Shown here in pieces: positions 1 through 49,590 of a DNA stretch of 49,590 nt. This DNA comes from Rhodocyclaceae bacterium (GTDB lineage Bacteria > Pseudomonadota > Gammaproteobacteria > Burkholderiales > Rhodocyclaceae). Numbering within the stretch: the stretch's first letter is position 1; each line of letters opens with the position of its first letter. The position numbers and the translations under genes were made by a program. Below the pieces are notes generated by a model. That model saw only the letters and a program-made list of their open reading frames with translations. It searched no databases and had not been told where the DNA came from. The stretch lies in NCBI GenBank assembly GCA_030652245.1, contig JAUSBB010000207.1, positions 1-49,590 on the forward strand. The letters are read 5' to 3'.

Positions 1-798
1 CTCAAGAGTGTTAACGGCCGTTTTCTCGACCTCAATTTTCGTTGTGGCGATGAACTGCGCTTTCTCGAAATGCCGCTGCGCGAAAAGCTCACCGCCGCCA
101 TCGGGCGCGGCAAGCTCGATTGCCGGCTGCACCTGCAACCCAACAGCACGGCCACCCCGCAACTGACGCCCAATCTCGCGCTCGTCGCGCAGTTGGGCAG
201 CCTCGACGCCGAGATCCGCGGCGTGCTGGCCAATGCCAGGCCGCTGGCGGTCGCGGATGTGTTGCGCTGGCCGGGCGTGCTGGCGGCTGATGCCATCAGT
301 CCGGAGCGCTTGCAGGCGGATTGTTTCGCCCTGCTCGATGGCGTGCTGGGCGAATTCCTCGCCAGCCGTGCGCGCGAAGGGGCGCGCCTCGCCGACGTGC
401 TCAGGGAACGCGCCGCCCGCATGCGCTCCGCCGTGGCGCAGGTCGAGCCCATGGTGCCGGCCGCCATTGCCGATTACACGGAACGGTTGGCGACCAAACT
501 GCGCGAAGCGGTGGCCAATCTCGATGAAGACCGCATCCGCCAGGAAATCGGCGTATTCGCCGCCAAGATCGACGTGGCGGAAGAACTGGCGCGGCTGGTG
601 ACGCATCTGACCGAGGTCGAGCGCGTCCTCGACAAGGGCGGTGCCGTCGGCAAGCGCCTCGATTTCCTGATGCAGGAACTCAACCGCGAGGCGAATACGC
701 TTGCTTCCAAGTCGGTGTCGGCTGCGGTCACCGCCATTGCTCTTGAACTCAAACTGTTAATTGAACAGATGCGCGAGCAGGTGCAAAATCTGGAGTGA
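1..798 (+). CDS. yicC: YicC family protein, 5' truncated by window edge
   Basis: Frame open from base 1 (LKSVNGRFLDLNFRCGDELRFLEMPLREKL...); C-terminus LDFLMQELNREANTLASKS typical of YicC; adjacent to gmk. Confidence 0.92.
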   Translation, partial: LKSVNGRFLDLNFRCGDELRFLEMPLREKLTAAIGRGKLDCRLHLQPNSTATPQLTPNLALVAQLGSLDAEIRGVLANARPLAVADVLRWPGVLAADAISPERLQADCFALLDGVLGEFLASRAREGARLADVLRERAARMRSAVAQVEPMVPAAIADYTERLATKLREAVANLDEDRIRQEIGVFAAKIDVAEELARLVTHLTEVERVLDKGGAVGKRLDFLMQELNREANTLASKSVSAAVTAIALELKLLIEQMREQVQNLE

Positions 799-802
799 TG
801 CC

Positions 803-1459
803 ATGAACATTCCCGCCGTCAATTCCACGTCCCCAGACACCGCCAGCGCCGGCGCGCTATTCATCATTTCCGCGCCCTCGGGGGCGGGCAAGACAACGCT
901 GGTGAAATTGCTGATGGCACGCGATGCCGGCATCCGGCATTCCATCTCCTACACGACGCGGCCGGCGCGGCCGGGCGAACAGGACGGGCGCGAATATCAC
1001 TTCATCGATATCTCCACCTTCGCGGCGCTGCGCGACCGCGGCGACTTTCTGGAGTGGGCCGAGGTGCATGGCAACTTTTACGGCACCTCGCGCAGTTGGC
1101 TGCTTGATGAGATGCGCGCCGGGCGCGATACGCTGCTTGAAATCGACTGGCAGGGCGCCCAGCAGGTGCGCGCCTTGATTCCGGATGCGGTGGGCATTTT
1201 CATCGTGCCGCCGTCGATTGCCGAACTGGAGCGCCGCCTGCACGACCGCGGGCAGGATAGCGCGGAGGTGATCCAGCGCCGCGTCGCCGCCGCACTGGGT
1301 GAATTACGGCATGTGGGCGAGTTCGATTTTGTTATAATCAACAATGACTTGCAGGAAGCTCTGGAAGATCTTGCCGCAGCAGTAAGGGCGTCCCGACTGG
1401 GTTTTGCGCGACAGCGCGCCCGCCATCCGGAGACCTTCCGCTACCTCTCAGCTTGCTGA
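803..1459 (+). CDS. gmk: Guanylate kinase
   Basis: [20 protein letters not shown]-loop, [19 protein letters not shown]; start placed at internal ATG 803. Confidence 0.95.
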
Positions 1460-1475
1460 ATCCAAAGGAAAAATC

Positions 1476-1682
1476 ATGGCCCGCGTGACCGTAGAAGATT
1501 GCCTGAAATACATCCCCAACCGCTTCCAGATGACCCTGGCCGCCACCTATCGCGCCCGGCAGATCACCATGGGCAGCACGCCGATGGTGGAAGTGGATCG
1601 GGACAAGGCCACCGTGCTGGCCTTGCGCGAATTGTCCGTGGGCAAGTACGGCATGGAAATTCTCAACCGCGGGCAGGCGTAA
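1476..1682 (+). CDS. rpoZ: RNA polymerase omega subunit
   Basis: [29 protein letters not shown]; between gmk and spoT. Confidence 0.95.
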
Positions 1683-1721
1683 CCCGCCCGCATAACCATG
1701 CTCTAGACCCGGGGCGCATTC

Positions 1722-3962
1722 ATGTCGGCGGCGGCATTGCCTCCTGCTTTGTTGTGCCCCCCGGTTGCCGCGACTGGCGACGCAGCACCGCCCGCGTTAA
1801 CCTATTCCACCCATTCCCCCGATCCCCCGCCGGCCAGCGATCTGGCGGAAGACTTCGAGCATCTGTTCGCCCAGTTGCGAACCTATCTCAAGCCGGAAGA
1901 CGTCGACCAGATTGAGGCGGCCTGCCACTTTTCGGCCAGCGCGCATCGCGGCCAGTTCCGTTCCAGCGGCGAGGCGTACATTTCGCATCCGCTGGCGGTG
2001 GCCGAAACGCTGGCGTACTGGCGGCTCGATGCGCAGGCGCTGACCGCCGCGCTGTTGCACGACGTGATGGAAGACACCGCCATCACCAAGGCGCAAATCG
2101 CGCAGGATTTCGGCAAGGTCACCGCCGATCTCGTCGATGGCGTCTCCAAGCTTGACCGCCTGGAGAATCAGTCCTACGCGGAGGCGCAGGCCGAGAATTT
2201 CCGCAAGATGCTCCTGGCCATGGCCCAGGACGTGCGCGTCATTCTCATCAAGCTGGCCGATCGCCTGCACAACATGCGCACCCTCGATGCCGTGCGCCCG
2301 GACAAGCGGCGGCGCATCGCCCGCGAGACACTCGACATCTATGCGCCCATCGCCAACCGGCTGGGCCTCAATACGCTGTACCGCGAATTTCAGGAACTCG
2401 CCTTCAGCAACCTGAATCCGCTGCGTTACCGCGTCCTCGCCAAGGCCGTCAAGAGCGCGCGCGGCAACCGGCGCGAGGTCGTCGGCAAGATCATCGACTC
2501 CCTCAAGGAGCGCCTGCCGACCCAGCACATCGACGCCGAGGTGATGGGGCGCGAGAAACATCTCTACGGCATTTATCGCAAGATGCGCGACAAACACCTG
2601 TCCTTTTCGCAGGTGCTCGACATCTACGGCTTTCGCGTCATCGTCGCCGACACGCCGGCCTGCTACCTGGCGCTGGGCGCCCTGCACGGCCTCTACAAGC
2701 CGCTGCCGGGCAAGTTCAAGGACTACATCGCCATCCCCAAGGCCAACGGCTACCAGTCGCTTCACACCACGGTGATCGGCCCGTATGGCATGCCGATCGA
2801 GTTTCAGATCCGCACGCGCCAGATGCATCACATCGCCGACAGCGGCGTCGCCTCGCACTGGCTTTACAAGGACGAACGCGCCCTGTCGGAGTTGCAGCGC
2901 ACCACTCACCAGTGGCTGCAGTCCTTGATCGAGCTACAGACCGCCAGCGTCGATTCCGCGGAGTTTCTCGAACACGTCAAGGTGGATCTGTTCCCCGGCG
3001 AGGTGTATGTCTTCACGCCGGCGGGCAAGATTCTCTCGCTGCGGCGCGGCGCCACCGCCGTCGATTTCGCCTACGCCGTGCATACCGACATCGGCAATCG
3101 CTGCATCGCCTGCCTGATCAATCAGGAGAGCATGCCGCTCCGCACCGAACTCGCCGATGGCGATCGCGTGGAAATCATCACGGCGCCGAACGCCGCACCC
3201 AATCCGCACTGGCTGGTCTTTGTCAAAAGCGGCAAGGCGCGCGCGCAGATCCGCCATTTCCTGAAAACCAAGCAGAACGAGCAATCCGCCGCACTCGGCA
3301 AGCATCTGCTGGCGCAGGCGCTGCACGGCTTGGGGCATCGCATCGAGGAGCTCGGCAGCACGGCCTGGCAGCGTTTCCTCAAGGCTTTTTCCGGCAAGAC
3401 CCAGCGCGAGGTGCTTACCGACATCGGCCTCGGCAAACGGCTACCCGCCTCTGTGGCGCGGCGACTGGTGGGCGACGGTGTCATCGACGAGCAGGCGCCG
3501 CAAAGCGGCGGCGTCATCCGCATCAAGGGCAGCACGGACCTGGCGGTGCAATTGGCCCACTGCTGCCGGCCGATCCCCGGCGATCCCATCGTCGGCGTCA
3601 TTCGCGCCGGTCAGGGGCTCGTCGTCCATACCCACGACTGTCCGACGTTGCGCGGCGGACGCAAGGAGTGGGTCGATGTCGAGTGGGATCCCGAGGTAAC
3701 CGGTCCCTTCGAGGTGTTGATCCGCGTTGTCGCGCAGAATGCCACCGGTGTGCTGGCGCGGCTGGCCGTTACCATCGCCGAACATGGCGCCAATATCGCC
3801 AATGTGCGCATGGACGATGGCGAGGGCGCCACCACCGCGTTATATTTCACCCTGCAAGTCGACAGCCGCGCGCATCTGGCGCGTATCCTGCGCAACCTGC
3901 GCCGCCTGCCGACCGTCACACGCATTATCCGCATCAAAGAAAATCCACCCCATCACCATTGA
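1722..3962 (+). CDS. spoT: Bifunctional (p)ppGpp synthetase/hydrolase (RelA/SpoT family)
   Basis: HD hydrolase region (ALLHDVMEDTAIT), synthetase region, TGS and C-terminal ACT-like domain; genomic context. Confidence 0.94.
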   Translation: MSAAALPPALLCPPVAATGDAAPPALTYSTHSPDPPPASDLAEDFEHLFAQLRTYLKPEDVDQIEAACHFSASAHRGQFRSSGEAYISHPLAVAETLAYWRLDAQALTAALLHDVMEDTAITKAQIAQDFGKVTADLVDGVSKLDRLENQSYAEAQAENFRKMLLAMAQDVRVILIKLADRLHNMRTLDAVRPDKRRRIARETLDIYAPIANRLGLNTLYREFQELAFSNLNPLRYRVLAKAVKSARGNRREVVGKIIDSLKERLPTQHIDAEVMGREKHLYGIYRKMRDKHLSFSQVLDIYGFRVIVADTPACYLALGALHGLYKPLPGKFKDYIAIPKANGYQSLHTTVIGPYGMPIEFQIRTRQMHHIADSGVASHWLYKDERALSELQRTTHQWLQSLIELQTASVDSAEFLEHVKVDLFPGEVYVFTPAGKILSLRRGATAVDFAYAVHTDIGNRCIACLINQESMPLRTELADGDRVEIITAPNAAPNPHWLVFVKSGKARAQIRHFLKTKQNEQSAALGKHLLAQALHGLGHRIEELGSTAWQRFLKAFSGKTQREVLTDIGLGKRLPASVARRLVGDGVIDEQAPQSGGVIRIKGSTDLAVQLAHCCRPIPGDPIVGVIRAGQGLVVHTHDCPTLRGGRKEWVDVEWDPEVTGPFEVLIRVVAQNATGVLARLAVTIAEHGANIANVRMDDGEGATTALYFTLQVDSRAHLARILRNLRRLPTVTRIIRIKENPPHHH

Positions 3963-3974
3963 AGGAGTTAGTCC

Positions 3975-4160
3975 GTGGCCTATGTATCCGAATACACCCA
4001 GTTCATGAACGAATGGATGAAGCAGCATCCCGAAGAACTTGCCGTTCAAGCGACGGGCCGCGCCCTGTGGTGGGATCGCGGCGCCCATGTGCCGGACGAG
4101 CAGACGCGCCTGGCGGCGGCGAAAGTGGCCCGCAAGCCGTATTACTACGACGCGAACTGA
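3975..4160 (+). CDS. Small DUF3460-like protein
   Basis: 61 aa MAYVSEYTQFMNEWMKQHPEELAVQATGRALWWDR; resembles DUF3460 family. Confidence 0.75.
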   Translation: MAYVSEYTQFMNEWMKQHPEELAVQATGRALWWDRGAHVPDEQTRLAAAKVARKPYYYDAN

Positions 4161-4165
4161 CTCGC

Positions 4166-4203
4166 GGCGCTGGCGGAACGCCGTCCCGCCAGCGCCGACT
4201 TTA
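4166..4203. terminator. Hairpin between convergent genes, containing dispersed-repeat copy 1
   Basis: Perfect 11 bp stem GGCGCTGGCGG/CCGCCAGCGCC with 9 nt loop, then GACTTTA; between DUF3460 gene and ccmI. Confidence 0.6.
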
Positions 4204-5028
4204 TGGTTTTACTAACCGCGTGCGTGTCTCGGCGATGTTGGCGCGGAGCACGCTGGCATCCTCGGAGTTCGGTGGCATCAGCTTGAGCAGGGTTTCCCAG
4301 TCGGCGATGGCCTTTGCGTATTGCTGGGACTCGTAGGCGGCGGTGCCGCGCAGCCAGAGGCCGATCGGGTGATTCGGTTCGAGTTGCAGGGACTTGTCGA
4401 TCAGTGCGCGCACCTTGCTGTTGAAACCGCTGACGCTGGCCAGGGTGTCGGCATATTCGACATACAGGTCGGCATCGCCCCCGTTCTGGCTGACGACGCG
4501 CTCATAGGCGCCCACGGCGTCGGGCAGGCGCCCCATCTGCCGATAGGAACGCGCCAGCATGGCCCAGCCTTGCAAATTTTCCGGTTCTTTTTCCAGCTTG
4601 GTGGCCAGACCGCTGACCATGCGCTCGATGTCTTGCGCCGAGAACTGCTGCTCGGCGGCGGGTTGCGGTTTGAGTCCGGCCGGGGTGCCGAGCATCAGGT
4701 AGAGCAGCACGGCGACCAATGGCAGGGAAATGGCTAGTGCAGTGGGCACGGCGCGGCTGGTCGTGGTGGCTGCCGCGCTGTCGGTTGCGCTGTTGCTGTC
4801 TTCGATGAGACGCCGCCCCAATTCGGCACGCGCTTGAACGTAATCGTCCTGCGACAGGGCGCCTTCGGCGCGGTCCTTCTCCAGTTCGGCGAACTGGTCG
4901 CGGTAGATGGCGGCATTTAGCGCTTGGCGCGAAAGCTCCCGGTTTTTTGGCTGACGGAAGAATGGCAGCAGCAACAGCGCCAGTATTGCGAGCACCATGA
5001 GCGTGGCACCGATGACGAAACCGGTCAT
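4201..5028 (-). CDS. ccmI: c-type cytochrome biogenesis protein CcmI (TPR)
   Basis: N-terminal membrane anchors plus TPR region; last gene of ccm operon. Confidence 0.88.
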   Translation of the reverse strand: MTGFVIGATLMVLAILALLLLPFFRQPKNRELSRQALNAAIYRDQFAELEKDRAEGALSQDDYVQARAELGRRLIEDSNSATDSAAATTTSRAVPTALAISLPLVAVLLYLMLGTPAGLKPQPAAEQQFSAQDIERMVSGLATKLEKEPENLQGWAMLARSYRQMGRLPDAVGAYERVVSQNGGDADLYVEYADTLASVSGFNSKVRALIDKSLQLEPNHPIGLWLRGTAAYESQQYAKAIADWETLLKLMPPNSEDASVLRANIAETRTRLVKP

Positions 5029-5495
5029 ACCTGATCACCTTTCAGCAAAACTTCGGCACGTTTCTTTTCGTCCTCGGACAGCGGCGCCTCGACGATCAGG
5101 CGGCTGCGGCGGCGCAGGTAGTTCACCAATACGGCAAGGCCGACGATCAACAGCACGAACGGCCCGCCCCAAAGCAGCCAGGTGGTGGGCTTGAGCTGCG
5201 GACGGTAGAGCACGAAGTCGCCATAGCGGCTGACGAGAAAATCCTTGACCTGCTGATCGGAGTTGCCCTGCTTGATCAGGTCGCGCACTTCGCGGCGCAG
5301 GTCTTGCGCCAGCTCGGCCTGCGAGCCGGCCAGCGATTCGTTCTGGCAGACGAGACAACGCAATTCAGTGGAGATCTGTATGAGGCGCTGCTCGACAGCG
5401 GGGTCTTCGGCCAGTGGCGCGGCCTCTTTGGCAAGCACGGGGTGCGCCAGGAACAGAGCGCAGGCCACGGAGAGCAGGATGGTAGCTTTGTTCAT
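5025..5495 (-). CDS. ccmH: Cytochrome c-type biogenesis protein CcmH
   Basis: LRCLVCQNESLAGSQAELAQDLRREVRDLI motif. Confidence 0.95.
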   Translation of the reverse strand: MNKATILLSVACALFLAHPVLAKEAAPLAEDPAVEQRLIQISTELRCLVCQNESLAGSQAELAQDLRREVRDLIKQGNSDQQVKDFLVSRYGDFVLYRPQLKPTTWLLWGGPFVLLIVGLAVLVNYLRRRSRLIVEAPLSEDEKKRAEVLLKGDQV

Positions 5496-6016
5496 TTGTT
5501 CAACTCCTGCACCAGCGGGATGATTTTCTTTTGCAGCACTTCGGGGGTTACCGGTCCGATCTGCTTGAAGCGGATCACGCCGGCCTTGTCGATGACGTAG
5601 GTTTCCGGCACGCCATACACGCCATAGTTGATGCCGACGCGGCCGTCGCTATCGACGGCGGAAAGCAGATAGGGATTGCCGAAGCGGGCCAGCCAGCGAA
5701 TGCCGTCCTCGCGCTTGTCCTTGTAGTTGAGGCCGACGAGCGGGGTGGTGCCGGTCTTGGCGAACTCGTTGAGGATCGGGTGCTCCTCACGGCAGGACAC
5801 GCACCACGAGGCCCAGACATTGAGCAGCCAGACCTTGCCGGCCATCTCTTGCGGCGAGAATTTTGCGGTCTCGTCATGCAGTTGCGGGACGCTGAATGCG
5901 GGCGCCGGTTTGCCGACCAGCGGCGAAGGCACCTCGCGCGGATTGAGCGTCAGGCCGACGGCGAGAAAGCCGACCAGGACGACGAAGATGCCGAGCGGCA
6001 GAAGAAATCTGTTCAA
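5492..6016 (-). CDS. ccmG: Thiol:disulfide interchange protein CcmG/DsbE
   Basis: Thioredoxin-like LLNVWASWCVSCREEHP, YGVYGVPETYVID. Confidence 0.94.
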   Translation of the reverse strand: MNRFLLPLGIFVVLVGFLAVGLTLNPREVPSPLVGKPAPAFSVPQLHDETAKFSPQEMAGKVWLLNVWASWCVSCREEHPILNEFAKTGTTPLVGLNYKDKREDGIRWLARFGNPYLLSAVDSDGRVGINYGVYGVPETYVIDKAGVIRFKQIGPVTPEVLQKKIIPLVQELNK

Positions 6017-7950
6017 GCGGCACCCCCGGATTGTTTTACCTTCAGGCGATAACGACGGTCGCTGGCGGCAAAAATGCCACCCAGCGCCATCAACAGACAG
6101 CCGCCCCAGATCCAGCCGACGAAGGGCTTGTAATAGACGCGCACTGCCCAGGCTTCATTGCCCTCATTACCGCCCAATGGTTCGCCCAACGAAACATAGA
6201 CGTCGCGGGTGAAGCCGGAATCGATGGCGGCCTCGGTCATCGGCATTCCGGACGAGTGGTAGTTGCGTTTTTCGGGGTGCAGCGTGCGGAGCACGCGACC
6301 GTCCTTCGATAGTTCGACGGTGCCGATGGCGGCGCGGTAGTTGGGCCCTTCGGCATTGCGCACACCGATGAAGGTAAAGGTGTAGCCGGCGACCGCGACG
6401 GTCTCGTTCGGCGCCATGCGGACGTCGCGCTCATCCTCGTAGGTGCTGACCAGCGCCACGCCAATGACAAATACGGCCAGGCCGAAGTGCGCCAATTGCA
6501 TGCCCCACCAGGCGCGCGGCGGGGCACCCGTCTTGTACCGCTCCATCGCCTGCAAGACGATGGCTGCGAGGATCCACACGGCCAGTCCCAGTCCCAGGGC
6601 GACATAGGCGTGCCATTCGCCCGCCAGCATGGGCAGGCCGATGCCACCGAGGAGGGCGGCCAGGGCGGCCGGCCACAGCTTCTTGCCGATGTCCTTGAGA
6701 TCGGCGTGTTTCCAGCGGGCAAAGGGGCCGGTGGCGACCAGCAGCAACAGCGGCAGCATGATCGGTATGAACACCGCGTTGAAATAGGGCGGTCCGACGG
6801 AAATCTTGCCTAAGCCCAGCGCGTCGATGATCAGGGGATACAGCGTGCCGAGCAACACCGCGCCGCAGCCGACGACCAGCAGCAGATTGTTGATGAGCAG
6901 AAAGGTTTCGCGCGAGACCAGCGCAAAGCGTCCGCCCAAGCCTACCTTCGGTGCGCGCCAGGCGAACAGCAGGAGCGAGGCGCCGACGACGATGACCAGC
7001 AGCATCAGGATGAATAGGCCGCGCTTGGGGTCGGTGGCGAAGGAATGCACCGACGTGAGCACCCCCGAGCGGACCAGGAAGGTGCCGAGCAGGGAAAGCG
7101 AGAATGTGGCGATGGCCAGCAACACGGTCCAGTTCTTGAAACTGCCGCGCTTCTCGGTGACGGCGAGCGAGTGGATCAGCGCGGTGCCGACCAGCCAGGG
7201 CATGAACGAGGCGTTCGCGACCGGGTCCCAGAACCACCAGCCGCCCCAGCCCAGTTCGTAATACGCCCACCAGGAGCCGAGCGCGATGCCGAGGGTCAGG
7301 AAGACCCAGGCGACCGTCGTCCAGGGCCGCGACCAGCGCGCCCAGGCGGCGTCGATCTGGCCGGAAATCAGGGCGGCGATGGCGAAGGCGAAGGCGACCG
7401 AAAAACCAACGTAGCCCATGTAAAGCAGTGGTGGGTGAAAAATCAGGCCGGGATCCTGCAACAGGGGATTCAGGTCGCGCCCATCCGCGGCGGCCGGTAG
7501 GATGCGGCCGAACGGGCTGGAGGTGAATAGCACAAAGGCCAGGAGGCCGAACATTACCAGCCCCAGTACGCCCAGCACGCGCGCCACCATGGCGTCAGGC
7601 AGTTGGCGCGAGAACAAGGCTACTGCCAGCGCCCAACCCGCCGACAACAGCACCCACAGGAGCAGGGAACCTTCGTGACCACCCCAGACGGCGGCGAGAC
7701 GGTACATGGTGGGCAGTTGCGAATTCGAATGCCGCGCCACGTATTCGACAGAAAAGTCGTTGATGTAAAAGGCCCAGGTCAGACAGGCGAAGGCAAAGGC
7801 GAGCAACAGGAAGGTCGCGGTGACTGCCGGCCGCGCCACGGCGATCCATTGAGCATGATTGCGATGGACGCCGACGAGGGGCAGGACGCCCTGGGCCAGG
7901 GCGACCAACAGGGCAAGCATCAAGGCGAAGTGGCCGAGTTCTGGGATCAT
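6013..7950 (-). CDS. ccmF: Cytochrome c heme lyase CcmF
   Basis: MIPELGHFAL..., WWAYYELGWGGWWFWDPVANASFMPWL signature. Confidence 0.95.
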   Translation of the reverse strand: MIPELGHFALMLALLVALAQGVLPLVGVHRNHAQWIAVARPAVTATFLLLAFAFACLTWAFYINDFSVEYVARHSNSQLPTMYRLAAVWGGHEGSLLLWVLLSAGWALAVALFSRQLPDAMVARVLGVLGLVMFGLLAFVLFTSSPFGRILPAAADGRDLNPLLQDPGLIFHPPLLYMGYVGFSVAFAFAIAALISGQIDAAWARWSRPWTTVAWVFLTLGIALGSWWAYYELGWGGWWFWDPVANASFMPWLVGTALIHSLAVTEKRGSFKNWTVLLAIATFSLSLLGTFLVRSGVLTSVHSFATDPKRGLFILMLLVIVVGASLLLFAWRAPKVGLGGRFALVSRETFLLINNLLLVVGCGAVLLGTLYPLIIDALGLGKISVGPPYFNAVFIPIMLPLLLLVATGPFARWKHADLKDIGKKLWPAALAALLGGIGLPMLAGEWHAYVALGLGLAVWILAAIVLQAMERYKTGAPPRAWWGMQLAHFGLAVFVIGVALVSTYEDERDVRMAPNETVAVAGYTFTFIGVRNAEGPNYRAAIGTVELSKDGRVLRTLHPEKRNYHSSGMPMTEAAIDSGFTRDVYVSLGEPLGGNEGNEAWAVRVYYKPFVGWIWGGCLLMALGGIFAASDRRYRLKVKQSGGAA

Positions 7951-7959
7951 GGATAGTTT

Positions 7960-8400
7960 TTATTGCTTGAGGGTTTTTGCGGTGCTCTGCGCTTGATCGA
8001 TGGCGTGCTGCGCATGCGGCGGCGTGTAGTTCTCATCGTGCTTGGCCAGAACCTCGGTCGCGGTGAACACGCCATCAGCGCCGACTCGGCCCTGCACCAC
8101 CGCGCCTTTACCCTCCTTGAACAGGTCGGGCAGGATGCCGGTATAGACGACCGGCACTTCTTTGGCGGTATCGGTGATGACGAAATGCACGGTGAGGTTG
8201 TCGCGCCGGATCGACCCTTCCCTGACCATGCCGCCAACGCGGAAAGCCTTGCCTTGCGGCGCCTTGCCTTCGGTGAATTCGGTGGGCGTGATGAAAAAGG
8301 CGACGTTGCTGTCGAGAGCCTGGAACACCAAGGTGCTGGCGACGCCGATTGCGGCGAGACCGCCGAGGATGAGGGCAATGCGTTTATGGCGTGGCTTCAT
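7960..8400 (-). CDS. ccmE: Heme chaperone CcmE
   Basis: [19 protein letters not shown]..., [40 protein letters not shown]. Confidence 0.95.
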
Positions 8401-8579
8401 GGATTCTCAAGTATTTCAGCTTGGCGTTCGCGGCGCAGGATGCGCAGAATCGAACTCTGACGCTTCCTGACCAGAATAGGTTCCAAAATCATCAGCACGG
8501 CACAGACGCCGAAGCTGCCCCAGACATACAGGGCGTAGCCGCCCATGGCGAAAAATTCTGCCGGCGATCCCCAATTCAT
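8397..8579 (-). CDS. ccmD: Heme exporter protein CcmD
   Basis: 60 aa, one TM segment, [16 protein letters not shown]; between ccmE and ccmC. Confidence 0.9.
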
Positions 8580-9325
8580 GCTTTCACCTCATTGAGATCC
8601 TTGACCCATTCGGTATGGGCTTCGCGTTCGAGGATGATCGCGCGAACACGGGTCAAGGCAACAGCGATCGAATACATCCAGAAGGCGAGTGCCATGAGCA
8701 GCATGCCCCACAGCATGGTCGTCGCCATGGACGGGGCCTTGGCGAGGTTGATGGTCGAACCCTGGTGCAGGGTATTCCACCATTTCACCGAGAAGTAGAT
8801 GATCGGAACATTGACCACGCCCACCAGCGCGAGAATTGCCCCGGCCTTGTCGGCGCGGCGCGCGTCATCAATCGCCGCCTGCAGCGCGATGAAGCCGATA
8901 TAGAGGAAGAACAGGATCAGCGCGGAGGTCAGCCGGGCATCCCATACCCACCAGGCGCCCCACATCGGCTTGCCCCAGAGCGCGCCCGTCCACAACGACA
9001 GGAAAGCCATCAGCGCGCCGGTCGGGGCAATCGCCTGCGCCATCATGCCGGAAAGTCGCGTATTGAGCGCCAGCCCCAACCCCGCCCAGGTCGCCATGAC
9101 GACGTAAAGGAACATCGACATCCACGCCGCCGGCACATGAATGAAGATGATGCGATAGCCCTCGCCCTGCTGGAAATCGGTGGGCGCGACAAAAAAGCTG
9201 ACCCACAGACCGATGACGCCGAACACGGCCGTCAGCGCCCAGAACCACGGGATCATTCTGCCCGCGAGCGGATAGAAGCTCTGCGGGCTGGCGTATTTGA
9301 ACCAGCTAATCAGACGATTACTCAA
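8576..9325 (-). CDS. ccmC: Heme ABC transporter permease CcmC
   Basis: IIFIHVPAAWMSMFLY, WGAWWVWDARLTSALILFFLYIG. Confidence 0.95.
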   Translation of the reverse strand: MSNRLISWFKYASPQSFYPLAGRMIPWFWALTAVFGVIGLWVSFFVAPTDFQQGEGYRIIFIHVPAAWMSMFLYVVMATWAGLGLALNTRLSGMMAQAIAPTGALMAFLSLWTGALWGKPMWGAWWVWDARLTSALILFFLYIGFIALQAAIDDARRADKAGAILALVGVVNVPIIYFSVKWWNTLHQGSTINLAKAPSMATTMLWGMLLMALAFWMYSIAVALTRVRAIILEREAHTEWVKDLNEVKA

Positions 9326-9983
9326 GGGAAATCCTCAAGGCTGCCGTGGTTGCCCACGGCGCAAAAAACACGGCCAGCGCCAATAGCGCGGCCAGCAACG
9401 ACAGATGGCCACCGGCACCCAGGCCGGAGATGTGAGATTCTACCGCGCCGGCGCCGAAGATCAGGGCGGGCACATACAGCGGCAGCACCAGCAGCGACAC
9501 CAGCACGCCACCACCACGCACCCCCAGGGTGAGCGCCGCGCCGATGGCTCCGATCAGGCTCAACAGCGGGGTGCCCAATAACAACGCCACCACCAGCACG
9601 CCCAGCGCGCCAACATCCAGATCGAACTGAATGCCCAGCACCGGCGCCAGCAGCACCAGCGGCAGGCCGGTAGTGATCCAGTGGGCGGCAATCTTGCCCG
9701 TGACCAGCAATCCCAGCGGGGTGGGGGAGAGCACCATCTGTTCCAGCGTGCCGTCGGCGTGGTCGGGGGCGAACAGTCGTGCCAGACCGAGCATGGTGGC
9801 CAGCAAGGCCGACACCCAGATCACCCCGGGTGCGATGGTGCGTAGCAAGGCGGATTCCGGCCCGATGCCGAGGGGAAACAGGCTCGCCACGATGATGAAG
9901 AAAAACAATGCGGTCAGCACCTCGCTCTTCCTGCGCATCGCCAGGAGCAGATCGCGGCGGATGATGGCCAGCACGGCGTTCAT
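9318..9983 (-). CDS. ccmB: Heme exporter protein CcmB
   Basis: Hydrophobic protein, RLFAPDHADGTLEQMVLSPTPLGLLVTGKI; operon position. Confidence 0.93.
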   Translation of the reverse strand: MNAVLAIIRRDLLLAMRRKSEVLTALFFFIIVASLFPLGIGPESALLRTIAPGVIWVSALLATMLGLARLFAPDHADGTLEQMVLSPTPLGLLVTGKIAAHWITTGLPLVLLAPVLGIQFDLDVGALGVLVVALLLGTPLLSLIGAIGAALTLGVRGGGVLVSLLVLPLYVPALIFGAGAVESHISGLGAGGHLSLLAALLALAVFFAPWATTAALRISLE

Positions 9984-10585
9984 AGCGACAAAATCCGACC
10001 GTTCGGCAGCGGCATGCTCTGGTGGCTGGTCAGGATCGCCATGCCGCCCGCCGCCAGGTGGCTTTCGATCAATCCCGAGAGCATGTCGACGGCTTTCACA
10101 TCCAGAGCAGTGAAGGGTTCGTCAAGAATCCACAGCGTGGCTTTCCTGACGGCAAGACGCGCCAGCAACACGCGGCGTTTCTGCCCGGCGGAGAGAAAGC
10201 GCACCGCCAGATCTTCGCGTCCGCGGAGGCCAAAGCGCATCAGCGCCGAAAGAGCGTTTGCCTCATCGAGCGTCGTCCCGTCGAGTTGCGCGGCAAGCGT
10301 CAGGTTTTCGAGCGGAGTCAATTCTTCCTTCACGGCGCCATGGTGGCCAAGGAAGAGCATGGCGCGTCGATAGTCCTCGGCAAGCACGGTGACGGGCTCG
10401 CCCTGCCAGCGTACTTCACCTTCAGCGGGCGGTGACAGGGTGGCCAGAATGCGCAATAGACTGGTCTTGCCCGCGCCATTCTCGCCTTGCACATGCAGCC
10501 ACTCGCCCGGCCCGACCGCGAGATCGAGCCCGGCAAACAGGCGGCGTTCGCCGCGCACACAAGAAAGACCGGTGGCAGTCAGCAT
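9980..10585 (-). CDS. ccmA: Heme ABC exporter ATP-binding protein CcmA
   Basis: Walker A GENGAGKTSLLR, signature LSAGQKRRVLLARL, Walker B WILDEP. Confidence 0.95.
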   Translation of the reverse strand: MLTATGLSCVRGERRLFAGLDLAVGPGEWLHVQGENGAGKTSLLRILATLSPPAEGEVRWQGEPVTVLAEDYRRAMLFLGHHGAVKEELTPLENLTLAAQLDGTTLDEANALSALMRFGLRGREDLAVRFLSAGQKRRVLLARLAVRKATLWILDEPFTALDVKAVDMLSGLIESHLAAGGMAILTSHQSMPLPNGRILSL

Positions 10586-10621
10586 GGGGGGCGAATTCTG
10601 CCCGATTACGGCAGTTTTGAC

Positions 10622-10635
10622 TTGACGGACGTCAA
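10622..10635. promoter_or_regulatory. CRP/FNR-type palindrome upstream of ccmA
   Basis: TTGAC-GGAC-GTCAA; 5+5 inverted repeat, 4 nt spacer, about 37 bp upstream of the ccmA start. Confidence 0.5.
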
Positions 10636-10658
10636 GCGAATATCAGGCGATGAATGAT

Positions 10659-11336
10659 TCAGGGCCGCACCGGCAGTCTCGATATGAAGTCGGCGACGGC
10701 CGCGATGTCGTCATCGGTATAGTTCTTGATGACGTCGGCCATCTCGGGATTGGCATTGCGTCGGTTGCCGTCCCGAATCTTCTGGCTCTCGCGGAACAGG
10801 TATTTGAAATGCTGACCTGAAACCTTGGGGTAGAACTTGTCACCGCTCCCCTGCCCGCTGAATCCATGGCAAACGGCGCAGTCTTTCTCATACAACAGCC
10901 GCCCGTGCTTCAGGTTCTCACCCGGCCCTTGCCCGTTGTTTGCCGGGACCGGCAGATCGTTCAGAAAAACGGCGATGTCGGCGATATCCTGGGATGTGAG
11001 CGCGTGTTGATCGGCAAACGGCAGCATTTTTGGGTTGTGCCGCCGCCCCGTCTGTACGTCGGTAATTTGCTTGATGATGACCGAAGCGTGTTGCCCGGCC
11101 AGCCTTGGGTAGCTGCCGTCGGCCCGGCCCAGGGCGCCGACACGGTGGCACCCCTGACAAATGACGAAAGCTGCCTCGCCACGGACAGCATCGCCCCGGG
11201 CGCGGACGGCCTCGATCCGCTCGGGATACAGCGCGTTCCAGCCCTGGTTCACGGCGCTGCCCCCGGGTAATGATGCGTCTGCGTGAGCAGCAGCCCAGGC
11301 GAGCAGCAATACCAGCGCCGGATAATTAATTTTCAC
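10659..11336 (-). CDS. Diheme cytochrome c (c4-like)
   Basis: Signal peptide, two heme motifs CQGCH and CAVCH. Confidence 0.88.
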   Translation of the reverse strand: MKINYPALVLLLAWAAAHADASLPGGSAVNQGWNALYPERIEAVRARGDAVRGEAAFVICQGCHRVGALGRADGSYPRLAGQHASVIIKQITDVQTGRRHNPKMLPFADQHALTSQDIADIAVFLNDLPVPANNGQGPGENLKHGRLLYEKDCAVCHGFSGQGSGDKFYPKVSGQHFKYLFRESQKIRDGNRRNANPEMADVIKNYTDDDIAAVADFISRLPVRP

Positions 11337-11351
11337 CGTTCCATCTCCCGG

Positions 11352-11963
11352 TCATAACCCTGCAATGTATTCTGCCAGGGCCTTCATCTCGTCGGCGCTC
11401 AGGCGCTGGCCGACCGACACCATGAGCCGGTCGGCGGCGCGCCGTCCGCTTTTGTATTCAGCCAATTGCTGCAAAGTATAGGCCTGATGCTGCCCCGCCA
11501 GGCGCGGAAAGCGCGCGTTGCCCGAGCCGTTGGACTGATGACAGCCGGCGCAGGCGGGCACGCCGGTTTCCGTGTTGCCATCCTCGTAAATTTGCTTGCC
11601 GATTTCGGCCAATCGAGCGTTTCTGACCTTGCCCGGCAAGGGCTGTTGACTGCTGAAATAGGCTGCGAGAGGAAGAAAGTCCGCCTCTCCGATCGTGGCG
11701 ACGATTCCCGCCATGATGTCGTTGCGCCGCTGGCCAGAGGCGAAATACCTGAGTTGCTTGGCAAGATAATCCCGATCCAAGCCAGCGATCTTGGGATAAG
11801 CCGGGTCGGTGCTGTTGCCATCGGGCCCGTGGCAGGCTGCGCAAAGTGTGGCGGCAATCTGTTGTGCATCGGCCGCACGCACGCCAAACGGCAACAATAA
11901 AGACAGCACGAGCAGCGCCGACAATATCCAGCGTGACAGGTAGCCGAGGATGGATGAATGCAT
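11352..11963 (-). CDS. Diheme cytochrome c (c4-like)
   Basis: Signal peptide from Met at 11963 (MHSSILGYLSRWILSALLVLSLLLPFGVRA), motifs CAACH and CAGCH. Confidence 0.88.
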   Translation of the reverse strand: MHSSILGYLSRWILSALLVLSLLLPFGVRAADAQQIAATLCAACHGPDGNSTDPAYPKIAGLDRDYLAKQLRYFASGQRRNDIMAGIVATIGEADFLPLAAYFSSQQPLPGKVRNARLAEIGKQIYEDGNTETGVPACAGCHQSNGSGNARFPRLAGQHQAYTLQQLAEYKSGRRAADRLMVSVGQRLSADEMKALAEYIAGL

Positions 11964-12029
11964 TGCGGAGTTATGGAAGGGTGATTCACAACGAATGCGT
12001 ATCATCGCATCTGTTTGTGCAAAATCGGA

Positions 12030-12043
12030 TTGATTCTCATCAA
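12030..12043. promoter_or_regulatory. FNR-consensus palindrome between divergent cytochrome c genes
   Basis: TTGAT-TCTC-ATCAA, exact match to the FNR/Anr consensus TTGAT-N4-ATCAA. Confidence 0.7.
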
Positions 12044-12150
12044 GTTATTTCGCGGCAAACCGGCGTAAAAAACCGACACTGGTTTCAAGCGAGCCGCTTT
12101 TCTGTGCGCGCGACGTTTCCCCAACCCTCTTTACATCCCGGAGAAAAGAC

Positions 12151-12495
12151 ATGATCAAACTTCCCCTGTGCCGTTCTTCGCTGGTTGCCCTAACCGCCGC
12201 TTCCAGTCTGTTACTGGCGTTTCCCGCCGCCGCCCAAGTCGATGAAGATGCCGCCAAGCTGCTTTTCAAGCAGAACGAATGCGGCAAGTGTCACAATCCC
12301 GAGAAGGCCAAAAAAGGCCCGTCCCTGAAGAAGATTGCCAAGGACAACAAGGGCGACGAGAAAAAGCTCATCCAGCACCTGACCGTCAGCAAGAAGGTCA
12401 AGCTGGATGACGGCACGGAAGAGGATCACAAGGTCGTCGAAACTAAGGATCCGAAGGCGCTCGGTAACCTGGCCAGGTGGATTCTGTCCCACTAA
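12151..12495 (+). CDS. Monoheme class I cytochrome c
   Basis: Signal peptide, one CGKCH motif, 114 aa. Confidence 0.88.
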   Translation: MIKLPLCRSSLVALTAASSLLLAFPAAAQVDEDAAKLLFKQNECGKCHNPEKAKKGPSLKKIAKDNKGDEKKLIQHLTVSKKVKLDDGTEEDHKVVETKDPKALGNLARWILSH

Positions 12496-12567
12496 ATGTT
12501 GGTTGGTTGATCGGTGACGAATCAGGGGGCTTGCCCCCTGGGTAGTGTTCTAAAGGGGAGCATCGCC

Positions 12568-14583
12568 ATGCAAGTGCTGCAAACAAGCTTTCGCTTTATC
12601 GTCGCCATCGTCTGCCTGCTGGGCCTGTTGGCAACCGGGCCCGCGCTGTCCGCGCCGGCGACCGGCGCAAGAACCCTCTCCGCGGACAAGCTGGAGAACA
12701 CGAATCCCGATTGCCTGAACTGCCACGGCGCGAACAAGGAGGCGATCACGCTGATTGGCAAGGAGGGCGACAAGCGCAAGTTGCTGCCTGTCGATCTGCG
12801 CAAGTTCAGCAAGGGTGTGCACAGCGACATGCTCTGCACCGACTGCCATAAGGAAATCACCGACAACCAGGCCAATCACAAAAAGAGTGCCACCGCCAAG
12901 AAGCCCGACTGCGCCGGGTGTCACGAGGCCATTTGGGAAGTCGTCAAGAAAGAAGGCCTGACCAAGGAGAAGACGCGTCTGGGGCAGGTCGTCCAGAGTG
13001 CCGAGGAATACCGACAATCCTTCCATGCCAAGCCGGAGAAGGAAAATCCAGAGCGGGTGAATGCCACCTGCGTCGAATGCCATAGCGCCCACGATTTCAA
13101 TGTGCCGCCCAAGGGCACGGCGCGCCGCACCGTTTGGCACAAGACCATCAACGAGACCTGCGGGAAATGCCACGAAGATCAGTTGGAGATTTATGCCGCC
13201 TCCGTTCACGGCGAGGAGGTGATCGACAAGGGCAACATCAAGGCGGCGGTCTGCATCGACTGCCATTCCGCCCATAGTGTCGCCAATACCTCTTCAAACA
13301 ATTTCAAGCTCGGCAATACCGGTTCATGCGCCAGTTGCCACAAGACGGAGGCGAAGAGTTACTCCGACACCTATCACGGCAAGGTAAACAAACTGGGTTA
13401 CACCTACACGGCCCGTTGCGTCGACTGCCACGACAGCCACGGCATCAAGCGGATCGACGACCCCAAATCCAAGGTGCATCCCGATAACCGGATGAAGACC
13501 TGCCAGAAGTGTCACGACGGCAAAAAAATGCCGAAGGCGACGGCGGGTTTCGCCAGTTTCGCACCCCACGCCAATGCGCACGATTTCGAGAAGTATCCCG
13601 AGATGTGGGTCACCACGAAGTTCATGATCGGCCTGCTGATTTTTGTCTTCGCCTTCTTCTGGTTGCATTCCGGCCTCTGGTATTTCCGCGAGTGGAAAGA
13701 GCGCAAAGAGCATAAAGCCGAGATGCATGTGCGTACTGAAGGTCTGCAGCTGGATGAGAGTAAGCATTTCCAGCGGTTCCCGATTGGCTGGCGTATTGGA
13801 CATCTGGCCTTTGCCCTGGCCACCATGACCCTGGTGCTGACGGGGACGACCGCAATGTTCGCCAACACCGACTGGGCGCCGGTTGTCGCCAAGGCGCTCG
13901 GCGGCCCACAGGTGCTTGGCATCGTGCACCGGGTTGCCGCTGCCGTGTTCATCAGCATCTTCTTCATTCATTTTGTCTATGTCATGCAGCGCCTGTTGCG
14001 CGACAAGGACTTCCGCTGGTTTGGCCCGGATTCGCTGGTGCCCAACTGGAAGGATCTGGATGATTGCATCGGCATGTTCAAGTGGTTCTTCGGCAGAGGC
14101 CCGCGGCCGCAGTTCGACCGCTGGACCTATTTCGAGAAATTCGACTACTGGGCGGTGTTCTGGGGTGTGTCGGTCATCGGCGGCAGTGGTTTGATGCTGG
14201 CTCTCCCGCACATTACCGCCACTTACCTGCCGGGCTGGGTGTTCAATGTGGCGACGGTGGTGCATGGCGAAGAGGCTTTCCTGGCTGCGGTGTTCCTCTT
14301 CACGGTGCATTTCTTCAACAATCACTTCCGCCCCGGCAAACTGCCGCCGCCGGATGTCGTGATGTTCACCGGCACGCAGTCCTTGGAAGAATTCCGGCAA
14401 GAGCACCCGGCGCAGTATCAGCGCCTGCTTGAATCCAGGAAACTGCAGGCCTTGCTGGTCGAGGCACCCTCCCGTCCGCTGCATGTGGGTTCGGTGGTGC
14501 TTGGCCTGGCGCTGCTTACCATCGGACTGACTCTTCTGGTGCTGGTGTTCAATGGCATTCTTGGCAAGATCGTCGGCGGGTAG
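12568..14583 (+). CDS. Nonaheme cytochrome c / cytochrome b fusion (CbcL-like architecture), putative quinol oxidoreductase
   Basis: Nine CxxCH (CLNCH, CTDCH, CAGCH, CVECH, CGKCH, CIDCH, CASCH, CVDCH, CQKCH) then a multi-TM, His-containing domain (RIGHLAFALATMTLVLTGTTAMF, IVHRVAAAVFISIFFIHFVYVM, DYWAVFWGVSVIGGSGLML, VVHGEEAFLAAVFLFTVHFFNNHFRPGKLP); start at ATG 12568 after aaaggggag. Confidence 0.85.
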   Translation: MQVLQTSFRFIVAIVCLLGLLATGPALSAPATGARTLSADKLENTNPDCLNCHGANKEAITLIGKEGDKRKLLPVDLRKFSKGVHSDMLCTDCHKEITDNQANHKKSATAKKPDCAGCHEAIWEVVKKEGLTKEKTRLGQVVQSAEEYRQSFHAKPEKENPERVNATCVECHSAHDFNVPPKGTARRTVWHKTINETCGKCHEDQLEIYAASVHGEEVIDKGNIKAAVCIDCHSAHSVANTSSNNFKLGNTGSCASCHKTEAKSYSDTYHGKVNKLGYTYTARCVDCHDSHGIKRIDDPKSKVHPDNRMKTCQKCHDGKKMPKATAGFASFAPHANAHDFEKYPEMWVTTKFMIGLLIFVFAFFWLHSGLWYFREWKERKEHKAEMHVRTEGLQLDESKHFQRFPIGWRIGHLAFALATMTLVLTGTTAMFANTDWAPVVAKALGGPQVLGIVHRVAAAVFISIFFIHFVYVMQRLLRDKDFRWFGPDSLVPNWKDLDDCIGMFKWFFGRGPRPQFDRWTYFEKFDYWAVFWGVSVIGGSGLMLALPHITATYLPGWVFNVATVVHGEEAFLAAVFLFTVHFFNNHFRPGKLPPPDVVMFTGTQSLEEFRQEHPAQYQRLLESRKLQALLVEAPSRPLHVGSVVLGLALLTIGLTLLVLVFNGILGKIVGG

Positions 14584-14604
14584 CGGCATATCTGGCGGGT
14601 AATC

Positions 14605-14636
14605 AAAAAAGGCCGCGCAACGCGCGGCCTTTTTCT
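14605..14636 (+). terminator. Intrinsic terminator after the nonaheme/cyt b gene
   Basis: AAAAAAGGCCGCGC-AAC-GCGCGGCCTTTTT hairpin with T-tract. Confidence 0.85.
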
Positions 14637-14641
14637 TTTTC

Positions 14642-14655
14642 TTGACGCGCGTCAA
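14642..14655. promoter_or_regulatory. CRP/FNR-type palindrome upstream of the octaheme cytochrome gene
   Basis: TTGAC-GCGC-GTCAA, perfect 14 bp palindrome. Confidence 0.55.
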
Positions 14656-14836
14656 AGAATTCCTTTGGCGCTATCACTAATCTCACAACACAATACCCTT
14701 GGTTACTTCAAGGTTTATCAGCGGTGAGTCGAAGAAGTAGCAAGCGATTAGATTGCGGCTGCAATGGTTGAGGGGTGTGCGTACTCATTGTGCGTCATCC
14801 TCGTGAAGCGGGATGTCCTGAAAACTGGAGGCGAAA

Positions 14837-16615
14837 ATGGGAACAAGCAGATTGAAGCGTGGCATCGTTGGTATCGTGGCGCTCTGTGCCGCGACACTGT
14901 TCGGCGCATCCGGCGCGCTAGCGCAGAAGAAGCCGGATCCGGCCTATGCCAAACAGCAGGATGTGACCCTCGGCCAAATGAAGGGAAACCTGGCAAAGTC
15001 GGCCGAATCCAAGATCAAGTACGTCGATGTCAACAACTGCTACAGCTGCCACAAGGACATCAAGGAATTCCATGTCAGCAGCAAGCACGCCAGCGTGAAT
15101 TGCGCTTATTGCCATACGGACTCCGACAAGCATCTGGCCAAGGATGGCAAGCCTGATGGCATTGTGGCTTCCATTGGCACCCGTACCGACCACGCCGCCT
15201 GCGGCACCTGTCACCAGGAGCAGATGAACTCTTTCGCGACGATGAACTACGATTCGCACGCGAAAGTCGAAAAAGCCCAGGCCCGTAGTGTTTCGCCGAT
15301 GTTCGACAAGCTGATGCAGCCCCACGGCTTCACCCGCGAGCACGCCGAGCCGCGTAGCCACGTCTTTATGACGCTGGATCACCTGATCGTCGATCGCGCC
15401 TACGGTGGCCGCTTCCAGCTCAAGGACTGGACCTACATCTCCGACGCCAAGAGCGCCGTGTCCGACATGTGGAAGGTGATGCTGGTCGACAAGGAACCTG
15501 GCAACGGCGACCAGAAGGCCTTCATGCCCCAAGTGGCGACCGCCGCCAACCCGGTCTGCATGAACTGCAAGTCCTTCGACAACATCCTGAAGTGGAAGTA
15601 CATGGGCGACCCGGACCCGAGGGCCAAGTGGAGCCGCGTGTCCAAGCCGGTCGAGTTCGCGCGCGACATCACCCATGCGCTGAACTGCTTCATGTGTCAT
15701 GACCCGCACTCGTCCGCTCCGCGCGTTGCTCGCGACGGTCTGATCCAGGCGGTGGTAGATCGCGGCGAAGGCACCTATCCGTACGACAAGGCCAAGAGCG
15801 AAAAGAACCCGATGAAGAAGGTCACCTTCCGCGACGGTTTCCGTGCCATCGGTCTGCTATCCAAGCCTGACTCCAACCTGATGTGCGCCCAGTGCCACGT
15901 CGAGTACAACTGCAACCCCGGCTTCGAGCCGAATGCAGGTCCGGATGGCAAGGACAAGCCGGTCACCATGGCCGACCAGCGCACCAACCTCTTCCAGTGG
16001 ACCAACGTCTTCGATTACAACAAAAAAATGGTCGAGAAGTTCGGCAACTTCAAGGACTTCCGTCACGCCATCACCGGTGCCGCGCTGTCGAAGATTCAGC
16101 ACCCGGAGACCGAGACCTTCTGGATGTCCAAGCATGAGCGCGAAGGCGTCGAGTGCAAGGACTGCCACATGGGCAAGGTCGAGAAGAACGGCAAGACCTT
16201 CACCAACCACCAGCAGCAGTCGCCGCGCAAGATGCTCAAGGAAACCTGCGTGAAGTGCCACGGTGAGATGACCGAAGAGCAGGCCAAGTACCAGATCGAT
16301 GCCGTCCAGTCGTATACCCGCGGCAAGATCGTCAAGGCCGAGTTCTGGCTGGCCCAGTTGATCGACACCTTCGTGCGTGCCTACGACGCCGGTGTGCCGC
16401 GCAACTCCGAGGCGGTCAAGACTGCGCAGAAGCACCATGACGACGCACAGACCCGTTGGGAATGGTGGACGGCCGAGAACTCCGTCGGCTTCCACAACCC
16501 GCAGGCCGCGCGCCAGTCGCTGACCGAGTCGGTGACTCATTCGCAGGCCGGCATCAAGGCGCTGAACGACGCCATTGCCGCGTTGAAGGCGCCTCCTGTA
16601 GCGGCGGCCAAGTAG
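14837..16615 (+). CDS. Octaheme c-type cytochrome with CxxCK heme, ONR/NrfA-like nitrite reductase
   Basis: Signal peptide; CYSCH, CAYCH, CGTCH, CMNCK, CFMCH, CAQCH, CKDCH, CVKCH; NrfA-like blocks CAQCHVEYNC, IQHPETETFWMSKHEREGVECKDCHMGKV, HHDDAQTRWEWWTAENSVGFHNP. Confidence 0.87.
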   Translation: MGTSRLKRGIVGIVALCAATLFGASGALAQKKPDPAYAKQQDVTLGQMKGNLAKSAESKIKYVDVNNCYSCHKDIKEFHVSSKHASVNCAYCHTDSDKHLAKDGKPDGIVASIGTRTDHAACGTCHQEQMNSFATMNYDSHAKVEKAQARSVSPMFDKLMQPHGFTREHAEPRSHVFMTLDHLIVDRAYGGRFQLKDWTYISDAKSAVSDMWKVMLVDKEPGNGDQKAFMPQVATAANPVCMNCKSFDNILKWKYMGDPDPRAKWSRVSKPVEFARDITHALNCFMCHDPHSSAPRVARDGLIQAVVDRGEGTYPYDKAKSEKNPMKKVTFRDGFRAIGLLSKPDSNLMCAQCHVEYNCNPGFEPNAGPDGKDKPVTMADQRTNLFQWTNVFDYNKKMVEKFGNFKDFRHAITGAALSKIQHPETETFWMSKHEREGVECKDCHMGKVEKNGKTFTNHQQQSPRKMLKETCVKCHGEMTEEQAKYQIDAVQSYTRGKIVKAEFWLAQLIDTFVRAYDAGVPRNSEAVKTAQKHHDDAQTRWEWWTAENSVGFHNPQAARQSLTESVTHSQAGIKALNDAIAALKAPPVAAAK

Positions 16616-16636
16616 TCCTCTAGGTAGTAACATCAT

Positions 16637-16669
16637 CGGGGCGCGGAATTCCGCGCCCCGGTTTTTTTT
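16637..16669 (+). terminator. Strong intrinsic terminator after the octaheme cytochrome gene
   Basis: Perfect 24 bp palindrome CGGGGCGCGGAATTCCGCGCCCCG followed by GTTTTTTTT. Confidence 0.92.
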
Positions 16670-16680
16670 CGAGCCGAATC

Positions 16681-18591
16681 ATGATTCCTGAACTCGGGCA
16701 TGTCGCCCTAATCGTCGCTCTGCAACTCGCCTTGCTGCAAGGCATCCTCGGTCTGGTCGGCGCTTCCCGCGACAATGCGGCGTGGCGCGCGATGGCGCGC
16801 GGTGCTGCCGGCGGCCAGTTGCTTTTCGTCCTGCTGGGCTTCCTCGCCCTGATCTGGTCTTTCCTGATCAACGATTTTTCCGTGATGAATGTCGCCGATC
16901 ACTCGTCGCGCTTCCTCCCGGTGGAATACCGCATCACGGCGGCCTGGGGCTCGCACGAAGGCTCCTTCCTGCTGTGGACGCTGCTGATGGCGGGGTGGAC
17001 GCTTGCCGTCGTCATTCTTGGCCGCAAACTGCCGGCCGACCTGCATGCCCGCGTGATCGGCATCATGGGGCTGCTGAGCTTCTTCTTTCTCGCCTACCTT
17101 CTATTCACCTCCAACCCCTTCATGCGCCTGCATCCGCCGCCGGCGAACGGCAGCGACCTCAATCCGCTGCTGCAGGACCCGGGCATGATCATCCACCCGC
17201 CGTTGCTCTACATGGGCTATGTCGGCTTCTCGGTGGCCTTTGCCTTTGCCATCGCCGCACTGATTTCCGGCAAGCTCGATGCAGCCTGGGCGCGCTGGGT
17301 GCGCCCGTGGACCCTGATGGCGTGGGTGTTCCTGACACTGGGCATCATGATCGGCTCCTGGTGGGCCTATTACGAGCTGGGCTGGGGCGGTTGGTGGTTC
17401 TGGGATCCGAGCGAGAACGCTTCGCTGATGCCCTGGCTGGCCGGCACGGCGCTGTTGCACTCGCTGGTGGTTACCGAACGGCGCGGCGCGCTGCGGGTTT
17501 GGACCGTCTTCCTCGCGCTTGTCGTCTTCGCGCTCTCCCTGGTCGGCACTTTTCTGGTGCGCTCGGGCGTGCTGTCCTCGGTGCATGCCTTCGCGCTCGA
17601 TCCGTTGCGCGGCCTCTTCATCCTGGTCTTCCTCTGCATCCTGATCGGCGGTTCGCTGGTGCTTTTCGCCAAGCGCGCCGGCGCGGTCAAGGTCGCCGGT
17701 GACTTTGGCATGATTTCGCGCGAAACGGCCTTGCTGACCGGCAACGTCCTGCTGCTGGCGGCCTTGGCCACCGTGCTGCTGGGCACGCTTTATCCGCTGA
17801 TCCTCGATGCCTTCGGCCTCGGCAAGATCTCCGTCGGCCCGCCGTATTTCAATGCCGTGTTCGTGCCGATGATGGTGCCGGTGCTGTTGTTGCTCGGCAT
17901 CGCGCCGTGGATGCGCTGGGGTCGGGAGAGCCTGCCGGAACTGCTGCGGCGCGTGCGCTGGCAGGCGCTAGCCGCCGTGCTGATCGGCATCGCGTTGCCC
18001 TTTTTGTTCGAAGTCTGGCGCTGGCAGGCGGCCCTCGGATTGGTGCTCGCCGCCTGGATGATCCTGACCACGATCAGCGGTCTGATCGCTCGTCGCCAGT
18101 CAGATGGCGGATTGCCGCTCGCCGCCTACGGCATGGGCTGCGCCCACGTCGGCCTAGCCATCGGCATCATCGGCATGGGCCTGGTGTCGGCCTATCAGAG
18201 TGAGAAGACCGTCGCCATGCAGCCCGGCGACAGCGCCAGTCTCGGTCAGTACGAGTTCGTCTTCCGCGGCGCGGAAGAGGTACCGGCTGCCAACTATTCG
18301 GCGATGCGCGGAACGATCGAGTTGAAACGACAGGGCCAGGCGGTTGCCACGCTGTTGCCGGAGAAGCGCATCTATCGCAGCGCGCAGATGACGATGACCG
18401 AGGCTGCAATTCGCTACGGTTTTGTCGGCGATGTCTATGTCGCCATGGGCGAGCCGCTGGCGGGCGGCACTTGGAGCATGCAGTTGTATCTGAAGCCCTT
18501 CGTCGGCTGGTTATGGGGCGGGGCGATACTGATGGCGCTGGGCGGCCTGTTGGCGGCCCTGGGTTTGCGTAGCAAGGGAGTACGGGAATGA
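16681..18591 (+). CDS. Second CcmF paralog (NrfE-like cytochrome c heme lyase)
   Basis: MIPELGHVALIVAL..., WWAYYELGWGGWWFWDPSENASLMPWL; clearly homologous to ccmF at 6013-7950. Confidence 0.92.
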   Translation: MIPELGHVALIVALQLALLQGILGLVGASRDNAAWRAMARGAAGGQLLFVLLGFLALIWSFLINDFSVMNVADHSSRFLPVEYRITAAWGSHEGSFLLWTLLMAGWTLAVVILGRKLPADLHARVIGIMGLLSFFFLAYLLFTSNPFMRLHPPPANGSDLNPLLQDPGMIIHPPLLYMGYVGFSVAFAFAIAALISGKLDAAWARWVRPWTLMAWVFLTLGIMIGSWWAYYELGWGGWWFWDPSENASLMPWLAGTALLHSLVVTERRGALRVWTVFLALVVFALSLVGTFLVRSGVLSSVHAFALDPLRGLFILVFLCILIGGSLVLFAKRAGAVKVAGDFGMISRETALLTGNVLLLAALATVLLGTLYPLILDAFGLGKISVGPPYFNAVFVPMMVPVLLLLGIAPWMRWGRESLPELLRRVRWQALAAVLIGIALPFLFEVWRWQAALGLVLAAWMILTTISGLIARRQSDGGLPLAAYGMGCAHVGLAIGIIGMGLVSAYQSEKTVAMQPGDSASLGQYEFVFRGAEEVPAANYSAMRGTIELKRQGQAVATLLPEKRIYRSAQMTMTEAAIRYGFVGDVYVAMGEPLAGGTWSMQLYLKPFVGWLWGGAILMALGGLLAALGLRSKGVRE

Positions 18592-19310
18592 GTCTGTGGA
18601 TCGGGGTGGGGTGTTTCGTCGTCGTCGCGCTGGTGTTCCTGCTGGTTCCGCTCTGGCGGCAAAAGTCGGCGCTGGCGGGACGGCATGATGCGCGACGCTG
18701 GCCGACGATGGGCTTGCTCGGGGCGCTTCCCGCACTAACCGTCGGGCTTTACATCTATCTCGGCGCCCCGGGCATTCTCAAGGAGCAGGCGCTGACCCAG
18801 GCCCAATCGAATTACGATGTCGATGGCATGGTCAAGGCGCTGGAGGACAAGCTGAAAGCGACGCCCAACGATCCTGATGGCTGGTATGCGCTCGGTCGCG
18901 CCTACATCGCGTTCTCGCGCTATGCGGATGCCGAGGAGGCATTGCGCAAGGCGACAACGCAGGCGCCGCAGGACGCGCGGATCATCGCCCAGTATGCCGA
19001 AGCGATGGCCCTCAAGCAGGGCAGCCTCGACGGGCGGCCGCTGGAGCTGATCCAGGCGGCCCTGGAAATCAGCTATGAGGAGGAAAAGGCGCTGGAATTG
19101 GCCGGCCTCGCCGCATTCCAGAAGGAGAACTGGGCCGAAGCGCTGCATTACTGGCGGCGTCTGCTGAAGCTGTTGCCGAAAGTGACGGAACATCACGAGG
19201 CCATCGCCCAAGCCGTCCTGACCGCGGAAAGAAAGCTGGACATCCGTCTCGGCGGCACGGGCGTGCCGCTACCGCCGCCGCCCGCCGAACCGAAGAAGGC
19301 GCCGCACTGA
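18588..19310 (+). CDS. CcmI/NrfG-like TPR protein
   Basis: Two N-terminal TM segments plus TPRs (GWYALGRAYIAFSRYADAEEALRKA); overlaps end of ccmF2. Confidence 0.82.
   Translation: MSLWIGVGCFVVVALVFLLVPLWRQKSALAGRHDARRWPTMGLLGALPALTVGLYIYLGAPGILKEQALTQAQSNYDVDGMVKALEDKLKATPNDPDGWYALGRAYIAFSRYADAEEALRKATTQAPQDARIIAQYAEAMALKQGSLDGRPLELIQAALEISYEEEKALELAGLAAFQKENWAEALHYWRRLLKLLPKVTEHHEAIAQAVLTAERKLDIRLGGTGVPLPPPPAEPKKAPH
18661..18684 (-). repeat. Dispersed 24 bp repeat, copy 2 (inside CcmI-like CDS)
   Basis: Reverse complement reads GCCGTCCCGCCAGCGCCGACTTTT, identical to copies at 39118 and 46079. Confidence 0.85.
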
Positions 19311-19350
19311 CGGATTGTCATCGTTATCCTTTCTCTCAGGATTCCCGCCC

Positions 19351-19950
19351 ATGTCCCCCACCCTGCGTATCCTCGCGCTCGCACTCCCGCTTGCCATGCT
19401 GCCCGCCTATGGCCAGGCCGAGTCCTCGCCCTACGTGGCGCTCGACGCCAAGGGAAATAAGACCGTGCCGAAGGCCGGCGCCCGTCCCCATCCCTGCGTG
19501 CTCGATACCGCCACCGGCCTGGTCTGGGAAGTCAAGACCGACGACAACGGTCCGGGCGACAAGGACTGGAGCTACACCTGGTACGACAAGAAGAAACACG
19601 ACGAAGGCTTCCCTGTCGGCTACCCCGACGGCGGACACTGCACCCACAAGGGCAGTTGCGATACCGCGGGCTATGTCGTCGCCACCAACAAGCGCCGGCT
19701 GTGCGGCTTCAGCGACTGGCGGCTGCCGAGCGCGGAAGAGCTCGAAGGTCTGCTGCGTCCCGACCTGCCGAAGAAGATCGACGAGCGATTTTTCCCGAAC
19801 TCCCTCGCTGATTATTACTGGAGCGGCGCCTACGTCGCCCTCGATGTGGGCGGTGCGATGTTCGTGAGCTTCGAGCATGGCATGCCCCTCGCGGGCAACA
19901 GCGCCGCCGCCGCCGCGGTGCGCCTGGTGCGCGGCCCGGTCAAACCCTGA
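19351..19950 (+). CDS. Secreted DUF1566-like domain protein
   Basis: Signal peptide; TGLVWEVKTDD, RRLCGFSDWRLPSAEELEGLL, YYWSGAYVALD, AAVRLVRG typical of DUF1566/Lcl_C. Confidence 0.78.
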   Translation: MSPTLRILALALPLAMLPAYGQAESSPYVALDAKGNKTVPKAGARPHPCVLDTATGLVWEVKTDDNGPGDKDWSYTWYDKKKHDEGFPVGYPDGGHCTHKGSCDTAGYVVATNKRRLCGFSDWRLPSAEELEGLLRPDLPKKIDERFFPNSLADYYWSGAYVALDVGGAMFVSFEHGMPLAGNSAAAAAVRLVRGPVKP

Positions 19951-20058
19951 CCGGGCTTTGAGACCGATCTAGCCCACCCGGCCGAATCAGCGTGCTGGTG
20001 CGACCGGGAAACGCGAGACGTTAAGACCCCCCCGGGAGGAGGGCGAAGGGGGCGGGCA

Positions 20059-22262
<2,204 letters not shown>

Positions 22263-22282
22263 GTTTGTCCGGTTGGCCTAAA

Positions 22283-22555
22283 TTACGTGGCAGAAACGGC
22301 AACTGGGACGATGCTTACATATCTCCGCTCTTTGGCGCCCTTGACCAGAAATTGCACGGTGCCGGTGATTTTCGCGAAAAGTGTATGGTCCTTGCCGATG
22401 CCGACGTTGTCGCCCGGATGGAACTGCGTGCCGCGCTGGCGCACGATGATATTGCCCGCCGGAACCAGTTGTCCGCCGTAACGCTTGACGCCCAGTCGCT
22501 TGGATTCCGAATCGCGGCCGTTCCTGGAACTGCCGCCTGCTTTTTTATGTGCCAT
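22283..22555 (-). CDS. rpmA: 50S ribosomal protein L27
   Basis: [31 protein letters not shown]. Confidence 0.97.
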
Positions 22556-22585
22556 GGTGTGCTCCTAATCTGGAATCAGGCGGGG

Positions 22586-22897
22586 TTAGATGCTGAATGC
22601 GCCGATTTCAAGTTCGGTATAGTTCTGCCGGTGCCCTTGATGTTTCTGGTAATGCTTGCGCCGCCGCATCTTGAAAATGTTGATCTTGGGATGGCGGCCT
22701 TGTGAAATGACCTTGGCAGTGATCGTTACGCCGGACAACATGGGGGTACCGATTTTTACGGTATCGCCAGCGCCGACCATCAACACTTGATCCAGGGAAA
22801 TTTCAGTGCCCACATCTGCCGGTATCTGTTCTACTTTGATTTTTTCGCCAGCGGTAACACGATACTGTTTTCCGCCGGTTTTTATGACCGCATACAT
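22586..22897 (-). CDS. rplU: 50S ribosomal protein L21
   Basis: [25 protein letters not shown]; start at ATG 22897. Confidence 0.97.
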
Positions 22898-23032
22898 GTT
22901 GGACTCCAAAAATAGTTCTAAAGAACCCGCTATGATAATGGCCAAGCCCCGCCAGGTCAATAAGGATGATTATTCATTGACTCGCGCCAGCCGGGTGCCT
23001 ACCATCGCCCTCCCGCTTCTGGATGTTCTGCC

Positions 23033-24001
23033 GTGAATCTTTCCGCCATTTATTCCCTGATCGCCAGCGACATGCAGGCCGTGGACGCTGTCATCCGTGA
23101 GCGCCTGTATTCCGATGTGCCCCTGGTCCGGCAGGTTGCCGAATACATCATCGCGGGCGGCGGCAAGCGCATGCGCCCGGCGTTGCTGTTGTTGTCGTCC
23201 GGCGCGGTGGCTTATCCGGGGCGCCAACATCTTGAACTGGCCGCCGTGGTCGAGTTCATCCATACCGCCACGCTGTTGCACGACGACGTCGTCGATGAAT
23301 CGGCCCTGCGCCGCGGCCGGGATACGGCCAACACCGAATTCGGCAACGCCGCCAGCGTTCTGGTGGGTGATTTCCTGTATTCGCGCGCCTTCCAGATGAT
23401 GGTCGGCGTGGGCAGCATGCGCGTCATGCAGGTGCTGGCCGATGCCACCAACATCATCGCCGAGGGCGAAGTGCTGCAATTGATGAATTGCCACAACGCG
23501 GCTATCGACGTCGAGGATTATCTGCGCGTGGTGCGTTACAAGACCGCCAAGTTGTTCGAAGCCGCCGCGCGGCTGGGCGCCATTCTGGGCAATTCCTCGC
23601 CCGCCATCGAGGCGGGCCTGGCGGATTATGGGATGCACCTGGGAACGGCCTTCCAGATTGTCGATGACGTGCTGGATTACTCGGGTGAAGAAGGCGAGAT
23701 CGGCAAGCACTTGGGCGATGATCTGGCCGAGGGCAAGCCAACCCTGCCGTTGATCCATGTCATGCGGCATGGACAACCCGCCCAGTCCGAACTGGTGAAG
23801 AATGCCCTGGAGCAGGGCGGGCGCGCGGCTTTTCCGGAAATCATCCAGGCGGTGCAGGCCACCGGCGCCCTCGATGTGGCCATGGACGTGGCGCAGGGCG
23901 AGGCGGAGCGGGCCAAACAGGCATTGATCGTGTTGCCGGACACGCAATATCGGGAGGCTCTGATACAATTAGCCTCCTTTGCAATCACGCGACGTCATTG
24001 A
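23033..24001 (+). CDS. ispB: Octaprenyl diphosphate synthase (GTG start)
   Basis: LLHDDVVDESALRRG and IVDDVLDY; divergent from rplU. Confidence 0.93.
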   Translation: MNLSAIYSLIASDMQAVDAVIRERLYSDVPLVRQVAEYIIAGGGKRMRPALLLLSSGAVAYPGRQHLELAAVVEFIHTATLLHDDVVDESALRRGRDTANTEFGNAASVLVGDFLYSRAFQMMVGVGSMRVMQVLADATNIIAEGEVLQLMNCHNAAIDVEDYLRVVRYKTAKLFEAAARLGAILGNSSPAIEAGLADYGMHLGTAFQIVDDVLDYSGEEGEIGKHLGDDLAEGKPTLPLIHVMRHGQPAQSELVKNALEQGGRAAFPEIIQAVQATGALDVAMDVAQGEAERAKQALIVLPDTQYREALIQLASFAITRRH

Positions 24002-24025
24002 GCCGTGGGGGCAATGTAACGAGTT

Positions 24026-24102
<77 letters not shown>

Positions 24103-24126
24103 GCAAATTGGAAGCAAAGGGCAGAC

Positions 24127-24357
24127 GTGTTGAAGGTAATCCTGCTGATCCTGGCTATCTTGCTGGTCTACTGGCTCTTTTGGGGCCAGCGGAAGAAAAA
24201 TTCCACAGATGGTTCGGCCGACAAAAGCGCCCCGGCGAGTCCCGAGAAAATGGTGATTTGCGCGCACTGCCAGTTGCATGTGCCGGAGAGCGAGTGTGTG
24301 ACGGCCGAGGGGCGTCATTACTGCTGCGATGAGCACGCCCGGCTTGGCCAATCCTGA
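24127..24357 (+). CDS. PP0621-like small membrane protein with Cys-rich tail
   Basis: One TM segment then VICAHCQLHVPESECVTAEGRHYCCDEHARLGQ. Confidence 0.75.
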   Translation: MLKVILLILAILLVYWLFWGQRKKNSTDGSADKSAPASPEKMVICAHCQLHVPESECVTAEGRHYCCDEHARLGQS

Positions 24358-26008
24358 CGCTGCCGACCCGGTTTCCCCGCGCGCCGAACTGCCAGGCACG
24401 GCAGATTCGCAGAACGAATCGTTCTGGCGCCCCCTTGAATATTTCGCCTATTACCGACTGATCGTTGCCGGCATTTTCCTTGCGGCGACGGTGTTCACGC
24501 AGGAATGGCTGCATGTCGGGGCGCAGGATCCCCGGTTGTTTTTCTGGACCAGCGCGGTCTATCTGCTGTTCGCGATCGCCCATCTGGTGACGCTGGCGCA
24601 GTGGCGTCAGGCGTTCAACCTGCAACTCAATGTGCAGGTGCTCGGCGATATCTTTTTCCTGACCCTGCTGGTGTTCGCCAGCGGTGGCGGGAAAAGCGGG
24701 ATTTCGATGTTGCTGCTGGTGGTGCTGGCTGGCGCCGGCCTGGTCGGCCAGGGGCGCATGGTTTTATTCTATGCCGCCGTGGCAACCCTGTCCTTGTTGC
24801 TCGAACAATCCTATCGCGTGCTGGCCTATCAAGGGGCTGTCGAGGATTTTTTGCGCACCGGGCTGACCAGCATCGGATTTTTCGGTTCGGCGATCACCGC
24901 CCGCCTGCTGGCGCTGCGGGTGGTCGCCAACGAGGCGCTGGCCCGGAAGCGCGGCATCGATCTGGCCGACCAACTGCGCATCAACGAGCAGGTGATTCGC
25001 GACATGCAGGATGGCGTGCTGGTGATCGATGCCGCCGGCCGGGTGCGTCAATCGAATCCTCAGGCCGCCCAACTACTGGGGCTTGACGCCCCGATCAATG
25101 CGTTAAGCCAGCCTGGCGCCGTCCTGCCAGCGCCGACTTTGGCGGCCTGTGCGCCGGCCCTGGCGCGGGAGTTTCTCATTCGGCGCCTGCGTGGTATCGA
25201 GTCAGAAACGGTGATCCAGGCGCCGCATAGCGGGCGCACCCTGCGCGCCCGTTTTTTGCCGCCGGGGGCGGGAGGCAATGCGCTGATCTATCTGGAAGAT
25301 GTCGGGCGCCAGCAACAAAAGGCGCAGCAGATGAAGCTGGCGGCATTGGGCCGCCTGACGGCCAACATGGCGCACGAGATTCGCAACCCGCTGGCCGCGA
25401 TCAGCCATGCCGCGGAACTGCTGGCCGAAGAGCCGCCGAGCCCGGGGACGGAGCGCCTGACGCGCATCATTGGCGATAACACGCAACGGCTCAACCGGCT
25501 GGTGGCGGAAACCATGGAGCTGGGGCGCCGTGATCGCGTCAGCCTGGAACTGATCGACATGGCAAGTTTCATGCACCAGTTGCGGGAAGAGTTGGCGCTC
25601 CAGGATGCAACCAGCATTGCGCGGATCGACGTCGAACTGCCCGAAAAGTTTTCGCTGTGTTTCGATCGGGGACATCTGCATCGGGTGCTGGCCAACCTGT
25701 TGAGCAACGCCTTGCGCCACGCCAGCGCCGCGCCGGGAGCGGTGCGGATCGTCGGGGAGCAGGGCAGGTTCCCCAATCGCTCCAGCCTGCACGTCATGGA
25801 TGACGGGCAGGGCATTGACGAGGCGGCGCGCATCCAGGTATTCGAGCCGTTCTACACCACCAGCGTCGCCGGCACGGGCTTGGGACTCTACATCGCTCGC
25901 GAATTGTGCGAGGCCAACGGAGCGCGTCTTTCCCTGCTCGAAAATTCACCCGGCGCGCATTTCTGCCTATCATGCATGGCGACGTGTCCGGAGAAGCCAG
26001 GTGACTAA
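24329..26008 (+). CDS. pilS: Sensor histidine kinase PilS
   Basis: TM region, PAS-like region, LTANMAHEIRNPLAAISHAAELL H-box; adjacent to pilR. Confidence 0.88.
   Translation: MSTPGLANPDAADPVSPRAELPGTADSQNESFWRPLEYFAYYRLIVAGIFLAATVFTQEWLHVGAQDPRLFFWTSAVYLLFAIAHLVTLAQWRQAFNLQLNVQVLGDIFFLTLLVFASGGGKSGISMLLLVVLAGAGLVGQGRMVLFYAAVATLSLLLEQSYRVLAYQGAVEDFLRTGLTSIGFFGSAITARLLALRVVANEALARKRGIDLADQLRINEQVIRDMQDGVLVIDAAGRVRQSNPQAAQLLGLDAPINALSQPGAVLPAPTLAACAPALAREFLIRRLRGIESETVIQAPHSGRTLRARFLPPGAGGNALIYLEDVGRQQQKAQQMKLAALGRLTANMAHEIRNPLAAISHAAELLAEEPPSPGTERLTRIIGDNTQRLNRLVAETMELGRRDRVSLELIDMASFMHQLREELALQDATSIARIDVELPEKFSLCFDRGHLHRVLANLLSNALRHASAAPGAVRIVGEQGRFPNRSSLHVMDDGQGIDEAARIQVFEPFYTTSVAGTGLGLYIARELCEANGARLSLLENSPGAHFCLSCMATCPEKPGD
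25118..25140 (+). repeat. Dispersed repeat, copy 3 (inside pilS)
   Basis: GCCGTCCTGCCAGCGCCGACTTT, one substitution versus the main form. Confidence 0.75.
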
Positions 26009-27362
26009 TGCAGAAGTAAACAACAGCATGCGGGTGCTCGTCGTCGACGACGAAGCGGACATCCGGGAACTGCTGGATATGACATTGGCGCGGATGGGCC
26101 TGAGTTGCGACTGCGCCGCCAGCGTGGCGGAAGCGCGGCAGTATCTGCTGGACAACACTTACCGGCTCTGCCTGACCGACATGCGCATGCCGGACGGCGA
26201 CGGGCTGGAGCTGGTGCGGCATATCGAAGCCGCGCACCCCGCCTTGCCGGTGGCGGTGATCACGGCGCATGGCAGTACCGAGAATGCCGTTGCCGCGCTC
26301 AAGGCCGGCGCCTTTGATTATCTGTCGAAGCCGGTTTCCCTGGCGCAATTGCGCACCCTCGTGAAATCGGCGCTGGCCCTGCCCGAAACCAAAACCGCCG
26401 GTGCGCCGCAGGGTCAAGAACTGCTGGGTTCATCGCTCCCCATGACCCAGGTGCGCGCACTGATTGGCAAGGTGGCGCGCAGCGAAGCGCCGGTTTACAT
26501 CTCCGGAGAATCAGGCAGCGGCAAGGAACTGGCGGCACGCCTGATCCATCGTCAAAGCGTGCGCGGCGACCGGCCGTTCGTCGCCGTGAACTGCGGCGCG
26601 ATTCCGGAAAACCTGATGGAAAGCGAGTTTTTCGGTTATCGCAAGGGGGCGTTTACCGGCGCCGAAACCGAGCGCGAGGGCTTTTTCCAGGCCGCCGACA
26701 ACGGCACGCTATTTCTTGACGAGGTCGCCGACCTGCCCCTGGCGATGCAGGTCAAGCTGTTGCGCGCCATCCAGGAAAAGCAGGTGCGCCGGGTCGGCGC
26801 GACGGCCGAGGAACCGGTCAATGTGCGCATCATTTGCGCCACGCACCAGAATCTGCGCCAATTGGTGGATGAAAACAAATTCCGCCCGGACCTGTTTTTC
26901 CGCATCAATGTGATCGAGATTCGCATGCCGTCGCTGCGGGAGTGCAGCGACGATGTGCCAGATCTGGCGCGCCGCATCCTGGATCGGCTGGCCGCCGCCA
27001 GCCATTTGGTCGCGCCGGCCATCACCCCGCGCGCGCTGGCGACGCTGCGGGACTATGCTTTTCCTGGCAATGTACGCGAACTGGAAAACATTCTGGAGCG
27101 CGCGCTGGCGCTGCACGCCAATGGCACCATCGATGTGGCTGACCTGCAATTGCAGCCGCGGAAAGCCTCCGCTTCCGATACGGCGGAGTTAGGCGGCCGG
27201 CCCTTGCAGGATTACCTTGATGAGCAGGAACGCAAGGCCATCCTCGATGCACTGCAAAAGACGCGCTTCAACCGCACCGCGGCGGCGCGCATGCTTGGCG
27301 TGAGTTTTCGTTCGTTGCGCTATCGCATGGAACGGCTGAGTCTCAATGACGCTGCCGGTTGA
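26001..27362 (+). CDS. pilR: Sigma-54-dependent response regulator PilR
   Basis: Receiver MRVLVVDDEADIRELL, AAA+ SGESGSGKELAARLIH and GAFTGA, Fis-type HTH; GTG 26001 or ATG 26028 start. Confidence 0.92.
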   Translation: MTNAEVNNSMRVLVVDDEADIRELLDMTLARMGLSCDCAASVAEARQYLLDNTYRLCLTDMRMPDGDGLELVRHIEAAHPALPVAVITAHGSTENAVAALKAGAFDYLSKPVSLAQLRTLVKSALALPETKTAGAPQGQELLGSSLPMTQVRALIGKVARSEAPVYISGESGSGKELAARLIHRQSVRGDRPFVAVNCGAIPENLMESEFFGYRKGAFTGAETEREGFFQAADNGTLFLDEVADLPLAMQVKLLRAIQEKQVRRVGATAEEPVNVRIICATHQNLRQLVDENKFRPDLFFRINVIEIRMPSLRECSDDVPDLARRILDRLAAASHLVAPAITPRALATLRDYAFPGNVRELENILERALALHANGTIDVADLQLQPRKASASDTAELGGRPLQDYLDEQERKAILDALQKTRFNRTAAARMLGVSFRSLRYRMERLSLNDAAG

Positions 27363-27918
27363 AGCTGACTGGCATGTCGATGCGGGTGGCTGGCTGGTTG
27401 GCTGCGCGCGGGTGGCTAGCCCGAATCATGATTCGCGGCCAGCGGGAGAGGCGATCCGCCTGATCGTCATCCATGCCATCAGCCTGCCGCCCGGCCAGTT
27501 TGGCGGCGACGCGGTGGTTGAGTTTTTCACCAACCGGCTTGACCCGGCCGCGCATCCCTATTTCGCCACGATCGCCGGCCAGCGCGTCTCGGCCCACTTC
27601 TTCATCCGGCGCGATGGCGCCGTGACGCAGTTCGTTTCCTGTCATGAGCGCGCCTGGCATGCGGGCATGTCGTGCTGGCGGGGGCGCGAGCGTTGCAATG
27701 ATTTTTCACTGGGCATCGAACTTGAAGGCGCTGACCACACCGACTTCGCGGTCGCGCAGTACCGGACGCTGAATCGCTTGTTGGCCGCCTTGCAGCGGCA
27801 TTCACCCGGCGCGGCGATTGCCGGGCATGCCGATATTGCCCCGGGCCGCAAGACCGATCCGGGCCCGCATTTCGACTGGTCGCGCGTGGTTTCACTGCAA
27901 CGCGCGCCGCTCGGTTGA
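27346..27918 (+). CDS. ampD: 1,6-anhydro-N-acetylmuramyl-L-alanine amidase AmpD
   Basis: LIVIHAISLPPGQFGG, SAHFFIRRDGAVTQFVS, GHADIAPGRKTDPGPHFDW. Confidence 0.94.
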   Translation: MTLPVEADWHVDAGGWLVGCARVASPNHDSRPAGEAIRLIVIHAISLPPGQFGGDAVVEFFTNRLDPAAHPYFATIAGQRVSAHFFIRRDGAVTQFVSCHERAWHAGMSCWRGRERCNDFSLGIELEGADHTDFAVAQYRTLNRLLAALQRHSPGAAIAGHADIAPGRKTDPGPHFDWSRVVSLQRAPLG

Positions 27919-27951
27919 CATGCCGCGCGCAAATTATCTTGCATTAAAAAA

Positions 27952-28007
27952 AACGACCCACTACCATTAGTGCCCAAAGGTCGTTGACCCACTACATCTA
28001 GTAGGTC
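27952..28007. promoter_or_regulatory. Tandem palindrome pair, possible operator
   Basis: CACTACCATTAGTG (27959-27972) and CACTACATCTAGTA (27990-28003), starts exactly 31 bp apart, each preceded by GACC. Confidence 0.55.
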
Positions 28008-28305
28008 GCAACAACAGGCAACCGTGACGGAGGGTGCATGCAGGAAGACGCGAGGCGCACGCTGAACAGCCGGATTGAATTCCCGTTCCGGCCGCGTTGC
28101 GTGCCTCCGCGCCCTGTCATTTGCAGCTTCCGCGCCCGACCTTCTCCCCTTCAAGTTTTCCGCGCGCCTGCCGCAAACACAGGGATGGGCTATGAAAGCG
28201 CATGAATTCATCGATTCCGGTCCGCCGGCGTTGTTGAATAATCCGTGCTGTTGTAGGCGGGTTGTTTGTTGTTCTTTCCTCAAACTTGAGTAATGGAGGT
28301 TCAAT

Positions 28306-28743
28306 ATGGCTGAAGAGAAGAAGGTCAAGAAGCCGGCGGCGGTGAAGAAAACTACAGCTGCCAAGCCGGCTGCAAAAAAAGTTGCTGCCAAACCGGCGGC
28401 GAAGAAAGTTGTTGCGAAACCGGCTGCCAAGAAAGCTGCTGCCAAACCGGCGGCGAAGAAAGTTGCCGCGAAGCCGGCTGCCAAGAAAGCCGCGCCGAAG
28501 AAAGCTGCTGCGAAGCCGGCCGCCAAGAAAGTAGCCGCGCCGAAGAAAGCTGCCGCGAAGCCGGCTGTCAAAAAAGCCGCGGTTGCGAAACCTGCAGCGA
28601 AGAAAGTCGCACCGAAGAAAGCTGCGCCGAAGCCGGCTACTGCCCCTGCGGCGACGCCTTCGACCGCTGCCACGCCGGGACTCAAGTCGTCGCTCAATCC
28701 GGCGGCTGCCTGGCCGTTTCCTACGGGCTCGCGTCCGTCCTGA
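28306..28743 (+). CDS. Histone H1-like Lys/Ala/Pro-rich protein (AlgP/Hc-like)
   Basis: Repeated KPAAKKVAAKPAAKK units; RBS ggagg. Confidence 0.85.
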   Translation: MAEEKKVKKPAAVKKTTAAKPAAKKVAAKPAAKKVVAKPAAKKAAAKPAAKKVAAKPAAKKAAPKKAAAKPAAKKVAAPKKAAAKPAVKKAAVAKPAAKKVAPKKAAPKPATAPAATPSTAATPGLKSSLNPAAAWPFPTGSRPS

Positions 28744-28765
28744 ACCGGGCGACGTCTCGTCGGTC

Positions 28766-28804
28766 AAGGCTGGTGGCTGCCCCGCGCAGCCCCCAGCCTT
28801 TTTA
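28766..28804 (+). terminator. Intrinsic terminator after the histone-like gene
   Basis: AAGGCTGG-T-GGCTG...CAGCC-C-CCAGCCTTTTT. Confidence 0.8.
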
Positions 28805-28833
28805 ATTTCCGCCAATCGCTGGCGGTTGCGGCA

Positions 28834-29994
28834 TCAGCCGCCGCCGAAATAGTGTCCCATGCGTTCCAGCCCGGCGGCGAGCTTTGCGGCGCCAACGGTG
28901 TAGGCGAAGCGCATGTGTGTCGCGGGCGCATTGGCGCCAAAATCCAGGCCTGGCGTTGCCGCCACGCCGGCTTGTTCGATGAGCTTGCCGGCCAGCGCCT
29001 GGCTGTTCCTGTCCAGTGCGCTGCTGTCGGCATAAATGTAGAAAGCCCCTTGCGGTTCGCTGTCGACGCGAAATCCCAGTTGCCGCAAACCCGGCAACAG
29101 CAAATCGCGCCGCGCGCGAAATTCCTCGCGGCGCGCTTCCAGGATGGCGATGGTTTCCGGGGCGAAGGCCGCCAGTGCGGCGTGTTGCGCGGGCGCCGAG
29201 GGGGCGATGTAGAGGTTCTGCGCCAGTTTCTCGATATCGCGCACCCGGTGCGGCGGGACCACCAGCCAGCCGAGCCGCCAGCCGGTCATGCCAAAGTATT
29301 TAGAGAAACTGTTGATGACGATGATCTCGTCAGAAATTGACAGCGCGGTATTCGCATCGACACCATAGGTCAGGCCGTGATAGATCTCGTCGACGATCAT
29401 CGCGCCGCCGCGCGCACGGACCGTCTGCCAGAGTCTGGACAACTGCGCCGGTTCGATCAGGGTGCCGGTCGGGTTGTTGGGCGAAGCCACCAGCAAGCCG
29501 CGGGTCTTCGCCGTCCAGCCAGCGCCGACTTTTTCTATGGTGGGCTGAAAATTGCTCGTGGCATCGACGTTGAGCGGGCGCGGCACGCCTTCGAGCAGGC
29601 GCACGAAGTGGCGGTTGCAGGGGTAGCCGGGATCGGTGAGCAGCCATTCGTCGCCGGGGCTGATCAGGGCCCCCAGCGCCAGCAGTAGCGCACCCGAAGC
29701 GCCGGCGGTGACGATGATGCGCGCCGGATCGACAGCGACACCGTAGCGCGTTGCATAGAAGTCGGCGATGGCCTCGCGCAGTTGCGGCAGACCCAGCGCG
29801 TGGGTATAGAAAACCTGGCCGCCGGCAATGAAGCGCTGCGCCGCCTCGATGACCGGCTGGGGTGTCGGAAAGTCGGGTTCGCCGACCTCCATGTGGATGA
29901 TGTCGCGGCCCTGCGCCTCCAGCGCTTTCGCCTTCGCCATCAGTTCCATGACGTGGAAGGGTTCGATCCCGGCCATGCGGGCGGCTGTTTTCAT
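28834..29994 (-). CDS. PLP-dependent aminotransferase, class I/II
   Basis: LLVASPNNPTGTLIEP, INSFSKYFGMTGWRLGWLV; start at ATG 29994. Confidence 0.92.
   Translation of the reverse strand: MKTAARMAGIEPFHVMELMAKAKALEAQGRDIIHMEVGEPDFPTPQPVIEAAQRFIAGGQVFYTHALGLPQLREAIADFYATRYGVAVDPARIIVTAGASGALLLALGALISPGDEWLLTDPGYPCNRHFVRLLEGVPRPLNVDATSNFQPTIEKVGAGWTAKTRGLLVASPNNPTGTLIEPAQLSRLWQTVRARGGAMIVDEIYHGLTYGVDANTALSISDEIIVINSFSKYFGMTGWRLGWLVVPPHRVRDIEKLAQNLYIAPSAPAQHAALAAFAPETIAILEARREEFRARRDLLLPGLRQLGFRVDSEPQGAFYIYADSSALDRNSQALAGKLIEQAGVAATPGLDFGANAPATHMRFAYTVGAAKLAAGLERMGHYFGGG
29510..29533 (+). repeat. Dispersed repeat, copy 4 (inside aminotransferase gene)
   Basis: GCCGTCCAGCCAGCGCCGACTTTT. Confidence 0.75.
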
Positions 29995-30129
29995 GTGCGA
30001 ACTCCAAAGAGAGCGGTCATCCGGTTGTTGAGGCGGTCGTGGCATTTTAGGGCTCGTAAACGAATCACCAGAACATTCTGTCCAGCTTAGAATGCTCCGA
30101 CCCAATCCAACCGAGCTGGAGAAACCCAA

Positions 30130-32415
30130 ATGGACGAGTCTTTGCGCCGCGCCGCGCTTGAATACCATCGCCTGCCCCGTCCCGGCAAGATCGCCGTGAC
30201 GCCGATCAAATCGCTCGCCACCCAGTCCGACCTGTCGCTCGCCTATTCGCCCGGCGTTGCCGCGGCCTGCGAGGAGATCGAGCGCGACCCGTCTACCGCC
30301 GCCCTTTACACATCGCGCGGCAATCTGGTGGCCGTCATCACCAACGGCACCGCCGTGTTGGGCCTGGGGGACATCGGGCCGCTTGCCGGCAAGCCGGTCA
30401 TGGAAGGCAAGGGCGTGTTGTTCAAGAAATTCGCCGGCATCGATGTGTTCGACATCGAAATCGCCGAGCACGATGCCGACAAACTGGTCGACATCATCGC
30501 CGCGCTCGAACCCACCTTCGGCGGCATCAACCTGGAAGACATCAAGGCGCCGGAATGTTTCCTCGTCGAGCGCAAGCTGCGCGAGCGTCTGCGCATTCCC
30601 GTCTTCCATGACGACCAACACGGCACGGCGATCATTTCCGCCGCCGCCGTCCTGAACGGTCTGCGCGTCGTCGACAAGAATATCGGCGCGGTCAAGCTGG
30701 TTTGTTCCGGGGCCGGCGCGGCCGCCATTGCCTGCCTTGATTTGCTGGTGAGTCTCGGTATCGATCGTAGCAAAGTGTTCGTCTGCGACAGCAAGGGCGT
30801 GATTCACACCGGACGCCAAAATCTGGATGAGTCGAAACAGCGCTATGCCCAGGTCACCGAGGCGCGCAGCCTGGCCGATGTGATGCCGGGCGCCGACATT
30901 TTCCTCGGCCTGTCCACTGGCGGCGTGCTGAAGCCGGAAATGGTTGCCGGCATGGCGAAAAATCCGCTGATCCTGGCGATGGCCAACCCCGATCCGGAAA
31001 TCCTGCCAGAGGACGCGCAGGCGGTGCGTCCCGACTGCATCATCGGCACCGGCCGGTCGGATTACCCGAACCAGGTCAACAACGTGCTGTGCTTCCCCTA
31101 CATGTTCCGCGGCGCGCTCGATGTCGGGGCGACGACGATCAACGAATCGATGAAGATCGCGGCGGTGAAGGCCATCGCCGATCTCGCCCATGCCGAACAG
31201 TCGGAAGTGGTGGCGGCCGCTTATGGCAACGCCAACCTGAGTTTCGGCCGCGAATACCTGATTCCCAAGCCCTTCGACCCGCGTCTGATCCTCAAGGTGG
31301 CGCCGGCGGTGGCGCAGGCGGCGATGGATTCCGGGGTGGCGGCGCGGCCGATCGCCAACATGGACGCTTATCGCCAGCAGCTCAACGAGTTCGTCTATCA
31401 ATCGGGCTTTGTCATGAAGCCGGTGTTCGCCGCCGCCAAGCTAAAGCCGGCGCGTGTCGTCTTCTGCGAGGGCGAGGACGAGCGCATGCTGCGCGCGGCG
31501 CAGGCCGTCGCCGACGAGGGGCTGGCCCGGCCGATCCTGATCGGCCGCCCGGAAGTCGTCGAGACGCAAATCGTTCGCCAGGGCTTGCGCATTCGCGCCG
31601 GCGCGGATTTCGAACTGATCAATCCTGATTCCGACCCGCGCTACAAGGAACTCTGGCAGGACTATTTTGATCTGACCTGCCGCAAGGGCGTCGGCGCCGA
31701 GTATGCCAAGCGCGAGATGCGCCGCCGCACCACGCTGATCGGCGCCATGCTGGTGCGCCACAATTATGCCGATGCCATGCTCTGCGGCACCTTCGGCAAG
31801 CACTCGCTGCACCTGCCCTACATTGCCGATGCCATTGGGCGGCGTCCCGGCATCGACAATTTTTATGCGATGAACATGCTGATCCTGCCCGAGCGCACCC
31901 TGTTCATTGGCGACACCTATGTCAACTACGACCCGACCGCCGCCCAGATCGCCGAAATGACCCAACTGGCGGCCGAGGAAGTGCGACGTTTCGGCCTGAC
32001 GCCCAAGGTGGCGTTGTTGTCCCATTCGAGTTTCGGCACCGAGGACACGCCGACGGCGCAAAAGATGCGCGCCGCGCTGGCCTTGCTGCGCGAGCAGGCG
32101 CCCGACCTCGAAGTCGAAGGCGAAATGCACGGCGATGCCGCGCTCGACCCCGACATTCGCCGTCAGGTCTTTCCCCGCGCCAACCTGTCCGGTCCGGCCA
32201 ACCTGCTCATCATGCCGACGCTAGACGCCGCGAATATCGCCTTCAATCTTTTGAAGACGGCGGCCGGCGAGGGGCTGACCGTCGGCCCGCTGTTGCTCGG
32301 CGCGGCGCGCCCGGTGCATATCCTGACCCCGACGGCGACCGTGCGGCGTATCGTCAACATGACCGCGCTGCTGTCGGTTGAAGTGGCGCATGGACAGCTG
32401 CACGCAGCCGGTTGA
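30130..32415 (+). CDS. maeB: NADP-dependent malic enzyme with C-terminal phosphotransacetylase-like domain
   Basis: [32 protein letters not shown]-like C-terminus. Confidence 0.95.
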
Positions 32416-32501
32416 CGAAAATATGAGAAAGTGGTGTAGGATTTGTGCGCAATTACTTAATTCAAATGAGTTAAGTCCTTTACATGTGATTATTTAGCCC
32501 C

Positions 32502-33491
32502 GTGCCCATGAAATCGACATCCAAGAAACTGCTGGCGTTGCTCGTAATGGCGGGCTTTGCCCTCGGTGCGGTGAATGCCGCAACTGCCGCTACCCCGGAA
32601 AAGAAACCGGCCGCCAGCAAGAAGGCTGCCGCCAAGCCGGCGCCCCGCGTGGTCAAGAAGGCCAAGAAGGACGCGGCGGCTTCCGCCAAGCCCCGATCCT
32701 CCGCGGCGGTGGAACAAGATGGCGGCGTGATGCCGAAACTGTCCTCCTCGGCAGCGGTCGTGATCGACCAGGCGAGTGGTGAAATTCTCTACGAAAAGAA
32801 CGCCAATGCCGTCGTGCCGATCGCCTCGATCACCAAGTTGATGACGGCGATGGTGGCGCTGGATGCAGCGCCCGATCTGGCCGAAATCCTGACGATCGGC
32901 AAGGACGATATCGACCTCCTGAAAGGCACGCATTCACGGCTGGCGGTGGGCACCCAACTGACGCGCGAGGAGATGCTGCGGCTGGCGCTGATGTCCTCCG
33001 AAAACCGCGCTTCGTCGGCCCTGTCGCGCCACTACCCGGGCGGGCGCGAGGCCTTTGTCGCCGCCATGAATCACAAGGCGCGCGAGCTTGGCCTCACCGA
33101 CACCCGCTTTGCCGATCCGACGGGATTGACGGCCGCGAATGTGGCCAGCGCCCACGACCTCGTCAAGATGGTCGATGCCGCCCATCAGTATCCGCTGATC
33201 CGCGAGTTTTCCACCATGGGAGAACATCAGGTGGCGGTAAAAGGACGCCCGCAGACCTTCCGCAACACGAACGCGCTGGTGAAGAGCGATGCCTGGCACA
33301 TCGGCCTGTCAAAGACCGGTTACATCAGCGAGGCGGGCAAGTGCCTGGTCATGCAGACCTGGGTCAACAACAAACCGACCATCATCGTGTTGCTCGATTC
33401 CTGGGGCAAGCTGACCCGTGTCGGCGACGCCAACCGCATCAAGCGCTGGGTGGAAAGTCTGGCCAGCGCGCCGGATTCATTCAGAGGCTGA
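32502..33491 (+). CDS. pbpG: D-alanyl-D-alanine endopeptidase (PBP7/8-like)
   Basis: PIASITKLMTAMVALDA (SxxK), SSENRASSALSRHYPGG (SxN), KTGYISEAGKCLV (KTG). Confidence 0.9.
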   Translation: MPMKSTSKKLLALLVMAGFALGAVNAATAATPEKKPAASKKAAAKPAPRVVKKAKKDAAASAKPRSSAAVEQDGGVMPKLSSSAAVVIDQASGEILYEKNANAVVPIASITKLMTAMVALDAAPDLAEILTIGKDDIDLLKGTHSRLAVGTQLTREEMLRLALMSSENRASSALSRHYPGGREAFVAAMNHKARELGLTDTRFADPTGLTAANVASAHDLVKMVDAAHQYPLIREFSTMGEHQVAVKGRPQTFRNTNALVKSDAWHIGLSKTGYISEAGKCLVMQTWVNNKPTIIVLLDSWGKLTRVGDANRIKRWVESLASAPDSFRG

Positions 33492-33509
33492 TAGCGCCGG
33501 TACCGCAAG

Positions 33510-34235
33510 ATGCGCGTTGCCCTGTTTGTGACCTGTCTGGTCGATTTGATGCGCCCGCGCATCGGTTTTGCCGCCATCGAACTGCTGGAAGCCGCCGGCT
33601 GCGATGTGATCGTCCCGGCCGGCCAGACCTGCTGCGGTCAGCCTGTCTGGAACAGTGGCGACCGCGCAGCGGCGGCGGCGCTGGCCAAAAAAGTCATCGA
33701 CGAGTTCGTCGGCAGCGAATATGTCGTCGTGCCGTCCGGCTCCTGCGCCGATCAGATCCGCAACGAATATCCGGTCATTCTGGCCGACGAACCGGAATGG
33801 CGGGCGCGCGCCGTGGAACTGGCCGGCCGGGTCTACGAACTCACCGATTTTCTGGTGAATGTCGCCCACATCAAGACCTTGCCGGGCAACTTCTCCGGCA
33901 GCGTAACCTATCACGACTCCTGTACCGGCCTGCGCGGCATGGGCATCAAGGAACAGCCGCGCGCCCTGCTGGCCAAGATGTCGGGCGTCGAATTGAAGGA
34001 AATGGCGGCTGCCGAGGAATGCTGTGGTTTTGGCGGCACCTTCTCGGTGAAGTTCGGCGAGATTTCGGCGGCGATTGCCGCAAAGAAGTGCGGCAATGCC
34101 TGTGCCACCGGCGCGCAGACCATCGTTGGCGGCGATCTCGGCTGCCTGCTCAATATCGAGGGCAAGCTGCGTCGCCTGGGTGACGAAACGACCCAGGTCA
34201 GGCATATCGCCGAAGTGCTGACGGCAAAAAAATAA
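33510..34235 (+). CDS. lutA: Lactate utilization Fe-S protein LutA
   Basis: ALFVTCLVDLMRPRIGFAAIELLEAAGCDV, CCG-containing Cys-rich motifs; followed by lutB and lutC. Confidence 0.9.
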   Translation: MRVALFVTCLVDLMRPRIGFAAIELLEAAGCDVIVPAGQTCCGQPVWNSGDRAAAAALAKKVIDEFVGSEYVVVPSGSCADQIRNEYPVILADEPEWRARAVELAGRVYELTDFLVNVAHIKTLPGNFSGSVTYHDSCTGLRGMGIKEQPRALLAKMSGVELKEMAAAEECCGFGGTFSVKFGEISAAIAAKKCGNACATGAQTIVGGDLGCLLNIEGKLRRLGDETTQVRHIAEVLTAKK

Positions 34236-34239
34236 AGCC

Positions 34240-35646
34240 ATGGAAAGCCGCTCCCGCCATTTCAAGGCCAATGCCGCCGCATCGCTGGCCAATCCGGTAT
34301 TGCAGACCAATCTCAAGACCGCCAAGGGAAAGTTTGTCGACAAGCGCGCCATTGCCATCAAGGAGATCGACGACTTCGAGGGCTCGCGCGAGGCCGCCAA
34401 AAACATCCGCAACCGGGTGCTGGAGAACCTCGACCTCTGGCTCGAAAAATTTGAGGAAAGCGCCACGGCGCGCGGCGCCACCGTGCTGTGGGCGAAGGAC
34501 GGCGAGGAGATCTGCCGCCACGTCGCCGAAATCGGACAGCGCCACGGCGTGCAGAAAGCCGCCAAGTCGAAGTCGATGCTGTCCGAGGAGGCCAACCTCA
34601 ATCTGGCGCTCACGGCAGCCGGCATCCGGCCGATCGAAACCGATCTCGGCGAATACATCCTGCAGATCAACGACAACGAGCCGCCCTCGCACATCATCGC
34701 GCCAGTGGTGCACAAAAGTCTCGATGAAGTCGCGGATTTGTTCCACCAGGTGCACAAGACACCGCGCAAGACCGAGATTCCGGCCCTGACGCGCGAGGCG
34801 CGCGAAGTGCTGCGCGAACACTTTCTCACCGCCGACATGGGCATCTCCGGCGGCAATTTCCTCGTCGCCGAAACCGGCTCGGTGGCGCTCGTCACCAACG
34901 AGGGCAACGGCCGCATGGTGACCACCCTGCCGCGCGTCCATGTGGTCATCACCGGCATCGAAAAGGTGGTGCCGACGCTCGAGGACCTGACGCTGCTGCT
35001 GCGTTTGTTGCCGCGCTCGGCCACCGGCCAGTCGATCTCCAACTATGTGTCAGTGCTCACTGGCGTCAAGACGCCCGAGGAGCGGGACGGTCCGGAACAT
35101 CTCTATTTCATCCTCGTCGACAACGGCCGCGCCGACGTCGTGGGCACGGAATTCCAGGACATGCTGCGCTGCATCCGTTGTGGCGCCTGCATGAACCACT
35201 GCCCGGTCTACCAGACGATCGGCGGCCATGCCTATGGCTGGGTTTATCCCGGCCCGATGGGTTCGGTGCTCACGCCGCTATATACCGGACTGGAAAACGC
35301 CATCGATCTGCCGCAAGCCGCCACGCTGTGCAATCAGTGCGGCGTGGTTTGCCCGGTGATGATCCCGCTGCCCGAGCTGCTGCGCCGGCTCCGCGAAAAA
35401 CAGGTTGAAAAACACCTGCGGCCCTGGTTCGAGCGCTTCGCCCTGAAAATCTGGGCCAAGGTGGCGGCCAGTCCGTCGCTGTATGCGCTGGGCTCCTGGC
35501 TGGGGGTGCGCTACCTCAAGTGGCTGGCGGGCGGCCGTGATCGTATCGCCGTGTTGAGTGCCGCCCCGGAATGGACTCTGGGCCGAGACTTCCCCGCGCC
35601 GGAGGGCAAGACCTTCCGCGAACTGTATCGAAAAGGCAAAAAATGA
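34240..35646 (+). CDS. lutB: Lactate utilization iron-sulfur protein LutB
   Basis: CIRCGACMNHCPVY and CNQCGVVCPVMIPLP ferredoxin motifs. Confidence 0.92.
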   Translation: MESRSRHFKANAAASLANPVLQTNLKTAKGKFVDKRAIAIKEIDDFEGSREAAKNIRNRVLENLDLWLEKFEESATARGATVLWAKDGEEICRHVAEIGQRHGVQKAAKSKSMLSEEANLNLALTAAGIRPIETDLGEYILQINDNEPPSHIIAPVVHKSLDEVADLFHQVHKTPRKTEIPALTREAREVLREHFLTADMGISGGNFLVAETGSVALVTNEGNGRMVTTLPRVHVVITGIEKVVPTLEDLTLLLRLLPRSATGQSISNYVSVLTGVKTPEERDGPEHLYFILVDNGRADVVGTEFQDMLRCIRCGACMNHCPVYQTIGGHAYGWVYPGPMGSVLTPLYTGLENAIDLPQAATLCNQCGVVCPVMIPLPELLRRLREKQVEKHLRPWFERFALKIWAKVAASPSLYALGSWLGVRYLKWLAGGRDRIAVLSAAPEWTLGRDFPAPEGKTFRELYRKGKK

Positions 35647-36305
35647 GCAGCAGGGAGGACATCCTCGGCCGGGTGCGCGCGCGCCTCGGCCGCAACACGG
35701 AAAATGCCGCCACTGCGCGAAAGGACATCGAAGCCGCCATCGATGGACGAGTTCAGGGGCCGCGTCCGGCCGTACCGACGGATACCGCTGGTCTGGTGGC
35801 GTGGTTCGAGGAAAAATCGGCCGCGCAGTCCAGTTCCCTCGACCGGGTCGCTACTTTGGCCGATGCGCCGGCTGCCGTTGCCCGTTATCTGGCCGGGATG
35901 AACTTGCCGCTACGCGCCGTCATCTGGCCGAGCCTGGCCGGACTGGATTGGCGCGCCGCCGGTATCGAGGTCGCGCCGCGCGGGGCGGTGGATAGCGATC
36001 TGGTCGGTATCACCGGCTGCTTTTGCGCCATTGCCGAAACTGGCACGCTGATGGCCTGCTCCGCGCCCGATCACCCGGCGACGGTGAGCCTGCTGCCCGA
36101 AACCCATATCGCGCTGGTGCCGATGAGTCGCATCGTGCCCGGCATGGAAGATGCTTGGAACCTGGCCCGGGCCGAGCTGGGCAGCCTGCCGCGTGCCGTC
36201 AACTTCATCTCCGGCCCATCGCGGACGGGCGATATCGAGCAAACCATCGTGCTCGGGGCGCATGGGCCGTATCGTGTGCATTTGGTCATAGTCGAGAGAG
36301 AATAA
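35643..36305 (+). CDS. lutC: Lactate utilization protein LutC
   Basis: MSSREDILGRVRARLG; CAIAETGTLM, FISGPSRTGDIEQTIVLGAHGPYRVH. Confidence 0.9.
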   Translation: MSSREDILGRVRARLGRNTENAATARKDIEAAIDGRVQGPRPAVPTDTAGLVAWFEEKSAAQSSSLDRVATLADAPAAVARYLAGMNLPLRAVIWPSLAGLDWRAAGIEVAPRGAVDSDLVGITGCFCAIAETGTLMACSAPDHPATVSLLPETHIALVPMSRIVPGMEDAWNLARAELGSLPRAVNFISGPSRTGDIEQTIVLGAHGPYRVHLVIVERE

Positions 36306-36371
36306 TTGTTGTCATCCCGGCGTGGGGAAGCTGCGTTACTACAGCCAGAACAACACATCGGAGGCAACAAA

Positions 36372-36749
36372 ATGTACGCCCGCATCAATTTCGTCAGCCC
36401 TGGCTCTCCCGAAAAGTACTCCTGGGTCATCAATACCGACGTCGAAACGGTTGAGCAGTGGCAGCAAGCGCACCCCGAGGCGGAAGACCTCGTCGTCGCG
36501 ACCTTGACCGAGAGTGAAGGTCTGGAGGCTCTGTTCTCCCAGAAGTGCTTGTATCACGACGTGTTTTTCGAGCGCTCGGTCAGCCCCGACGTGCGCAGTC
36601 GCGGTCACGCCGAGCTGATGGAGATTCTCGAACTGGCCGGTCGTCTGGTCAGAGGGCGCGCCAGCGAGCTGTGGAACCGCTGCATGGACTTCCGGTTTCG
36701 CGACGACGCGATCGTCAAGAATCAATACCAGCGTCACCTGCTGGCCTGA
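36372..36749 (+). CDS. Hypothetical protein (125 aa)
   Basis: ORF from ATG 36372 with upstream ggaggc; no family recognised. Confidence 0.65.
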   Translation: MYARINFVSPGSPEKYSWVINTDVETVEQWQQAHPEAEDLVVATLTESEGLEALFSQKCLYHDVFFERSVSPDVRSRGHAELMEILELAGRLVRGRASELWNRCMDFRFRDDAIVKNQYQRHLLA

Positions 36750-38471
36750 TCACTGTTTCTTGTAGTACTCGCGCAGCGAGGCATAACGCGCGACGCGCGC
36801 GGCGCGGACGTGGTTCAGTGCGCGTTCCATCGGGACGCCGACCTGGGTGAGGGTTTCGGCGGCGATCATCAGGCTGCCTTCCAGCACCTCGGGAATGACT
36901 TCGGTCGCTCCGGCAGCCTTTAGCTGCGCCACGCCGGTTTCGTCAGGCACCCGCACCACGATGGGGATGTCGGGCCGGCTTTCCCGCACTTTGCGCACCA
37001 CCCGTTCCGCCGAATGCACGTCCGGGTAGGCCACCACCAGCGCGCGGGCGCGGGCGAGGCCGGCTGCCAGCAGGACTTCCGTGCGGTCGGCGCTGCCGAA
37101 GACCAGCTTGCCGCCACCCGGCACCACGCGCTTCAACTGCTGTGGATCAACGTCGATGGCCAGGAAGGGGATCTGTTCGTCGGCGAGAAAATGGGCGATG
37201 CGCCCGCCGGTGCGACCGTAACCGCAAATAATGACGTGATTCTCTAGACCAAATCCGGCGACGGCGATGTCGTGGATGGCCTTGGCCTTGTGCGACCAGT
37301 TGCCGTGAGCCATTTGGCCCGACAGCCGCGCCGTCCGCTCAATGAGGAAAGGGGCGATGAACATCGAGATCAGCATCGCCGCCAGCGTGACCTGGAAGGC
37401 ATCGCCGCTCACGAGCTTGAGCTCGTGAGCCATGCCGATCAGCACCAGGCCGAACTCGCCCGCCTGAGCCAGTTGGGACGAGGTGCGCAGGGCGACGTCG
37501 AGCGGACTCTTCGCCGCCAGCGCGAGGAGGAACACCACCAGCCCCTTGCCGGCCACCAGGAGCAGCACGGCGAGCAGCAGGCGGTGGGCATTCTCGAAAA
37601 CGAAACCCAGGTCGAGCATCATGCCGACCGTGACAAAGAACAGTCCGAGCAGAATGTCGCGGAAGGGGCGGATGTCGGCCTCGACCTGGTGGCGATAGAT
37701 GGTTTCGGAAATCAGCATGCCGCCGACAAAGGCGCCCAGCGCCAGCGACAGGCCGGCGTAGCCGGTGGCGTAGGCCAGGCCGACAACCAGCCAGAGCGTG
37801 GCCAGCACGAACAACTCTTCCGAGCGCTGGTGCGCCACGGCGTCGTAAAGGCGCTTGATCCAGCGCTGGCCGACCCAGATCAGGATGGAGAGGACCACCA
37901 CGACCTGAATCAGGGCAATGGCCAGGGAGCGCGGCAGTTCGTCGGTCGACTGCGCCAGCGCGGGGAGCAGGATCAGGCAGGGCACCACGGCGATGTCCTG
38001 AACCAACAGCACGCCCATGGTTTGCCGCCCCGAGCGCGAGTGGAGCTCGAAGCGCTCGGAAAGCATCTTGGCGACAATCGCCGTCGAGGACATGGCCACC
38101 GCCAGGCCGACGACCAGCCCGCCCCGCCAGCCCTGGCCATAGCCAAACCAGGTGATCAGCATCACCGCCCCGGCGGTGACCGCCATTTGGGCAGAACCGA
38201 AGCCGAAGACCAGTTGGCGCATCGCCTTGAGGCGTTGCAGGCTGAATTCGAGGCCGATCGAAAACATCAGGAACACCACGCCGAATTCGGCGATGGCGTC
38301 GACATCGTGGCCGCCCTTGAGCGCGGCGAGTCCATGCGGCCCCAGCGCGATGCCGACGACCAGATAGGCCAGCATCGCCGGCAGGCGAAACCGTCGCGCC
38401 ACGGTCAGCGCGATGACGACGGCGGTCAGCAGGACGAAGATCAGCAGCAGCGTTTGATACATAGATCGCAT
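36750..38471 (-). CDS. CPA2 family monovalent cation:proton antiporter with TrkA-N domain (KefB/YbaL-like)
   Basis: Multi-TM exchanger domain plus NAD-binding HVIICGYGRTGGRIAHFL. Confidence 0.9.
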   Translation of the reverse strand: MRSMYQTLLLIFVLLTAVVIALTVARRFRLPAMLAYLVVGIALGPHGLAALKGGHDVDAIAEFGVVFLMFSIGLEFSLQRLKAMRQLVFGFGSAQMAVTAGAVMLITWFGYGQGWRGGLVVGLAVAMSSTAIVAKMLSERFELHSRSGRQTMGVLLVQDIAVVPCLILLPALAQSTDELPRSLAIALIQVVVVLSILIWVGQRWIKRLYDAVAHQRSEELFVLATLWLVVGLAYATGYAGLSLALGAFVGGMLISETIYRHQVEADIRPFRDILLGLFFVTVGMMLDLGFVFENAHRLLLAVLLLVAGKGLVVFLLALAAKSPLDVALRTSSQLAQAGEFGLVLIGMAHELKLVSGDAFQVTLAAMLISMFIAPFLIERTARLSGQMAHGNWSHKAKAIHDIAVAGFGLENHVIICGYGRTGGRIAHFLADEQIPFLAIDVDPQQLKRVVPGGGKLVFGSADRTEVLLAAGLARARALVVAYPDVHSAERVVRKVRESRPDIPIVVRVPDETGVAQLKAAGATEVIPEVLEGSLMIAAETLTQVGVPMERALNHVRAARVARYASLREYYKKQ

Positions 38472-38511
38472 GATACCGGTGTGGCGCGAAGTTACTGATT
38501 ACAATCCGTCG

Positions 38512-39822
38512 ATGACCACGCCAATCACTGAATTCACGCCCGAGCAAAAACGCCGCCGCCTCATCATCCTGGCGGTGGTGGTGGGGGCGTATGTGCTGTC
38601 CTTCTTTCAGCGTTTCGCGCCGGCCGGCATTGCCCAGGACCTGGCGGCGGCGTTCCAGACCTCGGCGGCTTCGCTCGGCGTGCTGGCCGCCACCTACTTC
38701 TACGTCTATACGATCATGCAGGTGCCGACCGGCATCCTGGTCGATACGCTCGGGCCGCGGCGCATCCTGTTGCTCGGCGGCATGGTCGCCGGGGGCGGCA
38801 GCCTGCTGTTCGGCATGGCGGACAGCCTCGATGCCGCGCTGGTCGGCCGCACATTGATCGGGTTGGGCGTGTCGGTGACCTTCATCGCCATGCTCAAGCT
38901 GATCGCCGTCTGGTTCGAGGAACAGCGTTTTGCCACCGTCGTCGGGGTGTCGATGCTGATCGGCAATCTGGGCTCGGTGCTGGCCGGCGCGCCGCTTTCG
39001 GCGCTGGCGCAGGCGACCGGCTGGCGGGGCGTGTTTGTCGGCGTGGGACTGGTATCGCTGGCCCTCGGCATACTGGCCTGGATTCTGGTGCGCGACCGGC
39101 CGTCGGCCAGGGGTGGCGCCGTCCCGCCAGCGCCGACTTTTGATAGAACAGTCGTATTGACCGGTCTGCTGCGGGTGGTGAAAAATCGCGCCACCTGGCC
39201 GACGGTCTTTGTCAATTGCGGACTGTCGGGCAGCTTCTTCGCCTTTGGCGGCCTGTGGGCGACGCCCTTTCTCATTCAGGGCATGGGCATGAGCCGCGCC
39301 ACCGCCACCGCCCATCTGTCACTTTATTTCGCCGGTTTCGCCGTCGGTTGCCTGCTCGTCGGCATGCTTTCCGACCGGCTGCGTCGCCGGAAGCCGGTGA
39401 TCATCGTCAGCTCGCATATCTATGGTGCGATCTGGCTGGTCTGGCTGTCGGGCGTGGCGCTGCCGCTCGTCGCTACCTATACTCTGTTTGGCTTGATGGG
39501 CTTGATGACGGCGAGTTTCACCCTCAGTTGGGCCTGTGCCAAGGAAGTGAATCCGCCGGCCCTGTCGGGAATGTCGACTTCGGTGACCAATATGGGCGGT
39601 TTTCTGATGGGGGCGTTGCTGCAGCCGGCGGTCGGCTGGATCATGGATCAGCGTTGGGCGGGTGCGATGGTCAATGGCGTGCGGATTTATGCGCCCGAGG
39701 ATTACCGCTGGGGCTTGTTGTTGATCGCCTGCGCCGCTTGGGGTGGAGCGGTCGCCGCCTGGAAGGTCAAGGAAACGCATTGTCGCAACATTTGGAATGA
39801 ACTCGACAAGGGGAAGGCATGA
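38512..39822 (+). CDS. MFS transporter
   Basis: 12-TM-like hydrophobicity, DTLGPRRILLLGG. Confidence 0.88.
   Translation: MTTPITEFTPEQKRRRLIILAVVVGAYVLSFFQRFAPAGIAQDLAAAFQTSAASLGVLAATYFYVYTIMQVPTGILVDTLGPRRILLLGGMVAGGGSLLFGMADSLDAALVGRTLIGLGVSVTFIAMLKLIAVWFEEQRFATVVGVSMLIGNLGSVLAGAPLSALAQATGWRGVFVGVGLVSLALGILAWILVRDRPSARGGAVPPAPTFDRTVVLTGLLRVVKNRATWPTVFVNCGLSGSFFAFGGLWATPFLIQGMGMSRATATAHLSLYFAGFAVGCLLVGMLSDRLRRRKPVIIVSSHIYGAIWLVWLSGVALPLVATYTLFGLMGLMTASFTLSWACAKEVNPPALSGMSTSVTNMGGFLMGALLQPAVGWIMDQRWAGAMVNGVRIYAPEDYRWGLLLIACAAWGGAVAAWKVKETHCRNIWNELDKGKA
39118..39141 (+). repeat. Dispersed 24 bp repeat, copy 5 (inside MFS CDS)
   Basis: GCCGTCCCGCCAGCGCCGACTTTT; encodes AVPPAPTF in a loop. Confidence 0.85.
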
Positions 39823-40178
39823 AGGGCATCATCCTATTTGGCCATGGCGCGCGCAATCCGGAATACATCGAGCCCTTCAGGCGCATCCGCGCGGTGGTGG
39901 AGGCGCGTCAGCCGGATGTTCAGGTGGAGATCGGGTTTCTTGAGCTGACCCAGCCGCCGCTGGATGTGAGTATCGAGGCCCTAGCAGCGCGCGGTGTCAA
40001 TGAAATCAGAGTCGTACCGATATTTTTTGCGCCGGGACGACATGTGCTGAAAGACCTGCCGGAGTTGATCGGTAACGCGATGGAGCGCTTCCCCGGCATC
40101 AGCATCACCGTGGCGGCTTGCGTCGGGGAAGTTGATGCGGTGATCGACGCGATGGCCGGGCATGCCATTCAGGCTTGA
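39819..40178 (+). CDS. Sirohydrochlorin chelatase CbiX/SirB-like
   Basis: IILFGHGARNPEYIEPFRRI, VVPIFFAPGRHVLKDLP. Confidence 0.85.
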   Translation: MKGIILFGHGARNPEYIEPFRRIRAVVEARQPDVQVEIGFLELTQPPLDVSIEALAARGVNEIRVVPIFFAPGRHVLKDLPELIGNAMERFPGISITVAACVGEVDAVIDAMAGHAIQA

Positions 40179-40210
40179 AAAGTCTATATCAGGTCTTACT
40201 TATATATCCC

Positions 40211-41248
40211 ATGAAAACAACCACCCCATTCCAGCACTTGCACTGGCTAGCCGCTATGGCCGTGCTGGTGATCGCCGCGCAGTCAATCCTGTTGCCAGCA
40301 CCGGCTTTGGCCCAGCCAGCCACCACGCGGACCATCGAGCTACGCACGGTGCAACTTACCCTGCCCGCCGAGGCGGTTCTCGAAGCGACCCGGCAGGCCA
40401 CGGTGGCGACGCAGGTTTCGGGCCGCATCGTCGAAGTGCTGGTCGAGGCTGGACAGCGCGTCAAGGCCGGGCAACTGTTGATGCGGATCGACGCCCGCGA
40501 GGCCAGCGAAAATGCCGCTGCCGCCCGCGCGCAACTGGTGCAGGCCGAAGCCAATTTTCAGCGCACCCAGAACCTTTTCAAACAAAAATTCGTCAGCCAG
40601 GCTGCGCTCGACAAGGCCGAGGCCGATCTCAAGTCGGCGCGCGCCCAGGCGGCAGCGGCCGGCGCGGGGGTTTCGCATGCGGCGGTGACGGCACCGCTTG
40701 CCGGGATTGTTGCCGAACGGCATGCCGAGCTGGGCGAACTGGCCGCTCCCGGCCGACCGCTGGTGACCTTGTTCGAACCCAAGGGATTGCGTGCCATCGT
40801 CAGCATTCCGCAGTTCAAACTGAAGGATGCGCAGCGCGCCACGACGGCCAGGATCGAGTTTCCCGAAAGTCGGCTTGTGCTTCCCGGCGCCCGCATCGAG
40901 ATTCTGCCGACGGTCGATGCCAAGAGCCACACGGCGACGGCGCGGGTTTATCTGCCCGACAGCGCGGAGGTCCTGCAAGGCATCGTGCCAGGCATGGCGG
41001 CGCGGGTGCATTTCGTCGTCGGCACGGCGCAAAAATTGACCGTTCCTCCGACGGCCATTCTCCGCCGGGGCGAGATCAGCGCCGTGTATGTGCTCGGCAA
41101 CGGTCCGGCCAGGCTGCGTCAGGTGCGGCTTGGCGAGCCGGTGGCCGATGGCGAGATCGAAGTCCTGTCGGGCCTTGCCGCAGGCGAGACGGTGAGTCTC
41201 GATCCGGTGAAGACCGGCATCGAATTGAAGCAGATGCCGGGTAAATAA
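40211..41248 (+). CDS. RND efflux periplasmic adaptor subunit
   Basis: Signal peptide, VSGRIVEVLVEAGQRVKAGQLLMRID lipoyl-like motif, coiled coil. Confidence 0.9.
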   Translation: MKTTTPFQHLHWLAAMAVLVIAAQSILLPAPALAQPATTRTIELRTVQLTLPAEAVLEATRQATVATQVSGRIVEVLVEAGQRVKAGQLLMRIDAREASENAAAARAQLVQAEANFQRTQNLFKQKFVSQAALDKAEADLKSARAQAAAAGAGVSHAAVTAPLAGIVAERHAELGELAAPGRPLVTLFEPKGLRAIVSIPQFKLKDAQRATTARIEFPESRLVLPGARIEILPTVDAKSHTATARVYLPDSAEVLQGIVPGMAARVHFVVGTAQKLTVPPTAILRRGEISAVYVLGNGPARLRQVRLGEPVADGEIEVLSGLAAGETVSLDPVKTGIELKQMPGK

Positions 41249-41249
41249 A

Positions 41250-44200
41250 GTGGGCATTTCCGGACGCATCGCGGAGTATTTCCTCCGCAACTCGCTGACG
41301 CCGCTGATCGCGCTGATCGCGTTGCTCTTGGGCGTCTTCGCCACGCTGGTCACGCCGCGCGAGGAAGAGCCGCAGATCAACGTGACGATGGCCAACGTTT
41401 TCATTCCCTTCCCCGGCGCTGCCGTGAAGGATGTCGAAAACCTTGTCACGCGTCCGGCCGAGCAGGTGCTCTCGCGCATTGCCGGCATCGAGCATGTCTA
41501 TTCCGTATCGCGGCCAGGCATGGCGGTGATCACCGTGCAATACAAGGTGGGCGAGGAGCCGATCCAGGCGCTGGTGCGCCTCTACGACACCATCAACGCC
41601 CACAGCGACTGGGTTTCGCCGCATTTGGGCGTCGGCCAGCCGATCATCAAGCCGAAAGGCATCGACGACGTGCCCATCGTTTCGCTGACCTTCTGGAGCG
41701 CCGCTCACGACAAATCCGGCTTCGAGATGCAGCAGGTGGCGCGCGCGGTCGAAATCGAACTGAAGCGCATTCCCGGCACGCGCGATGTCGTCACCATCGG
41801 TGGCCCGGGCCATGTGGTGCGCGTTCTGATGGACGCGCAACGCATGAATGCGCACGGCGTCACGGCACAGGATCTGAAGGCGGCCTTGCAAGTATCGAAC
41901 GCCTCGCAACCGGCGGGTAGTCTGGTCAGCGGCAATCGGGAGTTGCTGGTGCAGACCGGCACCTACCTGGAATCCGCCGCCGATGTGAGGAAACTCGTGG
42001 TTGGCGTGCATGGGCAAAAACCCGTGTTCATGTCCGACGTGGCCCAGGTGATCGACGGCCCCGATCAGCCCAGTCGCTACGTCTGGCATGGCGCAAAAGG
42101 CGCCGAGTTCCCGGCTGTGACACTGGCGGTATCGAAAAAACCGGGCGTGAACGCGGCCGATGTCGCTGCCGGCGTGATTGCGCGCATGGAAAGCCTCAAG
42201 GGCACGGTCATCCCGGAAGGGACCGAGTTCACCGTGACGCGCAATTACGGCGAGACGGCGACCGACAAGGCGCAGAAGTTGATTGGCAAGCTCGCCTTTG
42301 CCACCGCCTTTGTCGTGCTGCTGGTGCTGTTCGCGCTGGGCCGCCGCGAAGCGGTCATTGTCGGCGTGGCGGTGTCGCTGACCTTGGCGGCAACCCTGTT
42401 TGCCTCCTGGGCCTGGGGCTTCACGCTCAACCGCGTGTCGCTGTTCGCCCTGATCTTTTCCATCGGCATCCTTGTGGACGACGCCATTGTCGTGGTGGAG
42501 AACATCCACCGCTGGCAGGCGCTCGAACCGGACAAGCCCTTGTGGCAGATTATTCCGCGGGCGGTTGACGAGGTCGGCGGGCCGACCATTCTGGCCACCT
42601 TCACCGTGATTGCCGCGCTCCTGCCGATGGCCTTCGTCAGCGGCCTGATGGGCCCCTACATGAGCCCGATTCCGATCAATGCCTCGCTGGGCATGTTCAT
42701 CTCGCTCGCCATCGCGTTTGTCATCACGCCCTGGCTGGCGCTGAAGCTCATGAAACCGGCGTCTCACGCCCATGTCGAGCCCGCCGGAGCGGGAAAGCTG
42801 GAGCGTTTGTTCCGTCGTGTGCTGACCCCATTCCTGGACCCGCAAAGCGGCCGCCGGATGCGCGCGTTGCTGTGGAGTGGCGTTGTCGTGATGATTCTCG
42901 CCTCGGTGTCGCTGGGCGTGTTCAAGCTCGTTGTGATGAAGATGCTGCCCTTCGACAACAAGAGCGAATTCCAGATCGTGCTCGACATGCCGGTCGGCAC
43001 GCCAGTCGAGGAGACCGCGCGCGTGCTGCGCGAGATGGCCGCCGAACTCGCGCCAGTGCCCGAGATCAAGGATTACCAGGCTTACGCCGGCACGGCCAGC
43101 CCGATCAACTTCAATGGCCTGGTGCGCCAGTATTACCTGCGCGCCAACCCCGAAATGGGCGACATCCAGGTCAATCTGGTCGACCGCCACCAACGCGACC
43201 GCCAGAGTCATGCAATCGCCGTGTCGGTGCGCGAGCGGGTCATGGCGGTTGCCGCAAAGAGCGGCGGCAACGCCAAGGTGGTGGAAGTGCCGCCCGGCCC
43301 GCCGGTGCTCTCGCCCATCGTCGCCGAAGTTTACGGCCCCGACTATGCCGGCCAGATCGCGGTGGCGAAACGGGTGCGCGAAGCCTTCGCCGGCACGGCC
43401 GATATTCTCGGCGTCGATGACAGCGTCGACGCGGACAACGACAAGGTGGTGCTGCGCGTCAATCAGGCCAAGGCCGCGTTGCTCGGCGTGGCGCAAAAGG
43501 ACATCGTCGAGACGGTGCGCATGGGCCTCTCCGGCGAGGATGTGACGCCGCTGCATGACGGCGAGGCGAAATACGAAATTCCCGTGCGCATCACCCTGCC
43601 GGCCGAGCGGCAGGCCAGCCTTGATTCGCTGCTGAATCTGAAAGTGCGCGCGTTGCCCGCTTACGGTGGACAGCTCGTGCCGATCTCCGAAGTGGTCGAG
43701 GCGCGGCGCGCACCGCGCGAAAAGGTGGTTTATCACAAGGACCTGCTGCCGGTCGTGTATGTCGTCGGCGACATGGGCGGCAAGCTCGATTCGCCGCTCT
43801 ATGGCATGTTCGATATCCGCGCGAAATTGAAGGACCTGCCGCTCGAACAAGGCGGCAAGCTCGGCGAATACTTCATCAAACAGCCGCAGGACCCCTACGC
43901 CGGCTATGCCGTGAAGTGGGACGGCGAATGGCAGGTGACCTACGAGACCTTCCGCGACATGGGCCTGGCCTATGCCGTCGGCCTGCTATTGATTTATCTG
44001 CTCGTTGTGGCGCAGTTCAAGTCCTATCTCGTGCCGCTCATCATCATGGCGCCGATCCCGCTCACCATCATCGGCGTGATGCCCGGCCACGCCCTGTTCG
44101 GCGCGCAATTCACCGCGACCTCGATGATCGGCATGATCGCGCTGGCCGGCATCATCGTGCGCAACTCGATCCTGCTGGTCGACTTCATCAACCAGCAGGT

Positions 44201-44444
44201 CGGGGAGGGCATGGACTTCGCCGAGGCGGTCATCCAGGCCGCCGCCGTGCGCGCCAAGCCGATCGCGCTGACGGGGCTGGCCGCCATGCTCGGCGCGCTG
44301 TTCATCCTCGACGACCCGATCTTCTCTGGTCTGGCGCTGGCGCTGATCTTCGGTATCCTGGTGTCTACCGTGCTGACGCTGGTGGTGATTCCCGTTCTCT
44401 ACTTCGCGGCCATGCGCCGCCGTTTCCAAGGAGCAGCACCATGA
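41250..44444 (+). CDS. RND efflux transporter permease subunit
   Basis: 1064 aa; IGILVDDAIVVVENIHR, GIIVRNSILLVDFINQ. Confidence 0.93.
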   Translation: MGISGRIAEYFLRNSLTPLIALIALLLGVFATLVTPREEEPQINVTMANVFIPFPGAAVKDVENLVTRPAEQVLSRIAGIEHVYSVSRPGMAVITVQYKVGEEPIQALVRLYDTINAHSDWVSPHLGVGQPIIKPKGIDDVPIVSLTFWSAAHDKSGFEMQQVARAVEIELKRIPGTRDVVTIGGPGHVVRVLMDAQRMNAHGVTAQDLKAALQVSNASQPAGSLVSGNRELLVQTGTYLESAADVRKLVVGVHGQKPVFMSDVAQVIDGPDQPSRYVWHGAKGAEFPAVTLAVSKKPGVNAADVAAGVIARMESLKGTVIPEGTEFTVTRNYGETATDKAQKLIGKLAFATAFVVLLVLFALGRREAVIVGVAVSLTLAATLFASWAWGFTLNRVSLFALIFSIGILVDDAIVVVENIHRWQALEPDKPLWQIIPRAVDEVGGPTILATFTVIAALLPMAFVSGLMGPYMSPIPINASLGMFISLAIAFVITPWLALKLMKPASHAHVEPAGAGKLERLFRRVLTPFLDPQSGRRMRALLWSGVVVMILASVSLGVFKLVVMKMLPFDNKSEFQIVLDMPVGTPVEETARVLREMAAELAPVPEIKDYQAYAGTASPINFNGLVRQYYLRANPEMGDIQVNLVDRHQRDRQSHAIAVSVRERVMAVAAKSGGNAKVVEVPPGPPVLSPIVAEVYGPDYAGQIAVAKRVREAFAGTADILGVDDSVDADNDKVVLRVNQAKAALLGVAQKDIVETVRMGLSGEDVTPLHDGEAKYEIPVRITLPAERQASLDSLLNLKVRALPAYGGQLVPISEVVEARRAPREKVVYHKDLLPVVYVVGDMGGKLDSPLYGMFDIRAKLKDLPLEQGGKLGEYFIKQPQDPYAGYAVKWDGEWQVTYETFRDMGLAYAVGLLLIYLLVVAQFKSYLVPLIIMAPIPLTIIGVMPGHALFGAQFTATSMIGMIALAGIIVRNSILLVDFINQQVGEGMDFAEAVIQAAAVRAKPIALTGLAAMLGALFILDDPIFSGLALALIFGILVSTVLTLVVIPVLYFAAMRRRFQGAAP

Positions 44445-44680
44445 CCGTCAATCGCATCGTCCGCATCGTCGCCGGCTTTTTCATCATGCTTTCGCTCGTC
44501 CTCGCCCATTTCACGGGGCAGGTCGACATGAGCAAGCTGTCCTGGCTCTGGTTCACCGCCTTCGTCGGCGCCAACCTGTTTCAGAGCGGTTTCACCACCT
44601 TCTGCCCGCTCGACACCATCCTCAAGAAGCTCGGCGTCCCCGAGACGGCGGCCAACTGCAAGACCGGCGGCTGCGGCTGA
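44441..44680 (+). CDS. DUF2892-like small membrane protein
   Basis: MTVNRIVRIVAGFFIMLSLVLAHF...FTAFVGANLFQSGFTTFCPLDTILKKLGV; overlaps RND stop codon. Confidence 0.82.
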   Translation: MTVNRIVRIVAGFFIMLSLVLAHFTGQVDMSKLSWLWFTAFVGANLFQSGFTTFCPLDTILKKLGVPETAANCKTGGCG

Positions 44681-44713
44681 CGCCGTCCTGGTGTTGGCAG
44701 CGGTCCGGCTGAC

Positions 44714-44737
44714 GCCGTCCAGCCAGCGCCGACTTTA
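44714..44737 (+). repeat. Dispersed repeat, copy 6
   Basis: GCCGTCCAGCCAGCGCCGACTTTA; hairpin GGCTG-acgccgtc-CAGCC overlaps its 5' half. Confidence 0.8.
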
Positions 44738-44812
44738 GATTACTCCAGCAGTCCTGGCGAATGACAATCCTCGGCTATACTGACAGAGTAAGTTGGATAT
44801 GGAGCATATGCC

Positions 44813-45067
44813 ATGTTGCAAATGAAAATGTCAGAAGGTGGAAGGGTTGTAATACCTGCCGAGATACGCCATTCGATGGGTCTCAAGGAAGGTGATACGG
44901 TGCTGTTCGATCTGCGCGACGGCGAAGCGGTGCTCACCACCCGCAAGGCGCGGCTCGCCCGGGCGCGCGCCATGTTTCGGCAATATGTCCCCGAGGGCAG
45001 CCCTTCACTCGCCGACGAGCTGATCGCCGAACGTCGCGCCGAGGCCGTTCGCGAAGAATCGGCATGA
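44813..45067 (+). CDS. vapB: AbrB/MazE-type antitoxin (VapB)
   Basis: GGRVVIPAEIRHSMGLKEGDTVLFDL; followed by a PIN-domain gene. Confidence 0.9.
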   Translation: MLQMKMSEGGRVVIPAEIRHSMGLKEGDTVLFDLRDGEAVLTTRKARLARARAMFRQYVPEGSPSLADELIAERRAEAVREESA

Positions 45068-45471
45068 CAGGGGTTGTTCTCGACGCTTCCGCCGTGCTGG
45101 CCTACCTGCATGGCGAGCCGGGCTGGACAACCGTCGAAAACGCACTCATCACCCAGGCCTGCGCGGTCACGGCGGCGAATCAGGCAGAAATCGTCGCCCG
45201 CTCTCTGGATCGGGGCGTGGCGCCTGACGCCGTGATGACCATCCTCGCCGAACTCGGCTATGCGGTGATCGACATTACCGCCGTCGACGGACAGGAAGCT
45301 GGAATGTTGCGCCCCGCTACCCGATCGCATGGTTTGAGCCTCGGCGATCGCCTCTGCCTCTCCGTGGCACGTCGGGTCAATGCCGCCGTGCTGACCGCCG
45401 ACCGCCCTTGGCTTGATCTGGCCGAGGCGCTGGGCCTCGACATCCAGTGCATTCGCCCGGATAGCCCTTGA
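45064..45471 (+). CDS. vapC: PIN-domain toxin (VapC)
   Basis: VVLDASAVLAYLHGEPG, HGLSLGDRLCLSVAR; overlaps vapB. Confidence 0.9.
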   Translation: MTGVVLDASAVLAYLHGEPGWTTVENALITQACAVTAANQAEIVARSLDRGVAPDAVMTILAELGYAVIDITAVDGQEAGMLRPATRSHGLSLGDRLCLSVARRVNAAVLTADRPWLDLAEALGLDIQCIRPDSP

Positions 45472-45476
45472 CGGCC

Positions 45477-46079
45477 ATGACGCCAACCGATTCCCCGGCC
45501 TATGCGCGCATCTTCGCGGCGCTGGGCAAGAACGGTGGATTGACCCGCGAGGAAATCGCCCGGGCCGCGCATGTCGGCGTCACCACGCTATCGGGGGGCG
45601 GCTATCTGCAGCGCCTGCGGCGTGAGCGGATCATCTTCATCTCGGGCTGGCGGCGCGCGGCATCGGGGGCCTTTTCGATCCCGCAGTTTTCGCTCGGCGG
45701 CGGGCCGGATTTTCCTCGGCCGAAAGTGGATGCGGCCAATCGCGCCGCGCCGGGCATGCGCCGCCTGCTCGCCGCGATCGAACAGCACGGCCCGCTGGAT
45801 TATCGCCAGGCCGCCGCCCTGGCCGGGCTGTCGCCGCACACCGTGAAAAATGCCGGCTATGTCGAAGCGTTGTTTCAGCAGCGCCGCATCCATGTGTGCG
45901 GCTGGCTGCGCTCGCAAAGCGGGCCGGCCCGCGCGTTATTCGCGGCGGGCGATGGCGCGGATGTCCCGTGTCCGAAACCGTTGACCAGTGGTGAAAAGAG
46001 TCGCGCATACCGCCGCCGCCGTCTTGCGGCCAGCGCCGCCACCAATTTCGCCGCTCAATTGCGGTTGTTGGTGGGATAG
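45477..46079 (+). CDS. Tandem-duplicated winged-helix-like protein downstream of vapBC
   Basis: Two similar about 75 aa units (FAALGKNGGLTREEIARAAHVGVTTL...GYLQRLRRERIIFISGWRR and LAAIEQHGPLDYRQAAALAGLSPHTV...GYVEALFQQRRIHVCGWLR). Confidence 0.75.
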   Translation: MTPTDSPAYARIFAALGKNGGLTREEIARAAHVGVTTLSGGGYLQRLRRERIIFISGWRRAASGAFSIPQFSLGGGPDFPRPKVDAANRAAPGMRRLLAAIEQHGPLDYRQAAALAGLSPHTVKNAGYVEALFQQRRIHVCGWLRSQSGPARALFAAGDGADVPCPKPLTSGEKSRAYRRRRLAASAATNFAAQLRLLVG

Positions 46080-46102
46080 CCGTCCCGCCAGCGCCGACTT
46101 TT
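46079..46102 (+). repeat. Dispersed 24 bp repeat, copy 7
   Basis: GCCGTCCCGCCAGCGCCGACTTTT; begins at the last base of the upstream stop codon. Confidence 0.85.
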
Positions 46103-46118
46103 ACGGCGCCCCGCGCTT

Positions 46119-46412
46119 TCAGAAAGTCAATTTCCGCACATCCCGCGCATGATGCAGGACGCGCAGCACGGTGATGTCTTCATCTCCGGCCAGGTAGAAC
46201 AAAATGTAGGGCGTGGAAGTCGGCCAGCTCCGCACTTCCTCGGCAAGATCGGGTCGGGAACGGCCCATCAAGGGTTGAGTGGATAAGGTCTTTGCCTCGC
46301 GCTCGATGGTATCCAGCATGCGGTCGGCGGCGGCGGGATTTTCTTCGGCGATGTAAAGCCAGGTTTCGAGCAGATCCGTTTGCGCGCTCCGGGCATGCAG
46401 CACACGCCCCAT
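46119..46412 (-). CDS. parE: ParE/RelE family toxin
   Basis: LHARSAQTDLLETWLYIAEENPAAADRMLDTIE; partner antitoxin upstream. Confidence 0.88.
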   Translation of the reverse strand: MGRVLHARSAQTDLLETWLYIAEENPAAADRMLDTIEREAKTLSTQPLMGRSRPDLAEEVRSWPTSTPYILFYLAGDEDITVLRVLHHARDVRKLTF

Positions 46413-46684
46413 CAGTCTGCTGTCCTGGCTTGCAGGTTTGCGCGGCCCTGGGCCTTTATCTCGCTCATGTCGATAACGTCAACGCGGCCGGCGCGCACGT
46501 CCGCCATGCCCTGGGCGATGTCCGCCCTCAATGCGGCCAGGCTGGAAGCTTGTACTGTTTGATAGGCTTCAAACAGGCGCAATGCCTCGCGGATCACCTC
46601 GCTGGCGGAACCATACAAACCGGAGGCAACGTGCTCACGCACGCGATGTTCAAGCTCGGCGGGCAGGGATACGTTAAGGGACAT
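46412..46684 (-). CDS. parD: ParD-like antitoxin
   Basis: MSLNVSLPAELEHRVREHVASGLYGSASEVIREALRLFE. Confidence 0.88.
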   Translation of the reverse strand: MSLNVSLPAELEHRVREHVASGLYGSASEVIREALRLFEAYQTVQASSLAALRADIAQGMADVRAGRVDVIDMSEIKAQGRANLQARTAD

Positions 46685-46756
46685 GGCGTTTTTCCGGATA
46701 TGTCAGACCTTGCCATTGTATGACAAGCCTGCAGATGCGTCACTTTTTCTAACGCA

Positions 46757-46864
46757 GATTCGGCGTAACTACTCAGGTACCGGCTACAAAGCCCCTCTCC
46801 CCCGCCCCTCTCCCGCAGGGGGAGAGGGGAGAAAAGCGCCTACCTGAGTAGTTACGATTCGGCG
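46757..46864. mobile_element. MITE-like element with terminal inverted repeats and flanking direct repeats
   Basis: CGTAACTACTCAGGTA (46764-46779) / TACCTGAGTAGTTACG (46841-46856) 16 bp perfect IR; GATTCGGCG direct repeats at 46757-46765 and 46856-46864; internal CCCCTCTCCC...GGGAGAGGGG hairpin. Confidence 0.7.
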
Positions 46865-46872
46865 CAGTCTTT

Positions 46873-48519
46873 TCAAACCCGAAAGCGCGCCACCGATTGA
46901 TCGAGTTCGGCGGCCAGTGTGTGCAGGCGCTCGGCGGCGGCGGTGGTCTGGCGCACGCTGGCGCTGTTTTCTTCCGCCCTGGTGGCGATGCGCTCGACGC
47001 CCCGGGCGATTTCCTGGGCGGCGACCGACTGCTCATCCAGGGCGCTGCCGATGTCGTCGACGGCGGCGCGCACCTGTTCGGCACCGGCTTGAATACCTGC
47101 TATCGACTCGCCGGCCTGATGGGCGAGCTTGACGCCGTCATCGACGCGGGCGACGCCGGCCTCCATCTCCTGCGCGGCGCGACGGGCGCCGGCCTGCACC
47201 TTGCCGATCACTCCGGCGATGGTCTGCGTCGAGGTGGCGGTGCGCTCCGCCAGTTTTCTCACCTCGTCGGCGACCACCGCGAAACCGCGGCCCTGCTCGC
47301 CCGCCCGCGCCGCCTCGATGGCGGCATTCAGCGCCAGCAGGTTGGTCTGGTCGGCCACTTCGCGGATGACGTTGATGATCGAGGTGATCTCGTTCGAATA
47401 GCTTTCCATCTCGCGGATGGTGGCGGCCGCGTCATTGACGGCGGAAGCCACCTGGCGCATTTCCCCGGCCGCCGCATGCACTACCTGGCCGCCGTCCTGC
47501 GCGGCGGCGCCCGCGCCGCTGGCGACCGTGCGGGCTTCCCTGGCATGGTCGCGCACCTGATCGAACGAGACCGACATTTCCTCGACCGCCGCGGCCATGC
47601 CGGAAGCGGCTTCGCTTTGCGCCTCGGTGGCGGCGGCCGACTGGCGGGCCGCGCCGGTCAGTTCTTCGGCGGCGCGGGAAAGCTCTCGGGCGCTTTGTTG
47701 CGAGGCCCAGACCATGGCCCGCAGGCCGTCCTGCATGTGGGTAAAGGCCGCCAGCAGGCGGCCGGCTTCATCTTTTCCGCCGGCCGGCACTTGAGTGGTC
47801 AGGTCGCCACCGGCAATCGCCTCGGCGATGCCCACCGATGTGTTGATGGGCCCGGCGATGGCGCGGGCGAGAAACCAGGAGAAAGCGCCGACGCCGGCCA
47901 ACCCGCCGAAGACGATGATGGCGAACAGCAGGGTGCCGGAGCGATTGGCTTCATGCTGGGTCTCGTAGGTTTCTTTCGCCACGCTGATCTGATAGTCGAT
48001 CAATCTGTCGAGCGCCGCCTGCGCCGCCTGGCCTTCGGTGCGCTGCGCCACGAGCAGCGCGTTCAGCATCGCGTAGGAGTAATTGCCCCCCTTGATCTGC
48101 TCCAGCAGGCCGGCGGCGGTTTCAACCCAGACCTTGCGCTTGGCGGCGAAATCCGCCGCGAGCCGTTTTTCCTCCTCGGTGAGATAGGTGGCCATGTATT
48201 TGTTCCACAGCGCGGTGATCTCGACGCGCCGCTGGGCGAATCGCTCGGGATGCACATCGACCGCATGATCATGCGCCGCCGCCAGCGGCCCCTTCGGGTC
48301 GTGCTGCATGGCCAGCAGAATCTCGCGCGTGTTGTCGCTGAGCAGTGTGCTGATTTTCCCAAGGTCCTGAAGGGGGACGGTGCGATCCGCATACACAGAT
48401 TCGAGCGCACTGACGGCATTGTTGCCGAGCTTCAAGCCAATGCCGGCGACGGCCAAGAGCAGCGTCGCGTTGACCAGCATGAGGATCATTAACCGTGTGC
48501 CGATGGAAAGATTATTCAT
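46873..48519 (-). CDS. Methyl-accepting chemotaxis protein
   Basis: Signalling tip [50 protein letters not shown]-like region. Confidence 0.95.
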
Positions 48520-49590
48520 GGGGCAGTCTCCGCGTGGATGGGGTTGTTCATCAAGTGTTCGTGCCAGGCCTCGGCCGGCGCCGGGCGGCCGAAGAGATAG
48601 CCTTGCAGGTAGTCGCAGCCTTGCCCGCCGAGGGTTTGCCGTTGCGCCGCCGTCTCGATGCCTTCGGCGACGACCTTGAGGCCGAGCGTATGCGCCAGCA
48701 GGACGGTGGCGGCGCAGATGGCGGCGTCGTTGGGGTCGGTTTCGACATCGCGCACAAAGGCGCGGTCGATCTTGAGCACGTGGATCGGCAGCAATTTCAG
48801 ATAGGCGAGCGAGGAATAGCCGGTGCCGAAATCGTCGATGGCGAGCGTTACGCCCAGCCGATGCAGATCGTTCAGGCGCGCGATGCCCCGTTCCGGGTCG
48901 TCCATCGCGACGGATTCGGTGATCTCGATCTCCAGTGCGCCGGGCGGAATGCCGTGCCGGTCGATGGCCGCCTGCACGCGGTGGGCCAGATCGGCGGTGC
49001 GCAACTGGCGCGCGGAGAGATTGACCGCCATGCAGAGGCCGGTAAAGCCTTGCGCCCGCCAGGCGGCGAGCTGGCGGCAGGCGGTGTCGAGCACCCAGGC
49101 GCCGATCGGTTCGATCAGGCCGGATTCCTCGGCGACGGGGATGAAATCGGCTGGCGACACAAAGCCGCGCACCGGATGGCGCCAGCGCAACAGGGCCTCG
49201 AAGCCATGGATGCGCCCATCCGCCGCCGCGACCTGCGGCTGGTAGTGCAGACCGAGCTGCCCGGCTTCGAGCGCGCCGCGCAGGTCGGCTTCCAGTTCGA
49301 GCCGCGCCAGTGCGCGCACGCCCATCGCGGCGTCGAAAAACTGGATGTTGGCGCGACCCTGCCCCTTGGCGTGGTACATGGCGGCGTCGGCATGCTTGAG
49401 CAGCGTCGCGCCGTCCGCGCCGTCGGCGGGAAACATGGCGACGCCGATGGAGGCGCCCGAATGCAGGGTGCGTCCCCCGATCGCGTAAGGCGCGGCGAGC
49501 GCATCGAGCAGCTTGCCCGCCACGGGCAGGGCGTCGCCGGCGGCCGCCAGTTTCGCGAGCACGACGACGAACTCGTCGCCGCCCAGGCGG
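48516..49590 (-). CDS. GGDEF/EAL domain protein, truncated at window edge
   Basis: Ends with [16 protein letters not shown] (GGDEF) then an EAL domain ([59 protein letters not shown]). Confidence 0.93.

Follow-up and report, generated by a model that had tools for sequence, protein, structure and literature searches.

Does the octaheme cytochrome encoded at this locus belong with the octaheme nitrite reductases (ONRs) or with the pentaheme NrfA-type enzymes, and what do the genes around it suggest about its maturation and use? The window, i.e., the whole stretch of 49,590 nucleotides that was analysed, comes from a bacterium related to Sulfuritalea, whose draft genome is 85% complete and divided into 214 contigs. 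With a probability of about 0.95, the product of the gene (onr) is a periplasmic octaheme cytochrome c nitrite reductase and belongs to the family of TvNiR, the enzyme from Thioalkalivibrio nitratireducens (PDB 2ot4, 3f29); it would reduce nitrite, putatively supplied by NapA, to ammonium, with catalysis at heme 4.

Table 1. Features of the onr locus and its surroundings (window coordinates).
Feature	Position	Strand	Remarks
Housekeeping ccm region	4204-10585	-	
CcmI-like	4204-5028	-	HMM match
CcmF, housekeeping	6016-7950	-	HMM match
CcmC, presumed	8576-9325	-	named from sequence and family knowledge
CcmB, presumed	9318-9983	-	named from sequence and family knowledge
CcmA, presumed	9980-10585	-	named from sequence and family knowledge
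Small monoheme cytochrome c	12151-12495	+	perfect FNR box 5' at 12030-12043
Fused nonaheme c-type/cytochrome b (FdnI-like) membrane protein, CbcL-like layout	12514-14583	+	689 residues
Terminator-like hairpin	14606-14634	+	between CbcL-like gene and onr
FNR-type palindrome TTGACGCGCGTCAA	14642-14655	+	upstream of onr (-195)
ONR gene (onr)	14837-16615	+	592 aa, N-terminal signal-like segment
Heme 4 motif CMNCK	15557-15571	+	catalytic; proximal Lys245 (TvNiR Lys188)
Tyr357-Asn358-Cys359	15905-15913	+	counterpart of cross-linked Tyr303/Cys305 of TvNiR
Terminator-like hairpin	16635-16662	+	between onr and second ccmF
Second CcmF/NrfE-type heme lyase subunit	16681-18591	+	ONR-associated clade
CcmI/NrfG-like TPR protein	18588-19310	+	overlaps 3' end of second ccmF

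Family assignment of the octaheme protein

The onr reading frame begins with ATG, just downstream of a GGAGG ribosome-binding site, and its translation contains, from the N- to the C-terminus, the heme motifs CYSCH, CAYCH, CGTCH, CMNCK, CFMCH, CAQCH, CKDCH, and CVKCH. This is the order given for the ONR family, namely three CxxCH, one CxxCK, and four CxxCH motifs (PMC10716430). An earlier note on this DNA had described heme 4 as CMNCK among seven CxxCH motifs, followed at heme 6 by CAQCHVEYNC, and both descriptions hold in the translated frame.

Sequence comparison (phmmer) against solved structures first returns TvNiR (E = 5e-195, 55% identity, chance being excluded) and its very similar counterpart from Thioalkalivibrio paradoxus, the pair spanning E values of 5e-195 to 1e-185. 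Next comes the ONR of Trichlorobacter ammonificans (2e-134), and NrfA proteins appear from 2e-28 and weaker. None of the PDB sequence matches at E ≤ 10 is a MccA, OTR, or HAO chain.

Structure prediction, one of the checks proposed in the earlier note, leads to the same family. The AlphaFold model built from a 63-sequence alignment reaches a pLDDT of 90 and a pTM of 0.90, a model from nine sequences only (pLDDT 39) having been discarded. When compared using Foldseek, it matches TvNiR (3f29) with a TM score of 0.93, an rmsd of 1.9 Å, and 55% identity, and the T. ammonificans ONR (8rv0), from a different phylum and 43% identical in the structural alignment, with a TM score of 0.88; NrfA reaches about 0.6, and MccA stays below 0.2. 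The predicted fold is that of an ONR, and membership of the MccA, OTR, or HAO families was rejected on the MccA score and on the lack of such chains among the PDB matches, sequence similarity to these families being too low for a reliable alignment.

The other proposed check, phylogeny, was carried out on 397 columns shared with NrfA, for 64 ONRs and 11 NrfAs, with a quick search and SH-aLRT support. One branch, supported at 100%, separates ONRs from NrfAs, and the window protein stands within the ONR clade. Its nearest neighbours are one ONR from Sulfuritalea and one from Comamonadaceae, inside a 10-row clade (99%) that also holds Propionivibrio dicarboxylicus and Rhodoferax. The P. dicarboxylicus ONR (L042), which is listed in PMC5433712, is likewise encoded just ahead of a second CcmF and a TPR protein, although it shows 64-68% identity to the window protein and its CcmF is more diverged. 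TvNiR, which has the same eight hemes, CxxCK heme 4, six catalytic residues, Y-x-C motif, and fold, sits in a different subclade from the window protein, which belongs to a betaproteobacterial one.

Two rows of the tree deserve a remark of their own. The record titled Bordetella parapertussis (L061), a MAG, has an ONR that clusters with those of uncultured Betaproteobacteria, and the name looks misassigned. Another sequence (L012, genome G081) is a pentaheme NrfA-type protein in which CINCH replaces CxxCK at the first heme, and its branch is long and separate from the remaining NrfAs.

As the window protein and NrfA have the Cytochrom_C552 Pfam domain in common, the protein might be regarded as a pentaheme NrfA with added N-terminal hemes rather than a true ONR. 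Nevertheless, NrfA and ONR fall into separate, fully supported clades, the model fits ONR far better than NrfA (TM 0.93 vs about 0.6), and the NCBIfam NrfA models score far under their cut-offs (101 vs 595 bits, and 79 vs 692 bits). The protein has eight heme motifs instead of five and a place outside the NrfA clade; tree and fold comparison refute the pentaheme identity, to which scarcely any probability can be given. Neither sequence nor fold yielded any evidence against ONR identity, and the ONR-type reading of the earlier note is upheld by the tree, the fold, and the active-site residues.

Active site and the Tyr-Cys pair

The residue equivalences, counted from the phmmer alignment with TvNiR and checked in the ONR/NrfA alignment, are (window/TvNiR) Arg187/Arg131, Lys245/Lys188, Tyr357/Tyr303, Cys359/Cys305, Gln421/Gln360, and His422/His361, so that all six catalytic residues are present. 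The Y-x-C spacing, which had been likened to that of TvNiR, coincides exactly, and the pentaheme NrfAs recovered differ at heme 6, as had also been stated, reading C(G/A/S)(Q/N)CHVEYYF.

The six positions are invariant in an alignment of 63 diverse ONRs, and the active-site tyrosine, arginine, and cysteine have been stated for 64 ONRs (PMC5433712). A scan of GTDB genomes, started from a nine-sequence alignment, found 359 genomes encoding relatives, of which 80 were kept; Tyr-x-Cys (YNC or YTC) follows heme 6 in every one of these 80, a count that leans towards the motif, since QCHVEYN was one of the two scan patterns, the Cys lying outside it. YNC is also found in 11/11 ONR matches from whole-genome searches made without this pattern. 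Because none of the six catalytic residues varies among the 63 ONRs, Y-x-C is, as judged from the alignment, a fixed trait of the family and no peculiarity of the window protein, and its novelty is accordingly smaller than the title of the earlier note implies.

As the model superposes on TvNiR, Tyr357 and Cys359 should lie beside the CxxCK heme, as they do in that enzyme. A thioether cross-link between them is predicted by analogy with TvNiR, in which the bond is visible by crystallography and cryo-EM (PMC6209398). Conservation by itself does not prove modification, and the bond might be absent or partial in the window protein despite both residues being kept; this is improbable, given that neither Tyr and Cys nor the active site around them varies and that the fold is the one in which the bond has been seen (PMC6209398).

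By the proposed mechanism, nitrite, probably produced by the periplasmic NapA of the same genome, would bind the Lys-ligated heme 4, where Arg187, His422, and Tyr357 would surround it during its six-electron reduction to ammonium. Tyr357, probably thioether-linked to Cys359, would thereby become a better proton donor, and electrons would be delivered through the seven bis-His hemes. The attachment of heme 4 would probably be carried out by the second CcmF and the TPR protein encoded directly downstream.

A second CcmF next to onr

The window holds two CcmF genes, one in the housekeeping ccm region and one directly 3' of onr. A second CcmF with at least 75% identity to the window copy occurs in 6/6 ONR-carrying genomes of the genus whose contig continues past onr (in two others, left out of the count, the contig breaks off within onr or shortly behind it) and in 0/11 genomes of the genus without ONR, each of which has one CcmF; as these genomes are related, the counts describe an association and not independent events. 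In this lineage, the CcmFs encoded beside ONR fall into a single clade with 100% support; no more than two columns of the alignment (Leu121 and Gly354 of the window copy) set this clade cleanly apart from the rest. The second CcmF is not an NrfE by NCBIfam, as it scores 716 bits against the TIGR03145 cut-off of 927; the housekeeping CcmF scores 762, so that the model does not tell the two apart.

Other lineages are arranged differently. In Thiobacillus-type genomes, onr precedes a complete ccm operon, and in Thioalkalivibrio draft genomes, the ONR-adjacent CcmF groups with ccm-operon CcmFs, whereas the window onr adjoins the distinct second CcmF. In Nitrospirota, no homologue of the window ccm genes was found near the onr genes.

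The closest known parallel is found in E. coli, where nrfEFG serves NrfA (PMC12285233) as a CxxCK heme lyase and where a duplicated CcmF and a TPR protein likewise lie beside a CxxCK nitrite reductase. The window locus differs in that its second CcmF falls under the NrfE cut-off and no NrfF-like gene stands between the CcmF and TPR genes. Since the second CcmF forms its own clade and tracks the presence of ONR in the genus, it may, together with the TPR protein, constitute a heme lyase devoted to the CxxCK motif of ONR in one betaproteobacterial lineage, NrfEG-like and possibly of separate origin within the CcmF family, a proposal for which the odds are about even.

Expression, neighbouring cytochromes, and the nitrate route

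Flanked on both sides by terminator-like hairpins, onr appears to be transcribed separately from its neighbours. Six copies of onr in the genus (the window, L014, L015, L016, L019, and L023), which are related to one another, have sufficient sequence 5' of the gene, and each carries a TTGA(C/T)N4(A/G)TCAA box 91-195 bases before onr, where 0.026 boxes would be expected per 460 bases; upstream of most ONRs outside the genus, no FNR-type box was seen. Within the window, exact TTGACGNNCGTCAA palindromes stand before the ccm operon (10622-10635) and before onr (14642-14655), with 0.18 expected per window at up to one mismatch. Anaerobic control of onr by an FNR-type regulator is, hence, likely on the basis of these boxes.

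Upstream of onr is the membrane protein gene that fuses nine CxxCH motifs to a cytochrome b domain, here in a betaproteobacterium. Its layout resembles that of Geobacter CbcL. CbcL is an inner-membrane quinol dehydrogenase that unites c- and b-type cytochromes, and the fusion protein is a possible quinol dehydrogenase by analogy. Its candidacy as an ONR-specific electron donor is weakened by homologues of 54-69% identity in genomes of the genus that lack ONR (G001, G003, G005, and G016), by its location, which differs relative to ONR where the gene is found near ONR at all, and by the terminator-like hairpin between the two genes. Some relatives encode several paralogues of the fusion per genome. 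Two adjoining diheme cytochrome c genes (10659-12005, minus strand) lie beside the ccm operon, and such genes are near ONR in several relatives too.

The same genome encodes a full NapA (1456 bits). In this incomplete draft, for which absences are provisional, no NarG was found above the cut-off, nor any NirS or NrfA, and the window ONR is the only ONR/NrfA-type match. As NapA is encoded and NrfA, NarG, and NirS went undetected, nitrate is probably converted to ammonium by a periplasmic Nap-ONR route, of the kind that is likely in T. ammonificans; in Trichlorobacter, ammonification by Nap paired with ONR has been described (PMC11972089).

As TvNiR can reduce hydroxylamine and sulfite besides nitrite (PMC8840924), sequence alone does not settle which substrate is used in vivo. 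The enzyme might thus serve mainly in detoxification, by reduction of hydroxylamine, NO, or sulfite, instead of respiratory nitrite ammonification, which would also agree with nap being neither adjacent to onr nor in an operon with it in the window. Such a role is unlikely, if a little less so than a missing cross-link, in view of the NapA present and the NirS not found in the draft genome, and of the Nap and ONR pairing of Trichlorobacter; respiratory reduction of nitrite to ammonium is preferred.

Everything points to an ordinary, textbook ONR, in which, judged from the sequence, no active-site residue of the known family is missing, and the one detail of slight novelty would be the second heme-attachment gene that accompanies this enzyme of an already-known kind. 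It adds one more betaproteobacterial ONR, from a genome probably converting nitrate to ammonium via Nap and ONR. The invariance of the Tyr-Cys pair across several phyla argues for the cross-link as a core element of the chemistry of ONRs, rather than an adaptation of haloalkaliphiles. How System I recognizes CxxCK was called unclear by a 2025 review (PMC12285233), and this recognition could be tested by simple genetics with the ONR-linked second CcmF.
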